Source: Terrisporobacter glycolicus ATCC 14880 = DSM 1288 (GTDB lineage: Bacteria > Bacillota > Clostridia > Peptostreptococcales > Peptostreptococcaceae). From it: a stretch of 64,000 nt of DNA. The notes under the pieces were generated by a model. The model was not told the DNA's origin. It searched no databases and saw nothing but the letters and a program-made list of their open reading frames with translations. The stretch spans positions 372,001 through 436,000 of the forward strand of contig NZ_CP117523.1 in assembly GCF_036812735.1 (NCBI RefSeq), read 5' to 3'. The stretch's first letter is position 1; each line of letters begins with the position of its first letter. Below, in pieces: positions 1 through 64,000 of the stretch. The position numbers were made by a program, and so were the translations under genes.

Positions 1-1
1 T

Positions 2-988
2 AAAAGTCGTATGACAGGAGAAAAAATGGGTCTTGATGCAAAACCTGTAACTGAATATGCAACTTATCAAGACGTTGAACATGCAGTATTCAAGCAAGTA
101 GAGAACCTTGTTGATTTATCAGTTATAGCAACTGTAGTTGCACAAAAATGCCATACTGACATGGTACCTCGTCCATTCTTATCTTCTTGTGTAGATGATT
201 GTATGGAACGTGGAGTTGATTTGGCAAATGGAGGAGCGCATTATAATGTAGGACCAGTTCTTACAGGTATAGGTCTTTCTGTAGTTGCTAATTCACTTGC
301 AGTTATTAAAAAGCTAGTGTTTGAAGACAAAGTTACTACTTTAGAAGAATTAGATAATGCAATGAATGCTAACTGGGAAGGTTATGATGAATTAAGAGAT
401 TTAGCTCTTAAGGTTCCAAAATACGGAAATGATGATGATTATGTAGACTTAATAGCTAGAGACCTTGCTAACTTCTACTATCGTAAAACGAGAGCTCATA
501 AAGATATATTTGGTTCAAGCTTTAACTCAGCATTCATGGGAATATCAAATTATATACCAACAGGACGTGTTGTAGGAGCTACTCCATGTGGTCGTCATAG
601 TGGAAAACCTATTGCAGAAGGTGTATCTCCTTATGCAGGAAGTGATGTAAGCAGTCCGCTATTAGCAATGCGTTCAAGTGCAAAAATGAACCATGATGTT
701 CATACAGGGGGAACGCTTCTGAACCTACGTTTAAGCGAAGAAATGGTTAAAACGCAAAAAGGAAGAAATGATTTAGGAAATATTATAAGAGCATACTTTT
801 CACTTGGTGCATTCCATGTTCAATTTAATACAATATCAACAGAAGTACTTAGAAAAGCACAAAAAAATCCAGAAGAATATAAAGACTTACTAGTTCGTGT
901 AGCAGGATATAGTACGCAATTCGTTAACCTTTCACCAGAAATGCAGGAGGCTATAATAGCTAGAACTCCTCATGGAAGAATGGTATAG
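2..988 (+). CDS. Glycyl radical enzyme, C-terminal part (5' truncated by window)
   Basis: This is the C-terminal portion of a pyruvate-formate-lyase-like glycyl radical enzyme. The reading frame is open back to base 2, so the gene starts upstream of the window. The glycyl radical loop RVAGYS is present, with the radical glycine codon at 905-907, 27 residues from the end, as in this family. The catalytic Cys-x-Glu motif normally lies about 340 residues before that glycine and would fall just outside the window. The motif GATPCGRHSGKPIAEG fits the eliminase/dehydratase branch (choline lyase, isethionate lyase, hydroxyproline dehydratase types) better than true formate lyase. The substrate cannot be assigned without the N-terminal half. 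The activase and a symporter follow directly, so the three probably form one operon. Confidence 0.9.
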   Translation, partial: KSRMTGEKMGLDAKPVTEYATYQDVEHAVFKQVENLVDLSVIATVVAQKCHTDMVPRPFLSSCVDDCMERGVDLANGGAHYNVGPVLTGIGLSVVANSLAVIKKLVFEDKVTTLEELDNAMNANWEGYDELRDLALKVPKYGNDDDYVDLIARDLANFYYRKTRAHKDIFGSSFNSAFMGISNYIPTGRVVGATPCGRHSGKPIAEGVSPYAGSDVSSPLLAMRSSAKMNHDVHTGGTLLNLRLSEEMVKTQKGRNDLGNIIRAYFSLGAFHVQFNTISTEVLRKAQKNPEEYKDLLVRVAGYSTQFVNLSPEMQEAIIARTPHGRMV

Positions 989-1000
989 GTGAACAACAAG

Positions 1001-1909
1001 ATGTTGAATACTAAAGAAAAAGGAGTAGTTCTGCAAATGCAGGACTACTCAATTAACGACGGATCTGGAGTGCGTACTATAATATTTTTACCAGGATGTC
1101 CACTAAGGTGTAAATGGTGTGCAAACCCAGAAACTTGGACTACTGGAAGGAAACTTGTGTTTTATAAACACAAATGTATAAGTTGTGGAAGGTGTAAAAA
1201 TGTATGTCCAAATGGTCTTGATCCTGTAAATATGAAGAGACCTAATGAAGAATGTGAAACTTGTGGAAAATGTGTACAAGCTTGCTTAAATAGAAGTTTA
1301 GATATTGTGTGCACATTAAAAGATGCACAAGAAGTTGTTGAATGTGTAAGAAAAGAAGAAATTTTCTTTAGATATACAGGTGGCGGGATAACATTTTCAG
1401 GAGGTGAACCATTTGTACAATCAGAATTCTTACGTACACTTGTTAATAAATTTAGTATATTAGGAATAGATATGTGGGTTGAAACATGTGGCCATTTTGA
1501 ATTTGATAATGTGAAAGATATCATAGCAGAGTTAAATCATGTGTTTTTAGATCTTAAACATATGGACAGTAATAGACATAAAGAATATACAGGTGTTGGA
1601 AATGAAAAGATTTTAGAAAATGCAAAAAAAATAAATGAAATGGGTGTACCAATAACAGTTAGAATACCATCCATACCAGGTGTTAATCTTACTGAAGAAA
1701 ATATCCGAAATACGGCTAAATTTATGAAAGAGAATATGAAGGGTGCAACTATTGAACTTTTGCCATACCATGAGCTTGGTAAGGCTAAATATACTTCATT
1801 AGGAATGGAAGATAAGTATAATAAATTTACCACTCCTACCAATGAAGAGTTAGAATTTGCATACAATATATTTAAAGAATATGAAATTATAATAGAGGAA
1901 TATAAATAA
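1001..1909 (+). CDS. Glycyl radical enzyme activating enzyme (radical SAM)
   Basis: This radical SAM activase uses S-adenosylmethionine and a [4Fe-4S] cluster to abstract hydrogen from the glycine of the enzyme encoded just upstream. The SAM-cluster motif CX3CX2C (GCPLRCKWC) covers residues 33-40. It is followed by a ferredoxin-like insert with two cysteine groups (CISCGRC and CETCGKC), typical of activases of non-PFL eliminases and decarboxylases. A glycine-rich SAM-binding GGE motif (TFSGGEP) lies near residue 130. I chose ATG 1001 because AGGTGA at 987-992 precedes it with good spacing. An in-frame GTG at 989, directly after the upstream stop, would add four residues. The tight spacing implies translational coupling. 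Confidence 0.92.
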   Translation: MLNTKEKGVVLQMQDYSINDGSGVRTIIFLPGCPLRCKWCANPETWTTGRKLVFYKHKCISCGRCKNVCPNGLDPVNMKRPNEECETCGKCVQACLNRSLDIVCTLKDAQEVVECVRKEEIFFRYTGGGITFSGGEPFVQSEFLRTLVNKFSILGIDMWVETCGHFEFDNVKDIIAELNHVFLDLKHMDSNRHKEYTGVGNEKILENAKKINEMGVPITVRIPSIPGVNLTEENIRNTAKFMKENMKGATIELLPYHELGKAKYTSLGMEDKYNKFTTPTNEELEFAYNIFKEYEIIIEEYK

Positions 1910-1935
1910 AAAGTGATATTTTAGGGGGCAGATTA

Positions 1936-3330
1936 ATGACTGAATTTATAAACAAAATAAATGGGCCAATTAATAGTTTTGTATGGGGACCAGTAATGTT
2001 AGCCTTATTGGTTGGTTTTGGTATATATATGACTACTAGAACGGGATTTTTTCAAATTAGAAAATGTAACACAATAGTAAAAAACACTGTAGGTTCTATA
2101 AATGAAAACAAAGGTGCAGTAGAAGATGGTGTTTCACCATACTCAGCAATGGCGGCAGCTGTGGCAAGTAGTGTTGGAGTTGGTAGTATAGCGGGTGTTG
2201 CAACTGCCATAGTTACAGGTGGACCAGGAGCAGTATTTTGGATGTGGATGTCTGCACTATTTGGAATGATGACAAAATATTCAGAAGTTGTACTAGCTGT
2301 ATATTATAGAAGTAAAAATGAAAAGGGTGCATATTATGGTGGCCCAATGCAATACATGGAAAAAGGTTTAAAAAGTAAAGGATTAGCAATATTATTTGCT
2401 ATATTTGCTGGTATTGCTTGTTTTGGAACAGGTAATATGACTCAATCAAACTCAATAGCAACGGCGTTACAAGGTTCATTTGCAATACCTACCTATGTTA
2501 CAGGATTAGTGCTCGCAGTATTAACAGGTTTAGTTATATTTGGTGGGGTTTCTCGTATAACAAAAACTGCTGAAACTTTAGTTCCAGTTATGGGATTATT
2601 CTATATTTTAGGATCTCTTGTAGTTATAGTTGTAAATAGAGATACAGTACCAGCTGTTATATCTTCTATATTTACTGAAGCATTTAGTTTTAAATCTGCA
2701 GGTGGAGGTATAATGGGATATACAATAATGAGAGCTATGAGATTTGGAGTAGCAAGGGGAGTGTTCTCAAACGAAGCAGGACTTGGATCAGCTCCAATGC
2801 TTCATGCAACTGCGTCTACAGACAATCCAGTAAAACAAGGTATGTGGGGAATTTTCGAAGTATTTATAACAACAATTTGTATTTGTTCTATGACAGCTTT
2901 AGTTATACTTACTACTGGTGTTATAGATTCTGGATTAACGGGACCAGTTCTTACAGCAGAAGCTTTTAGTACAGTCTTTGGTTCATTTGGAGGAGCTTTT
3001 GTATCTATAGCAATTACTTTCTTTGCTTTTACATCAATATTAGGATGGGCATATTATGGAGAGTGTAGCTGGGGTTATATTTTTAAAGGAAAACAAAAAC
3101 TAGTATCACAAATAATAAGGTCATTATGGATACCTACAGTATTTATAGGTTCAGTAGGAAGTCTTGATTTAATATGGAATGTTTCAGATACATTTAATGG
3201 GCTTATGATAATACCAAATATCATTGCATTATTTGGACTTTCTGGAGTAGTAATAAAGCTTACAAAGTCATATATTAAAGATCCAGATTCTGTGAAAATG
3301 GTAGATAAGGATGTAGAAGGTATAGCATAA
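1936..3330 (+). CDS. Alanine/glycine:cation symporter (AGCS family)
   Basis: This 464-residue polytopic membrane protein of the sodium:alanine symporter family should import a small amino acid or a related zwitterion with Na+ or H+. About ten hydrophobic segments are visible. The family signatures GGPGAVFWMW and FSNEAGLGSAPMLHA are present and intact. A ribosome site (AGGGGGC) precedes ATG 1936. The gene follows the glycyl radical enzyme and activase with only 26 bases of spacing and is closed by a terminator, so it probably supplies the substrate of the upstream enzyme. That link rests on position only. Confidence 0.88.
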   Translation: MTEFINKINGPINSFVWGPVMLALLVGFGIYMTTRTGFFQIRKCNTIVKNTVGSINENKGAVEDGVSPYSAMAAAVASSVGVGSIAGVATAIVTGGPGAVFWMWMSALFGMMTKYSEVVLAVYYRSKNEKGAYYGGPMQYMEKGLKSKGLAILFAIFAGIACFGTGNMTQSNSIATALQGSFAIPTYVTGLVLAVLTGLVIFGGVSRITKTAETLVPVMGLFYILGSLVVIVVNRDTVPAVISSIFTEAFSFKSAGGGIMGYTIMRAMRFGVARGVFSNEAGLGSAPMLHATASTDNPVKQGMWGIFEVFITTICICSMTALVILTTGVIDSGLTGPVLTAEAFSTVFGSFGGAFVSIAITFFAFTSILGWAYYGECSWGYIFKGKQKLVSQIIRSLWIPTVFIGSVGSLDLIWNVSDTFNGLMIIPNIIALFGLSGVVIKLTKSYIKDPDSVKMVDKDVEGIA

Positions 3331-3354
3331 GAAAGAAATATATTATAATAAAAT

Positions 3355-3396
3355 AAAAAAGATGACTTCTGTATTATACAGAAGTCATCTTTTTTA
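3355..3396. terminator. Bidirectional intrinsic terminator
   Basis: A perfect 13-bp stem (3361-3373 with 3377-3389, three-base loop) is flanked by A-runs on the left and T-runs on the right. It can therefore end both the glycyl radical operon and the converging phosphodiesterase gene. Confidence 0.9.
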
Positions 3397-3409
3397 TTTT
3401 AAATGGTTT

Positions 3410-4144
3410 CTAATATTCTTTCAATATTTCATTCATTAAATCTGGATAATCTGAAAATACACCATCCACATTAAAATCTATCATTTTTCTCATTGAATTA
3501 GGTTTATTAATAGTATAAACAAACACTTTTATATTATTTTTGTGAGCTAAATCTACGATTTCTTTTGAAACTAATTGTTGTGAAATATTAATACTATATA
3601 CATTTAATTTTTTAGCATGTTCAACAACATTAGTTTCTGGAGCATAGTCTTTTTTATACTCATAAAGAGCACCATACTTAAATCTATTATCTAAGTTTTG
3701 TAAAATATTTAAGCACTGATGATTAAAAGAAGAAATAAAAATTTTATCTTCAATGCCATATTCTTTGATTAAATCCAAAAGATCTTGTTCTAAATCATAG
3801 TGTATTAAATCAGTTTTTGCTTCAACATTCAAAATAATATTTTCATTTTTAATTAGCTCAAAAACTTCTCTTAATGTTGGTATTTTACAATATTCATTTT
3901 CAATAAATTCAGATTTTCTACACGTAAAGTTTTTGATTTCCTCCAAAGTAGAGTCTTTTATAAGTCCCCTAGCTTTAAAAGTTCTTTGAACATCTTCATC
4001 ATGTATAACAACTAATTGTCCATCTTTGCTTTTATGAACATCCAATTCAATTCCATCTACACCTATTGATAAAGCTTTTGAAAAGGCCAACATAGTATTT
4101 TCGGGATAGTCACCACTGGCTCCCCTATGGGCAAAAACTTTCAT
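3410..4144 (-). CDS. Glycerophosphodiester phosphodiesterase
   Basis: This enzyme hydrolyses glycerophosphodiesters from phospholipid turnover to glycerol-3-phosphate and an alcohol. The 244-residue protein has the family's TIM-barrel signatures: HRGASGDYPENT at the N terminus, then ELDVHKSKDGQLVVIHD, which carries the metal-binding and catalytic Glu, Asp and His residues. No signal peptide is seen, so it is probably cytoplasmic (UgpQ-like). The start is supported by GGGAGG upstream on the minus strand. It is divergent from glpP, which fits a supply of glycerol-3-phosphate to the dehydrogenase operon encoded next door. Confidence 0.93.
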   Translation of the reverse strand: MKVFAHRGASGDYPENTMLAFSKALSIGVDGIELDVHKSKDGQLVVIHDEDVQRTFKARGLIKDSTLEEIKNFTCRKSEFIENEYCKIPTLREVFELIKNENIILNVEAKTDLIHYDLEQDLLDLIKEYGIEDKIFISSFNHQCLNILQNLDNRFKYGALYEYKKDYAPETNVVEHAKKLNVYSINISQQLVSKEIVDLAHKNNIKVFVYTINKPNSMRKMIDFNVDGVFSDYPDLMNEILKEY

Positions 4145-4372
4145 TTTACATCCTCCCTTGTACTATATAAAAGAAAAATTAATTAAATTTAGTATAGTAG
4201 TTAACAATATTATCTGTCAATGATTGACATCTATTTAATATATTACCTACAATTTAGATATAATGCTTAGATAACTTATTTTTTAACATTTATTGTTAAA
4301 GATATTGGTGTATAATGAGTTTATAAAAAGAAAATATTGGTTGGGTTTTAGGAAGGGATAAATTAAACAATT

Positions 4373-4924
4373 ATGAGAGAATTATTAGAATGTAATCCAA
4401 TAATAGGGGCTATAAAAGATGATCATGATTTAGAAAAAGTTATAAATTCCGATTGTAATGTTGTGTTTTTACTAAATGGGGATATTTTAACATTAAAGGA
4501 AAAAGTAAATAAACTTAAGTTAAATGATAAAAGTGTATTTGTTCATTTGGATATGATAGGGGGTATTTCCAGTAACCCTGTAATTGTAAAGTACTTAAAG
4601 AATGAATTTCACATAGATGGAATTATAACTACAAAGGTAAGTTTGGTAAAAAAAGCATTAGAAGAAAATATAGATGTTGTACAAAGAATATTTTTGTTAG
4701 ATTCTATATCATTACAAACTTCTATGGAAAACATAAGAAGGGTAAAACCAAGTGCAATTGAAATTATGCCTGGTGTAATTACTAAAGCAGTCAAAAGACT
4801 ACACAAGGAGTTTCCTGACTTGCCTATAATATGTGGTGGACTAATTGATGATAAGCAAGAAATTATTGATGCACTAAAATATGGGGCTATGGCAGTATCC
4901 ACTACGAAAAAAGAATTGTGGTAA
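4373..4924 (+). CDS. glpP: Glycerol-3-phosphate-responsive antiterminator GlpP
   Basis: GlpP proteins bind leader RNA when glycerol-3-phosphate is present and let transcription pass a terminator. The 183-residue protein shows the family's small TIM-barrel-like pattern, with IGAIKD near the start, FVHLDMIGG in the middle, and PSAIEIMPGVI and ICGGLIDD toward the end. Its size is normal. A -10-like TATAAT at 4311-4316 lies upstream. The gene sits directly before a leader with a strong terminator (5030-5078) and the dehydrogenase operon, which is almost certainly its target. Confidence 0.9.
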   Translation: MRELLECNPIIGAIKDDHDLEKVINSDCNVVFLLNGDILTLKEKVNKLKLNDKSVFVHLDMIGGISSNPVIVKYLKNEFHIDGIITTKVSLVKKALEENIDVVQRIFLLDSISLQTSMENIRRVKPSAIEIMPGVITKAVKRLHKEFPDLPIICGGLIDDKQEIIDALKYGAMAVSTTKKELW

Positions 4925-4939
4925 TAAATTATAAAAATA

Positions 4940-4968
4940 GTGACAAATGTATTCTATTTGAATATAAT
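4940..4968 (+). promoter_or_regulatory. Predicted sigma-A promoter of the glycerol-3-phosphate dehydrogenase operon
   Basis: A -35-like GTGACA (4940-4945) and a perfect -10 TATAAT (4963-4968) are separated by 17 bases. The predicted transcript starts near 4975, leaving a leader of about 125 bases that contains the terminator at 5030-5078. Confidence 0.65.
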
Positions 4969-5029
4969 TGTTAGTATATAAGAAATTTTAAACGAAAAAA
5001 CAATAAAAGTTAATATATATGGCGGGAGA

Positions 5030-5078
5030 ACAGAGAGCCGTTTCTATAAGTAATTATAGGGAGACTCTCTGTTTTTTT
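5030..5078 (+). terminator. Leader terminator, likely GlpP antitermination target
   Basis: ACAGAGAG (5030-5037) pairs perfectly with CTCTCTGT (5065-5072), and seven Ts end at 5078. Inside the loop a second small hairpin is possible (5044-5048 with 5055-5059). It lies between a good promoter and the first operon gene, immediately downstream of glpP. This matches the arrangement known for GlpP-controlled leaders in Bacillus. The dependence on GlpP is inferred. Confidence 0.8.
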
Positions 5079-5102
5079 GTTTTCAAAAAAGGGGGCAATA
5101 AG

Positions 5103-6572
5103 ATGTTTGATGTAGCAATTATAGGAGCTGGAATTGCAGGAAGCGCAATAGCTAGACAACTATCAAAGTATGATTTAAAAACAGTAGTTTTAGAAAAAGG
5201 TGTGGAGGTTTGCCAAGGTACAACTAAGGCTAATAGTGCTATAGTACATGGTGGATTTGATGCAAAAGAAGGAACATTAAAGGCTAAGTTAAATGTTCTA
5301 GGTTGTAAAATGTATCCAAGTATTTGTAAAGAATTAAGTGTTGAGTACAAAAATAATGGATCATTAGTTTTAGCTTTCAATGAAAATGATATGGAACATA
5401 TACATGAGTTATATGAAAGAGGATTAAAAAATGGAGCAAGTGATATTGAAATAATAAATGGAGAAAAGGTGAAAGAAATAGAGCCTAATGTTAATGAAGA
5501 TGTGGTTGGAGCCCTTTGGTGTAAAAGCTCTGGTATAGTTTGTCCATTTAATTTAAATATAGCTTTTATGGAAAATGCTATTATAAACGGTGTGGAATTA
5601 AGACTGGAAAGTGAAGTTTTAGATATAAAGAAAATAGAAGATGATTACTTTGAAATAAAAACAAATAAAGAAATTATAAAATCGAAATATGTAATAAATG
5701 CAGCAGGGGTATATTCAGATAAAATTAATAATCTTATTGGTGGAAGCGAGTTTCATATTATACCAAGAAAGGGAGAATATAAAATTTTAGATAAATCTGA
5801 AGGATATAAAGCAAGCCATACATTATTTACTTGTCCAACAGAAAAAGGTAAGGGAGTCTTGGTAACTAAAACAGTTCATGGAAACTTATTAGTAGGACCA
5901 AATGCTCAGGTTGTAGAAAAAGATGATATAACAACAAGTAAATCTGGTTTAAAAGAGATTATGAATGGTGGAAGAAAATCTGTTCCTAATATAGATTTCT
6001 CAAAAACAATAACATCTTTTGCTGGAGTTAGAGCTACACCAAATACAGGAGATTTTATGATATTTAAGTCAAGAGTAGCTAAAGGATTTATAAATGTAGC
6101 AGGAATAGAATCACCAGGTCTAGCATCAGCGCCGGCTATAGCTTTATATGTGGAAGATTTATTAAAAGATTTAATTCATGAAGATAATAAAGAATTAAAT
6201 GTAAATAAAAATTTCAATCCAATAAGACTAAAAAACAAGCCTTTTATGGAAATGAGTTTAGAGGAACAAAAAGAGATTTTAAGTAAAGATGGAAGATATA
6301 AAACTATAATTTGTAGATGTGAAAACATTACAGAAGGAGAAATAGTTGACGCTATAAACAGACCTTGCGGTGCAAAAACTGTAGATGGTGTAAAAAGAAG
6401 GATTAGACCTGGAATGGGAAGATGCCAAGGAGGATTTTGTGGACCAAAGGTTGTTGAAATTATAGCAAGAGAATTAAATATTACATCAGAAGAAGTTCTA
6501 AAAGACTACGAAAATTCAAAGATGTTAGTTGGAAAAGCAAAGGAAGTAAGGGGTGAGACTGTTGAAATATAA
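5103..6572 (+). CDS. glpA: FAD-dependent glycerol-3-phosphate dehydrogenase, GlpA-like, with BFD [2Fe-2S] domain
   Basis: This enzyme should oxidise glycerol-3-phosphate to dihydroxyacetone phosphate under anaerobic conditions. The 489-residue protein opens with an FAD-binding Rossmann motif (IIGAGIAGSAIARQL). It continues as a DAO-type oxidoreductase and ends with a bacterioferredoxin-like [2Fe-2S] domain whose cysteines are CRCEN near residue 400 and CQGGFC about 35 residues later. ATG 5103 is preceded by AAGGGGG. An in-frame upstream start at 5019 lies inside the leader terminator and is not credible. The gene overlaps the next by about 11 bases. Amino-acid or 2-hydroxyglutarate oxidase relatives share this fold, but the glpP context supports GlpA. 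Confidence 0.87.
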   Translation: MFDVAIIGAGIAGSAIARQLSKYDLKTVVLEKGVEVCQGTTKANSAIVHGGFDAKEGTLKAKLNVLGCKMYPSICKELSVEYKNNGSLVLAFNENDMEHIHELYERGLKNGASDIEIINGEKVKEIEPNVNEDVVGALWCKSSGIVCPFNLNIAFMENAIINGVELRLESEVLDIKKIEDDYFEIKTNKEIIKSKYVINAAGVYSDKINNLIGGSEFHIIPRKGEYKILDKSEGYKASHTLFTCPTEKGKGVLVTKTVHGNLLVGPNAQVVEKDDITTSKSGLKEIMNGGRKSVPNIDFSKTITSFAGVRATPNTGDFMIFKSRVAKGFINVAGIESPGLASAPAIALYVEDLLKDLIHEDNKELNVNKNFNPIRLKNKPFMEMSLEEQKEILSKDGRYKTIICRCENITEGEIVDAINRPCGAKTVDGVKRRIRPGMGRCQGGFCGPKVVEIIARELNITSEEVLKDYENSKMLVGKAKEVRGETVEI

Positions 6573-7830
6573 TGTGATTGTAATTGGAGGCGGTCCTGCA
6601 GGACTTGGAGCAGCTGTTGAAGCAAAGAAAAATGGAGCAGAAAAAGTATTAATAGTAGAAAGAGATAGAGAGCTTGGTGGAATTTTAAATCAATGTATTC
6701 ACAATGGATTTGGATTACATGAGTTCAAAGAAGAATTAACAGGACCAGAGTACGCAGGTAGATTTATTCAAATGGCAGCAGAAAGTAATATAGATCATGT
6801 GTTAAATACAATGGTTCTTAGTATAGATGATGATGGAGAAAACAAAGTAGTAAGAATTTTAGGAGAAAATGGATTAGAAGAAATAAAAGCCGATGCTGTA
6901 GTTCTTGCAATGGGATGTAGAGAAAGAACTAGAGGAGCAATAGATATTCCAGGATACAGACCAGCAGGAGTTTATAATGCAGGTGCAGCCCAAAGATATA
7001 TGAATATGGAAGGCTATATGGTAGGTAAAAAAGTAGTTATTTATGGCTCAGGAGATATAGGGTTAATAATGGCAAGACGTATGACTTTGGAAGGTGCAGA
7101 GGTTAAATGTGTTGTGGAAATAAATCCTCACTCAAGTGGATTAACTAGAAACATAGTTCAATGTTTAGATGACTTTAATATTCCTTTAAAACTACAAACA
7201 TGTATAAACTACATACATGGAAAAGATAGAGTGGAAGGGGTAACTTTAGCTAAACTAGATGAAAATAGAGAAGTTGTACCAGGAAGCGAAGAATTTATAG
7301 AATGTGATACTTTACTTCTTTCTGTAGGATTAATCCCAGAAAATGAACTTTCTACTAATGTTGGAGTAGAACTAGATAAAAAAACTAGTGGACCAATTGT
7401 GGATAGTAGTATGTCTACTAATATAGAAGGAATTTTTGCCTGTGGGAATGTGGTTCATGTTCATGACTTGGTGGACTTTGTTACAAAAGAAAGTAGAATA
7501 GCAGGAAAAAAAGCTGCCTTATATGTAAAAAATAAGAATGAAAGATTAAGTAAACTAGATAATAAAAAAATAAACACTGTGGCAGGAGACGGAATATCAT
7601 ATATTGTACCACAAAGTTTGAGTCTAGACTCAAATGAAGATGTAAATCTATTTATGAGAGTAAGAAATATTTGCAACAATAAGAAGTTAGTTGTTAGAAG
7701 TGGAGATAAAGTTATATTAGAAAAGAAAAGGCCTCATATGATACCGTCAGAAATGGAAACTTTAAAAATAGGTAAAGAAAAGTTATCTAATATAAAAGAA
7801 GATATAAGTATTTGTGTGGAGGAGGTTTAA
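6562..7830 (+). CDS. FAD/NAD(P)-dependent oxidoreductase partner subunit (GlpB-type role)
   Basis: This 422-residue pyridine-nucleotide-disulfide-type oxidoreductase begins with an FAD motif (VIVIGGGPAGLGAAVEA). It has a second Rossmann motif (KVVIYGSGDIGLIMARRM) for the nicotinamide nucleotide near residue 160 and ends with a flavin-binding segment (IEGIFACGNVVHVHDLVD). It probably passes electrons from the glycerol-3-phosphate dehydrogenase subunit to an NAD(P) pool or another acceptor. TTG 6562 is chosen because AGGGGTGA at 6549-6556 precedes it and the resulting start (MKYNVIVIGGG) is the usual one for the family. GTG 6553 is a second option. It overlaps the upstream gene and is followed two bases later by the next. 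Confidence 0.82.
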   Translation: MKYNVIVIGGGPAGLGAAVEAKKNGAEKVLIVERDRELGGILNQCIHNGFGLHEFKEELTGPEYAGRFIQMAAESNIDHVLNTMVLSIDDDGENKVVRILGENGLEEIKADAVVLAMGCRERTRGAIDIPGYRPAGVYNAGAAQRYMNMEGYMVGKKVVIYGSGDIGLIMARRMTLEGAEVKCVVEINPHSSGLTRNIVQCLDDFNIPLKLQTCINYIHGKDRVEGVTLAKLDENREVVPGSEEFIECDTLLLSVGLIPENELSTNVGVELDKKTSGPIVDSSMSTNIEGIFACGNVVHVHDLVDFVTKESRIAGKKAALYVKNKNERLSKLDNKKINTVAGDGISYIVPQSLSLDSNEDVNLFMRVRNICNNKKLVVRSGDKVILEKKRPHMIPSEMETLKIGKEKLSNIKEDISICVEEV

Positions 7831-7832
7831 TT

Positions 7833-8231
7833 ATGAAAAGAGAAATAACTTGCATAGTATGTCCTAAAGGATGCCAAATGATAGTTAATAATATAGATGG
7901 ACAATATATAGTAGAAGGAAATAGTTGCATTAGGGGTGCAAAATATGGTGTGGATGAAGTTACTAACCCAAAAAGAATGGTCACTTCTACAGTAAGATTA
8001 GAAGGAGCTTATTTGAATATGCTTCCAGTAAAAACATCATCATCTGTGCCAAAAGATTTAGTTTTTGAAATAATGAGTATATTATCAACAATAAAAATTA
8101 CTGCACCAGTAAAAGTTGGAGATATAATCGTAAAAGATGTATTAAATACAGGAGCAGATATAGTAAGTACTAAAACAATAAATAATATATGTGAGTCTTA
8201 TGGAAAAGAAGAATTAAGAAAAATTTTATAA
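7833..8231 (+). CDS. DUF1667-type small cysteine protein, third subunit of the glycerol-3-phosphate dehydrogenase operon
   Basis: This 132-residue protein has a cysteine cluster at the N terminus (CIVCPKGC) and another cysteine near residue 31 (GNSCIRGAKYG), suggesting an Fe-S cluster or zinc. The pattern matches DUF1667, which in many Clostridia is the third gene after the two flavoproteins seen here. Its exact role is not established. An electron-transfer subunit equivalent to GlpC is plausible but inferred. GGAGGAGG directly before the upstream stop serves as its ribosome site. Confidence 0.82.
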   Translation: MKREITCIVCPKGCQMIVNNIDGQYIVEGNSCIRGAKYGVDEVTNPKRMVTSTVRLEGAYLNMLPVKTSSSVPKDLVFEIMSILSTIKITAPVKVGDIIVKDVLNTGADIVSTKTINNICESYGKEELRKIL

Positions 8232-8255
8232 AAAATAAGAAAAATGATTAATACA

Positions 8256-8315
8256 AGCCTATAAATCTTATAAAAAATAAGAAAAAAATTTAAGATTTAT
8301 AGGCTATTTTTATTT
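8256..8315 (+). terminator. Intrinsic terminator of the glycerol-3-phosphate dehydrogenase operon
   Basis: A perfect 15-bp inverted repeat (8256-8270 with 8291-8305) is followed by a T-rich tract. A near-exact 19-base AT-rich direct repeat also occurs here (about 8225-8243 and 8268-8286). The rest of the 8232-8609 gap holds the cggR promoter and operator. Confidence 0.85.
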
Positions 8316-8504
8316 TGTTTTTATAAAATTTTCATTGTTAATAAATAAACTTAGATATAATAAAAAAATTGTAAAAAAGTAAAATACACATATTTATAAA
8401 AAAGGATAAAATACTTTTTAAAAGGATAAAATAAATCAAGTGAATAAAAGGTGTTTTTGGTCAAAAGTTAAAATAAATTTACTTTAAAAAATACAAAAAA
8501 TCAC

Positions 8505-8533
8505 TTGAAAAATGGTTTTCATTAGAGTACAAT
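8505..8533 (+). promoter_or_regulatory. Predicted sigma-A promoter of cggR-gapA
   Basis: TTGAAA (8505-8510) and TACAAT (8528-8533) have 17-base spacing. Transcription would start just before the GGGAC repeats, so a bound repressor would sit at or just after the start site. Confidence 0.75.
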
Positions 8534-8544
8534 AAAAATATCTT

Positions 8545-8584
8545 GTGGGACACAAAATAAGTATAAGGGACAAAAAAAGTCCCG
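8545..8584 (+). promoter_or_regulatory. Probable CggR operator (GGGAC direct repeats)
   Basis: GGGAC occurs at 8547-8551 and again at 8567-8571, followed seven bases later by its inverse GTCCC (8579-8583). CggR of Bacillus subtilis binds tandem GGGAC half-sites downstream of its own promoter. Here the elements sit between the predicted promoter and cggR, so autoregulation relieved by fructose-1,6-bisphosphate is likely. Confidence 0.75.
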
Positions 8585-8609
8585 ATTATTAAATCAAGAG
8601 GATGCAATA

Positions 8610-9641
8610 ATGAAAAATTTATTAAAAATTCAGCAAAAGTTAATTCCTGAAGTTATTGATATTATGACAAAGAGATATTTAATTTTAAGAGAAATATCTT
8701 TAAGCGAACCAATAGGAAGACGAGCTTTAGCAACAAATCTCCAAAGTGGAGAAAGAATAATAAGATCAGAAATAGAACTTTTAAAAAAACAAGGTCTTAT
8801 AGATGTAAATTTAAAAGGTATGACTATTACCGAAGAAGGTAAAGAAATATTAAGTGATCTAAAAGAGAGTATGAATGATGTAATAGGACTTAATTCTCTT
8901 CAAGAAGAGCTAAGACAGGTTCTAGGAATCAAAAAAGTCTTGCTAATACCTGGTAGCTATGAAAAAAATAACAGTTTACTGAAAGATATTGGGAAACAAG
9001 CTTCAAAATATTTTTTAAGTGTACTTAAGGATGATGACATAGTTTCAATTGCTGGTGGAAGTACAATGCTTGAATTTGCTAAGTCAATTAAATGTGATAA
9101 AAAATTTAGCTCTACAGTAGTAGTTCCAGCAAGAGGTAGTGTTGGTCTCGATGTTGAGACACAATCAAATAATGTAGTAGCAGAGGTAAGTAAGAATATA
9201 CATTCAACTTACAAATTGCTAAACATACCAGATGAGCTTGGTGAAGAGTCAATAAAAACTCTTACACAAGAACCAGAAATAAATAAAACATTGAAATTAA
9301 TACAAAATTCCAATGTGCTTGTATTTAGTATTGGTAGAGCTGATGAAATGGTAAAAAGAAGAAAATTATCAGATGAAAAAGCAAAAGAGATAATGGACAA
9401 AGACGCTATAGGTGAAGCCTTTGGTCATTACTTTAATAAAAAAGGGGAAATTGTTTATAAGTTAAATACAGTTGGGATTGATATGGAATCTTTCAAAAAC
9501 AAAAGAGAAACTATAGCTGTATTTGCGGGGAGAAAAAAAGCAGAAGCTTTTATTCCAATTTCCAAACTAAACGAGAATTTAGTTCTTGTTACAGATGAAG
9601 ATAGTGCAAGAAGAATTCTTGAACTTACTGTGAATAACTAG
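8610..9641 (+). CDS. cggR: Central glycolytic genes regulator CggR (SorC family)
   Basis: CggR represses the lower-glycolysis genes and is released by fructose-1,6-bisphosphate. The 343-residue protein has an N-terminal winged helix-turn-helix (about residues 25-80) and a SorC-type sugar-phosphate-binding C-terminal domain with GGSTMLEFA (near residue 150) and VVPARGSVG. The size matches Bacillus CggR. It lies just upstream of gapA with 52 bases between them and no terminator. Its own promoter and GGGAC repeats lie immediately upstream. Confidence 0.92.
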   Translation: MKNLLKIQQKLIPEVIDIMTKRYLILREISLSEPIGRRALATNLQSGERIIRSEIELLKKQGLIDVNLKGMTITEEGKEILSDLKESMNDVIGLNSLQEELRQVLGIKKVLLIPGSYEKNNSLLKDIGKQASKYFLSVLKDDDIVSIAGGSTMLEFAKSIKCDKKFSSTVVVPARGSVGLDVETQSNNVVAEVSKNIHSTYKLLNIPDELGEESIKTLTQEPEINKTLKLIQNSNVLVFSIGRADEMVKRRKLSDEKAKEIMDKDAIGEAFGHYFNKKGEIVYKLNTVGIDMESFKNKRETIAVFAGRKKAEAFIPISKLNENLVLVTDEDSARRILELTVNN

Positions 9642-9681
9642 CTTGTCTAGTAAAAAATATAATGAAAATTACACCATGTAG

Positions 9682-10701
<1,020 letters not shown>

Positions 10702-10710
10702 TATGACATA

Positions 10711-10756
10711 AAGTCCGGGTTTGTAGTTTTATGCTACGGGCTCCGGACTTTTTTAA
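10711..10756 (+). terminator. Intrinsic terminator between gapA and pgk
   Basis: AAGTCCGG (10711-10718) pairs with CCGGACTT (10743-10750), with further pairing inside the loop and a run of Ts. It would allow gapA to be expressed at a different level from pgk-tpiA-gpmI. Confidence 0.85.
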
Positions 10757-10925
10757 CTGTGAATAGTATAAAAAATAAAGAATAAATTTAAAAATACAAA
10801 AATGTTATACCAAAAGGGAAATAGTATAACATAATATGTGCTAATATACATATATAGTGTATACAAATCAGTGGGGAAAGATATATAATAGATACGGAGT
10901 AATAATAATGAAAGGAGATTGTATT

Positions 10926-12128
10926 ATGTCAATGTTAAACAAAAAAACAATCGAAGATATAAATGTAAACGGAAAAAAAGTATTAGTAAGATGTGATTTC
11001 AATGTTCCATTACAAGACGGAAAAATAACTGATGAGAATAGATTAAATGGAGCTCTTCCAACTATAAAATACTTAATAGAAAATGGAGCTAGAGTTATAC
11101 TTTGTTCACACATGGGAAAACCAAAAGGGGAACCTAAACCAGAATTATCTTTAGTACCAGTAGCTGCTAGATTATCTGAAATGTTAGGTAAAGAAGTAGT
11201 ATTTGCTGCAGATGACAATGTTGTTGGGGAAAAGGCAAGAGCGGCTGTAGAAAAAATGGAAAATGGTGATGTAGTACTACTACAAAACACTAGATATAGA
11301 AAAGAAGAAACTAAAAACGAAGAAAATTTCTCAAAAGAATTAGCTTCATTAGCTGAAATATTTGTAAATGATGCTTTCGGTACTGCTCATAGAGCTCACT
11401 GTTCAACAGTAGGTGCTGGAGAATTCTTAAATGAAAGAGCTTGTGGATACTTAATTCAAAAAGAATTAAAATTCTTAGGAGAAGCAGTAGCAAATCCAGT
11501 AAGACCTTTCACAGCTATACTTGGAGGATCAAAGGTATCTGATAAAATAGCAGTTATAAACCAATTATTAGACAAAGTTGATAACATAATAATAGGTGGA
11601 GGAATGGCTTATACATTCTTAAAGGCTCAAGGTTACGAAATAGGAACTTCTTTATGTGAAGAAGATAAAGTAGATTACGCAAAAGAAATGTTAGAAAAGG
11701 CTAAAGAAAAAGGTGTTAACTTCTTATTACCAGTTGACTCAAGAGCAGCTGCTAAATTTGCTGCTGATGCAGAAGTTGTTGTAACAGAAGATCAAAATAT
11801 ACCTGCAGGTCACATGGGACTTGATATAGGACCTAAATCGGAATCTAAATTCGTAGACGTTGTAAATAACTCTAAAACAATAGTATGGAATGGACCAATG
11901 GGAGTATTCGAATTTGAAGCTTTCGCAAAAGGTACGTTAGCAATAGCTAAAGCTATGGCTAACTTAGAAGACGCTACTACTGTAATAGGTGGTGGAGATA
12001 GTGCTGCTGCTGTTAACCAACTAGGATTCGGAGACAAAATGACTCACGTTTCAACTGGTGGAGGAGCATCATTAGAATTCTTAGAAGGAAAAGAATTACC
12101 AGGAATAGTTGCTTTAGATAACAAATAA
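10926..12128 (+). CDS. pgk: Phosphoglycerate kinase
   Basis: This kinase transfers phosphate from 1,3-bisphosphoglycerate to ADP. The 400-residue product shows the signature [11 protein letters not shown] near the N terminus, the hinge region, and the nucleotide-binding GGGDSAAAV near the C terminus. ATG 10926 is chosen because AAAGGAG at 10911-10917 precedes it with normal spacing. Longer frames from 10857 or 10908 would run through the ribosome site. It leads a compact pgk-tpiA-gpmI unit. The sequence TGTATACAAATCA at 10858-10870 upstream recurs upstream of pyk. Confidence 0.97.
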
Positions 12129-12150
12129 TATTGAAGGTGGAGGAATAACC

Positions 12151-12906
12151 ATGAGAAAACCTATTATTGCGGGAAACTGGAAAATGAATAAAACAATAGC
12201 AGAAGCTGTTGAATTTGTTAATGATATAAAGGGTAAATTAAATGATGAAAGTGTAGATGCTGTAATATGTGCTCCTTTCACTATGTTAAAAGACTTGAAG
12301 GAAGCTACAAAAGGTACTAATGTAAAAATTGGTGCTCAAAACATGCACTTTGCAGACAATGGAGCATTTACAGGAGAAGTATCTCCAGCTATGCTTAAAG
12401 AATTAGATATGGATTATGTTGTAATAGGTCACTCAGAAAGAAGAGAATACTTCAACGAAACTGATGAAACTTGCAACAAAAAAGTATTAAAAGCTTTAGA
12501 AGTTGGAATAGATCCAATACTTTGCTGTGGTGAAACATTAGAAGAAAGAGAAACTGACAAAACTAAAGACGTTGTTAAAACTCAAGTAGTTGCAGGTCTT
12601 GCTAATGTTAAAGAAGAAGATTTAGCTAAAGTTGTTGTAGCTTACGAGCCAATCTGGGCTATAGGAACTGGAAAAACTGCTACTGCAGAGCAAGCTAACG
12701 ATGTTATAGCTTATATAAGAGAAGTAATAGCTTCTTTATATGGAGAATTAGCTAATGAGGTTAGAATACAATATGGTGGAAGTGTTAAACCAGGAAATGT
12801 AGTAGAAATAATGGGACAAAGCGACATAGACGGTGCATTAGTTGGTGGAGCTTCTTTACAACCAGCTGATTACATGGCGCTTGTTAATTATCAAGGAGTG
12901 AAATAG
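12151..12906 (+). CDS. tpiA: Triose-phosphate isomerase
   Basis: This enzyme interconverts dihydroxyacetone phosphate and glyceraldehyde-3-phosphate. The 251-residue TIM barrel has the N-terminal lysine motif AGNWKMNK, the catalytic histidine in [10 protein letters not shown] and the catalytic glutamate in [12 protein letters not shown], followed by the phosphate-gripping loop. It starts 22 bases after pgk, with GGTGGAGG upstream, and is followed three bases later by gpmI. It is the point where dihydroxyacetone phosphate from the glycerol-3-phosphate operon would enter glycolysis. Confidence 0.98.
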
Positions 12907-12909
12907 TTA

Positions 12910-14439
12910 ATGAAAAAACCAGTAGCTTTAATCATCATGGATGGATTTGGACACACTACTAAAGTAGAAGGTAGTGCTATAGACAAAGCTAACACACCTA
13001 ACATAAAGAAATTAGTAGATGAGTATCCAAATACATTAATAAATGCTAGTGGTCTTGATGTTGGACTTCCAAATGGACAAATGGGTAACTCAGAAGTTGG
13101 TCATACTAACATTGGTGCAGGAAGAATAGTATATCAAGATTTAACTAGAATAACAAAAGCAATAGAAGATGGCGATTTCTTTAAAAACAAAGTATTATGC
13201 CAAGCTATGGAAAATGGAAAAGAAAAAGCACTTCACATTATGGGATTATTATCTGATGGTGGAGTACATTCACATATAGATCACCTAAAAGCTTTATTAA
13301 AAATGGCAGATGATAAAGGTGTAAAAAAAGTTTATGTTCATGCATTTACTGATGGTAGAGATACAGATCCTCAAAGTGCTATACACTATGTAAGAGAAAT
13401 AGAAGATTACATGGATGAGATAGAATGCGGAGAGTTTGCTACTGTAAATGGTAGATACTACGCAATGGACAGAGATAAAAGATGGGAAAGAGTTGAAAAA
13501 GCATATAATGCTATGACTTTAGGAGAAGGAGAAACTGCTTCTTCTGCAAGTGAAGCTGTTGCAAACTCTTACAAATCAGGAAACAATGATGAATTCATAT
13601 TACCAACTGTTATAACTAAAAATAATGAACCAGTTGGAAAAATAAGTGATGGAGATTCTGTTATATTCTTCAACTTTAGACCTGATAGAGCTAGAGAAAT
13701 AACTAGAGCTATAGTAAGTGATGAATTTAGTGGATTTGAAAAATCTCCTATAAAATGTTTCTTCGTATGCTTAACAGAATACGATGTAACTATACCAAAT
13801 GTTCACATAGCATTTTGTCCAGCATCATTAAGTAATACTTTAGGTGAGTACTTAGCTAAAAATAAAAAAACTCAACTTAGAGCTGCTGAAACAGAAAAAT
13901 ATGCTCATGTTACATTCTTCTTCAACGGTGGAGTAGAACAACCAAATGAGGGTGAAGATAGATTACTAATACCTTCTCCAAAGGTTGCAACTTATGATTT
14001 ACAACCAGAAATGTCTGCACCAGAATTAGTTGAAAAAGTTATGGCAAAAATAGATGAAAATAAATACGACTTTATAGTAGTTAATTTCGCAAATCCTGAT
14101 ATGGTTGGTCATACAGGAATTATGGAAGCAACAATTAAAGCAGTTGAAACTGTAGATGATTGTGTTGGTAAACTAGTAGATAAGTTAAATTCAGTAGGTG
14201 GTAGCGCAATAATAACTGCAGACCATGGTAATGCTGAAGTTATGATAGACTTAGAAACTAAAAAGGTTATAACAGCACACTCAACAAATCCTGTTCCACT
14301 TATAGTAACAGGTGAAGAATTCAAAAATGCAAAATTATTAAGTGGCGGTAGACTATCAGACTTAGCTCCAACTATACTTGATATGATGCATTTAGAAAAG
14401 CCAGAAGAAATGACTGGCCACTCACTAATAAGTAAATAG
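12910..14439 (+). CDS. gpmI: 2,3-bisphosphoglycerate-independent phosphoglycerate mutase
   Basis: This metal-dependent mutase converts 3-phosphoglycerate to 2-phosphoglycerate. The 509-residue length is typical. The N-terminal metal motif (IIMDGFG), the phosphoserine motif GNSEVGHTNIGAGR and the C-terminal metal ligands (TADHGNAE) are all present. It belongs to the alkaline phosphatase superfamily and usually needs Mn2+, which in spore formers makes it pH-sensitive. It lies three bases after tpiA, so the two are translationally close. A hairpin follows. Confidence 0.98.
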   Translation: MKKPVALIIMDGFGHTTKVEGSAIDKANTPNIKKLVDEYPNTLINASGLDVGLPNGQMGNSEVGHTNIGAGRIVYQDLTRITKAIEDGDFFKNKVLCQAMENGKEKALHIMGLLSDGGVHSHIDHLKALLKMADDKGVKKVYVHAFTDGRDTDPQSAIHYVREIEDYMDEIECGEFATVNGRYYAMDRDKRWERVEKAYNAMTLGEGETASSASEAVANSYKSGNNDEFILPTVITKNNEPVGKISDGDSVIFFNFRPDRAREITRAIVSDEFSGFEKSPIKCFFVCLTEYDVTIPNVHIAFCPASLSNTLGEYLAKNKKTQLRAAETEKYAHVTFFFNGGVEQPNEGEDRLLIPSPKVATYDLQPEMSAPELVEKVMAKIDENKYDFIVVNFANPDMVGHTGIMEATIKAVETVDDCVGKLVDKLNSVGGSAIITADHGNAEVMIDLETKKVITAHSTNPVPLIVTGEEFKNAKLLSGGRLSDLAPTILDMMHLEKPEEMTGHSLISK

Positions 14440-14445
14440 TTTTCA

Positions 14446-14472
14446 AAGATTAGGTGTTTATCACCTAATCTT
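14446..14472 (+). terminator. Hairpin between gpmI and eno, weak T tract
   Basis: A perfect 11-bp inverted repeat (14446-14456 with 14462-14472) follows gpmI, but only short scattered Ts follow it. It may be a weak terminator or an RNA-stabilising 3' hairpin. The remaining 225 bases to eno are AT-rich and show no clear element. Confidence 0.5.
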
Positions 14473-14679
14473 GAGAATTTATATAATAATAAATTAACCT
14501 AATTTGTTAAAAATAAAAAAGATTATAAAGAGGTTGCTAATTTAGGAAAAAATTATATTTATAATAAAAATTTAAAATAATAATAGAGAAATTTATGAAC
14601 TTACCCATCAATAAGTATAATAAATTTTAAAATACACATTTTAAATTTGAAATTGTAAGTTAGCAAATAAATTATTTAA

Positions 14680-15990
<1,311 letters not shown>

Positions 15991-16020
15991 GTTATAAAAT
16001 AAAGAGATTAATATAAATGA

Positions 16021-16071
16021 AAATCCTAGCCACTTGCAGTACTAATTACTGTATGGCTGGGATTTTTTTAC
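16021..16071 (+). terminator. Intrinsic terminator after eno
   Basis: The arms 16021-16033 and 16054-16066 pair almost fully, an inner hairpin lies between them, and a T-run ends the element. Confidence 0.88.
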
Positions 16072-16219
16072 CTAATATAATAAAAAAATTGCATATTGTA
16101 TACAAATCATGTGTATAACAGAATATATATGAGAAAACGTATCTTTATTAAACGAGAATTGAAAATATAAGACAAAATGATAGATTAATGAAATCTACAA
16201 GATATGGAGAGGAACTATT

Positions 16220-17641
16220 ATGAATAACATAAAAAGAACTAAAATCGTTTGTACATTAGGACCAGCTAGTGAAACTGAGGAAATATTAAGAGGTCTTATA
16301 AATAACGGATTAAATGTATGTAGAATGAACTTTTCTCATGGTTCTCATGAAGAGCATAAAGTAAGAATGGATTTAGTTAAAAAAGTTAGAGAAGAGTTAG
16401 GACAACCTACTGCCATACTTTTAGATACTAAAGGACCAGAGATAAGAACAGGAAACTTTGCAGATCCAGAAGTTCTTCTTGAAGAAGGACAAACTTTCAC
16501 AATAACAATGAAAGATGTTATGGGTAATAAAGAAATGTGTACAGTAAGTTACAAAGGTTTAGTTCATGATGTTAAAGTAGGAGATACTATATTAATAGAT
16601 GATGGTTTAGTAGGACTTACTGTTAAAAAAATTAATGGTGACGATATAGTTTGTGAAGTACAAAACGCAGGAATAGTTAAGAATCATAAAGGTGTTAACG
16701 TACCAGGTGTTAAAGTAAATTTACCAGCTATAACTGAAAAAGATAGAAGTGATATAGAGTTTGGTATAGAGCAAGGAATAGACTTTATAGCAGCATCTTT
16801 CGTAAGAAAAGTTTCTGATGTTCTTGCAATAAGAGAAATATTAGAAGAAAACAATGCAACTGATATAAAAATAATATCTAAAATAGAAAACCAAGAAGGT
16901 GTTGATAACCTAGATGAAATCATAGCTATATCTGACGGAATAATGGTAGCTAGAGGAGATTTAGGTGTGGAAATACCAACAGAAGAAATACCAGTTGTTC
17001 AAAAATTAATGATAAAAAAATGTAATGATGCTGGAAAACCAGTTATAACTGCAACTCAAATGCTTGATTCTATGATAAGAAATCCAAGACCAACTAGAGC
17101 AGAAGTTACAGACGTTGCCAATGCTATCTACGATGGAACGGATGCAATCATGTTATCAGGAGAAACTGCTGCAGGTAAATATCCAGTAGAAGCAGTAAAA
17201 ACAATGGCTCAAATAGCTAAGAGAACAGAAGAGACTGTAAACTACGATAAATCTCTAATAAATAAATCTAATAGAGCTAAGAATGTTACAGATGCCATAA
17301 GTTATGCAACTTGTACAACAGCTGTTGACTTAAATGCAAAAGCAATACTTAGTTCAACATCTTCAGGTCATACAGCAAGAATGGTATCTAAATTTAGACC
17401 AGACTGCCCAATAATAGCTACAACTAGTAATGATAGGGTATTAAGACAATTATCATTAACATGGGGAGTATTACCACTTAAGAGAAGTAAATCAAAAAGT
17501 ACAGATGAGGTTATTACAAACTCAATAGAAGCTGGAAAGGCTGCAAATTACTTAAATAGTGAAGATTTAGTAGTTGTAACTGCTGGTGTTACATGTGGTG
17601 TAAGTGGAACAACTAACTTAATAAAAGTAGAAACAGTTTAA
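16220..17641 (+). CDS. pyk: Pyruvate kinase
   Basis: Pyruvate kinase makes ATP and pyruvate from phosphoenolpyruvate. The 473-residue protein has the N-terminal RTKIVCTLGPAS, the ISKIENQEG active-site region with the catalytic lysine, and the VARGDLGVE and MLSGETA motifs. It ends without the extra phosphoenolpyruvate-utiliser domain seen in Bacillus pyruvate kinase. It is monocistronic: terminators lie on both sides, and there is no pfkA next to it as in many Firmicutes. TGTATACAAATCA at 16097-16109 matches a sequence upstream of pgk. Confidence 0.97.
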   Translation: MNNIKRTKIVCTLGPASETEEILRGLINNGLNVCRMNFSHGSHEEHKVRMDLVKKVREELGQPTAILLDTKGPEIRTGNFADPEVLLEEGQTFTITMKDVMGNKEMCTVSYKGLVHDVKVGDTILIDDGLVGLTVKKINGDDIVCEVQNAGIVKNHKGVNVPGVKVNLPAITEKDRSDIEFGIEQGIDFIAASFVRKVSDVLAIREILEENNATDIKIISKIENQEGVDNLDEIIAISDGIMVARGDLGVEIPTEEIPVVQKLMIKKCNDAGKPVITATQMLDSMIRNPRPTRAEVTDVANAIYDGTDAIMLSGETAAGKYPVEAVKTMAQIAKRTEETVNYDKSLINKSNRAKNVTDAISYATCTTAVDLNAKAILSSTSSGHTARMVSKFRPDCPIIATTSNDRVLRQLSLTWGVLPLKRSKSKSTDEVITNSIEAGKAANYLNSEDLVVVTAGVTCGVSGTTNLIKVETV

Positions 17642-17707
17642 TTAGAGAGATGCCAAAATCTATAGGGTGAATAAATTCACCTTAACTAAAAAATAAATTA
17701 AATATAT

Positions 17708-17742
17708 AAGAGCCCTAGAAAAACTTCTAAGGCTCTTTTGTT
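17708..17742 (+). terminator. Intrinsic terminator after pyk
   Basis: AAGAGCC (17708-17714) pairs with GGCTCTT (17731-17737), the stem continues inside, and Ts follow. A second small inverted repeat lies at 17666-17681. The rest of the gap to 17955 is AT-rich with no other clear element. Confidence 0.85.
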
Positions 17743-17954
17743 TTCAGGGAATATCAAAATTGTGCATATCTTTAGAAAATCAATGGATATATTTTTAATA
17801 CAAATTTTACTCAGAATAAAGAGTATGGAAAAGATTTATTTTTTATATTATACTGCCATAAAAAATATTATTTATAAAAATAAAAGGGAATATATGTAAA
17901 AATATAGAATGAAATATGAAAGCAACGAGAAGATTATGTATGGAGGTTGTAAAT

Positions 17955-18965
17955 ATGGATATACGTGAAATTGCAGAAAAAGCAGGGGTTTCTGTTGCTA
18001 CAGTATCTAGAGTACAAAATCATCCAGAAACAGTAGCACCAGCTACACTAGAAAAAGTACAGGCTATCATTGAAGAATATCAATATACGCCTAATTGGTT
18101 TGCAAGGGGAATGAACTTAGGAAAAGGAGATACCATAGGTTTAATTGTTCCTGATATATTAAATCCAAGCTATATGGAGATAGTTAAAGGAATAGAAGAA
18201 ATAGTATATAAACATGGATATATTACGCTTATGTGTAATGGGGATGGTGATTCAAAACAAGAAAGTGACTCTATTGATAATCTTTTAAAAAGAAGTGTAG
18301 ATGGACTTATTGTACTTTCAACAGCGGTAGAAAAAGAAAAATTAATTGCTATTAGACAAAAGGGCATTCCTATAGTTTCTATAGGTGAAAGTAATGCAGG
18401 CACTGAAATAGATACGGTTAAAATAGACTATAGAAAAGCAACTCACCATGCTATGAAACATTTAGTTGGCATGGGATATAAAAGTGTGGCAATTATTAAT
18501 GGACCAATTAGTAAAATAGAAAATCAATTAAGGTTAAAAGGATATGAAGACATACTAGAATCAGCTGGTATACCAATTGATAAAAAGTATATAATTTCGT
18601 CTAAAATTTCTATGGAAAATGGATATATTCAGGCTAAAAAACTATTAAAATTAGATAAATTACCGCGAGCTATATTTGCTACAGATGATGTAATAGCAAT
18701 GGGAGTTATGGCAGCCCTAAGAGATGAAGGAATAAGAGTACCAGAAGATATCGCAATTGTTGGGTTTGATAATATTAATATTATAAAAATGATGGAGTCT
18801 AAGCTTACCACAGTAGAAAATCCTTTATATAGGCAGGGTATAGAGGGTGCAAAGCTTTTATTAGAGCTTATCGAAAGTGGTAATAAAAGAGAATGTATTC
18901 CTAAAGAAATTTTATTAAAAACTAAACTTAAAATACGTAAATCCTGTGGATATAAAAGTAAATAA
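17955..18965 (+). CDS. LacI/GalR-family transcriptional regulator
   Basis: This 336-residue repressor has an N-terminal LacI helix-turn-helix (IREIAEKAGVSVATVSRV, residues 3-20), a hinge helix, and a periplasmic-binding-protein-like effector domain (IGLIVPDILNPSY; FATDDVIAMG; IVGFDN). ATG 17955 follows GGAGGTTG. The longer frame from 17916 has no ribosome site and would misplace the DNA-binding domain. It is the first gene upstream of the acyl-CoA dehydrogenase cluster, separated by 757 bases that contain a LacI-type operator (19488-19501). Control of that cluster is inferred. It is distinct from CcpA in overall sequence, as far as I can judge. Confidence 0.92.
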   Translation: MDIREIAEKAGVSVATVSRVQNHPETVAPATLEKVQAIIEEYQYTPNWFARGMNLGKGDTIGLIVPDILNPSYMEIVKGIEEIVYKHGYITLMCNGDGDSKQESDSIDNLLKRSVDGLIVLSTAVEKEKLIAIRQKGIPIVSIGESNAGTEIDTVKIDYRKATHHAMKHLVGMGYKSVAIINGPISKIENQLRLKGYEDILESAGIPIDKKYIISSKISMENGYIQAKKLLKLDKLPRAIFATDDVIAMGVMAALRDEGIRVPEDIAIVGFDNINIIKMMESKLTTVENPLYRQGIEGAKLLLELIESGNKRECIPKEILLKTKLKIRKSCGYKSK

Positions 18966-19135
18966 TATTTAGCATAAAACCTAGTAGTTATGAATAGATT
19001 ATAAAATACATAGTCAAATATAACCCTTTGATTTACATAAAAGCCAAATTGATAATATGCAAAATAATAGGTTTAAATACAAAAAATGAATAAAATTAAT
19101 TATTATTTAATATAAAAAAATTAATATAAAATAGA

Positions 19136-19164
19136 TTGACAATAATAAAACAGGTTACTATAAT
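19136..19164 (+). promoter_or_regulatory. Consensus sigma-A promoter upstream of the acyl-CoA dehydrogenase cluster
   Basis: TTGACA (19136-19141), a spacer of 17 bases and TATAAT (19159-19164) match the consensus at all twelve positions. The predicted start near 19171 lies about 550 bases before the first gene. Confidence 0.7.
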
Positions 19165-19487
19165 TAGAAATATAAATAAAAATTTTCGAAAAAATAAAAT
19201 ATCATAAATAAAAATAAATATCTATAAAAATTAAAGGATATAAAAGTAATAATATAATCGACAGCTTGTATGTTTGATTCTAATCTGACAATAAAATAAC
19301 TTACACTATTAAAATTCATAAGACCAAATCTGGAAATAAATAACTTTTAACATTCATTAAAAATACCCACAAAATAAAAACAAAACAAAAATTATTAAAC
19401 AAAATAGAGTTATTATAATAAATTTATAAGACATATATATTACTATACCGATTTATATAAAAGCATATAAATAACTATTTCAAATTT

Positions 19488-19501
19488 TGTAAACGGTTAC
19501 A
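19488..19501. promoter_or_regulatory. LacI-family / cre-type operator
   Basis: TGTAAACGGTTACA is nearly palindromic around a central CG and fits the cre pattern TGWAANCGNTNWCA at every position. It could be bound by the LacI-type protein encoded at 17955 or by CcpA. It lies downstream of the consensus promoter, where a bound repressor would act as a roadblock, or near a weaker promoter not clearly visible. Confidence 0.7.
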
Positions 19502-19722
19502 TAGGCGTTTGAGTTTAAAAAATAAAATTAAATGTCGATTTATAGAAAATATTGAATAAATTTTAGCGTTATAATTTTTTAGACATACAGTTACGGATTT
19601 AATTTCTCACTTCTTTTTTTATAGAAAGTGTATCTTCTGGAAGATTCATTATTAACAACTTGGGAGTTGAGATTTAAATATAAATAAGTTAATAGAATGA
19701 TTGTTTATTAGGAGGATTATCT

Positions 19723-20868
19723 ATGGAGGATTTTAAATTAACAAAAGAACAATTACTACAAAAGGAATTGTTCTACAGATTTTCAGAGAATGAAATTAGA
19801 CCAATAGCTAGAGATATGGACGAAGCAGAAGAGTATTCTCAAGAATTAATTCAAAAACTACAAAAAGCTGGTATGTTCGGAATTCCTTACTCTCGTGAGT
19901 ATGGAGGTCAAGGATCAGATGTTTTAACTTATGTACTATGTATGGAAGAAGTTTCAAAAATAGATGCAAGTACAGGGATAACAATATCTGTTCATACATC
20001 TCTGGCTTGTGCATGTATAAATGAATTTGGATCAGAAGAGCAAAAACAAAAGCATTTAAGACCATTAGTTGATGGAAGTAAAATCGGGTGCTTTGGTCTT
20101 ACAGAACCCAATGCAGGAACTGATGCGTCTGGAGTTCAAACAGAAGCAGTTTTAGATAGAGATGAATATGTTCTTAGCGGTTCAAAAATATTTACTACAA
20201 ATTCTGGCTTCGCTGATACTTTTATAATATTTGCTTTAACAGATAAGTCTAAAGGACCTAAAGGAATGTCTGCATTTATAGTAGATAAAAATTCAAAAGG
20301 ACTTTCAGTAGGGAAAAATATACCTCGTATGGGAATAAGAGCTGCTTCAAACTGTGAAGTTGCTATAGAAAATGTTCGTGTCCCTAAAGAGAATTTATTA
20401 GGTAAAGAAGGTCAAGGATACAAGATAGCTATGACGGCTCTTGGTGGAGGACGTATAGGAATAGGTGCTCAAGCTGTTGGGATAGCTCAAGGATGTATAA
20501 ATGAAACTGTAAAATATGTAAAAGAAAGAAAACAATTTAATCAGAGAATATCACAATTCCAAAATACACAATTCAAGCTTGCTGAATTACAAACAAAGGT
20601 TGATGCTGCAAGGTTAATGGTGTGGAGAGCTGCTGTGGCAAAAGATAATAAGGAAAATTATGCTCCTCTTGCTGCAATGTGTAAACTATATGCTTCAGGA
20701 GTAGCAAATGATGTAGCTAGAGAATGTGTTCAACTATTTGGAGGATACGGTTATTCTAGAGAGTATCCAGTAGAGAGAGCTTTAAGAGATGCTAAGATAA
20801 CAGAAATATATGAAGGCACATCAGAAGCTATGAAAATGATAATTTCTGGTTCAATGAAAATAAAATAA
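19723..20868 (+). CDS. Acyl-CoA dehydrogenase (probable enoyl-CoA reductase with Etf)
   Basis: This 381-residue FAD enzyme is of the short-chain acyl-CoA dehydrogenase type. LTEPNAGTDA and the C-terminal IYEGTSE with the catalytic Glu364 are intact, along with FGGYGYSREYPVERALRDA. It is closest in pattern to clostridial butyryl-CoA dehydrogenase and acryloyl-CoA reductase. Directly followed by EtfB and EtfA, it probably reduces an enoyl-CoA to an acyl-CoA. The neighbouring ammonia lyase and CoA transferase suggest the enoyl-CoA comes from a beta-amino acid. CaiA-like crotonobetainyl-CoA reductase is an alternative, but no carnitine-specific gene is near. Confidence 0.93.
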   Translation: MEDFKLTKEQLLQKELFYRFSENEIRPIARDMDEAEEYSQELIQKLQKAGMFGIPYSREYGGQGSDVLTYVLCMEEVSKIDASTGITISVHTSLACACINEFGSEEQKQKHLRPLVDGSKIGCFGLTEPNAGTDASGVQTEAVLDRDEYVLSGSKIFTTNSGFADTFIIFALTDKSKGPKGMSAFIVDKNSKGLSVGKNIPRMGIRAASNCEVAIENVRVPKENLLGKEGQGYKIAMTALGGGRIGIGAQAVGIAQGCINETVKYVKERKQFNQRISQFQNTQFKLAELQTKVDAARLMVWRAAVAKDNKENYAPLAAMCKLYASGVANDVARECVQLFGGYGYSREYPVERALRDAKITEIYEGTSEAMKMIISGSMKIK

Positions 20869-20901
20869 ATAGCATATAGGGATAAAAGGGGGAGTTTTAC
20901 A

Positions 20902-21687
20902 ATGAAAATTGTTGTATGTATAAAACAAGTTCCAGATACAACAGAAGTAAAATTAGATAAAAAAACAAATACTCTTATAAGAGATGGAGTTCCAAGTATA
21001 ATAAATCCAGATGATAAGGCTGGTATAGAAACTGCATTAAGATTAAAACAAAGTTTAGACGCAACAGTAACAGTTGTTTGTATGGGACCTCCACAAGCAG
21101 AAGTAGCACTAAGAGAAGCTTTGGCTATGGGATGTGATGATGCAGTATTATTATCAGATAGAAAATTTAGTGGATCTGATACATTTGCAACAGCAACTAT
21201 AATAGCTGCAGGACTTAAGTCTATAGATTATGACTTAATAATAACTGGTCGACAAGCTATAGATGGAGATACAGCTCAGGTTGGACCTCAAATTGCTGAA
21301 CAATTACAAATACCTCAAGTAACATATGCTGAAGAGGTAAAACAAGAAGAAGGAAAATTAATAATAAAAAGACAGTTTGAAGATAGATATCATATGATAA
21401 GAGTTTCAACTCCTTGTTTAATAACTACATTAGCTGAAACTACTAAACCTAGATATATGTCAGTTAGAGGAATAGTAGAAGCTCATGAAAAAGAAATAAA
21501 AGTTTTAGGATTTGAAGAACTTAAAGAAAATTTTAATCCTGATAACATAGGATTAACAGGATCTCCAACTAATGTTTATAAATCTTTTACTAAGCCATCT
21601 AAAGAACCTGGTGTAATAGTTAATAAATCAGCAGATGAAGCTGTTACAGCAATAATGGAAAAATTAGTAGAAAAGCATATTTTATAA
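20902..21687 (+). CDS. etfB: Electron transfer flavoprotein beta subunit
   Basis: This 261-residue EtfB/FixA protein has the start MKIVVCIKQVPDT, the motif GRQAIDGDTAQVGPQIAE and the C-terminal LAETTKPRYMS segment. The DGDTAQVGPQ form is the version found in anaerobic, putatively electron-bifurcating Etfs, while respiratory Etfs carry a different sequence there. With EtfA it should carry two flavins and link NADH to the acyl-CoA dehydrogenase, possibly with ferredoxin reduction. Bifurcation is inferred. It starts 33 bases after the dehydrogenase. Confidence 0.95.
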   Translation: MKIVVCIKQVPDTTEVKLDKKTNTLIRDGVPSIINPDDKAGIETALRLKQSLDATVTVVCMGPPQAEVALREALAMGCDDAVLLSDRKFSGSDTFATATIIAAGLKSIDYDLIITGRQAIDGDTAQVGPQIAEQLQIPQVTYAEEVKQEEGKLIIKRQFEDRYHMIRVSTPCLITTLAETTKPRYMSVRGIVEAHEKEIKVLGFEELKENFNPDNIGLTGSPTNVYKSFTKPSKEPGVIVNKSADEAVTAIMEKLVEKHIL

Positions 21688-21706
21688 ATAATAGGAGGAT
21701 GGTAAT

Positions 21707-22729
21707 ATGAGTAAAAATATTTATGTATTCATAGAACAAAGAGATGGAAAAGTTCAAAAAGTTGGATATGAACTTATTGGAGAATCAACAAGACTTGCTA
21801 AGGATTTAGGTCAAAAAGTAGTGGGAGTTTTATTAGGACATAATATAACTGATAAAGCTGAAATGATAATAAAGCATGGAGCAGATGAGGTAGTGGTAGT
21901 GGATAACCCTATATTAGAAGAATATAGCACGGAGCCATATACAAAAGCTTTATCTAAGGTTATCAATGATTTAGAACCGGAAATAGTATTGTTTGGAGCT
22001 ACTTCAATAGGAAGAGATCTTGCACCAAGAATTGCAGGTAGAGTTCATACAGGTTTAACAGCAGATTGTACATCTTTATCTATAGATGAAGAATCGAAGT
22101 TATTATTAATGACTCGACCAGCTTTTGGAGGGAACATAATGGCTACTATAGTTTGTAAAAAACATAGACCACAGATGGCTACAATAAGACCAGGTGTTAT
22201 GTCTACGCTTGATATAGATATGGATAAAGAGGGAGAAATAAAATTATTTAATGTTGAATTTACAGATGAAGATAAAAATGTAGAAATACTTGAAGTTGTA
22301 AAAGAAAATAAAAAAACTACTGATATAACAGCATCAAAAGTTTTAGTTTCTGGAGGTCGTGGAATAGGTGGACCAGAAGGATTCAATATACTTAGAGAAG
22401 TTGCTAGTGAGTTAGGTGGGGAAATATCTTCTTCTAGAGCATGTGTTGATGCTGGCTGGATAGAGTCTAGTAGACAAGTTGGTCAAACTGGTAAAACTGT
22501 AAGACCAAACTTATATCTAGCTTGTGGTATATCGGGAGCAATACAACACGTTGCAGGTATGGAAGAATCTGATTGTATAATATCTATAAATAAAAATGAT
22601 ACGTCTGCAATATTTAATGCATCAGACTTGGGAGTTGTAGGGGATTTAAAAGTTATACTACCTAAATTACTAAATTCAATCAAAGAGTACAAAAATAAAG
22701 ATAAAGAAACTGTAGATAGTTTGGTATAA
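21707..22729 (+). CDS. etfA: Electron transfer flavoprotein alpha subunit
   Basis: This 340-residue EtfA/FixB protein has the FAD-binding C-terminal half with SGGRGIGGPEGF, SSRACVDAGW and the signature LYLACGISGAIQHVAGM near residues 265-285. It has no N-terminal ferredoxin domain, so any ferredoxin would bind as a separate protein. It begins 19 bases after etfB behind ATAGGAGG. The 245-base gap downstream could hold a new promoter for the ammonia-lyase gene, but I see no clear one. Confidence 0.95.
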   Translation: MSKNIYVFIEQRDGKVQKVGYELIGESTRLAKDLGQKVVGVLLGHNITDKAEMIIKHGADEVVVVDNPILEEYSTEPYTKALSKVINDLEPEIVLFGATSIGRDLAPRIAGRVHTGLTADCTSLSIDEESKLLLMTRPAFGGNIMATIVCKKHRPQMATIRPGVMSTLDIDMDKEGEIKLFNVEFTDEDKNVEILEVVKENKKTTDITASKVLVSGGRGIGGPEGFNILREVASELGGEISSSRACVDAGWIESSRQVGQTGKTVRPNLYLACGISGAIQHVAGMEESDCIISINKNDTSAIFNASDLGVVGDLKVILPKLLNSIKEYKNKDKETVDSLV

Positions 22730-22974
22730 CATGGGATAAGCTTATTTGTGTTTGTTTATAAACAAAATTTGAATTAGTTCTAAAAATGAAAATATCTAAA
22801 ATATATGGTTAGAAATTAAGATATCTTCAAATAAGTTCATATTAGAATTTATATAATTAAGGATTATTAAATTAGTTTATCAGAGTAAATAAGTTAAAAA
22901 GTACATATTTCTCTTAAAAAAACTAAGTAATAATAAATAAATAATAAATATAAAAAATTAAGGGGGACTTAAAA

Positions 22975-23379
22975 ATGGAAAAAATAACATCAACAATAAG
23001 ATTAAGAATGGCAGCACATGACGCACATTATGGAGGAAACTTAGTAGATGGTGCTAGAATGGTTCAATTATTTGGAGATATAGCAACAGAAATAATGATA
23101 AAATGTGACGGAGATGAAGGTTTATTTAGAGCATACGATAATGTAGAATTTTTAGCACCAGTATATGCAGGAGATTTCATAGAAGCTTATGGTGAGTTAG
23201 AAAAATGCGGTAATACTTCAAGAATAATGAAAATGGAAGCTAGAAAAGTAATAGCTCCTAGAAGTGATATAAGTGATTCAGCGGCAGACTTCTTAGAAGA
23301 GAGCGTAGTAGTGGCTAGAGCTCATGCAACTTGCGTAGTAAAAAAAGAATGTCAAAGAAGAACTGTAGAAAACGCATAA
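22975..23379 (+). CDS. Beta-aminoacyl-CoA ammonia-lyase-like hotdog protein
   Basis: This 134-residue protein resembles 3-aminobutyryl-CoA ammonia-lyase (Kal) of lysine fermentation and beta-alanyl-CoA ammonia-lyase of Clostridium propionicum. These are small hotdog-fold enzymes that remove ammonia from a beta-aminoacyl-CoA to give an enoyl-CoA. Supporting motifs are [20 protein letters not shown] and [19 protein letters not shown]. The rest of the lysine pathway (aminomutases, KDD, KCE) is absent from the window, so the substrate is open: beta-alanine, 3-aminobutyrate or 3-aminoisobutyrate. Thioesterases share the fold, but the strong N-terminal match favours the lyase. Confidence 0.78.
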
Positions 23380-23416
23380 TTAATTTATAGTCAACCCAAC
23401 AAGTATAAATTGTATT

Positions 23417-23467
23417 ATAAGCTCATATTGATAAAGTTGGACTTAATCAATATGAGCTTATTTTTTA
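23417..23467 (+). terminator. Intrinsic terminator after the ammonia-lyase-like gene
   Basis: A 16-base arm (23417-23432) pairs with 23446-23461 and is followed by Ts. The CoA transferase downstream must therefore have its own promoter or depend on read-through. Confidence 0.88.
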
Positions 23468-23558
23468 GCTTCTTTTAATAATAATTAAGAATAATAAGTA
23501 ATAAGTATATAATTTTTTAATTAAAAACAAGAAATAATTAAAATGGGGGTATTTAAGT

Positions 23559-24740
23559 ATGAAAAAAGCATTAGAAGGTTTAAAAGTAGTTGATCTTACA
23601 TCTGCTTTAAATGGACCGTTTTGTACAATGATATTAGCAGATTATGGGGCAAATGTTATAAAAATAGAGCCAGTTAACGGAGATCAATGTCGTGAGTGGG
23701 GACCGATAGATAAAAATAGTGGTGAAAGTGGTTTCTTCTGTTATGTTAATCGCAATAAAAAAGGTACTACTCTTAATCTTAAATCTGGAAAAGGTAAAGC
23801 TATGTTCTATGAACTAGTTAAGGATGCAGATATATTAGTTGAAAATTATAAGGGTGGGGTTACAAAGAGGCTAGGAATTGATTATGAATCTGTTAAAAGA
23901 GTTAACCCATCTATAATATATGCTTCCGGTTCCGGGTTTGGTCAATATGGACCAATGTCACATCGTGCTTGCTATGATATAGTGGCACAAGCTATGGGTG
24001 GTATGATAAATATTACAGGATTTAAAGAAACAAATCCTGTAAAGGTTGGACCTTCTATTGCAGATCACGTTGCTGGAATTTATTTAACTGTAGGTTTACT
24101 TATGGCACTATATAATCGTGAAAAAACAGGTCAAGGACAACTTATTGATGTATCAATGATAGATACAATATTTAGCTTACTTGAAAATGCACTTGTAAAT
24201 TATACAGTTGGTGGATTTATACCAGAGCGTAATGGGAATATAGACCCTTCGATAGCACCATTTGATGTGTATGAATGTAAAGATGGTTTTGCTGCAATTG
24301 GGGTAGGTAACGATAGATTATTTGAAAAATTCTGTAATGCTATAGGTCATACAGAACTTTTAAAAGATTCTCGATATAAAACAAATGACCTACGTTGCAA
24401 AAACTACATACCAGATTTACAAAATATAATTCGTGAGTGGTCTAAAGATTATACAAAAAAAGAACTAGAAGATATGATGGAAAGTGCAGGAATACCATGT
24501 GGGCCAGTACTAAATATTAAAGAAGCAATTGAACATCCTCATATACAAGCTCGTGAGATGATGGTGAATTGTGAACATCCAACAGCAGGAAATCAGTACT
24601 TTCAAGGATGTGTTATGAAGCTTTCTGAAACACCAGGTACTATAGATACTCCAGCCCCATTATTAGGTCAACATAATGCAGAAGTTTTTGGACTTTCAGA
24701 AGAAGAGTTAAAACAATTAAAACAAGAAGGTGTAATTTAA
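23559..24740 (+). CDS. Family III CoA transferase (CaiB/BaiF type)
   Basis: This 393-residue CoA transferase of the formyl-CoA/CaiB family should move CoA between carboxylic acids. The N-terminal LKVVDLTSALNGPFCTMILADYG-type segment (shown in part) is typical. The catalytic aspartate lies in SIADHVAG at residue 169, the same position as in formyl-CoA transferase. In context it could activate the beta-amino acid by taking CoA from the acyl-CoA product, closing the cycle. It is separated from the lyase gene by a terminator but runs in the same direction. Bile-acid and carnitine CoA transferases are relatives, so the substrate is not fixed by sequence. Confidence 0.9.
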   Translation: MKKALEGLKVVDLTSALNGPFCTMILADYGANVIKIEPVNGDQCREWGPIDKNSGESGFFCYVNRNKKGTTLNLKSGKGKAMFYELVKDADILVENYKGGVTKRLGIDYESVKRVNPSIIYASGSGFGQYGPMSHRACYDIVAQAMGGMINITGFKETNPVKVGPSIADHVAGIYLTVGLLMALYNREKTGQGQLIDVSMIDTIFSLLENALVNYTVGGFIPERNGNIDPSIAPFDVYECKDGFAAIGVGNDRLFEKFCNAIGHTELLKDSRYKTNDLRCKNYIPDLQNIIREWSKDYTKKELEDMMESAGIPCGPVLNIKEAIEHPHIQAREMMVNCEHPTAGNQYFQGCVMKLSETPGTIDTPAPLLGQHNAEVFGLSEEELKQLKQEGVI

Positions 24741-24769
24741 TCCATGTACATTAGATAGTTATAAATACA

Positions 24770-24822
24770 AAAAATAACAGGTTATTATTCTGGATTTGCA
24801 AATATAATACCTGTTATTTTTT
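24770..24822. terminator. Bidirectional terminator between convergent genes
   Basis: The 13-base arms 24770-24782 and 24809-24821 pair perfectly, with A-runs on the left and Ts on the right. The right arm overlaps the last codons of the converging HAD gene. Confidence 0.85.
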
Positions 24823-25539
24823 ATGTAAAACTTTATTAATAATATCTAAGATATCAGTGGTTGAATAAGCAGTAAAGTCTGGTTTAACAAACCAATCATT
24901 AGGAGTGTTCCCACTGTAGTTTGCTGCAATACAGATTACTTTAGTATTATATCCTTGTGATTTATAGGATTCTTCTGCATTTTTGCCGAAAATAGTATCT
25001 TCTTGATGATCACCAATATATACTAAAGTACTGTTATCTAATGAAATATCTAGCTTTTCAACACATTTTAAAAATGCCTTTGGATTTGGTTTTTGCTCAG
25101 TGTATGAGATATCTTCGTATCCTATAATACTATGAAAACATTTTTCAACATTATAATGTTTTAAGGTGTTATAAATATTTTTAGAACAATTTTGCGAGCA
25201 GATACCATGTTTAATATTAGATAAATTATTTACAACATAATCCATTTTATCAAACATATCAGGTAGTGTAGCATCCTTTAACTGATAAGGGCTCCACAAC
25301 TTACCAGCCTCATCTATTTGCTCATCTGTTAATCCATAAGCAAACTTATATAACTCCCTCCAATTTTTATATTTATAATTTGCCTCTTCATAATTTTCAA
25401 CAGAGGTTAGAGCTTTTGGAAGATTATTATCCAAATCAGGAATGAAGTTTTTTAAAACCTCTTTGGTTACTTCTATATTCTTTTTTACAGAATTCACTAG
25501 AGTACCATCGTAATCCCATAGTATAGCTGAAATTTTCAT
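24814..25539 (-). CDS. HAD-superfamily hydrolase (phosphoglycolate-phosphatase-like)
   Basis: This 241-residue haloacid-dehalogenase-type phosphatase has motif I at the N terminus (WDYDGTLVNS), a four-helix cap region and the late Asp motif (LVYIGDHQEDTIFGKNA). The substrate is likely a small phosphorylated metabolite or a nucleotide, but it cannot be named from sequence. AATAGGAG precedes the start on the minus strand. It is monocistronic and points toward the CoA transferase. Confidence 0.88.
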   Translation of the reverse strand: MKISAILWDYDGTLVNSVKKNIEVTKEVLKNFIPDLDNNLPKALTSVENYEEANYKYKNWRELYKFAYGLTDEQIDEAGKLWSPYQLKDATLPDMFDKMDYVVNNLSNIKHGICSQNCSKNIYNTLKHYNVEKCFHSIIGYEDISYTEQKPNPKAFLKCVEKLDISLDNSTLVYIGDHQEDTIFGKNAEESYKSQGYNTKVICIAANYSGNTPNDWFVKPDFTAYSTTDILDIINKVLHKK

Positions 25540-25749
25540 AATTAATACTCCTATTATATTTATATTTTATTAATTAAAATTAATATGAATTTACTTATAA
25601 CTAAAATAATTGTAAATCAAGTAAAGAATAAGTGCACCATAATTTTTATTAATATATAAATAATTTGTAAATGAAAATTTGTAGATTACAGCAAACTATT
25701 TAGGGAATAAAAATAATAAAGATAGATTCACATGGAAAGGAGAATTATT

Positions 25750-26673
25750 ATGAAAAAGTTAGCAACATTTGCGGGAGGATGTTTTTGGTGTATGGTAAAA
25801 CCTTTTGATGAATATGAAGGTGTAGAATCTGTAATTTCAGGCTATACTGGTGGATATACAGAAAATCCTACTTATGAAGATGTATGCACTGATTTAACAG
25901 GACATATTGAAGCTATACAAATTACATTTGATGATGAAATAATAAGTTATAAAGAACTATTGGATATATATTGGAGTGTTATAGACCCTACTCAAGTAGG
26001 AGGACAATTTGCTGATAGGGGACATCATTACAAGACAGTAATTTTTTATCATGATAAAAATCAAAGAGAAGAAGCAGAAAAATCTAAAGAAGAATTAGGA
26101 CAAAGTGGATTATACGATAAGCCAATAGTAACAGAAATTAGAAAAGCAGAAACTTTTTATGAAGCAGAGGATTATCATCAATATTATTACAAGAAAAACC
26201 CAGAGCATTATAATAGATACTACCAAGGCTCAGGAAGATCAAAACATATTAAAAAAATGTGGGCGAAGAAAAATCTTACACCACTTCAATATGAAGTAAC
26301 TCAAAATTCTGCCACAGAACCACCTTTTGACAATGAATATTATGATAATTTTGAAGAAGGAATTTATGTGGATATAATAAGCGGAGAACCTTTATTTGCA
26401 TCAAAGGATAAGTTTGAATCAGGTTGTGGATGGCCAAGTTTCGCAAAACCACTGAGAAAAGGAATACTAAGTTTTTATGAAGATTATTCTCACAATATGG
26501 AAAGAGTAGAAGTTAAGGGTAATAAAAGTGAATCTCATATGGGACACGTATTTGAAGATGGCCCAGAAGAAATGGGAGGACTTAGATTTTGCATTAATTC
26601 TGCATCTTTAAGATTTATCCCGAAAGAAAAAATGAAAGAAGAAGGATACGAAGAATATTTAAGATATTTATAG
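25750..26673 (+). CDS. msrAB: Peptide methionine sulfoxide reductase MsrA-MsrB fusion
   Basis: This bifunctional repair enzyme reduces both stereoisomers of methionine sulfoxide in proteins. The 307-residue product has an N-terminal MsrA domain with the catalytic GGCFWC (residues 9-14) and a C-terminal MsrB domain with [22 protein letters not shown] and the catalytic cysteine in RFCINSASL. Only one of the usual MsrB zinc cysteine pairs is obvious, so it may be the zinc-free type. ATG 25750 follows GGAAAGGAG. A start at 25732 would overlap that site. There is no signal peptide, so it acts in the cytoplasm. Confidence 0.96.
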
Positions 26674-26703
26674 ATAAAACTATCATAGTAGGAGGTTTGT
26701 ACT

Positions 26704-27381
26704 ATGATGAGCAGAAAACAAATAAAAGAAATTTCTAGATTAAAATTAAATCGAAATGGTAATTGGGCAATTCCGGTAATACTTACAGGAAGTATCATAT
26801 TATTATCTGGATTTGCACAAAATAATATGATAATAGAAAATAGCTTTCTTTTATCATTAACATCAGGATTAGTGATAAGTTTATTAAATATATTTCTAGC
26901 AAAATGCTGTTTACAGATTGCTAGAAGTGAGGAAAATGACAGTATAGGATGGGCAAATATTTTAGTTACAACGTCAACATTTGCAAAATGTATTTTATAT
27001 TCCATATTAATCTCTGTAATAGGAATGGCCATTACTTATTTATTAATATTAGTAGGAGGGCTATTTATAGATACTATTTCTATTGTTGGTATAATAATTT
27101 GTATTTTGTCGATGATTTTAGGAGTGATAATATCAATATATTCTGCATTTTCAATTTTTATAATACTGGATAAAGGATCAAATGTATTTGAAGCATGGTT
27201 ACTTAGCTACAATCTCATAAAAGGACATTTTTGGGATATTATAATTATTGGTCTTAGTTTCATATTGTGGTATATATTTGCTATTTTAACTTTTGGGATA
27301 GGTATGTTTTGGATTACACCTTATGTAATGATAACTTATATTAATTATTATCTATATTTAAGTAATGAAAAATATAATTAG
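26704..27381 (+). CDS. Integral membrane protein, DUF975-like
   Basis: This 225-residue protein has a basic N-terminal segment (KQIKEISRLKLNRNGNWAIPVIL) shown only in part here: it reads RKQIKEISRLKL, then a NW motif. Five or so hydrophobic segments follow. The arrangement resembles DUF975 proteins of Firmicutes, whose role is unknown. It starts 30 bases after msrAB behind AGGAGG, so it may be cotranscribed with it. The function is not assigned. Confidence 0.65.
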   Translation: MMSRKQIKEISRLKLNRNGNWAIPVILTGSIILLSGFAQNNMIIENSFLLSLTSGLVISLLNIFLAKCCLQIARSEENDSIGWANILVTTSTFAKCILYSILISVIGMAITYLLILVGGLFIDTISIVGIIICILSMILGVIISIYSAFSIFIILDKGSNVFEAWLLSYNLIKGHFWDIIIIGLSFILWYIFAILTFGIGMFWITPYVMITYINYYLYLSNEKYN

Positions 27382-27488
27382 AAGTCAAGTATATATATAA
27401 AAGATAGGCCTATTCGTTGTAAAATACACCGTATTATGATAAACTAAAGGTTGAATATTTATTAATATCATAAATAGGAGGTTACATT

Positions 27489-27722
27489 ATGATAAATAAT
27501 GTATTAATGGGGATACAACTTGTTTTAGCCGTATTCTTAATGTTAGTTATCATGCCGCAAGAGGGCAAAGATAACTTTAAATCAGATTTTAGCGGTTCAG
27601 AAGAAGGCTCACAAGCTTACTTCAAACCAAAAGGAAAGCAAGCATTTCTTTTAAAATCAACTAAGATAGTATCAATACTATTTTTTATAAACGCAATAGC
27701 ATTACTAGTAGTAAACAAATAA
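27489..27722 (+). CDS. secG: Preprotein translocase subunit SecG
   Basis: SecG is the small accessory subunit of the SecYEG export channel. The 77-residue protein has two membrane segments (about residues 3-20 and 55-74) and a short polar loop with a GSEEGSQAYF stretch, which is common in clostridial SecG. AGGAGGTT precedes the start. In related species secG lies just before rnr and smpB, and here the same order begins. Confidence 0.9.
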   Translation: MINNVLMGIQLVLAVFLMLVIMPQEGKDNFKSDFSGSEEGSQAYFKPKGKQAFLLKSTKIVSILFFINAIALLVVNK

Positions 27723-27790
27723 TATTAAATAAATGGCCAAATTTAATATTCAAAAAGTTAAAGATTAAATTTAATTTTTAAATGAAGAAG

Positions 27791-27820
27791 ATGATTATGC
27801 GAAAGCATAGTCATTTTTTG
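27791..27820 (+). terminator. Intrinsic terminator after secG
   Basis: A 10-bp stem (27791-27800 with 27805-27814) closed by a GAAA tetraloop is followed by Ts. Confidence 0.88.
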
Positions 27821-27868
27821 TTATAATATTGATATAATACTAAATTTATAATAAAAAGGGAGAATGTT

Positions 27869-28240
27869 ATGGCTGAAATAGATAGTATTTTAGAATGGGT
27901 TTTTATTTCAAAGTGTAAAATACCAGAAGATATAGTAGATGTACTAGCACCAGGGGAAGTAGCAGTTACAGCCTACAGAACTTTAAGAGACAGTGCAACA
28001 TTCACAGACAAAAGAATAATAATAAGAGATGTTCAAGGGCTAACAGGTAAAAAAGTTGAGATTTACTCTATACCATATTCATCAATAAACATGTGGTCAA
28101 CAGAGACAGCAGGAATGTTGTTTGATTTGAGTGCGGAAGTAGAACTTTGGACTAGAGCGGGTCATATAAAAATAACACTACAAAAAGGTGTAGATGTGAG
28201 AGAGTTTGATAGACTTATTGCTCACTGTGTTTTAAGATAG
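27869..28240 (+). CDS. Bacterial PH-domain protein (bPH_1 / former DUF1696)
   Basis: This 123-residue soluble protein consists of one bacterial pleckstrin-homology-like domain. Diagnostic stretches are RDSATFTDKRIIIRD, the IPYSSINMW strand and the ending GVDVREFDRLIAHCVL. Such proteins are common in Firmicutes, but their role is not well defined. It is monocistronic, with AAAAGGGAG upstream and a terminator on each side. Confidence 0.8.
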   Translation: MAEIDSILEWVFISKCKIPEDIVDVLAPGEVAVTAYRTLRDSATFTDKRIIIRDVQGLTGKKVEIYSIPYSSINMWSTETAGMLFDLSAEVELWTRAGHIKITLQKGVDVREFDRLIAHCVLR

Positions 28241-28249
28241 ACAAATTTT

Positions 28250-28284
28250 AAGCTGATAAATTATTTTAATTTATCAGCTTTTTT
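28250..28284. terminator. Bidirectional terminator
   Basis: A perfect 14-bp stem (28250-28263 with 28267-28280) is followed by Ts. It separates the PH-domain gene from the decayed transporter on the other strand. Confidence 0.85.
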
Positions 28285-28306
28285 AGTAAGTAAAAACATA
28301 TATTTA

Positions 28307-28779
28307 TTATTGAACTAAATCAAAGCCAGCTCTTAGTAATGTTAAAGACAAAGGTGTTGCCATTTTTGAAATATCTTTAATAGTGTTTACAATAAATATG
28401 GGAAGCTTAATATTAAGAATCAACAAAAGCAAACCTAAAAAATCACCTATAATAAGAGGATTTGTAAATATACCCTGAATCATAACACCTCTTTTGCTGT
28501 TATCTTTTTCAATTATGGGTATAAATAAAAATAAAACTCCAAATAAAACTATAATAGGCATGGTAGCAAAGATCATTAATTTAGGATCAAAACACTGCCT
28601 AAATCTGTTGTATAAATATTGTAAAATAATAAAGTTGGTAAAAAGACTTTAAATGTAGAATTGTTCATAATCTTTACTGAATTTTTATTAAGTATTTTTA
28701 TGTATTTAAGAAAATAGCCAAGAGCCATTACTAAACACAATGGTGCTACCACATTAAAGGATAAAATTAGATTTTCCAC
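28307..28779 (-). pseudogene. Decayed AEC-family (auxin efflux carrier / malate permease-like) transporter
   Basis: The N-terminal part matches the first helices of an AEC transporter (FNVVAPLCLVMALGYFLK; PTLLFYNIY). It goes out of frame at the A-run 28589-28592. Restoring one base gives SVFDPKLMIFATMP and continues into the second half. That half jumps from KRGVMIQGIF directly to NPLIIGDFLGLLLLI, skipping roughly 70 residues present in intact members, and stops soon after ATPLSLTLLRAGFDL. Intact proteins have about 300 residues. The likely start is GTG 28779 behind AGGGAG. A frameshift plus an internal deletion and a short end mark it as a dead gene. Confidence 0.82.
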
Positions 28780-29000
28780 ATATGTCACTCCCTTTTTCTG
28801 GAATAATAAAAGTATAGAGAAAGAGTAATAAAAAAGCAAATATTACAAAAATTAGACAAACTAGGAAATATTAGATAAAATGAGTAGACGGCAACTTTTT
28901 ACATAGTTATTTTAATTAAAAAAACATAACAAGTTTAATATGGAATTAATAATAGAAATATAATAAAAATGGATATAATAAATATAATAGGAGGGATTAT

Positions 29001-31163
29001 ATGACAGATAAATTAAGAGAATCATTACTAGGGCTAATTAGTGATAATCATTACAATCCTCTTAAAAAGGAAGAATTAGCGCTGATTTTTAATATACACC
29101 CAGCAGAAATGCCAATGTTCTATAACTTTTTAGATGAATTAGAAGAAGACGGTTATATAGTTAGAACAAAAAAAGGAAGAATCATGTCTCCAAATCAAAT
29201 GGGACTATTTGTAGGGAAATTTGTTTCTCACAGAAAAGGTTACGGATTTGTAGAGTCTGATGAAGAATTTAAACAAGATTTATTTATTCCTAAAGACGAT
29301 ATAAATGGGGCACTTCACAATGATAGAGTTATGGCAGAAGTTGTAACACCTGCTACAGATGACAGAAGAGCTGAAGGTAAAGTTATTAAAATAATAAAAA
29401 GAGAAGTAACTAGAGTAGTTGGTTTATTTCAAGAAAACAAGAGCTTTGGTTTTGTTGTGCCTGATGACAAGAAATTTAACCAAGATATATTTATACCAAA
29501 GAGAGTTTTCTCTGGGGCTAAAAATGACGACAAAGTAGTTTGTGAAATAACAGTTTGGCCACAAGAAAATAGAAAACCAGAAGGTAAAATAATAGAAGTA
29601 CTTGGTCAAAAAGGTGAAAGAGGAGTAGAAATTGACTCAATAATTAGAGCTCATGGACTTCCAGAAGAATTCCCTAAAAAAGTAATAGAGGAAGCTAATT
29701 ATGTGGCAGAGCAAGATTTAGGCGATGAAATAGCAAGAAGAGTTGATTTAAGAGATCTTAATATATTCACAATAGATGGCGAAGATGCGAAGGATTTAGA
29801 CGATGCTATTTCCATAGAAGTATTGCCAAATGGTAACTACAAATTGGGAGTACATATTGCCGATGTTACTAACTATGTAAAAGAAAAGAATAAGTTAGAC
29901 AAAGAAGCTTTAAAAAGAGCTACATCTGTTTACTTAGTAGATAAAGTAATACCGATGTTACCAAAACAATTATCCAATGGTGTTTGTTCACTAAATCCAT
30001 TTGAAGATAAGTTAACTTTATCTTGTTTTATGGAAATTGATAGTCATGGTAAAGTTGTTAATTCTGAAATTGCAGAAACAGTTATTAACTCAAAAGCAAG
30101 AATGACTTATACTGAAGTATCAGACATATTAGAAAAAGACGACGAAAAATTAAAGAAAACATTCGCTGCTCAAGTTGATGATTTTATAAAAGCTGAGAAA
30201 TTAGCTAGAATTTTAATGGAAAGAAGAAAAGTAAGAGGAGCAATAGACTTTGACTTCCCAGAAGCCAAAATAATATTAAATAGTGATGGTGAAGTTGTTG
30301 ATATAAAACACTATGAAAGAAGAATATCAAACAAAATGATAGAAGAATTTATGCTTGTTGCTAACGAAACTGTGGCAGAGCACTTCTATTGGTTACAGTT
30401 ACCTTTTGTTTATAGAATACATGAGACTCCATCAGCAGAAAAAATGGAAGATCTTAAGAAGTTTATAGCTACATTTGGATACACAATAAAGGGTGACTTG
30501 GAAAATGTTCATCCAAAAGAAATCCAAGGAATAGTGGAAAAAATAAAAGGTACTAAAGAAGAAGAATCTATAAGTACAATAGCCCTACGTTCTATGAAAC
30601 AAGCTAAATATTCACCACAATGTGTAGGTCACTTTGGACTGGCAGCAAAATACTACTGTCACTTTACTTCTCCAATCAGAAGATACCCAGACTTACAAAT
30701 TCATAGAATAATAAAAGAGCAGTTAAACAACAAAATTAATAATAAGAGACAAGAACAACTAACTCATATAGTTGAATATGCATCTACTCAATCATCAGAA
30801 AGAGAAAGAGCAGCAGAACTTGCTGAAAGAGATGTTCATGACTTCTACAAAGCATGCTATATGGCTGACAAAGTTGGCCAAGAATTTGATGGTACTGTAT
30901 CAAGTGTAACGTCATTTGGTATGTTTATAGAATTAGAAAATACAGTAGAAGGTCTTATAAGACTTGCTAATATGAGAGATGATTATTATATTTATAATCA
31001 AGAAACTTACACAATCATTGGAGAGAGAACTCACAAAACATTTAAGATTGGTGATGCTGTAAGAATAAAAGTTGATAATGTAAATGTGGATTTTAGAGAA
31101 ATAGATTTTGCACTTGTATCTAAGTTGGAAGAAAGTCATATTGAAGAAGATTTAGAATCATAG
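29001..31163 (+). CDS. rnr: Ribonuclease R
   Basis: RNase R is a 3'-5' exoribonuclease that degrades structured RNA and acts with SmpB-tmRNA on non-stop messages. The 720-residue protein has an N-terminal winged helix, two cold-shock domains (KGYGFVESDEEF; KSFGFVVPDDK), the catalytic RNB domain with the metal-binding aspartates in DGEDAKDLDDAIS near residue 265, and a C-terminal S1 domain from about residue 625. AGGAGGGA precedes the start. Its usual partner smpB is almost 29 kb away in this genome. Confidence 0.97.
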   Translation: MTDKLRESLLGLISDNHYNPLKKEELALIFNIHPAEMPMFYNFLDELEEDGYIVRTKKGRIMSPNQMGLFVGKFVSHRKGYGFVESDEEFKQDLFIPKDDINGALHNDRVMAEVVTPATDDRRAEGKVIKIIKREVTRVVGLFQENKSFGFVVPDDKKFNQDIFIPKRVFSGAKNDDKVVCEITVWPQENRKPEGKIIEVLGQKGERGVEIDSIIRAHGLPEEFPKKVIEEANYVAEQDLGDEIARRVDLRDLNIFTIDGEDAKDLDDAISIEVLPNGNYKLGVHIADVTNYVKEKNKLDKEALKRATSVYLVDKVIPMLPKQLSNGVCSLNPFEDKLTLSCFMEIDSHGKVVNSEIAETVINSKARMTYTEVSDILEKDDEKLKKTFAAQVDDFIKAEKLARILMERRKVRGAIDFDFPEAKIILNSDGEVVDIKHYERRISNKMIEEFMLVANETVAEHFYWLQLPFVYRIHETPSAEKMEDLKKFIATFGYTIKGDLENVHPKEIQGIVEKIKGTKEEESISTIALRSMKQAKYSPQCVGHFGLAAKYYCHFTSPIRRYPDLQIHRIIKEQLNNKINNKRQEQLTHIVEYASTQSSERERAAELAERDVHDFYKACYMADKVGQEFDGTVSSVTSFGMFIELENTVEGLIRLANMRDDYYIYNQETYTIIGERTHKTFKIGDAVRIKVDNVNVDFREIDFALVSKLEESHIEEDLES

Positions 31164-31197
31164 TAAGAAAATAAAAAATAAGAATATTTATAATAAG

Positions 31198-31236
31198 AAA
31201 GATATAGCTATTATTTTTAGCTGTATCTTTTTTTAT
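31198..31236 (+). terminator. Intrinsic terminator after rnr
   Basis: The 12-base arms 31198-31209 and 31219-31230 pair, with one G-T pair, and a run of Ts follows. The rest of the gap to 31474 is AT-rich. It holds an AATAATTT/AAATTATT inverted repeat (about 31359-31393) but no riboswitch that I recognise. Confidence 0.85.
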
Positions 31237-31473
31237 TGCAAGGATAAAAATCTAATTTTGGAGTATAGGCAAGGTAGTACTATCAGATTACTTCTTTGTG
31301 AGGGAAAAAGAGTATACTTATGGGATAATAAATATATCATACAATGAATATAGAGAATAATTTGTCAATTCATACAATATTGTAAATTATTTTTTTATAA
31401 GTTGAGAAAAGTTTATCTAAATTCATCCCATAGGTATTTCAAAGTTCCTATTAGGGAGTTCAGGGGGGAACAA

Positions 31474-34400
31474 ATGAAGAAAAGTAAATTATTAAAGAAA
31501 GTAGCTTCTATTTTTATGGTAGCGCTAATGGTTATTACTATGATTCCTCAATCAGTGTATGCATCTGAAGTATCAAAAGTTTTAGATGCATCAGATAAGA
31601 AGGTAGTAACTTACATTAATGATCAAGGAAAGGAGATTAAAGTTAATAATGGAGACACACTAAATATATCTACTACAGAGAATGGAACATTTACATGTGA
31701 TGGCTATAGCAGTGGCAGTAAAGATATTGAGTGGCGTACTTCATGGGAAGGTAGTAGTCAGGATAAACCAATCTGGATTGGATTATATAGTGGAGATATT
31801 TCCATTCGTCGTTCGGGAAAAGTTAATGCACAAGTTACAAAAGCAGATACAGGGGAAGTACTATGCGCATTTAATATTGTGGCAGAGGAGAAAAAGGTTG
31901 AAGACATAAAATTATACATTGATGATAAAGAGGTAACCAATGGTACATACACAGTTGCTGGACATCAGTGGAAAGAGATTAAGATAAAAGGAAAATATGC
32001 TGATGATGATAAATATGTAGATTTTTCTAACACTAATGGATTCTCAGTTACATCAGATAAGGATTTTATATCATGTAATAATAATAATATAGTTAGTTTT
32101 GCTTTTAATAAACCAGGAACAGGAGTTATTACTTTAGAAGGTTTTGGAAATAAGGCTTCGGTTAAAGTAACTTCAAGTTATGTACCTGTTGAGTCAGTAA
32201 AATTAAATCTTCGTCCAGAGGTGAAGATGCATCGCTTACAGTATTCTATGGGTTCAGATGATAACTATATTGGTATAGGTCAATCAGAATTAAGTAATGG
32301 CGTTACAATTACTCCTTCAAATAGTAGTAATTATACTGTAGAGTGGAAAGGAAACAACGATAAAGTAGCTTCTTATCATGATACACATAGTAATGGATTT
32401 ATTGGACACGATAGTGGAACTGTAACAATAACTGCATCTGTGGATGATAATGGAAGAAATATTTCTTCATCTTGTGATGTTGAATATGTTTTTGAGAAAC
32501 CTGTTGAGGGAATATCTATGAAGGATGATCAGAATACTTTAACAATAAAAGAAGAAGACAATATGGTATTGCCATTGGTATTTGAGCCAAATGGAGATCA
32601 AGAAGAAGATCAGCCATCGAAAACATCTATGAAATGGGAATTCAGTAAAAATGGTATAGTAGAGATTAAACATAGTAGAGGTCAGTATGACCGCTATGCA
32701 AGTAAGACATTTGTAATGAATGCTCTTGCTCAAGGTACAGTAGAAGTAACAGGAACACCTTTAGCAGCAAAAGATGGAGTAAAACCAGTGAAATTTACTG
32801 TAACAGTAGAAGAAGGTGATACACCACCTCCAAATACTGATAGATTAGTATCTCAGGGAACTTCTAGCTGTAAATCTTATTACTCTAGGTATTGGCAACA
32901 TGATACATGGAAATACACAGATGAATGGGACATAATAGCTCTTAAAAGGTCAGGTATTGGTCTTGGGAAGGATGAAGCAGGGGCTATAGACTCTTACAAA
33001 AGTAGTATTGCCTCTAAAATTGAAGACGGAACATTATCTAATAAAACAAAACCAACTACTTTAGCAAGAGTTGCACTTGCTTTAGAGAGTATTGGTGTTG
33101 ATGCTTCATCATTTGCAGGGTTCAATTTCTACGATGCGTTATTAAATAGTAACAAGATAAATACAGGAAGTAATGAATCAATATGGGCATTGATTGCTTT
33201 AGATGCAAAGAAAACTCCAGTTTCTGAAAAGGTTAAATACGATAGAGATAAGCTTATTGAAACTATTATTTCTTTCCAAACCAAGGATGGAGGGTTTAAT
33301 CTAAGTTCATCTGAAAATGGTGGGGACGTAGACTTAACGGCGATGGCAATACAGGCTCTTTCTAATTATCAAAATAAAAGTAATGCAAAGGAAGCTACAG
33401 AAAAAGCACTTACTTTCTTACGAGATAGTATGGAAAGTTCTTGTGACATGAATGGAACTAGTGAATCTATAGCTCAGACAATTATAGCTGTTTCTTCTCT
33501 TGAAAAAGATATTGCTGATAAAGAAAATGGATTTACAAAAGGAAAGAGTAAGAATATATTTGTGGCAATGGATAAGTATAGAGACTATAGAGGATTTAAA
33601 CATATGAAAGAAGATTCTGATACGAATCATATGTCAACTCAACAAGCGCTACTTGCATTTGCATCATATAATCGCATTAAAAATAATGAAAATACTTTAT
33701 ATGATATGACGGATATATCATCTGAAAATTATGAAGTTCCAGTTATCACTGTAACAGGTGTAGAAAATAATCAAGTAGTTGCAAAAAAAAATATTAAAGT
33801 ACAAATTAGTGCTTCTCATAAAAATGAGAATGTGGAAAATATTAAAGTATGGCTTAATGGAGAAAAAATAGAAGGTAAGGATGGAAATTATACACTTAGC
33901 CTTAAATCGGGAAATAATAGCATGAATATAAAAGCTATATCAAATAATGGAGCATCATCATATTTACAATGGAGCATAAAGTTTGCTACGTTAAATTATC
34001 AAAAGGAAATTAATAATAAAATTACAAAAATGAACTCATGGGCTAAAAGTATTATAAATGAAAATGATTATACATTTTCTGAAAATGAATTGATTATGAC
34101 TTATATGAGAACTGTAGGAAGTAGTTCAAAAATATCAAATAAAGTTTTAGAGAAGCTACAAGAACAAATTAAGTTCAAAAATGTAGATGAATGGACTAAT
34201 ACGATTATGGTACTTCATGCTATGGGAGTTGATGTTAGCAATGTTTACGGTGAAGATTTTTGGAAATATGGAAATTCATTTATAACTTCTCTTTCTCAAC
34301 AAGATAATGTTCAAATTTTAACTGCTATTAATTCAAAATCTGAACAAAATGTACCAAAAGAGATATCTAAAGAGAATCTACTTAACAAAATAGCAACTAA

Positions 34401-37236
34401 TTCAGATGGCGGATTTGGAATAAATGGTAAATCTAACGTATATGAAACAGGTTGTGCTGTGATTGCTCTTGCAAAAGAAGGTAATAGACAAGAAGAAGTT
34501 GAAAAAGCTATTGAATGGTTAGCAGAGAATCATACATCATCAGGAGGTTTTACTCAATTAGGATCTTATAGTGAGTTAAGTTCTACAGCAAAAGTTATGG
34601 AAGCACTTTGTGAAGTAGGAATTGATTTTACATTGGATGATAGATTTAATAATACTGAAAATATTTATACTAAATTAAAAATATTACTTGCAGAATCTGG
34701 AGAAGACCAAAATGAAGATGTATATAGGGCCTTAGCATCATATCAAAGATTATATAATGAAAAAGGATCTATTTATAGTATGGATGATGTAATTGCTCAA
34801 CCTGGTTTAACTACATCTAGAAAGAAAATGGAAGATACAGTAGTAAACTATTTACAAACTATAGATTTTAGTACATATAGCGAAGAGGCTACAGAAGCAG
34901 CTTATCTTTTGATACGCGGTAATGAGGCTACAAAAGCAGTATATAATTATTTAGATGTTCTTAAAGAAGCTATTAAATCAAATCAAGTAACTACTGCAAG
35001 AGAGTATTTCTTTGCAGGACTTTATCTAAAGGAGAATGGTGTAACTCTAACAGATGTAGATAGTACTAATATGCTTTCTAAACTTGATGATTTAGAATAT
35101 ACAACTACAGATAATTTTGGTAGTGTGAAGTCAAGGGCGACAATACCTATGTCTTATGCTCTTATGACCCTAAACTTGGAGCCAAATTATGAAACTAGCT
35201 TAAGAGAAGATTTAACATCAAAAATTGAAAGTAACCGAGTTCCACAATCTAGTTGGACAGGAAAAGGATTTTATTCATATTATAATGAATACTTTGCTCC
35301 TGTAAATCAAGAAGCTACAATAGTTGCAATGATGGCTTTAAAAAGCTCAGAGAAACTTACGGATATAAATTCTTTAATTGACTATTTGGGAGGTAAAGGA
35401 ACAGACGGTCACGATGAGAGACAGCTAGATGCAGGATACTGGGCTGACTACCGTAAGGATTCAAATAAGCTTGTAGGAAATTTAGTTACAACAGCAGATA
35501 TGGTTGTAGGTATTCCAATGTTCGAAGTAGATATACTTTCAGATGCAAGATTTAATAAAGATAACGGAAATGTGGAAGATGGAATAAGAGCATTTTATCG
35601 TGCAAGCGGATTTGCTGATACACCATATAATAATGAAGTAAATACAAAATCATCTATTGGAGGATATCGTGCTTTATTATCACTTCGTTTTGCAGAAAAT
35701 AATGCACCTAGTATTTATGATATAAATACCAAACGTGAGATAGATAAAACAACTTTAGAATCTAAAATAAAAGAAGCTGATACACTTAAAAAAGATGATT
35801 ATATAATAGAAACTTGGACAGTATTTGAGAAAGCTCTGGAAGAGGCAAAAATTATAGTAAAACAAGAGGTAGTAACTCAAAAGGAAATAAATTTAGCATT
35901 AGAATCACTTAGAAATGCTATGAATGGATTAGAAGAATATAATGAAATTAATGTTACTTTCCGTCTTATGGGAGATTGGAAACATGATGATAAAAATGAA
36001 CATACAGGATATGTAAACTGGATTAAGACACGTTCATATACAGTTTCAAAAGATGCTAAAGTATATGATATATTTGAAAAAGCTATGAAAGACTCAGGCC
36101 TTAAGAATACAGTTACAGACTCGAATTATGTATCTATGATTCAAGCACCAGAAGTTTTTGGTTCATATGTGCTTTCTCAAGGTGATAATGGAGTAAATAG
36201 TGCATGGCAATATATGATTAATGGAGAGTATTCAAAAGTAGGTTTAAATGAATGTAAACTTTCGGATGGTGATGTTATCGTCTTGAGATATGTTGATGAT
36301 TATACAAATGAATTAGATATGAATGAAGCATGGAAAAAAGTTGAAGATTTAGAACCTACAGAGGTTTTTGAAAAGATACGTGCTAGTGCTAAGATGGAAC
36401 TTAAGAAATATGTTGATATGGAAGATTATGAAAAGGAACAACAAAAATCTATTGAATCAATTTTAGATAAAGCTATGAAACAGTTAGACAAAGTAAAAGA
36501 TACTGTAGAAGTTAAGGAAATAGTAACTGAAGCTAAAAATGATTTAGATGAAATACCTACAAAAGCTGAAATAGAAGAAGAGGCACAAAAAGAGCTATTA
36601 CAAATTAAAGAAAAAGCAAAAGAAATTTTATCTTCATATAAAAATTTATCTCTATATGAAGATAAAGAAAAAGCGGAACTTAATAAAATTTTAGAAAAAG
36701 CATTTATTAGTATTGATGAAGCGAAGAGTAAATCAGAAGTTGAAAAAATAGTAACTAGCACTAAGGCAAAAATGGATGATATTGAAACAGCAGAAAAAAT
36801 AGCTATTGATAGAGTTATAGAAGCTATTAATAAAATAGAAAATCCAGTTACTATAGATCAAAAGCCTATAATTGAAGCTGCAAGAGAAAAATATAATGCT
36901 TTGACAAAGGATCAGAAAAAGCAAGTAACTAATTATGAAATATTAGTTAAGGCTGAAGAAGATTTAAATAAATTAGTGAATGATGACTCTAGTAACAATG
37001 GTTCTGAAGGAAATAAACCAGATGGGGATGATTCTAATAATAATGGTTCTGAAGATAATAAGCCAGATGGAGATGACTCTAATAATAATGAACATAATAA
37101 TTCTCAAGATGATGATGTTAAAACAGGAGATAACACTCAGATAGGGTTTATAGTATGTTCATTAATACTAGCAATAGGTGGAATCTATTTAGTAGAACTT
37201 GAAAGACGTAGGGGTAAAATTAAGTCTAATAAGTAA
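31474..37236 (+). CDS. Large cell-wall-anchored surface protein with terpenoid-cyclase-like repeats and a DUF4430 (transcobalamin-like) domain
   Basis: This 1920-residue secreted protein has a signal peptide (residues 1-31, ending SVYA). Bacterial Ig-like modules follow (about 35-450). Then come helical segments resembling alpha/alpha-toroid repeats of the prenyltransferase/terpenoid-cyclase fold (about 460-740, 845-1100 and 1120-1410), with an Ig-like module between the first two. A FIVAR-like segment (about 1416-1490), a DUF4430 domain (about 1491-1613, with SAWQYMINGEYSKVGLNECKL) and a charged coiled coil (about 1620-1836) lead to an Asn/Asp/Gly-rich linker. The end has a VKTGD sorting-type motif (1882-1886), a membrane helix and a basic tail. 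Toroid plus DUF4430 is the layout of transcobalamin and intrinsic factor, so small-molecule (corrinoid) binding is possible but unproven. ATG 31474 follows AGGGGGGA. Confidence 0.85.
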   Translation: MKKSKLLKKVASIFMVALMVITMIPQSVYASEVSKVLDASDKKVVTYINDQGKEIKVNNGDTLNISTTENGTFTCDGYSSGSKDIEWRTSWEGSSQDKPIWIGLYSGDISIRRSGKVNAQVTKADTGEVLCAFNIVAEEKKVEDIKLYIDDKEVTNGTYTVAGHQWKEIKIKGKYADDDKYVDFSNTNGFSVTSDKDFISCNNNNIVSFAFNKPGTGVITLEGFGNKASVKVTSSYVPVESVKLNLRPEVKMHRLQYSMGSDDNYIGIGQSELSNGVTITPSNSSNYTVEWKGNNDKVASYHDTHSNGFIGHDSGTVTITASVDDNGRNISSSCDVEYVFEKPVEGISMKDDQNTLTIKEEDNMVLPLVFEPNGDQEEDQPSKTSMKWEFSKNGIVEIKHSRGQYDRYASKTFVMNALAQGTVEVTGTPLAAKDGVKPVKFTVTVEEGDTPPPNTDRLVSQGTSSCKSYYSRYWQHDTWKYTDEWDIIALKRSGIGLGKDEAGAIDSYKSSIASKIEDGTLSNKTKPTTLARVALALESIGVDASSFAGFNFYDALLNSNKINTGSNESIWALIALDAKKTPVSEKVKYDRDKLIETIISFQTKDGGFNLSSSENGGDVDLTAMAIQALSNYQNKSNAKEATEKALTFLRDSMESSCDMNGTSESIAQTIIAVSSLEKDIADKENGFTKGKSKNIFVAMDKYRDYRGFKHMKEDSDTNHMSTQQALLAFASYNRIKNNENTLYDMTDISSENYEVPVITVTGVENNQVVAKKNIKVQISASHKNENVENIKVWLNGEKIEGKDGNYTLSLKSGNNSMNIKAISNNGASSYLQWSIKFATLNYQKEINNKITKMNSWAKSIINENDYTFSENELIMTYMRTVGSSSKISNKVLEKLQEQIKFKNVDEWTNTIMVLHAMGVDVSNVYGEDFWKYGNSFITSLSQQDNVQILTAINSKSEQNVPKEISKENLLNKIATNSDGGFGINGKSNVYETGCAVIALAKEGNRQEEVEKAIEWLAENHTSSGGFTQLGSYSELSSTAKVMEALCEVGIDFTLDDRFNNTENIYTKLKILLAESGEDQNEDVYRALASYQRLYNEKGSIYSMDDVIAQPGLTTSRKKMEDTVVNYLQTIDFSTYSEEATEAAYLLIRGNEATKAVYNYLDVLKEAIKSNQVTTAREYFFAGLYLKENGVTLTDVDSTNMLSKLDDLEYTTTDNFGSVKSRATIPMSYALMTLNLEPNYETSLREDLTSKIESNRVPQSSWTGKGFYSYYNEYFAPVNQEATIVAMMALKSSEKLTDINSLIDYLGGKGTDGHDERQLDAGYWADYRKDSNKLVGNLVTTADMVVGIPMFEVDILSDARFNKDNGNVEDGIRAFYRASGFADTPYNNEVNTKSSIGGYRALLSLRFAENNAPSIYDINTKREIDKTTLESKIKEADTLKKDDYIIETWTVFEKALEEAKIIVKQEVVTQKEINLALESLRNAMNGLEEYNEINVTFRLMGDWKHDDKNEHTGYVNWIKTRSYTVSKDAKVYDIFEKAMKDSGLKNTVTDSNYVSMIQAPEVFGSYVLSQGDNGVNSAWQYMINGEYSKVGLNECKLSDGDVIVLRYVDDYTNELDMNEAWKKVEDLEPTEVFEKIRASAKMELKKYVDMEDYEKEQQKSIESILDKAMKQLDKVKDTVEVKEIVTEAKNDLDEIPTKAEIEEEAQKELLQIKEKAKEILSSYKNLSLYEDKEKAELNKILEKAFISIDEAKSKSEVEKIVTSTKAKMDDIETAEKIAIDRVIEAINKIENPVTIDQKPIIEAAREKYNALTKDQKKQVTNYEILVKAEEDLNKLVNDDSSNNGSEGNKPDGDDSNNNGSEDNKPDGDDSNNNEHNNSQDDDVKTGDNTQIGFIVCSLILAIGGIYLVELERRRGKIKSNK

Positions 37237-37356
37237 TAAAAAATAAGTTTACTAGTAATTTATTAACTTTTAATTGTTAAGTTTGTAGAATTATGTATTA
37301 ATAATTTAAAATAAAATAGGGTTATTTAACCTTAATGTAACACATTTCGCAAAAGA

Positions 37357-37376
37357 TTAAGATACAATTATCTTAA
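37357..37376. promoter_or_regulatory. Perfect 8-4-8 inverted repeat upstream of 37415
   Basis: TTAAGATA and TATCTTAA flank CAAT, 38 bases before the start of an unrecognised gene. No T-run follows, so an operator is more likely than a terminator. The binding protein is unknown. Confidence 0.45.
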
Positions 37377-37414
37377 GATATTTCAAAATTAAAAATAATT
37401 GGAGTGTTGTTGTT

Positions 37415-37810
37415 ATGCTTAAGGTTATTAATTCTATTGGAAGTAATATTGAGACTAGTAATGGAAAAAGTATAAGTAGGTGTAATAAAACAGCAGGAGC
37501 AGAAAAGGTATATGAAAGAAAAGAGTATATTATTTTAAAGGTTAAAAAAGGCTACATAGTGTATAACACAAAAAAAGTATTTGAAAATGGTCATACCCAT
37601 CTTCAAAGTTTTGAAATGTCCAAGACGGTTATTGACAATAGTATAAGAAAGAAAAGACCAAAAACTAATAATATTTATTTAATAGAAAGTCATATTAGGG
37701 TCACTAATGACAGTAAATATAAGCAAATATTAGAAGAACTAATAAAAGCTAAAAAAGATAAAACTAAAGATAACAAATATCACAACAAAAGTTATTGCAA
37801 TGCTTGTTAA
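37415..37810 (+). CDS. Hypothetical protein, 131 residues
   Basis: I do not recognise this protein. It is basic, has no signal peptide or membrane helix, and ends with NKSYCNAC. The middle part (YIILKVKKGYIVYNTKKVFE) suggests small beta-strands, and the C-terminal third is lysine-rich and probably helical. The start is preceded by TTGGAGTG. It is monocistronic, with a perfect palindrome upstream and a strong terminator downstream, which supports a real gene. Its role is unknown. Confidence 0.65.
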   Translation: MLKVINSIGSNIETSNGKSISRCNKTAGAEKVYERKEYIILKVKKGYIVYNTKKVFENGHTHLQSFEMSKTVIDNSIRKKRPKTNNIYLIESHIRVTNDSKYKQILEELIKAKKDKTKDNKYHNKSYCNAC

Positions 37811-37820
37811 ATAAAAAAAG

Positions 37821-37854
37821 AACCATCTATGATTTTACATAGATGGTTTTTTTA
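37821..37854 (+). terminator. Intrinsic terminator after the 131-residue gene
   Basis: A perfect 11-bp stem (37821-37831 with 37838-37848) is followed by seven Ts and preceded by a run of As. Confidence 0.9.
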
Positions 37855-37963
37855 CATAATTTATATATAATTTAAATTTAAAATAAATATAGATAATATG
37901 GAAATATAGTCTATATTATTTTATTATGGTAATAGGGCTTTTGAAGAATAGAGGAGGGAGCAT

Positions 37964-39322
37964 ATGAGGGAAAAATACATAGACATAGTAAATGACATAA
38001 CATATTATTACAAGGAATCAGTAAATTTGTTATTTGAGGAAGAAAAGAGCAAGATAATTACAATTACCTTAGTAGATTTTGGACATATAAGAGTGTATTT
38101 AAGAAATGCAAGTAAAGAAAAAATTTATTATGATTCAGAAAACTATGAAGCCATAGAGAATGGTCCAGTTCAAATTAGAAAAATAGAAATAGGGTATTCA
38201 GTTGCATCAATAGGTGAGTACAATAATGAGCCAGTAGTATTTACATATGAGTGTGAAGAGGTAGATTTTGAATTAGATCTTTATAATTATAGTAATATAA
38301 AGATAAATAAAAAATATATTAAGCATGATTATAGAGTTAAGCTAGGAAACAAAATAGCACATAATTTGTTGATGAAGCATGCTACTTTAGGTTATGAATT
38401 TTTAAATGAAAAAGAAAAAAATATTTTGCCTGTGGCTATGTGGATATCTATTTTGGACTCGAGTCAAAAATTTATAGGTTTACCAGATTATAATAAGATT
38501 TTTGATTTATTTATACAATATAATGGAAAATATGAAAAAGAAGAGTTTTTACAAAAAGCTATACAGATAGAAAATGATTATGAAGATATAAAAGAAGTAA
38601 AAAAAGTATGCAAAATAATGAAGAATGGCCTTGATAATTTACAAGTGTCTTTAGATAAAAATGATTATTTGAAAATGGAAGAAAAGTTGATAAATCACTT
38701 ATCTTTTTGGAATAGTTTAGAACCAGTATATAAAGTATATACTGATTTCACTAACTACATGAAAGAAGCTTGTGAAAGTTTTGAGACTAACAATCTAAAT
38801 CAAAATATAGAAATAGAAAATTATATAAAAAATAAAGTCGGAAGTAAACTTGTTAAAGTTGGATTTGAAGAAGAATTTCCTTTTTACAGAATAAAAACAG
38901 AAGAGAAGATATATGTGCTAGAGTTTGATATTATTAATAATCAAAAAGTAAATATAAAAATACTTCAAGAGATACTTGATGAAAGTCCTGAATTAGTAGA
39001 ACTACTAAATATGATGGATTATAAATATTTGAAACCTGAAGATATAGATGGATGGGACGAAGAAATTTGCAAAACTAAAGAAGATATAGATGAAGAAGTA
39101 GAAATAATACTAGATTGTTTATTAGTCGATAAAACTCTATCTAAACAAAATGGTAAATTGGGAATAATAGGCGGAATAATTGTTGCTATAATCTCCTATT
39201 TATTATGGAAGCCATCTATTTTAATTTGTGGAATAATAGGAATTGTTACATGTATAATTTTAGTTGCTATTGAGAAATATGGAAGAATTTTCACAACGTT
39301 TTGGAATGAGGAGGACAAATAA
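37964..39322 (+). CDS. Hypothetical membrane-anchored protein, 452 residues
   Basis: I do not recognise the family. About 400 residues of acidic, soluble sequence with beta-rich N-terminal and helical central parts precede two closely spaced membrane segments near the C terminus (about residues 403-440). No signal peptide is visible, so the large domain probably stays in the cytoplasm. GAGGAGGGAG precedes ATG 37964. The next gene starts one base after the stop codon, so the two proteins are probably made together and may interact. Confidence 0.75.
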   Translation: MREKYIDIVNDITYYYKESVNLLFEEEKSKIITITLVDFGHIRVYLRNASKEKIYYDSENYEAIENGPVQIRKIEIGYSVASIGEYNNEPVVFTYECEEVDFELDLYNYSNIKINKKYIKHDYRVKLGNKIAHNLLMKHATLGYEFLNEKEKNILPVAMWISILDSSQKFIGLPDYNKIFDLFIQYNGKYEKEEFLQKAIQIENDYEDIKEVKKVCKIMKNGLDNLQVSLDKNDYLKMEEKLINHLSFWNSLEPVYKVYTDFTNYMKEACESFETNNLNQNIEIENYIKNKVGSKLVKVGFEEEFPFYRIKTEEKIYVLEFDIINNQKVNIKILQEILDESPELVELLNMMDYKYLKPEDIDGWDEEICKTKEDIDEEVEIILDCLLVDKTLSKQNGKLGIIGGIIVAIISYLLWKPSILICGIIGIVTCIILVAIEKYGRIFTTFWNEEDK

Positions 39323-39323
39323 G

Positions 39324-39830
39324 ATGAAGATGAGCAAGAATGATTATATAAAACCTAATAAGATATTTTTTGATAAAGAATGGGTAATGTCTAATATATA
39401 TGAGACACAAGAAGAGTTTTTTGAAAAAGGGGAATTCGCTTTAGGATGCATAGTTGCAGCTAACAATAAGCTTTTTAAAAGAGGATTTTTAGATTTACCA
39501 GGATACATAATATACACTTTTGATGGATATTATGAAGAGAACTTTGAAGAGTTTGAAGAACTTGCATCTAAAGTCTATGATTTGGGAGGAACAAAACAAG
39601 AGGATAAGTCTTTAAAAAAGATAGCTTATTTATTAGAAGATATGATGGAGAATGATTTTGGGATAAGGTTGCCTTTAGAAATGACAGATGGAAGAGAGGT
39701 ATTTTTTTCATCAATAATGTTTAATAGAAAGTACTTACCAGGCAAAAAGTTAACAGGAAGAGTTTACCCACTACATATTTTAAGAGGTAGAAAACCAGAT
39801 GTAATGTTAATACCACATTGGTATTGGTAG
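39324..39830 (+). CDS. Hypothetical protein, 168 residues, coupled to the upstream gene
   Basis: I do not recognise this acidic soluble protein. It has no signal peptide or cysteine motif and ends in VMLIPHWYW. ATG 39324 is chosen because GAGGAGG at about 39308-39314, inside the end of the upstream gene, is a good ribosome site. A longer frame from 39264 would overlap the membrane segment of the upstream gene. ATG 39330 is also possible. Translational coupling suggests a shared task with the 452-residue membrane protein. Confidence 0.72.
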   Translation: MKMSKNDYIKPNKIFFDKEWVMSNIYETQEEFFEKGEFALGCIVAANNKLFKRGFLDLPGYIIYTFDGYYEENFEEFEELASKVYDLGGTKQEDKSLKKIAYLLEDMMENDFGIRLPLEMTDGREVFFSSIMFNRKYLPGKKLTGRVYPLHILRGRKPDVMLIPHWYW

Positions 39831-39853
39831 AAAATATGATATTTCATTGTAAA

Positions 39854-39882
39854 AGAATAATCGTTATGATTATTCTTCTTTT
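39854..39882 (+). terminator. Intrinsic terminator
   Basis: A perfect 9-bp stem (39854-39862 with 39868-39876) is followed by Ts. Confidence 0.85.
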
Positions 39883-39979
39883 TTGTATATGAATGTAAAT
39901 CTTAACAAAAGTTAAGAATTACTTATTAGGGGCTTAATATTTGTTTTTTATTATGTAATAGAAAAGGAGATGATATATT

Positions 39980-40675
39980 ATGAAATTAAAAAACAAATTA
40001 GTAGGAATTATAGTTATTTTAGGAACGATAATATTTGTAGGAGGAAATAACCCTTTAGTAGGATTATCAAATCACAAGAATTCTTATATAAGTGAAAATA
40101 GTGCAAATACCAGTACAAAGAACAGTAAATATCTTATGTTAGTTAATAAGAAAAATCCATTAAATCTTGATTATGAGCCTAAAAATTTGGTTAAACCAAA
40201 TGTGAAATTTTTAAGTAGTACTAGTGAAGAATGTAGACAAATGGATGAAACTGCAGCAAAAGCTTTGGAAGAATTATTCCAAGGAGCTAAAGAAGAAAAT
40301 ATAATTCTTTTAGGATCTTCAGCATATAGATCTTACAGAAGTCAGGTTAGGGTTCTTAATGATGAGATTAGTTCAAAGGGTGTAAACTATGCCAATAAAT
40401 ATGTGGCTAAGCCAGGCAACAGTGAGCATCAAAGTGGATTAGCAATAGATGTAACAAATGAGGCAAGATGTTTTGACAAAACAAGTCCAGAGGCACAGTG
40501 GTTAGCAAATAATGCTCACAGATTTGGATTTATATTACGTTATCTAGAGGGAAAAGAAAATATCACAGGATATAATTATGAGCCATGGCATATCAGATAT
40601 GTGGGTAAAGATGCAGCAAAAGAGATTCATAAAAGAAATATTACTTTAGAGGAGTATTTAAATGATATGGTATAA
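39980..40675 (+). CDS. D-alanyl-D-alanine carboxypeptidase, VanY/M15B family
   Basis: This zinc peptidase should trim the terminal D-alanine from peptidoglycan stem peptides. The 231-residue protein has an N-terminal membrane anchor (residues 8-25) and the M15B catalytic pattern: SSAYRSYRSQ, the zinc-binding SEHQSGLAID with its His and Asp, and EPWHIRYV with the second His. It acts outside the membrane. The response regulator follows 24 bases later and the sensor kinase after that, the VanY-VanR-VanS type of grouping. No VanG/VanB ligase or serine racemase is nearby, so it does not confer glycopeptide resistance by itself in the usual way. Confidence 0.9.
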   Translation: MKLKNKLVGIIVILGTIIFVGGNNPLVGLSNHKNSYISENSANTSTKNSKYLMLVNKKNPLNLDYEPKNLVKPNVKFLSSTSEECRQMDETAAKALEELFQGAKEENIILLGSSAYRSYRSQVRVLNDEISSKGVNYANKYVAKPGNSEHQSGLAIDVTNEARCFDKTSPEAQWLANNAHRFGFILRYLEGKENITGYNYEPWHIRYVGKDAAKEIHKRNITLEEYLNDMV

Positions 40676-40699
40676 TAAGGTAAACATAAGGAGGGAGTT

Positions 40700-41389
40700 A
40701 TGGCTAGTAAAATTCTTGTAGTAGATGATGAAAAAGAAATTAGAAATTTAATTGAAATATATTTGAAAAATGAAGGTTATACTGTGATAAAAGCCAGTAA
40801 TGGAGAGGAAGCTCTTAAGGTATTGGAAAAAGAGGAAATACAACTTATGATACTAGATATAATGATGCCAAAGATGGATGGAATGGAAGTATGCAGAAGG
40901 GTTAGAGAACATTTAAATATACCTATTCTTATGCTTAGTGCTAAGTCTGAAGACATGGACAAGATTGCGGGTATTATGACTGGGGCAGACGATTATTTAA
41001 CAAAGCCTTTTAATCCATTGGAATTATCAGTAAGAGTAAAGGCACTTCTTAGAAGAACTTATTATTTTAATAACATGAACAAAGAAGAAGATATTATAAA
41101 TATTGAAACTTTGACTATAGATAAAAATAATAGAACAGTTAAAGTTGGAGACACAGAAATAACTTTTACAGCGAGGGAGTTTGATATTTTATATTTACTA
41201 GGTAGCAATAGGGGGAGAGTTTATAGTTCGGAAGAAATATTTACTAAGGTATGGAAAGAAGATTATTTTGGTTCAAACAACACGGTTATGGTTCACATGA
41301 GTAGAATAAGAGAAAAGTTAGAAAAATATATAGAAGGAAATAAAATAATTCAAACTGTATGGGGAGTTGGTTATAAAATTGAAAAATAA
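40700..41389 (+). CDS. OmpR-family response regulator (VanR-like)
   Basis: This 229-residue regulator has a receiver domain with the acidic pair Asp9-Asp10, the phosphate-accepting Asp53 (MILDIMMPKMDG) and the switch lysine in LTKPFNPLE. A winged-helix DNA-binding domain follows (FTAREFDILYLL; VHMSRIREKLE; WGVGYKIE). The pattern is VanR-like. It lies between the carboxypeptidase and the kinase, and its end overlaps the kinase start by 11 bases. It probably controls the carboxypeptidase in response to a cell-envelope signal. Confidence 0.93.
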   Translation: MASKILVVDDEKEIRNLIEIYLKNEGYTVIKASNGEEALKVLEKEEIQLMILDIMMPKMDGMEVCRRVREHLNIPILMLSAKSEDMDKIAGIMTGADDYLTKPFNPLELSVRVKALLRRTYYFNNMNKEEDIINIETLTIDKNNRTVKVGDTEITFTAREFDILYLLGSNRGRVYSSEEIFTKVWKEDYFGSNNTVMVHMSRIREKLEKYIEGNKIIQTVWGVGYKIEK

Positions 41390-42515
41390 AAGAAGGATTT
41401 TTAAATATATAATAATCAGCGCTTTAGAATTTGTAATAAGTGTAATATTAAGCTTAGCTACTTTTTGGATATTATATAAAGTAACTTATGATTTATATAT
41501 TAATTATCGAACTCCAATATTAAATGTAGTAATTAAAGCTTTGTTTAGATTGAACGATAATTTTTTTGCAGGAAATATATACGGAATTATAGGAATTTTA
41601 ATTTTTCTTTCAATATATTCTCTTATTACTTATAAGAAGTATAGAAATGTATCACTGTTAGTGGATAATGTGGAAGAAATGTCAAAAGGAAATTTGGACA
41701 AGAAAATAGAGATAAAATCAAGGGGAGATATTGATCAAGTAGCACAAAATATTAATAGTATAGTTGAGCAGCTGAAAGATATAACTGTGGAAGAGAGGAA
41801 AGCTCAACAAACTAAGACGGACTTGATTACAAATGTATCTCACGATTTAAGAACACCTTTAACTTCAGTTATAGGATATTTAAATCTTATTGAAGAAGGA
41901 AGATACAAGGATGAAGTGGAGCTTATGTACTACGTGGATATAGCTTACGAAAAATCTTTAAACTTAAACATACTGATTAACGATTTATTTGAACTTACTA
42001 AAATGCAAAATAGAGTTGTTAATTTTAATAAAGTAGAACTAAATTTAGTAGAGCTAATAGGTCAGTTAATTTCTCAGTTTGAAATACAATTTAGACAAGA
42101 AAATATGAATTGTAGAATAGACTTTTCTGTGGACAAACTTATATTAAATGCTGATCCAATTAAGTTAGTAAGAGCTTTTGAAAATCTTATTACAAATGCC
42201 ATGAGATATGGAAAAGATGGACATTATGTGGATATAAAAGTATTTACAGAAAAGAAAATGGCAGTAGTCCAGGTAATAAATTATGGAGAGCCTATTCCAA
42301 TACTGGATCTACCTCATATATTTGATAGATTTTATAGAGTAGAAAAATCAAGAAATACATTCAAAGGTGGCTCAGGTTTAGGACTTGCCATTACAAAAAA
42401 TATTATAGAAGCTCATGATGGAAGTATTTGTGCTATTAGCAATAATGAAAGTACTATTTTTGAAGTTAAAATACCATATTTAGATGAAGATAAACTCTAC
42501 AAGTTAACAGAATAA
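41379..42515 (+). CDS. Sensor histidine kinase (VanS-like)
   Basis: This membrane kinase has two N-terminal transmembrane segments (about residues 10-35 and 65-85) with a short external loop. A HAMP linker and the phosphoacceptor motif VSHDLRTPLTS follow, then ATP-binding boxes (ENLITNAMRYG; GGSGLGLAI). The start is not certain. TTG 41379 lies 12 bases after GGGGAG, while TTG 41367 directly abuts that site. Either start overlaps the response regulator gene. The kinase should phosphorylate the adjacent VanR-like regulator. Confidence 0.9.
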   Translation: MKNKRRIFKYIIISALEFVISVILSLATFWILYKVTYDLYINYRTPILNVVIKALFRLNDNFFAGNIYGIIGILIFLSIYSLITYKKYRNVSLLVDNVEEMSKGNLDKKIEIKSRGDIDQVAQNINSIVEQLKDITVEERKAQQTKTDLITNVSHDLRTPLTSVIGYLNLIEEGRYKDEVELMYYVDIAYEKSLNLNILINDLFELTKMQNRVVNFNKVELNLVELIGQLISQFEIQFRQENMNCRIDFSVDKLILNADPIKLVRAFENLITNAMRYGKDGHYVDIKVFTEKKMAVVQVINYGEPIPILDLPHIFDRFYRVEKSRNTFKGGSGLGLAITKNIIEAHDGSICAISNNESTIFEVKIPYLDEDKLYKLTE

Positions 42516-42631
42516 TCTGTGGCTTGGAGAGTTTTTTATTTTATTTAGGGTATAAATAATTTATAGCAAATTACACAATCTATGAGAAGTAAGATTTTAC
42601 ATAAAATATATAAATAAAAAGAGGTGGAAAA

Positions 42632-44128
42632 ATGGCACAGGAAAATCAAAGTAATAATATGGGCTGGAATTTTGATAATAGTTATAAAAATTTACCAAGG
42701 TCTTTTTATAGTGAAATAGATTTAAATCCAGTGAGAAAATCAGAGCTAGTTGTTTTAAATAAGCCTTTAGCAGAAGAGTTGAAATTAAACACAGAATCAT
42801 TGAAAAGTGAAGAAGGTTTACAAGTTTTAGCTGGAAATAAAAAAGTTGAAGGCGGTGCATATATTGCACAGGCTTATAGTGGTCATCAATTTGGCAATTT
42901 CACAATGTTAGGTGATGGAAGAGCCGTTTTAATTGGTGAACAAAAACTGGATAATAAAACTTCAGTGACAGGTTTTGATACAAATAGATATGATATTCAG
43001 TTGAAGGGAAGTGGAAAAACACCGTATTCTCGTGGTGGTGATGGAAGGGCAGTACTTGGACCAATGCTGCGTGAGTATATAATTAGTGAAGCTATGTACA
43101 ACCTTGGAATACCAACAACTCGCAGTTTAGCAGTAGTAAAAACAGGAGAAAATATTTATAGAGAATATGTGAAAGAAGGGGCCATACTTACTAGAGTTGC
43201 AACAAGTCATCTTAGATTTGGAACTTTTGAATATGCTTCAAACTACTTGGGAAAAGAAGAAGTGAAAAAATTAGCTGATTATGCCATCGAGAGACATTAC
43301 CCTTACGTGAGAAGTAATGAAAATAAATATTTGAGTTTTCTAAAAGAAGTAACAAAAGCTCATGCAGAATTAACTGCTAAATGGCTATGTGTTGGTTTTA
43401 TTCATGGAGTAATGAATACAGACAATATGACTATTAGTGGAGAGACTATTGATTATGGACCTTGTGCATTTATGGATATTTATAATCCAGACACTGTATT
43501 TAGTTCTATTGATTATCATGGAAGATATGCTTACAAAAATCAGCCTAAAATGGCATCTTGGAATATATGCAGATTTGCAGAAACACTGTTACCTTTAATA
43601 AGTGAAGATGGGGATACTGCCATAGATCTGGCACAAAAGGCAATATTTGAGTTTTCTGATTTGCATTTTAAGTATTGGTTCTCAAAAATGAGAAGTAAAC
43701 TAGGGTTGTTCAATGAAGAGGCTATGGATAAGGCTATAATAGAAGATTTATTGACTATGATGGAAAAATATAAAGAAGATTATACAAATACTTTTTTATC
43801 GTTAACTTATAGAAAAAACATGAACAGAGGAATGTTCCTTACAGCTGAATTTACAAACTGGTATAAAAATTGGCAAGAAAGATTGGAAAGACAAGAAGAG
43901 TCTATTGAGGAAGCTTATGAGCTTATGAAAACGTCAAATCCAGTAGTTATACCAAGGAATCACAGAGTAGAAGAAGCATTGGATGCAGCAGATAATGGAG
44001 ACTTCACAGTAATGGAAAATTTGCTTTCTGTTATTAGTAATCCTTATGAATATAAAGTAGAGTGTGAAAAATATTTTGATTTGCCACAACCGTCAGATTT
44101 ACCTTATAGAACTTATTGTGGAACATAA
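42632..44128 (+). CDS. selO: Protein adenylyltransferase SelO (YdiU/UPF0061)
   Basis: SelO is a pseudokinase that transfers AMP to protein side chains, linked to redox stress. The 498-residue protein has [13 protein letters not shown]-type binding segments ([32 protein letters not shown]), the [11 protein letters not shown] motif and the metal-binding NTDNMTISG and DYGPCAFMD. It ends in TYCGT, with cysteine third from the end. Eukaryotic SelO has selenocysteine at the same position. It is somewhat shorter than the human protein. It appears monocistronic. Confidence 0.93.
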
Positions 44129-44133
44129 GAATA

Positions 44134-44175
44134 ACCCTATATAAGTGAACTTATATTTGCCCACTTATATAGGGT
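44134..44175. terminator. Terminator hairpin between convergent selO and muramidase genes
   Basis: A perfect 14-bp inverted repeat (44134-44147 with 44162-44175) lies between the stop codons of the converging genes and can serve both. T-runs are short. Confidence 0.7.
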
Positions 44176-44194
44176 ATTTATATATTTAATGTAA

Positions 44195-46642
44195 TTATAT
44201 TTTTATATAACTTCCAACCACATACCCAGTATAGCTTTTATACTTAACTTTATACCATCCAGATGATAGCTTATTAACAATCTCGATAGTAGTGTTTTTA
44301 GGAATGGTAGTTATAATACTAGAAGAAGTAGAAGTACTTTTTCTAAGGTTAAGATTAGCAGAAGTAACACCTTTATTTGAAGACGATGTATTAGAATTAC
44401 TGCCATTTAATTTAACATAATCTTTAGAAACATATCCAGTATTACCTTTGTATTTAACTTTATACCATTTAGAGTTAGATTTATCAACAATCTCAATAGT
44501 AGTATTTTTAGGAATAGTAGCTATAATACTAGAAGAAGTAGAAGCACTCTTTCTAAAGTTAACATTGGCAGAAGTGATGCCTTTTTCAGAAGAAGGAGTA
44601 CTAGTGTTATTATCATCACTGCCACTACCATTTAACTTTACATAATCCTTAGAAACATATCCAGTATTACCTTTGTATTTAACCTTATACCAACCAGAAG
44701 TAGATTTATCAACAACTTCAACAGTAGTATTTTTAGGAATAGTAGCTATAATACTAGAAGAAGTAGAAGAACTTTTTCTAAAATTAACATTGGCAGTAGT
44801 AACGCCTTTTTCAGAAGAAGGAGTACTAGTGTTATCATCATCACTGCCACTACCATTTAACTTTACATAATCCTTAGAAACATATCCAGTATTACCTTTG
44901 TATTTAACTTTATACCATTTAGAGTTAGATTTATCAATAACTTCAACAGTAGTATTTTTAGGGATAGTAGCTATAATACTAGAAGAAGTAGAAGCACTCT
45001 TTCTAAAATTAACATTGGCAGTAGTAACGCCTTTTTCAGAAGAAGGAGTACTAGTGTTATCATCATCACTGCCACTACCATTTAACTTTACATAATCCTT
45101 AGAAACATATCCAGTATTACCTTTGTATTTAACCTTATACCAACCAGAAGTAGATTTATCAACAACTTCAACAGTAGTATTTTTAGGGATAGTAGCTATA
45201 ATACTAGAAGAAGTAGAAGCACTCTTTCTAAAATTAACATTGGCAGTAGTAACGCCTTTTTCAAAAGAAGGAGTACTAGTGTTATCATCATCACTGCCAC
45301 TACCATTTAACTTTACATAATCCTTAGAAACATATCCAGTATTACCTTTGTATTTAACCTTATACCAACCAGAAGTAGATTTATCAACAATTTCAACAGT
45401 AGTATTTTTAGGAATAGTTTCTATAATACTAGAAGAAGTAGAAGCACTCTTTCTAAAGTTAACATTAGCAGTAGTAACCCCTTGATTTCCAGAAGGAGTA
45501 CTTGTATCATCATTACCAGAGTTACCACCAAAAGTTTTTAAGCAAGTATAATTCAAATCAACATATCCACTTATGCCAGGAACAGAGCCTTTTTCTGAGT
45601 ACTGCCACATAGAGTATGGTTTTCCAAAGGTATTAGTGGAAGAATATTGAGCCACCCATAAATTATTAGAATTAATAAGATCATTAGTGAAGTATGAACT
45701 ACTGAAATCTTTATTAGTATATATACCTGAAGTATATCCTTTGGATTCAACTTTATTAAGAAATGAATTAGCCATTCTTGTAGCCAAGTCCTTTGTTACT
45801 TTTACGCCATTGTTATTTGCATATCTGACGCTATCATACTCAAAATCGAAAAACACAGGGTATGTAATACTATTTTTATAAGGCGATATGGCATTTAAGC
45901 AAGCTTGAGCCTCGATAGCAGCATTTTCAGGAGTAGTTGCATAACTAAACCAATATACACCTATTTTAAGTCCAACACTTTTTGCACCTTCAATATAAGT
46001 TTTGAATTTTGGGTCTATAGTAGATGTTCCATATCCAGCTCTTATAATAACGTAGTCAACACCAGAATTTTTTACACTACTCCAATTGATAGTTCCGTTC
46101 CATTTACTTACATCTATACCTTTTTCAATTGGATTTAATTTTAAATAAGATGCTTGAACATATCCTTGTTTACCTTTGAAATCAATTTTGTACCAATCGC
46201 TACTTTTACCTAGTATTTCAACAGTTTCACTGATTTTTAATGTACCAATTACACCATTTGAAGTAGATGGACCACTTCTTACACTTAAAGAACTTGATGT
46301 TACACTTCCGCTACCAATAGCTTTTGGGTTAGATAAAGTTGCTTTTTGAGGAGAAAGAGCCACTCTATTAGACATAAAGGTTCTATAATTGCTTTCCCCC
46401 ATACTGCCCATACTATAAGTTTTGTTTTCCTCAGGGTCCGGTTGATATTTAGGTGAATCTTTGGAAACTTTGTTTTGAGAATTTGTACCTACTTTTATTT
46501 CAAAATCATCATCGGATAAAATAGTAACGTCGCTACTTGATTTTGACTTAATTGAATCTGCATTTGCTATGATCATTAGATTTTGAGAAGTGATAGCAAT
46601 ACCTAAGGACATAGCCAAAAAAGATTTATCTTTTTTATTCAT
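44195..46642 (-). CDS. Secreted GH25 muramidase with seven SH3 domains
   Basis: This 815-residue exported lysozyme-like enzyme should cleave peptidoglycan glycan strands. After a signal peptide (about 1-28) and a polar spacer comes one SH3b domain (about 110-170). The glycosyl hydrolase 25 domain (about 173-370) begins KGIDVSKWNG and has the catalytic acidic pair in FFDFEYD near residue 265. Six C-terminal SH3b repeats (about 385-815) follow, each around GYVSKDYVKLNG, and should bind wall peptide. GGGGGAAT precedes the start on the minus strand. No holin or phage gene is near, so this is a cell-wall hydrolase of the host rather than a phage lysin, although it may have phage ancestry. Confidence 0.93.
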   Translation of the reverse strand: MNKKDKSFLAMSLGIAITSQNLMIIANADSIKSKSSSDVTILSDDDFEIKVGTNSQNKVSKDSPKYQPDPEENKTYSMGSMGESNYRTFMSNRVALSPQKATLSNPKAIGSGSVTSSSLSVRSGPSTSNGVIGTLKISETVEILGKSSDWYKIDFKGKQGYVQASYLKLNPIEKGIDVSKWNGTINWSSVKNSGVDYVIIRAGYGTSTIDPKFKTYIEGAKSVGLKIGVYWFSYATTPENAAIEAQACLNAISPYKNSITYPVFFDFEYDSVRYANNNGVKVTKDLATRMANSFLNKVESKGYTSGIYTNKDFSSSYFTNDLINSNNLWVAQYSSTNTFGKPYSMWQYSEKGSVPGISGYVDLNYTCLKTFGGNSGNDDTSTPSGNQGVTTANVNFRKSASTSSSIIETIPKNTTVEIVDKSTSGWYKVKYKGNTGYVSKDYVKLNGSGSDDDNTSTPSFEKGVTTANVNFRKSASTSSSIIATIPKNTTVEVVDKSTSGWYKVKYKGNTGYVSKDYVKLNGSGSDDDNTSTPSSEKGVTTANVNFRKSASTSSSIIATIPKNTTVEVIDKSNSKWYKVKYKGNTGYVSKDYVKLNGSGSDDDNTSTPSSEKGVTTANVNFRKSSSTSSSIIATIPKNTTVEVVDKSTSGWYKVKYKGNTGYVSKDYVKLNGSGSDDNNTSTPSSEKGITSANVNFRKSASTSSSIIATIPKNTTIEIVDKSNSKWYKVKYKGNTGYVSKDYVKLNGSNSNTSSSNKGVTSANLNLRKSTSTSSSIITTIPKNTTIEIVNKLSSGWYKVKYKSYTGYVVGSYIKI
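44420..45480 (-). repeat. Tandem 225-bp repeats encoding SH3b domains
   Basis: Near-identical 225-base units (75 codons) recur in register across this stretch. For example, the segment encoding the GNTGYVSKDYVKL core recurs with exact 225-base spacing at least four times. Copies alternate between two variants, TSGWYKVKY and NSKWYKVKY. The high nucleotide identity suggests recent duplication and possible copy-number change by recombination. Confidence 0.9.
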
Positions 46643-46838
46643 ATTATTCCCCCTTTTAGTTAGTATAAATTACCATAAATTGAAAATATATATAAATTAT
46701 ATAATAAATGTATATGGTTTTGTCTAAATAATTCAATAATTAACTTTTTATTTTTGTACCTATTTTATATTACGGACATTTAAGGTATTATTTTAGCGAA
46801 TGACTATAATTTATGGATTGTATACATTATATTTTAAA

Positions 46839-46856
46839 CATTACAAAAACGTAATG
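46839..46856. promoter_or_regulatory. Candidate response-regulator operator upstream of the BceAB-like transporter
   Basis: CATTAC and GTAATG form a perfect inverted repeat with a six-base spacer. It lies about 43 bases before a -10-like TATAAT (46899-46904) of the transporter operon, where BceR-type regulators usually bind. The rest of the 46643-46943 gap is the divergent promoter region of the muramidase gene, with nothing else clear. Confidence 0.5.
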
Positions 46857-46943
46857 ATAATGAAATGTACATACATATTTAAAAAAATAAAAGGTGTATA
46901 TAATAAAAGACATGAAAGATAAATTGAGGAGGATTACTTAAGG

Positions 46944-47711
46944 ATGAAAAATATATTAAGTGTTGAAAAAATAGAAAAATACTATGGAAATAAAGATAAT
47001 GTTACAAAAGCCATAGACAATATAAGTTTTAAAGTTGGTGAAGGAGAATTTGTTGGAATAATGGGCCCTAGTGGAAGTGGTAAAACAACACTTCTTAACT
47101 GTATCTCAACAATAGATACTGTTACAACTGGAAGTATAGTAATAAATGATAAAGACATTACAAGATTAAAGTCTAAAAACTTAGATAAGTTTAGACAAAA
47201 TGAGTTAGGATTTATATTCCAAGACTTTAACTTATTAGATACATTAACTGCTTATGAAAATATAGCATTGGCTTTAACAATAAAAGGAGAAAAAACTTCT
47301 GAAATAGATGGAAAAATAAAAGAAGTAGCAAAATATTTAGAAATTGAAACAGTATTAAATAAATATCCTTACCAAATGTCTGGGGGACAAAAGCAAAGGG
47401 TAGCATCAGCAAGAGCAATAGTAACAGACCCATCATTAATACTTGCTGATGAGCCAACAGGAGCACTTGACTCAAAATCTGCAAGATTATTATTAGAAAG
47501 ATTAGAAAGTCTTAATCAAGATTTAAAAGCAACCATATTAATGGTTACTCATGATGCTTTTACAGCAAGTTACGCTCATAGAATTTTATTTATAAAGGAC
47601 GGAAAAATCTTTACAGAATTAGTAAGAGGTAAAGATTCAAGAAAAGAGTTCTTTAATAGAATAATGGAAGTTATTACTCTAATAGGAGGGGATGACAACA
47701 ATGTATTCTAA
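46944..47711 (+). CDS. BceA-like ABC transporter ATP-binding protein
   Basis: This 255-residue ATPase has Walker A (GPSGSGKTT), the signature motif ([15 protein letters not shown]) and Walker B ([13 protein letters not shown]), as expected for the MacB/BceA type that powers FtsX-like permeases. In this family the complex protects against peptide antibiotics acting on lipid II or undecaprenyl phosphate, such as bacitracin and lantibiotics. GAGGAGG precedes the start. The permease gene overlaps its end by 11 bases. Confidence 0.94.
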
Positions 47712-49722
47712 AATAGCATTTAAAAATGTTAGAAAAAGTTTTAAAGACTATACTATATACTTTTTAACTTTAACATTGGCAGTTTGTATATTCTATAGTT
47801 TTAACTCTATTGAATCACAAAAAGCCATGATGGAAGTGAATTCTTCAAGTGCAACATATGTGGAGGCTCTTTCTAACATAATATCTTATGTATCAGTATT
47901 TGTAGCATTTATTTTAGGAAGTTTAATTCTTTATGCTAACAACTTTTTAATTAAAAAAAGAAATAAAGAGCTGGGGATTTATATGACACTTGGGATGTCA
48001 AAAAATAAAATCTCTAGAATTTTAATATTTGAAACAGTAATTGTAGGGATATTTTCACTTATAAGTGGATTGATTATAGGTCTTATAGCATCACAAGGAC
48101 TATCTGTTCTTGTTGCTAAACTATTTGATTTTAAAATGTCTAGCTATACTTTTATAATTTCTACTGGGGCCATAATCAAAACAATTATATACTTTGGAAT
48201 AATGTTTATGCTTGTTATGATATTTAACTCTTTTGTAATTTCAAAATATAAAATAATTGATTTATTAACAGTTGGTAAAAAAACAGAGGAAATAAAATTT
48301 AAAAACCCATTTATATATTTAATTACATTTATTTTATGTGTAGTTTGTCTTGGTACAGCATATAAATTTGTTTTAGATACGGGATTAAATGTAACGGATT
48401 CTAGATTTCCTATGTCTATAGGACTTGGAATAGTGGGAACTGTGCTATTTTTCTTCTCTTTGGCAGGATTTATTTTATATGTGGTTAAAAAGAATAAAAA
48501 AGTTTATTTCAAAGGTTTAAATATATTTGTTGTAAAACAAGTAAACAGCAAGGTAAATACAAACTTTATTTCTATGTCAGTAATTTGTCTAATGTTATTT
48601 TTAACAATAGGTGTATTATCAACAGGATTTAGTTTTAAAAATGCTTTAGAAGCAGGACTTGAAGGGGCTACTCCATTTGATGCAAGTGCATATATGTATG
48701 TGAATAAAGGTGACAAAGCACGAGATATAAAAAAATCTCTTGATTATATGGGAGTTAAGTTTGGAGAAAATGATAAAGTAGTTTATTTCAATGAATATAA
48801 TTCTGGTAAGAAATTTTCGGATGTTATATCATTAAATGATAATATTAAAAAAGTGATAAATGATAATGTTAGTGAAATGGATTATGAAATATCGTATATA
48901 AAAATTTCAGAATACAATAAAATGAGAGAATTAGATAATGAAGAGCCTATAAACTTAAAAGAAGATGAGATATTAATAACATCAAATTTCTCAAAACTAT
49001 TACCATCAATAGAAAAATATATGGAAGACAATAATACAGTTAAAATTGATGGCAAAGCATACAAAATAAAAAATGAGGAAGTAATAAAACACAATTTAAA
49101 AACAGATTTTATGCAAAATAATATGCTTACTCTTATAGTTAGTGATAATCTTTGTAAGGACAAAACTTTATATTCAAGTGCTATAAATATTAACTTTGAC
49201 ACAAATAATAAGAAAAAAAGTGAACAGAATTTCATTGCAAAGATTGCTAAATACCAAGATTCAAATACAGATTATGATAAAACAGGATTTGTAATGGCAA
49301 ATTCAAGAGATTCAATTTATGAAGGAAATAAAGGTGTTACAACTACGATATTATTTATAGGAATTTATATAGGAATAGTATTCTTAATAAGTAGTATGGC
49401 AATTCTTGCACTTCAACAACTAAGTGAAGCAAGTGATAGTATAGAAAGATATGTAGCATTAAAGAGACTTGGAGCAAGTAGAAAAAGTATAAACAAAACA
49501 ATATTTGTACAAACTCTTGTTTACTTTAGTATACCTGTAATACTAGCTTTAGTTCATTCAGTGGTAGGGATAAAAGTTGTAAATGACTTTATATCAATGT
49601 TCAATCAGCCAGACATAGGAGGATCATCTCTTGTGACTGCAGGAATATTCTTTATTATATATACAATTTACTTCTATATAACTTATAGTGGATACAAAAA
49701 TATAGTAAAAAATAATATATAA
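47701..49722 (+). CDS. BceB-like FtsX-domain permease
   Basis: This 673-residue permease has about ten membrane segments and one large external domain (about residues 310-530) between helices seven and eight, the hallmark of BceB-type peptide detoxification transporters. FtsX-like helices occur at both ends (LGSLILYANNFLIKKRNKEL; RYVALKRLGASRKSI). ATG 47701 is chosen because AGGAGGG at 47684-47690 precedes it at normal spacing. ATG 47692 would abut that site. The permease usually also serves as the sensor for the partner kinase, encoded downstream here. Confidence 0.92.
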   Translation: MYSKIAFKNVRKSFKDYTIYFLTLTLAVCIFYSFNSIESQKAMMEVNSSSATYVEALSNIISYVSVFVAFILGSLILYANNFLIKKRNKELGIYMTLGMSKNKISRILIFETVIVGIFSLISGLIIGLIASQGLSVLVAKLFDFKMSSYTFIISTGAIIKTIIYFGIMFMLVMIFNSFVISKYKIIDLLTVGKKTEEIKFKNPFIYLITFILCVVCLGTAYKFVLDTGLNVTDSRFPMSIGLGIVGTVLFFFSLAGFILYVVKKNKKVYFKGLNIFVVKQVNSKVNTNFISMSVICLMLFLTIGVLSTGFSFKNALEAGLEGATPFDASAYMYVNKGDKARDIKKSLDYMGVKFGENDKVVYFNEYNSGKKFSDVISLNDNIKKVINDNVSEMDYEISYIKISEYNKMRELDNEEPINLKEDEILITSNFSKLLPSIEKYMEDNNTVKIDGKAYKIKNEEVIKHNLKTDFMQNNMLTLIVSDNLCKDKTLYSSAININFDTNNKKKSEQNFIAKIAKYQDSNTDYDKTGFVMANSRDSIYEGNKGVTTTILFIGIYIGIVFLISSMAILALQQLSEASDSIERYVALKRLGASRKSINKTIFVQTLVYFSIPVILALVHSVVGIKVVNDFISMFNQPDIGGSSLVTAGIFFIIYTIYFYITYSGYKNIVKNNI

Positions 49723-49727
49723 ACCTT

Positions 49728-49775
49728 AAAAAATCTATTTAAAGTAAAAAATCTACTTTGAATAGATTTTTTGGT
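49728..49775 (+). terminator. Intrinsic terminator between transporter and two-component genes
   Basis: The arms 49728-49746 and 49754-49772 pair over 19 bases with few mismatches, and Ts follow. The regulator and kinase genes therefore form a separate transcript. Confidence 0.85.
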
Positions 49776-49855
49776 ATAATTATACAAATAATAACTAATG
49801 AGTAATTTATATATTTGTATAAAATAAGTATATAAACCAAGGAGGGATAAAACCT

Positions 49856-50527
49856 ATGGAAAAAATAATAATTATTGAAGATGAAGAAATAATTAGAGAA
49901 GAACTGAAAAATTTCTTAGGAAGATATGGATATGAAGTAGTAGCACCTACATCCTTTGATAATGTGGTGGAATTTATTATACAGGAAAATGCCAACTTAG
50001 TTTTACTAGATATAAATTTACCAGTTTTCGATGGATATTACATATGCAGAGAAGTGAGAAGAGAATCTGATGTACCTATAATAATCGTAACAAGTAGGGA
50101 TAGCGATATGGACGAGCTTATGAGTATGAACTTGGGAGCGGACGATTTTGTCACAAAACCTTATAATACACAAATACTAATGGCAAGAATATCAGCACTA
50201 CTAAAAAGAAGTGGCTTAACAACAGCTAATAGTAGCATTTTAACTTATGAAGATTTTCAACTAAATTTGTCAAATGCAACTATTACGTATAATGATAAGG
50301 AAATAGAATTAACTAAAAACGAAGTAAAAATACTTTCCTATTTAATAAATCACAAGGGTGAAATAGTATCTAGAGAATTACTAATGGAGTACTTGTGGAG
50401 CACTGATTATTTTGTTGATGATAGTACCTTAACTGTAAATATAACAAGGCTTCGTAAAAAATTAGAAGAGATAGGAATAGAAAATGTGATAGAAACAAGA
50501 AGAGGATTGGGGTACATAATGCCATGA
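49856..50527 (+). CDS. OmpR-family response regulator (BceR-like)
   Basis: This 223-residue regulator has a receiver domain with EDEE, the phosphate-accepting Asp in LVLLDINLPVFDG, and TKPYN. A winged-helix output domain follows (LTKNEVKILSYL; VNITRLRKKLEE; RRGLGYIMP). It overlaps the kinase gene by four bases (ATGA type). It most likely activates the BceAB-like operon upstream when the transporter senses a peptide antibiotic. Confidence 0.93.
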   Translation: MEKIIIIEDEEIIREELKNFLGRYGYEVVAPTSFDNVVEFIIQENANLVLLDINLPVFDGYYICREVRRESDVPIIIVTSRDSDMDELMSMNLGADDFVTKPYNTQILMARISALLKRSGLTTANSSILTYEDFQLNLSNATITYNDKEIELTKNEVKILSYLINHKGEIVSRELLMEYLWSTDYFVDDSTLTVNITRLRKKLEEIGIENVIETRRGLGYIMP

Positions 50528-51537
50528 AAATGATTGACTACATAAAAGATAAGGGGATTTTTCTATCTACAAACTTTATGTTCTTTATAATAATTTCATT
50601 ATTTATGGGATTTGCTAAGGCAGCTCCAGTTATAATTTTTCTTTTATTTTTTATATGGTTTTTCCCCTTAATAACATATATGTTGATAGAGTATATAAAA
50701 TATAAAAAGTACTTTCATAACATAGAAACTGTCCTTGATAATCTAGATAGAAAGTATTTATTGCCAGAAGTAATAAATGACGCAAATTTTATAGTAGGAG
50801 AAGAAGTAAATGATATTTTAAAAGAACTAAGTAGAGATATGCATGAAAATGTTAAGTATTACAAAAATATTCAAGAAGAATACAGAGAATACATAGAAAT
50901 GTGGGTCCATGAAATTAAAACACCAATAGCATCTTCAAAACTACTAATAGAAAATAATAATAATGAAATAACAAGAAAAATCGATATACAAATGGATAGG
51001 ATAGAAAACTTTGTGGAGCAAGTTTTATATTATTCAAGAAGTGATGAAGTAGGCAAGGATTATATTATAAAGAAAATAGAATTATCTCAAGTTGTAAAAA
51101 CTGTAATTAAGAAAAATCAGAGGGATTTTATAAGCAAAAGAATAAGCTTGCAACTAGATGATATTAATGAAATTATTTATTCCGATACAAAATGGGTTGA
51201 GTTTATATTAAATCAAATAGTAGGAAATGCTATTAAGTATTCCAAAGGAAAAGAAGACAAAATAACAATTAAAGCTAAAAAACTTGGAAATGCAGTAGTA
51301 TTAACAGTTCAAGATAATGGAGTAGGAATTGCTGAACATGATATAAATAGAGTGTTTGAAAAAGGATTCACAGGAGAGAATGGTAGGAAGTTTGGAAAGA
51401 GTACAGGTATAGGTCTGTATTTATGCAAAAAACTATGTGTAAAACTTGGATTAGGATTACAGATTGATTCTAATATAGGTGAAGGAACAAAGGTAAGTAT
51501 AATTTTCCCAAAAACAGAAAACATAGCAGAAAAATAA
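50524..51537 (+). CDS. Intramembrane-sensing histidine kinase (BceS-like)
   Basis: This 337-residue kinase has two N-terminal membrane helices (about residues 14-32 and 36-56) with almost no external loop, the mark of intramembrane-sensing kinases that listen through an ABC transporter. The phosphoacceptor motif WVHEIKTPIASSKL is the form typical of BceS proteins. ATP-binding boxes follow (LNQIVGNAIKYS; GVGIAEHD; KSTGIGLYLCKKL). It pairs with the overlapping response regulator. Confidence 0.93.
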   Translation: MKMIDYIKDKGIFLSTNFMFFIIISLFMGFAKAAPVIIFLLFFIWFFPLITYMLIEYIKYKKYFHNIETVLDNLDRKYLLPEVINDANFIVGEEVNDILKELSRDMHENVKYYKNIQEEYREYIEMWVHEIKTPIASSKLLIENNNNEITRKIDIQMDRIENFVEQVLYYSRSDEVGKDYIIKKIELSQVVKTVIKKNQRDFISKRISLQLDDINEIIYSDTKWVEFILNQIVGNAIKYSKGKEDKITIKAKKLGNAVVLTVQDNGVGIAEHDINRVFEKGFTGENGRKFGKSTGIGLYLCKKLCVKLGLGLQIDSNIGEGTKVSIIFPKTENIAEK

Positions 51538-51592
51538 TAAATAAGTTTTTTTAAGAGCTAATTTATAAAAAATTGAAAAGATTACACGTTTA

Positions 51593-51621
51593 TTGACGAT
51601 AAAAAATACCAATGCTACAAT
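51593..51621 (+). promoter_or_regulatory. Predicted sigma-A promoter of the nickel/peptide-type ABC operon
   Basis: TTGACG (51593-51598) and TACAAT (51616-51621) are exactly 17 bases apart. The transcript should start near 51628, giving a leader of about 95 bases before the first gene. Confidence 0.75.
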
Positions 51622-51646
51622 TATTAATAAAGATAAACAAGTAAAA

Positions 51647-51666
51647 TTAATATCTGAAGATATTAA
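51647..51666. promoter_or_regulatory. Perfect 8-4-8 inverted repeat in the ABC operon leader
   Basis: TTAATATC and GATATTAA flank TGAA about 20-40 bases after the predicted start site. In DNA it could be a repressor operator, and in RNA a stable hairpin directly before the terminator hairpin. Its ligand or binding protein is unknown. Confidence 0.55.
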
Positions 51667-51701
51667 AAAGGTCAGAAGGCTTTGCTTTCTGATCTTTTTT
51701 T
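51667..51701 (+). terminator. Attenuator-like intrinsic terminator in the ABC operon leader
   Basis: The arms 51667-51679 and 51685-51697 pair over about 13 bp with G-T pairs, and seven Ts follow to 51701. The ribosome site GGGGGG of the first gene starts about ten bases later. It is downstream of the operon promoter, so it can reduce expression of the operon and may be regulated. It could also end the kinase transcript. Confidence 0.75.
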
Positions 51702-51722
51702 GTGCAAATTTGGGGGGTTGGA

Positions 51723-52664
51723 ATGATTAAATTTTTTATAAAGAAATTAAGATATATGATTTTAATACTTATAGGTGTATCAATACTAACATTCTCCCTA
51801 GGGAGGTTAGCTCCTGGTGATCCAGTGCAAAGTATTTTGGCAGATATTGATAAGCCTTTAACTGAGGAAGTTACTGACGATGCAAGAGAGAAGATGGGTT
51901 TAAATAAAAGCATTCCACAGCAGTATTTTATATGGCTAAGTGGAATTTTGAAGGGGGATTTTGGAACATGTATTAAGTCAGGTCAGAAAGTTACTTATGA
52001 AATTTCAAGAAGAATTGTTCCTACTATAGAACTTACTTTAGTTTCTACTATAATTATGCTTCTTATATCATTTCCTCTAGGAATATTATCAGCTTTATTT
52101 GAAGATAGAATTCCAGATAGAATTATTAAATTCCTTAATACAGTAAATATATCTTTTCCCACATTTTGTGTAGGAATAATCCTTATTTTAGTATTAGGAG
52201 TTAGAATGAAGTTGTTTCCAGTTATGGGTAGAGACGGACTAAAGAGCTTAGTCCTGCCATCTCTTACTTTGGGAATTTCTATGAGTGGAGGACTAATTAG
52301 ACTTATTAGAAATGAGCTACTGAAAAACATGGAAAAGGATTATGTGCAAACTGCAGTTGTCCTTGGAGCAAAAAAAACTAGTGTAGTTATAAATAATATT
52401 ATTTTGAATTCTATGATTGCTATTGTAACCAATGTAGGCCTTTATATAGGAACATTACTTGGAGGATCTACTATAATTGAGAACTTATTTGGATGGCCAG
52501 GGCTTGGAAATTTTATGATTCAGTCTATTTATAATAGAGATTACGCGGTTATTCAGGCATATGCAATTTTGATGGCGGTTATTTATGTGGTCATAAATAT
52601 GTTAGTGGATATGATTTGTTATAATTTAAATCCTAAAATGAAAGGAGATTCTTATGGAAAATAG
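51723..52664 (+). CDS. ABC transporter permease, OppB/NikB type
   Basis: This 313-residue inner-membrane permease has six helices and the N-terminal pattern (KFFIKKLRYMILILIGVS; FSLGRLAPGDPV) of nickel/dipeptide importers. The EAA-like loop (KDYVQTAVVLGAKKTSVV) contacts the ATPases. ATG 51723 follows GGGGGG. Upstream in-frame codons overlap the terminator and ribosome site. It is the first gene of a five-gene import operon. Whether the cargo is a metal chelate or a peptide cannot be told from this subunit. Confidence 0.92.
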   Translation: MIKFFIKKLRYMILILIGVSILTFSLGRLAPGDPVQSILADIDKPLTEEVTDDAREKMGLNKSIPQQYFIWLSGILKGDFGTCIKSGQKVTYEISRRIVPTIELTLVSTIIMLLISFPLGILSALFEDRIPDRIIKFLNTVNISFPTFCVGIILILVLGVRMKLFPVMGRDGLKSLVLPSLTLGISMSGGLIRLIRNELLKNMEKDYVQTAVVLGAKKTSVVINNIILNSMIAIVTNVGLYIGTLLGGSTIIENLFGWPGLGNFMIQSIYNRDYAVIQAYAILMAVIYVVINMLVDMICYNLNPKMKGDSYGK

Positions 52665-53565
52665 GAAATACCTTTCGAATAAAAATGAAGATAACCTGGA
52701 TAATATAAAAGTTAATTCTCATAAGCTGTCTAAGATAAATAAGTTAAGAAATCAGCATAGATTTAAAAATATGCTATTGATGGTAGGGATAGCTCTTGTC
52801 ACTCTTATTGTGATTGTTTGTGTAGGCGCTCCGTTTATATCTCCTAATGATCCACTTAAAGTGGATTTAGGAAAAGCTTTTTTGACTTCCACTAATGAAT
52901 ATCCTTTAGGAACTGATCAGATGGGAAGATGTATTTTGTCTAGAATTTTATATGGAGGAAGAACTTCTATATTTATTGCATTGTTGTCTTTGTCCTTAAC
53001 TGTAACTATTGGAACCTTTATTGGAATTTTATCAGCTCTATCACCAAAAATAGTAGATAGTTTTTTTATGGGGATTTGTGAGATAACTTTAGCATTTCCA
53101 GGTATACTTTTAGCTATTGTTATTGTAGGTTTTTTAGGGCCTTCCATTGTAAATGTAATGGTGGCTATTTCCTTTGTTTCTTGGGCCAAATATGCTAGAG
53201 TAAGTAGAAATTTAGTACTTTCTATTAGAGAATCCAGTTTTATAAAGGCAGCAAAAGTTTGTGGTACAAGTCATTTTAATATTATAAGGTATCATATTAT
53301 TCCAAATATATTTTCTACTATTTTAACTATTATGGTGACGGATATTGGTTCAACTATACTTAGACTAGCAACCCTATCTTTTATTGGTCTAGGGGCTCAA
53401 CATCCTACTCCTGAGTGGGGAGTAATGATTAATGAGGCTAGAGAGTATATTGACTATGCGCCTAATATGATAGTTTATCCAATTATTATGATTTTCTTAA
53501 CGGTGGCCTCTTTCAACTTAATTGGAGATAGCTTAAGAGATAGGTATGATGGCGATACCTATTAA
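52654..53565 (+). CDS. ABC transporter permease, OppC/NikC type
   Basis: This 303-residue second permease has an N-terminal cytoplasmic extension (about 45 residues), six membrane helices, the PLGTDQMGRCILSRILYGGR motif (20 residues at about 85-104) typical of OppC/DppC/NikC, and an EAA loop (SFIKAAKVCGTSHFNII). It overlaps the first permease by 11 bases, and AAAGGAGA lies inside the upstream end. The two permeases form the membrane channel. Confidence 0.92.
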   Translation: MENRKYLSNKNEDNLDNIKVNSHKLSKINKLRNQHRFKNMLLMVGIALVTLIVIVCVGAPFISPNDPLKVDLGKAFLTSTNEYPLGTDQMGRCILSRILYGGRTSIFIALLSLSLTVTIGTFIGILSALSPKIVDSFFMGICEITLAFPGILLAIVIVGFLGPSIVNVMVAISFVSWAKYARVSRNLVLSIRESSFIKAAKVCGTSHFNIIRYHIIPNIFSTILTIMVTDIGSTILRLATLSFIGLGAQHPTPEWGVMINEAREYIDYAPNMIVYPIIMIFLTVASFNLIGDSLRDRYDGDTY

Positions 53566-53583
53566 ATTAAGGAGGTTATAGCC

Positions 53584-54387
53584 ATGGCTATTTTAGAAGT
53601 AAGAAATTTAAATATTGATTATATTAGTGTAAAAGGTGTTAATTATAGTATATCTGACATTAATTTTAAACTGGAGCAGTCAAAGGCAATAGGAATTATA
53701 GGTGAGAGTGGTTGTGGAAAGAGTACTATAGCCAAATGTATTTTAAATATACTTCCCAAAAATATATATACCCAGGGAGAAATTTTATTGGATGGAGTTA
53801 ATATTTTAAATATTAGTGAAAAAGAAATGGAAAATATTAGAGGAAATCAAATATCAATGATATTTCAGGAGCCTATGCAAGCATTAAATCCTATCAGAAG
53901 AATCAAAAATCAGTTTTATGATTTGCTTTATAAATATAGAAAAATAAATGGGAAAGTCAAAACCGATAATCTTATTGTAAGCAGACTAGAAGATGTTAAT
54001 TTAAAGGATATTGATAAGATACTAAATAGTTACCCCTTTGAATTAAGTGGAGGTATGGCGCAAAGGGTTATGATAGCAATGGCTTTAATAAACAATCCAA
54101 GGGTATTAATCGCCGACGAACCTACTTCCTCTATTGATGCTATTAATAGAAGAGAGATATTAAATGAAATAAAAAATTTGAAGGATCTATCTGTAGTAAT
54201 TATTTCTCACAACTTAAGTGAAGTTTATGATATGTGTGATGAGATTTTAGTCATGAAGGATGGAGTAGTTGTGGAGCAAGGATATACTAAGGATATTTTT
54301 CAAAATCCTAATCATGAGTATACTAAATTACTATTACAAAATGAAAGGATAAGCAAAGGAAGCTATGAAAAAAGAGTATCTTGTTAA
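53584..54387 (+). CDS. ABC transporter ATP-binding protein, OppD/NikD type
   Basis: This 267-residue ATPase has Walker A (GESGCGKST), the signature LSGGMAQRVMIAMAL, Walker B (VLIADEPTSSID) and the switch His. It ends soon after a short C-terminal extension (GYTKDIFQNPNHEYT). It lacks the longer tail with the four-cysteine iron-sulfur cluster seen in many OppD proteins, so it is closer to NikD in length. It overlaps the next ATPase gene by 23 bases. Confidence 0.92.
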   Translation: MAILEVRNLNIDYISVKGVNYSISDINFKLEQSKAIGIIGESGCGKSTIAKCILNILPKNIYTQGEILLDGVNILNISEKEMENIRGNQISMIFQEPMQALNPIRRIKNQFYDLLYKYRKINGKVKTDNLIVSRLEDVNLKDIDKILNSYPFELSGGMAQRVMIAMALINNPRVLIADEPTSSIDAINRREILNEIKNLKDLSVVIISHNLSEVYDMCDEILVMKDGVVVEQGYTKDIFQNPNHEYTKLLLQNERISKGSYEKRVSC

Positions 54388-55123
54388 AATTGAAAATTTA
54401 TATAAGAGCTATGAAAAACATGACAGATTCAAAATTCATAAAAAAGAAGTATTAGCAGGAATAAATATTAACATAAAAAAGGAAGAAATTTTTGGATTAG
54501 TTGGAGAAAGTGGTTGTGGAAAGAGTACTATTTGCAACTTAATACTAGGTCTTGATAAGTGTGATAGGGGAAATATTATCTTTGATAATGTGGATATAAC
54601 TAATATGAAGGAAAAAGATATGAGGCCTATTAGAAAAAACCTGCAAGCAGTGTTTCAGGATAGTAAGTCGTCCTTAAATCCGAAGATGAAGATTTATGAT
54701 ATTTTAAATGAACCATTGAAAAATTATAATTTGGAAAGCTCACATAGGATAAAGGAGTTAGCAGAATTAGTTGGTTTAGACGAAAATAGTTTGAAAAAAT
54801 ACCCACATGAGTTTAGTGGAGGTCAAAGACAACGGATTTCTATTGCTAGAAGTCTTGCTTTAAATCCAAAATTTATTATTTTAGACGAGTCTACATCCAA
54901 TTTAGATACTATAACTTTAAACAGGATTTTGGAATTGCTTAAAGATTTAAAAATGATGTTTTCTATGACTTATCTTGTAGTATCCCATGATATAGATATT
55001 ATAAAAAAATTCTGTGATAGGGTGGCTATTATGGAAAATGGAAAGATTGTAGAAGTTTTACAAAAGGATGATATAGAAAATGCAAAACATCCTTATACAA
55101 GAAAGCTACTACATATAATGTAG
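54365..55123 (+). CDS. ABC transporter ATP-binding protein, OppF/NikE type
   Basis: This 252-residue ATPase has Walker A (GESGCGKST), the signature FSGGQRQRISIARSL and Walker B (FIILDESTSNLD). The Walker B residue after Asp-Glu is serine, and the D-loop is normal. It pairs with the upstream ATPase to drive import. AAAGGAAG lies within the preceding gene. It ends with HPYTRKLLHIM, usual for the family. Confidence 0.92.
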   Translation: MKKEYLVKIENLYKSYEKHDRFKIHKKEVLAGININIKKEEIFGLVGESGCGKSTICNLILGLDKCDRGNIIFDNVDITNMKEKDMRPIRKNLQAVFQDSKSSLNPKMKIYDILNEPLKNYNLESSHRIKELAELVGLDENSLKKYPHEFSGGQRQRISIARSLALNPKFIILDESTSNLDTITLNRILELLKDLKMMFSMTYLVVSHDIDIIKKFCDRVAIMENGKIVEVLQKDDIENAKHPYTRKLLHIM

Positions 55124-55218
55124 ATTATAAAAGTGGATTGACTATATATAATTAAGAATAAATTTGTTGTATTATATGTAGTTTTATACAAAATATTATT
55201 TAAAAAGGGGAAGAGGTT

Positions 55219-56808
55219 ATGAAATTTAAAAAATTATCATCTATGATGATGGTAGCAATTTTATCAGTAGGCCTGTTAAGTGGGTGCTCTAATTCATCAG
55301 GCAAAGATAATGATACTTCTAGTGTAGGAAGTGATAAGCCAAAGGTACTAACAATAGCAACAGGTAGAAGTTTCTATCAAGGGGAAGGAACAGATATTTT
55401 TGTCCATGGATCTACTAATGTGTGGGAGAGTTTAGTTAAACTTCAAGATGACATGACACCAGCTTGTGACTTAGCTGAATCTATTGAACCATCTGAAGAC
55501 TATATGAGCTGGACTATTAAAGTCAAAAATGGGATTAAGTTTCATGATGGAACTGAACTTAATGCAAAAGCTGTAAAATATAATTTGGATAGGCTATATC
55601 ATTTTAGTGATGTTGATAAAAAGTATGATAAAAAAACTGAAAATATAGATGATTATGGAAAAATTAAAAGTATAGAATTAGTAGATGATTACACGGTTAA
55701 AGTAACTCATAAAAAACCAACAGTAGACTTTATGGCGAGACTTTCATATGCTGCTGGAGCTATGTTTAGTTTAGAGTCATTTAATGATGATGGACAAATT
55801 GTAAAGCCTTATGGGACAGGTCCTTTTAAATTAAAAGATTATGATGAAACTAGTGACGTTTTAATTTTAGAAAAATTTGCTGACTATAGAAACGGTGAAG
55901 CTAAGCTCGATGAAGTAGTTTTCAAAAAAATAGAAGATACTTCAACTAGATTATCAGCACTTCAAACTGGTGAAATTGATGCAGTAGCAGATGTAGGGGC
56001 GATTATGCCACAGCAAGCTGATAAAGTTAAGTCAGATGATAAATTAGAACTAAAAGAGCAATTAGTTACTACTACTCATTATATGAATTTAAATAAAAGC
56101 AAAGGCAAGTTATTTAGTAATAATGACTTAGCACAAGCAGTAAGTTATGCAGTAAGTTCAGAGTCAATTGTAAATGATTTATTACAAGGATATGGAAAAG
56201 AAGCAAAAAGTGTTATAACTTCTGTTAGTAAAAAATACTCAAGAGATTGTGGATATGAGTATAACTTAGACAAAGCTAAAGAATTAAAAGAAAAATCTAT
56301 TGGTGATAAAAAAGAAACTATAGATATTATAATAAGCTCTGCTTTAACTGGTCGTTGGCCTTATGAAAATGTTGCTATGTTAATTCAGTCTCAACTTGAA
56401 AAAATAAATATAAAATCTAATATAGAGGTAGTAGATGCAGCAGTATGGTCTGAAAGATTAAAAACTGGTGATTATGATATGACTTTAGCACCTTATACAA
56501 TTTCAACTGGAGAGCCATCTTTCTATTTTGAGCCACATATGAAATCTGATGGAGCTATAAATGTAAGTAGAAGCTATGGATATAAAAATAGCAAAACTGA
56601 TGAACTTATAGCTAAGGCAGCTACTGAAACAGATGATAAAAAAAGAGTTAAGGATTATCAAGAGTTACAAGATATAGCAAGAAAAGAAGGACCTACTATT
56701 CCTCTTTGGGAAGATGTTACTTTATACGCAGTGAATAAAAAAGTTAAAGATTTTAACTTGAATTTGCTATTCTGGTCAGATCTATCTGTAGTAGATATTG
56801 AAAAATAA
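55219..56808 (+). CDS. Substrate-binding lipoprotein, SBP family 5 (NikA/OppA type)
   Basis: This 529-residue lipoprotein captures the cargo of the ABC importer at the cell surface. A lipoprotein signal with lipobox LLSGC gives acylated Cys23. The family 5 fold is shown by IKFHDGTELNAKAVKYNLDR (20 residues near 115) and the motif PYGTGPFKL. The protein is NikA-like in length and in lacking obvious long-peptide features, but specificity for nickel, another metal complex or peptide is not decided by sequence. It lies 95 bases after the ATPase genes and is followed by a terminator. Confidence 0.9.
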   Translation: MKFKKLSSMMMVAILSVGLLSGCSNSSGKDNDTSSVGSDKPKVLTIATGRSFYQGEGTDIFVHGSTNVWESLVKLQDDMTPACDLAESIEPSEDYMSWTIKVKNGIKFHDGTELNAKAVKYNLDRLYHFSDVDKKYDKKTENIDDYGKIKSIELVDDYTVKVTHKKPTVDFMARLSYAAGAMFSLESFNDDGQIVKPYGTGPFKLKDYDETSDVLILEKFADYRNGEAKLDEVVFKKIEDTSTRLSALQTGEIDAVADVGAIMPQQADKVKSDDKLELKEQLVTTTHYMNLNKSKGKLFSNNDLAQAVSYAVSSESIVNDLLQGYGKEAKSVITSVSKKYSRDCGYEYNLDKAKELKEKSIGDKKETIDIIISSALTGRWPYENVAMLIQSQLEKINIKSNIEVVDAAVWSERLKTGDYDMTLAPYTISTGEPSFYFEPHMKSDGAINVSRSYGYKNSKTDELIAKAATETDDKKRVKDYQELQDIARKEGPTIPLWEDVTLYAVNKKVKDFNLNLLFWSDLSVVDIEK

Positions 56809-56814
56809 TGTTTT

Positions 56815-56856
56815 AAGGAGTTGGGGCATAAGTTGTTATGCCCAACTCCTTTTTAC
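56815..56856 (+). terminator. Intrinsic terminator after the binding protein gene
   Basis: The arms 56815-56830 and 56837-56851 pair with one bulged G, and Ts follow. Expression of the methyltransferase then needs read-through or its own promoter. Confidence 0.88.
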
Positions 56857-56889
56857 TATTGAAAAAATTATATTGGAGGGGAAATTCAT

Positions 56890-57729
56890 ATGGATGACTT
56901 AAAATATTGGAAAAATAAATGGACAGAAGTTGGTAGGGACTATATTTTAAATAAAAAAACAACAGAAGAAACTATAGCAGTTTGGGATGAAAGTTCAAAA
57001 ACTTATGATGAAACTGTTAGCAATAGTAGAATTAATATTATTTATAAATTAAAGGAAGATTACATAAATGAAGATAGTATAGTTCTTGATTTAGGATGTG
57101 GAACGGGAGCTTATTCTATGGAATTAAGTAAAATATGCAAAGAAGTTCATGCTATGGATTATTCTGATGGTATGCTAAATATTCTAAAAGCAAAAATATC
57201 TGAAAATAATATTAAAAATATAAAAGTAATAAAAAATGATTGGAATAACTTAGATTTAAAAGCAGAAGGTATGGACAAAAAATATGATTTTGTAATTTCT
57301 AGCCTTAATCCAGCTTGCTATAATCCTTCTAGTTTAATGAAGATAAATGAAGCATCTAAAGGAGTATGTTGTTATATAGGTACAGATGGAAAAGGACAAA
57401 ATAAACTTCTAAACAAAGCTGATGATGAAATTTTAGGAGAAAGGATTAAAGGGTGTGACATTAGTAATATAATTTATCCTTTTAATATATTATATTTTAG
57501 TGGATATAATCCAATCGTATTTTATATTCCTTGCAATTGGGAAGGCAGAAATACTTATGAAAAAGGAGTTAGCAAGTTAATAAATAGATATAAGGATTTA
57601 ATAGAAATCAATTATAATGTAGAGGAAAAAATTAAATACTTTGTAAAATCTCATATGGAAGGGAATTTGTTTATAGATAAAAGTGAAAATAATTTGGGCG
57701 TTATATTATGGCGAGCTATATATAAATAA
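56890..57729 (+). CDS. Class I SAM-dependent methyltransferase next to the ABC importer
   Basis: This 279-residue methyltransferase has motif I (VLDLGCGTGAYSMEL near residue 65), the acidic motif II residue (VHAMDYSDGML) and motif IV (YDFVISSLNPACYN). The C-terminal third is less typical and has several cysteines. The substrate is unknown. It follows the ABC operon after a terminator with only about 35 bases of spacing, so it may act on the imported compound or on a metallophore. That is inference from position. Confidence 0.85.
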   Translation: MDDLKYWKNKWTEVGRDYILNKKTTEETIAVWDESSKTYDETVSNSRINIIYKLKEDYINEDSIVLDLGCGTGAYSMELSKICKEVHAMDYSDGMLNILKAKISENNIKNIKVIKNDWNNLDLKAEGMDKKYDFVISSLNPACYNPSSLMKINEASKGVCCYIGTDGKGQNKLLNKADDEILGERIKGCDISNIIYPFNILYFSGYNPIVFYIPCNWEGRNTYEKGVSKLINRYKDLIEINYNVEEKIKYFVKSHMEGNLFIDKSENNLGVILWRAIYK

Positions 57730-57739
57730 GTAAATTAAA

Positions 57740-57780
57740 ACACCCCAATTGTTAGAAGTTTTGTTGAACAACTGGGGTGT
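57740..57780. terminator. Bidirectional terminator
   Basis: The arms 57740-57753 and 57767-57780 pair with one mismatch. A-rich and T-rich flanks lie on the two sides, serving the methyltransferase and the converging ytaF-like gene. Confidence 0.82.
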
Positions 57781-57790
57781 CATATAAATT

Positions 57791-58441
57791 TTATTTTAAT
57801 TTTAAAAAAGCTAGCAAAATAAGAGTTACTCCGCTTAACCATGAAAGATTAAGTTCACTTTTCTGTGCAATTTTGTTACCTAAAAAGCAACCAAGTAATA
57901 CAGCAACCATATTTATTACAAGTGAAAACAATATAATTTCAACATAATTTGTTACCATAAGCCCTGTACTAAAACCAGCTGCCAGACCATCAAGAGAAAG
58001 AGCCACTGCCAAAGAGAAAGACTCCTTAGGAGAAAGTTCATAAGAATGATCCACGTCTGCCTCTGTGCCATCTAAACAAACTCTAAGAAAAAACTTAAAA
58101 TCAAATAGTTTAAATGATAAATCCCGACTTAGAGTGCCACTTTTAATTAGAATAGCTTTCAAAGTACTATCAAATAATTTAGCCATGCCTAACATTAATA
58201 GCACTGTAACACATATACTAGTGGTAAAAGCGCTAGGAATATACTTGCTTATAATACTACCCATAAAAAGGGAAATAGCCAAAATAGTAGAGCAGACTAA
58301 GTTAATTGTCATAGCTGATTTAAAGGGAATTTTTATTTTACTTGTTCCATAAGCAAAACTTGCTACAAATGCGTCCATTGAAAGGGCAGAAACAAGCAAA
58401 ATTGCATCTAGTGTGGATAAGGAATTTAGTGCATGAAACAT
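57791..58441 (-). CDS. ytaF: YtaF-like sporulation membrane protein (MntP/DUF204 fold)
   Basis: This 216-residue membrane protein has about six helices with paired acidic motifs in the helices (SALSMDAFVASFAYG; ALSLDGLAAGFSTGL), as in MntP and YtaF. YtaF is annotated as a sporulation membrane protein, and a divalent-cation role is suspected from the fold. The start at 58441 (MFHALNSL) is supported by AGGGGGT upstream on the minus strand. A longer frame to 58519 has no ribosome site. A central hydrophilic stretch separates the two halves. Confidence 0.87.
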   Translation of the reverse strand: MFHALNSLSTLDAILLVSALSMDAFVASFAYGTSKIKIPFKSAMTINLVCSTILAISLFMGSIISKYIPSAFTTSICVTVLLMLGMAKLFDSTLKAILIKSGTLSRDLSFKLFDFKFFLRVCLDGTEADVDHSYELSPKESFSLAVALSLDGLAAGFSTGLMVTNYVEIILFSLVINMVAVLLGCFLGNKIAQKSELNLSWLSGVTLILLAFLKLK

Positions 58442-58605
58442 AGATGACCCCCTATTTTTATATATTAGAAAATTACAAAGTAATCCTGTCAAAGGCAAAT
58501 GATTGCTTTGTATTAACAATATATTGTAAAAGGAGAACTTATGTTACAATTTAAGATAGAAATATAAATGAACACTATCATCACAGATGTTTAATGGAGG
58601 AAGAA

Positions 58606-59502
58606 ATGGTCAGAATAGCTTTTTTACTTATTACTTTATTAGCAATAATAGTTGTAACTTACAAAAGAATAAGTCAAAAACAGTTTCAAAGTGGAAAGAA
58701 ACTAATTAAGGATATAAACAATCAATATAAAGCATTATTTAAAGAAAGAAGCTCAACATTCAAAATTGGTCAATCAATAACCATATTATTGTCACAAGGA
58801 TTTTTAATATTTGCGATATTAATAGGCGTTTTTAGATTACTACCTGAAGATGTGGGCAATAGCTACAATATTATTTTAAAAATCTTATCTATAGTCATGA
58901 CTTTTCTATTTATGTATTTTGTTGTAGGGTACTTGCTATTATCTATTTCAAGAGTATACAAATATCTATATAAAATTGAAGATAAAAACACAAAAACAGA
59001 TTTATTAATAAGCTATTTCATAATAAGTATGTATATGACAATTTTAATAATATTTCCCGAGCAATTTGGCGAAAACTATAAAATAGGATTGGTTGGAGTA
59101 GGAATAAGTTATTTATTAACACTAAAAGTTTTACTAAACATAATAAGAAGTCCTAAAATTATAAAATATCATGAACATCACACAGAAGAGGACTATATAG
59201 ATGAGAATGAACGTCATAGAAATATTACCACAATTTCAGGCATAATTTTGATTATGGTGATTTTAAGTTTGGGACTGGCTGTATGTTTTGTTAGTAACAG
59301 CAGTGTGGGAGCTTATAGCAACAACCCAAGTTATTTTGATTTATTTTACTACACAATAATTACCTTTGCCACAATAGGTTATGGAGACATAAGTCCTGTT
59401 TCAACTGGAGCGAAACTAATGGCAGTAATTATTTCAATAACAAGTATACTATGTCTTACAATATTTTTATCTTCAGTAATGTCTTATAAAAACGAAGAAT
59501 AG
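58606..59502 (+). CDS. Ion channel protein with K+ selectivity filter
   Basis: This 298-residue membrane protein has about six or seven helices. A C-terminal pore module carries the potassium selectivity filter (FATIGYGDISPVS, near residue 265) followed by the last helix. The N-terminal helices lack an arginine-rich voltage sensor, and there is no RCK (TrkA-N) domain after the pore, so the gating mode is unknown. ATG 58606 lies five bases after GGAGG (58596-58600). ATG 58594 overlaps that site. Confidence 0.88.
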   Translation: MVRIAFLLITLLAIIVVTYKRISQKQFQSGKKLIKDINNQYKALFKERSSTFKIGQSITILLSQGFLIFAILIGVFRLLPEDVGNSYNIILKILSIVMTFLFMYFVVGYLLLSISRVYKYLYKIEDKNTKTDLLISYFIISMYMTILIIFPEQFGENYKIGLVGVGISYLLTLKVLLNIIRSPKIIKYHEHHTEEDYIDENERHRNITTISGIILIMVILSLGLAVCFVSNSSVGAYSNNPSYFDLFYYTIITFATIGYGDISPVSTGAKLMAVIISITSILCLTIFLSSVMSYKNEE

Positions 59503-59561
59503 ATTTTATATAAGACAACTTCTACAAAAGAAGTGTTATTTATGAAAAAGGGGGATTTTTC

Positions 59562-59878
59562 ATGGAAGATAATAAAAGCCTGAGCATTAAGGATAAGATA
59601 GAAAAATATCTTATGCCACTGGGCATGGTTGGTGTTGTATTTTATATGGCTCATATTATACTGGGGAATATATTGTGGCTCTTACACAAGAGAAAATGAA
59701 AGAACTGGGTAATTTTATTTTAATAATGGCAATAATAATAACGTTATGTGGAATTATGAATCCAATTTCCATGAAAATAGGACTGAATATACTAGGACTA
59801 ACAGAAAGATTAGTTATCTATTCATTGCAAATATTAATATTTGTTCTATCTTTTTATTACACAAAATGTGATAAATAG
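59562..59878 (+). pseudogene. Remnant of a DUF998-like membrane protein
   Basis: Two short overlapping frames remain. The first (59562-59699, 45 residues, with GGGGGAT upstream) contains LMPLGMVGVVFYMAHIILGN, like the first helix of DUF998 proteins. The second continues in another frame from about 59675 and contains LGLTERLVIYSLQILIFVLS, like the last helices. The middle helices, more than 100 residues, are missing. It looks like an internal deletion that also shifted the frame. Alternatively these are two genuine small membrane proteins, but the fit of both ends to one family favours decay. Confidence 0.6.
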
Positions 59879-59966
59879 AAAGAATTAGCAATAATCTTGA
59901 GATTTTTTTCATCATATGATATACTAATGCTTATTAAAATGAAATAATAATAAAGAAGGTGAGAGT

Positions 59967-60428
59967 ATGGCAGTAGGAGAAAAAACATTAGCTACAAACA
60001 AAAAAGCTAGACATGAATATTTCATAGAAGACACTTACGAATGTGGAATAGAATTAAAAGGAACAGAAGTTAAATCAATCAGAGCAGGGAAAGTTAACTT
60101 AAAAGAAGGCTTCGCATCTGTAGATAACTCTGAAGTTTTTCTAAAACAAGTTCATATAAGTCCATACGACCAAGGGAACTCTTTTTACAAAGCAGATCCT
60201 CTTAGAGTTAGAAAATTATTACTTCATAAATATGAAATCAGAAAGCTAATAGGGGCTACTACTATAAAAGGTTACTCTTTAGTTCCTATGAGAATGTATC
60301 TGAAAAATGGTAAGGTAAAACTTGAGCTAGGTTTAGCAAAAGGTAAAAAACTTTACGACAAACGTCAAGACCTTGCTAAGAAAGATGCACAAAGAAGAAT
60401 AGAAAGAGAAATGACTGGTAAATACTAA
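59967..60428 (+). CDS. smpB: SsrA-binding protein SmpB
   Basis: SmpB carries tmRNA to ribosomes stalled on broken messages. The 153-residue protein has the start [20 protein letters not shown] (20 residues), [13 protein letters not shown] and the C-terminal basic tail ([18 protein letters not shown]) that mimics mRNA and anticodon. GAAGGTGAGAG precedes ATG 59967. The tmRNA gene follows about 175 bases downstream, the usual pairing. Confidence 0.98.
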
Positions 60429-60602
60429 GAAAATTAGTAAATTAATTCTAGTTGATTTTTATCTTAAAAAGATATATATTATATATACAGTATAGCAAGT
60501 TAATAAGGGCGTAACAGTTTTGTGTACCCCTTTATATAAAATTAAATATTGAATTGGTGAAAGTTTGCAAATTGAGCAGTCTCAATGACTTTAAACTCCT
60601 AT

Positions 60603-60952
60603 GGGGGTGTAAAGGTTTCGACGTGGGTTCGGAACTTGGGGCAGCGTGTCGTGTTACTCTGGGTCACGTAAAAACTGGGGAACTTAAAACAAACGCAAAC
60701 GATAATTACGCTTTAGCAGCTTAATGCTGCTTGTCCCGCCTGAGCCCTCCTGCCGGCTAGGCCTGGACATCATTTATGCAGGGAACTACTATTAGGGTGT
60801 CTCGACTATTAGTGGATTAATTGGGACTGGCCAAAGCTAGAGTTTGTCACTGGACGCTAGCTGAGGCGAGATACTAAAACAGCTGACTACGCACGTAGAC
60901 GCAACGAGGAAAAAGCTTACGGACAGGGGTTCGACTCCCCTCATCTCCACCA
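60603..60952 (+). ncRNA. ssrA: Transfer-messenger RNA (tmRNA)
   Basis: The 5' end (GGGGGTG at 60603-60609, followed by TAAAGGTTTCGAC) pairs with the 3' acceptor CATCTCC before ACCA at 60949-60952. The tRNA-like T-arm with GGTTCGACTCC is intact. The message part encodes the tag ANDNYALAA (60695-60721) and stops at TAA (60722-60724). Pseudoknot-type inverted repeats follow. The length of 350 bases is normal for a one-piece bacterial tmRNA. It rescues ribosomes together with SmpB, and the ALAA end marks tagged proteins for proteolysis. Confidence 0.97.
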
Positions 60953-60978
60953 TTCAAACCCTCGAGAAGGGGATAAGG

Positions 60979-61012
60979 AACTACTAAGTTTATGGCTTAG
61001 TAGTTTTTTTAT
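60979..61012 (+). terminator. Intrinsic terminator after ssrA
   Basis: A perfect 10-bp stem (60979-60988 with 60996-61005) is followed by a run of seven or more Ts. Confidence 0.9.
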
Positions 61013-61480
61013 TATATTCATCAGAGGTATGTGATATAACTATGTAGAATATTACAAAAGCAAATTTAATTTAATATAGCTTTGTAATAATAGGAGGGCA
61101 ATATTGGAGTATAAGATACAATAATAAGAAAAAACAACTGTTAGTGGTGCGGAACATGAGACAAAGGAACTATTATATTTAATGAATTTTTCAAAAGTAT
61201 GCAATGATTATTATCATAAGCCAGAGAGATAAATTATTAACTTTTTTAATAATTACTTTTTATATAAATCAGTGTTTCATTGACATTGTCTATATGCAAT
61301 TGAAAATAGAAGTAAGGTATATAGTTCCTATAGTGCAATTAAATTAATGAAGATTTAATCAGTTCATATTAAATATAACTATGCTAAAGTGAGGTGAGAG
61401 TATAATTTTAACTAAAAGTTCAAATAAAAAGTAGTTTATTAAAAACAAAATGTATATTTTTATAAAAGGGGGAAATCAAG
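61013..61480 (+). other. Intergenic region with no intact gene
   Basis: This region of about 470 AT-rich bases has no convincing gene. A short frame at about 61145-61231 (ending VCNDYYHKPER) has no start or ribosome site and may be a gene remnant. TTGACA occurs at 61280-61285 with a poor -10 (GAAAAT, 16-base spacing). The ribosome site GGGGGAAA precedes the next gene. Confidence 0.5.
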
Positions 61481-64000
61481 ATGAATAAAAAAATTGTTTC
61501 ATTATCTTTAGCAATATCTTTAGTTATGAGCAATTTAAACTTTGCTTGCATTTCGTTTGCAGACGAAACTAATGAAAAAATCATATCAGAACAAAGTAGT
61601 GATAATAATAACTCAATAAAATTAAATAAATTGTCATCATTATCACAATATAGAAATTTAACTTCTTATGAAGATTATAGTTATGGTTTTTCGGATTCTG
61701 GAATTACCATAAAAGGCTATTTAGGTAGAGATACAAGTATTAGCATACCTAGTGAAATTAATGGTATAAAAGTTGTAGCGATAGAAAATGGTGCATTTAG
61801 AGGGTGTAGTAGTTTAACAAGTGTAGAAATTCCAGACAGTGTAACAAGTATAGGAGAATCTGCATTTAGGGAATGTAGTAGTTTAACAAGTATAAAAATT
61901 CCAAAAGGAGTAACCAGTATATCAACATTTGCATTTTATGAATGTAGTAGTTTAACAAGTGTAGAAATTCCGAAAGGAGTAACAAATATAGAAGACTATG
62001 CGTTTAGTGGGTGTAGTAGTTTAACAAGTATAGAAATTCCAGAAGGAGTAACAATTATAGGAGCGTGTATATTTGACAGATGTAGTAGTTTAACGAGTAT
62101 AGAAATTCCAGACAGTGTAACAAGTATAGATAGCTCTTCATTTTATAGATGCAGTAGTTTAACAAATATAAAAATCCCACAAGGGGTAACAAGTATAAAA
62201 GGAGATGTGCTATTTAGTGAGTGTGATAACCTATTATCTATAAATGTAGATGAAAACAATCAAGTATATAAATCAATAGATGGTATTTTATATTCAAAAA
62301 ATGGAAAAGAACTTATTGTAGTTCCACAGAGAAAAACAAATGTTACTATAGCACAAGGAGTAACAAGCATAGCAGATTATGCATTTAGTGAATGTAGTAG
62401 TTTAACAAGTGTAGAAATTCCAAAAGGAGTAACAAGTATAGGAGAATCTGCATTTAGTGGATGTAGTAGTTTAAAAAGTGTAGAAATACCAGAAGGCGTA
62501 ACAAGTATAGGATATTATGCATTTAGTGGATGTAGTAGTTTAAAAAGTGTAGAAATTTCATATAGTGTAATAAGTATAGGAAATGAAATATTTAGTGAGT
62601 GTAATAACCTATTATCTATAAATGTAGATGAAAACAATCAAGTATATAAATCAATAGATGGTATTCTATATTCAAAAAGTGGGAAAAAACTTCTTTTAGT
62701 TCCAAAAGGAAAAACAAGTGTAGAAATACCAAAAGGAGTGACAAATATAGAAGACGATGCATTTAGTTATTGTAGTAGATTAACAAGTATAGAAATTCCA
62801 GAAGGAGTAGAAAGTATAGGAGTTAATGCATTTGTTTACTGTAGTAGTTTAACAAGTATAAAAATACCAAGAAGTGTAACAAATATAGGATATGTAGCAA
62901 ATATAAATAATTGTGTATTTATGGGATGTGATAGTTTAACTATATATGCATATATTGGATCCTATGCTGAGTATTATGCAGAACGATGCTCTATATTATT
63001 TAAGGCTTTAGATGCCACAGATATTTCAAGTTCAGATGTTACGGTTAAGACTATAAAAAATCAACTGTATACAGGTAAACAAATAAAACCAGAAGTGATT
63101 TTAAATCAAGGGAATAAAACATTACAAAATGGAACAGATTACAAATTATCATATACTAATAATATAAATGTAGGAGAAGCAACAATTACAGTTGAAGGAA
63201 TTGGTCATTATTCAGGTTATAGAAAAATAACTTTTAAAATAATTCCTAAAACTGTAACAAATGTAAAAGCATCATCATCATCATATAGCAGTAATAAAGT
63301 AACATGGAGTAGTGTATCAGGAGCAAGTGGATATGAAGTTTACAGAGCAACAAGTAAAAATGGAACATACTCACTGATAAAAACAGTAGAGTCAGGAGAT
63401 ACATTAAGCTATACAAACACATCACTTATAACAGGAAAATCATACTACTATAAAGTAAGGGCGTATTCAATTATAGAAAATGAAAAAGTATTTGGTGATT
63501 ATTCAGAAATAGTATCAGCAAAACCATCACTTTCTAAACCTACAGCAAAATCAACACCATCAACTTATAGTAGCAATAAAGTTACTTGGAATAAAATATC
63601 AGGAGCAAGTGGATATGAAGTATATGTAGCAACAAGCAAAAGTGGAACATATACACTTAAAAAGACAATAACTTCAGGAAGTACATTAAGTTATGCAAAT
63701 ACAGGATTAACAACAGGAAAAACATATTACTATAAAGTAAGAGCGTATAGAACAGTAAATGGAAAGAAAGTATATAGCAGCTATTCAAGTATAGTATCAG
63801 CAAAACCATCACTTTCTAAACCAACAACAAAGGTAGCATCATCAACATATAGTAGTAATAAAGTTACTTGGAATAAAATATCAGGAGCAAGTGGATATGA
63901 AGTATACAGAGCAACAAGTAAAAGTGGAACTTATTCAAAGGTAAAAACAATAACAAGTGGAAGTACACTAAGTTATACAAATAAATCACTTACAACAGGA
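61481..64000 (+). CDS. BspA-like leucine-rich-repeat surface protein with fibronectin-type repeats (3' end beyond window)
   Basis: The reading frame is open for 840 codons to the window end. A signal peptide (about residues 1-28, ending SFA) is followed by about 14 BspA-type leucine-rich repeats (about 85-490), each around CSSLTSVEIPEGVTSIG. These include two copies of a variant with VYKSIDGILYSK. A beta-rich linker domain follows (about 510-585), then at least three fibronectin-III-like repeats (SGASGYEVYRATSKNGTYS; YYYKVRAY). Proteins of this build are secreted adhesins or surface proteins, and a C-terminal anchor would be expected outside the window. GGGGGAAA supports ATG 61481. Confidence 0.9.
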   Translation, partial: MNKKIVSLSLAISLVMSNLNFACISFADETNEKIISEQSSDNNNSIKLNKLSSLSQYRNLTSYEDYSYGFSDSGITIKGYLGRDTSISIPSEINGIKVVAIENGAFRGCSSLTSVEIPDSVTSIGESAFRECSSLTSIKIPKGVTSISTFAFYECSSLTSVEIPKGVTNIEDYAFSGCSSLTSIEIPEGVTIIGACIFDRCSSLTSIEIPDSVTSIDSSSFYRCSSLTNIKIPQGVTSIKGDVLFSECDNLLSINVDENNQVYKSIDGILYSKNGKELIVVPQRKTNVTIAQGVTSIADYAFSECSSLTSVEIPKGVTSIGESAFSGCSSLKSVEIPEGVTSIGYYAFSGCSSLKSVEISYSVISIGNEIFSECNNLLSINVDENNQVYKSIDGILYSKSGKKLLLVPKGKTSVEIPKGVTNIEDDAFSYCSRLTSIEIPEGVESIGVNAFVYCSSLTSIKIPRSVTNIGYVANINNCVFMGCDSLTIYAYIGSYAEYYAERCSILFKALDATDISSSDVTVKTIKNQLYTGKQIKPEVILNQGNKTLQNGTDYKLSYTNNINVGEATITVEGIGHYSGYRKITFKIIPKTVTNVKASSSSYSSNKVTWSSVSGASGYEVYRATSKNGTYSLIKTVESGDTLSYTNTSLITGKSYYYKVRAYSIIENEKVFGDYSEIVSAKPSLSKPTAKSTPSTYSSNKVTWNKISGASGYEVYVATSKSGTYTLKKTITSGSTLSYANTGLTTGKTYYYKVRAYRTVNGKKVYSSYSSIVSAKPSLSKPTTKVASSTYSSNKVTWNKISGASGYEVYRATSKSGTYSKVKTITSGSTLSYTNKSLTTG
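61780..62920 (+). repeat. Leucine-rich-repeat coding repeats (about 69 bp)
   Basis: The stretch encodes about 14 LRR_5-type units of roughly 23 residues, with recurring codons for GCSSLTS and IPEGVTSIG. Two longer, nearly identical blocks (around 62216-62310 and 62596-62690) show an older segmental duplication. Confidence 0.88.
63260..64000 (+). repeat. Tandem 282-bp fibronectin-type-III-like repeats
   Basis: The common segment AATAAAGT recurs at 63293, 63575 and 63857, an exact period of 282 bases (94 codons). Units two and three are highly similar at the DNA level, which indicates recent duplication. The third copy continues past the window. Confidence 0.88.

Follow-up and report, generated by a model that had tools for sequence, protein, structure and literature searches.

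The window analysed here is a stretch of 64,000 nt from Terrisporobacter glycolicus ATCC 14880 = DSM 1288 (NZ_CP117523.1, assembly GCF_036812735.1, positions 372,001–436,000 of the forward strand). It contains a complete gene at 31474–37236 (+ strand, as are all gene features below), a real open reading frame whose ATG follows AGGGGGGA and which encodes a secreted, wall-anchored protein of 1,920 a.a. By reading the sequence we recognized a signal peptide (residues ∼1–32, 31474–31569; MKKSKLLKK...MVITMIPQSVYA). It is followed by an Ig-like stalk of the Big_2 type (residues ∼35–455, 31576–32838), which has a weak, sub-cut-off Big_2 match and a like layout in the closest relative of the protein (L082, see below). 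A profile of 29 toroids (28 from related loci and toroid 1 of this protein) finds exactly three toroids: toroid 1 (residues 459–754, 32848–33735; 282 bits, toroid 1 being itself a member of the profile), and the divergent toroid 2 (residues 843–1107, 34000–34794; 68 bits) and toroid 3 (residues 1125–1423, 34846–35742; 38 bits). In Pfam, a Prenyltrans toroid match at toroid 1 is above the curated cut-off (E 3.4e-6), and an Ig-like Big_7 domain between toroids 1 and 2 (residues 756–819, 33739–33930) is slightly under it. Toroid 3 leads into a FIVAR-like helical linker without a Pfam call (residues ∼1424–1490, 35743–35943), and then into a DUF4430 domain (PF14478; residues 1530–1606, 36061–36291; 35.9 bits for a curated cut-off of 23.8, E 1.1e-8). 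The C-terminal part, read like the linker directly from the protein, consists of helical repeats with a D/N/S/G-rich spacer (36322–37107) and a sortase-type anchor made of VKTGD, a membrane helix and a basic tail (37108–37233); a V(K/Q)TGD motif is also present in the DUF4430 proteins of two other loci (L010 and L048). The original prediction of about three sets of toroid-like repeats on a wall-anchored surface protein agrees with this layout. Matches of the whole protein to Grb2 SH2 and other domains in a single-sequence phmmer search of the PDB (E ∼0.03 to 0.2) were taken as chance, and a whole-protein scan of the genome contigs found no close relative.

The gene is a single-gene presence/absence of ∼6 kb (31164–37414), lying between rnr and an orphan ORF at 37415. 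In one sister species (G005), rnr is directly followed by sequence matching the window from ∼37261 onward, and the empty site has a different rnr terminator; two more genomes (G003 and G001) are also without the gene at the corresponding site. No ortholog was found in the five other genomes of the genus, which have paralogues at most. A search of the 64-kb window found no cobalamin riboswitch or other Rfam regulator near the gene, and none of the neighbours tested (among them genes for VanY, SelO, methionine sulfoxide reductase, a GH25 protein, and a VanR-like regulator with its kinase) is related to B12. Within the window, the earlier remark that neither a B12 riboswitch nor a B12 transporter lies nearby is correct.

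Toroid 1 (modelled with AlphaFold2 together with the 28 other toroid sequences) is predicted with high confidence to be a 12-helix alpha/alpha barrel (pLDDT 93.9, pTM 0.93), i.e. a six-hairpin toroid N-terminal to the beta domain, the order being toroids, then DUF4430. Its top PDB match by Foldseek is transcobalamin (4zrp, E 8e-5), and many more transcobalamin chains match at TM 0.47–0.58; other matches include terpene cyclases (TM mostly 0.33–0.5), GH76 (∼0.5) and C3d. The model of toroid 1 is therefore compatible with a toroid of the transcobalamin type, and the fold match is not specific to transcobalamin. By sequence, the toroid profile finds squalene–hopene cyclase, prenyltransferases, alpha-2-macroglobulin and C3; transcobalamin is absent among the best 60 matches listed, so that homology to its toroid is undetected at this level.

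The signal for a cobalamin-carrier fold is clearer for the model of the DUF4430 domain (pLDDT 84.6), which was built separately from toroid 1. Its 19 best PDB matches are to transcobalamin (including the isolated beta domain with and without cyanocobalamin), intrinsic factor, haptocorrin and, with two chains, the Ruminococcus gnavus protein 3u7z, which has the title 'putative metal binding protein'. The model has the five-stranded beta-grasp of the transcobalamin C-terminal type, and in the modelled construct helix 39–50 is followed by strands 53–56 and 62–66, which fits the beta-hairpin insert used to define the transcobalamin clade (PMC1796856). The sequence of this copy is divergent: the family motifs SGWMY..NG..PN.G and LYEFDGG are altered, with the Tyr of the NYV segment retained and the family LYEF exchanged for a longer VFGSYV stretch. 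When the DUF4430 profile is compared with PDB sequences, transcobalamin is reached only at E 1.7, which is not significant by itself. Both structural proposals made earlier for this protein, i.e. alpha/alpha toroids (here for toroid 1) and a transcobalamin-type beta domain, hold in the models.

Upstream of the gene, positions 31251–31390 match the sequence that directly precedes the cobalamin riboswitch of a DUF4430 operon elsewhere in the same genome (blastn E 1e-21, ∼70–74% identity; other copy at ∼1408060–1408190), and copies are also found in two sister genomes. This promoter/leader element of 135 bp occurs twice in the genome, ahead of this gene and of the operon at 1,408 kb, and its 35-base core is found nowhere else in the 4.06 Mb; the reversed control contains no copy. 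In the operon the element is followed by the riboswitch (1408200–1408391), a gene for a small secreted protein and a gene for a 2,042-aa wall-anchored DUF4430 protein that also has repeats resembling the adhesin HupY (at ∼1,409 kb; L048:401–7808, corresponding to 1408200–1415607); in the window it is followed by ∼84 bases to the start codon. The gene in the window thus appears to share transcription signals, without the B12 switch, with a B12-controlled paralogue. A low-threshold Rfam search of the leader gave chance matches only. The leader has a somewhat better fold than its shuffled versions (z −2.7); as the main stem takes in bases of the likely promoter or further upstream, we make no claim of a riboswitch. 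A long imperfect inverted repeat spans the likely promoter and the 5′ leader (31313–31327 and 31424–31438; TATACTTATGGGAT and ATCCCATAGGTATTT). VanR-like response regulators paired with histidine kinases are found near both promoter copies (40700–42515 of the window, and L009:7683–9972), and are possible candidates for regulators of the shared promoter.

We surveyed 19 genomes of the same family that carry DUF4430, with 100 cobalamin riboswitches and 54 DUF4430 domains listed in full, counting pairs in which DUF4430 is downstream of the riboswitch on the same strand. Within 1.5 kb of a riboswitch there are 13 of the 54 domains (0.07 expected), within 3 kb 18 (0.14 expected) and within 10 kb 28 (0.46 expected); domains in one operon are not independent, and the 28 are spread over 14 separate contigs. 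Such pairs occur in 13 of the 19 genomes. In other families of the order, at least 16 out of 61 DUF4430 domains show the association with riboswitches. The toroids nearest to toroid 1 are found in riboswitch clusters (L083, L084 and L092). Large dedicated loci of tens of kilobases were also observed in other families of the order, where several cobalamin riboswitches are interleaved with many DUF4430 genes (L088 and L089, in G117:C12 and G051:C8).

The closest relative of the protein, L082, comes from another genus (35% identity over residues 45–750 of the 1,920 a.a.) and is a wall-anchored Ig–toroid protein without DUF4430. Directly after it are genes for a secreted DUF4430 protein, EcfT, EcfAA and an S component, so toroid and DUF4430 are on separate, adjoining proteins there. 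The sole PDB match of this S component is CbrT (6fnp), an S component for B12, at E 5e-9. Ahead of the cluster (L082:3347–7890) we observed a FecCD-type ABC transporter and a globin-like gene, a hint at heme or iron as an alternative ligand.

The genome of T. glycolicus itself has six DUF4430 matches, three of them in one cluster at 3.12–3.14 Mb, which encodes a DUF4430–toroid protein of 1,496 a.a., a DUF4430 protein of 603 a.a., a DUF4430 lipoprotein, a 584-aa toroid protein whose tail reads as dockerin-like, a membrane-anchored cohesin protein, and a transporter made of EcfT, a fused EcfAA and an S component. The best solved relative of this S component is again CbrT (E 4e-10), far ahead of others. 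In this cluster (L007/L008), and likewise in L084 and L090, a toroid protein with a dockerin-like part and a cohesin anchored in the membrane are neighbours of a DUF4430 lipoprotein and of an ECF transporter of the CbrT type; this cellulosome-style attachment within a putative cluster for vitamin uptake is conserved in at least three genomes. Two importer sets of the BtuFCD type, with permeases of the BtuC/FecC family, are under cobalamin riboswitches; their substrate proteins match both BtuF and the heme-binding IsdE, each below the cut-off. Genes for cobyric acid synthase, CobB, CbiB and CobD also lie behind a cobalamin riboswitch. Co-occurrence with corrinoid genes, suggested earlier as a check, is therefore positive, in the form of the riboswitches, the CbrT-like ECF transporters and the promoter that this gene has in common with a riboswitch-controlled operon.

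We consider it rather probable that the 1,920-aa protein captures corrinoids (cofactors of the B12 type or their precursors) at the cell surface. The folds predicted for toroid 1 and DUF4430, together with the genome context, support the earlier suggestion of a surface corrinoid scavenger as a predicted role. The protein would be exported and then fixed covalently to the wall by sortase, with the Ig-like and helical spacers holding the capture domains outward. As in transcobalamin, a corrinoid may be clamped with an alpha/alpha toroid on one side and the beta-grasp domain, DUF4430, on the other. The bound cofactor could then pass to the CbrT-like ECF transporter and the DUF4430 lipoprotein that accompanies it, or to the ABC importers of the BtuFCD type that are under B12 riboswitches. 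If so, the Gram-positive wall would hold B12-type cofactors by the two-domain logic of animal intrinsic factor and transcobalamin. Against the corrinoid reading we count that the gene has no B12 riboswitch of its own and unrelated neighbours, that the profile matches of the toroids are not to transcobalamin, that the DUF4430 copy and two of the three toroids are divergent, and that neither the ECF cluster of this genome nor the stretch with the L082 cluster has a cobalamin riboswitch. As the genome has B12 synthesis genes, a pure auxotroph–scavenger role does not fit here unless it is adjusted.

We give a limited chance to a more tentative idea, that of a modular surface assembly for corrinoid capture: the toroids would supply the alpha halves and the DUF4430 domains the beta halves, on different proteins that complete each other's corrinoid sites. 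Some toroids may be docked by dockerin-like tails to a membrane-anchored cohesin beside a CbrT-like importer, and the 1,920-aa protein, which has three toroids to a single DUF4430, would be a multi-toroid, wall-bound part.

It is unlikely, while deserving some weight, that the protein is a two-domain surface receptor of the same class for a ligand other than a corrinoid (heme, another tetrapyrrole, a metal chelate or another cofactor). The authors of PMC1796856 and a reviewer allow for more kinds of ligand in this clade, and heme has a known ECF importer (PMC7299338). Such a ligand would suit the FecCD-type transporter and globin-like gene adjoining L082, the title of 3u7z, and a stretch of the riboswitch-controlled 2,042-aa DUF4430 protein that matches the leucine-rich repeat adhesin HupY (sub-cut-off), but the cobalamin riboswitches ahead of DUF4430 genes in 13 of the 19 genomes and the S components that match CbrT best argue for corrinoids. 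We give still less credence to a former receptor turned adhesin or structural stalk, with divergent toroids and DUF4430 that would no longer bind a small ligand: the weak matches of toroids 2 and 3, the altered DUF4430 motifs, the long Ig-like and helical repeats and the isolated, accessory nature of a gene missing in the sister species point that way, whereas toroid 1 is well kept with a confident fold and the promoter common to the riboswitch operon is retained. That the toroids are enzymes, similar to terpene cyclases or glycoside hydrolases, is very improbable in spite of the profile matches to squalene–hopene cyclase and the fold matches to drimenyl diphosphate synthase and GH76, and was rejected because the catalytic DxDD of class II cyclases is replaced by DVDL in toroid 1 and mostly by D-x-D-(I/L/M) across the family, in a protein that is exported and wall-bound and belongs to a family of toroids paired with DUF4430 and B12 control.

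A corrinoid capture protein of this kind belongs to a class that is not new. Burroughs, Balaji, Iyer and Aravind (2007; PMC1796856) described bacterial SLBB domains of the transcobalamin clade with toroids fused on either side, Gram-positive anchors, Ig-like and FIVAR domains, paralogues in the same operon and CbiO/CbiQ genes, and proposed B12 scavenging for them, in bacteria that are usually without key enzymes of B12 synthesis; riboswitches, cohesin and dockerin are unmentioned there. The 1,920-aa protein is likewise secreted and wall-anchored, combines DUF4430/SLBB with toroid, Ig-like and FIVAR parts and has the same predicted role, but it has three toroids per chain, its gene is alone without transporter genes, and B12 synthesis genes are present in the genome. 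New beyond that description are the riboswitch statistics, the link to CbrT, the shared promoter and the triple toroid. In the literature searched (most subscription papers and all preprints were outside its scope), we found no experimental B12 test of a bacterial DUF4430.

The animal carriers (transcobalamin, intrinsic factor and haptocorrin) also have a toroid before a beta-grasp domain and are the best solved matches of both modelled domains. They have one toroid where this protein has three, together with a FIVAR-like linker before the beta domain and a wall anchor; its toroid sequence is not detectably closer to transcobalamin than to other toroids, and corrinoid binding is predicted only. 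BtuG and BtuH of Bacteroides (PMC6143338, PMC8941943) capture B12 at the surface ahead of membrane uptake, as is predicted here, but are outer-membrane systems of Gram-negatives; the likeness is one of functional analogy only. ECF-CbrT of Lactobacillus delbrueckii (PMC5997447) is what the S components of the DUF4430 clusters match best among solved proteins; CbrT is a membrane importer, and the 1,920-aa protein, which does not adjoin one, would act upstream of such an importer.
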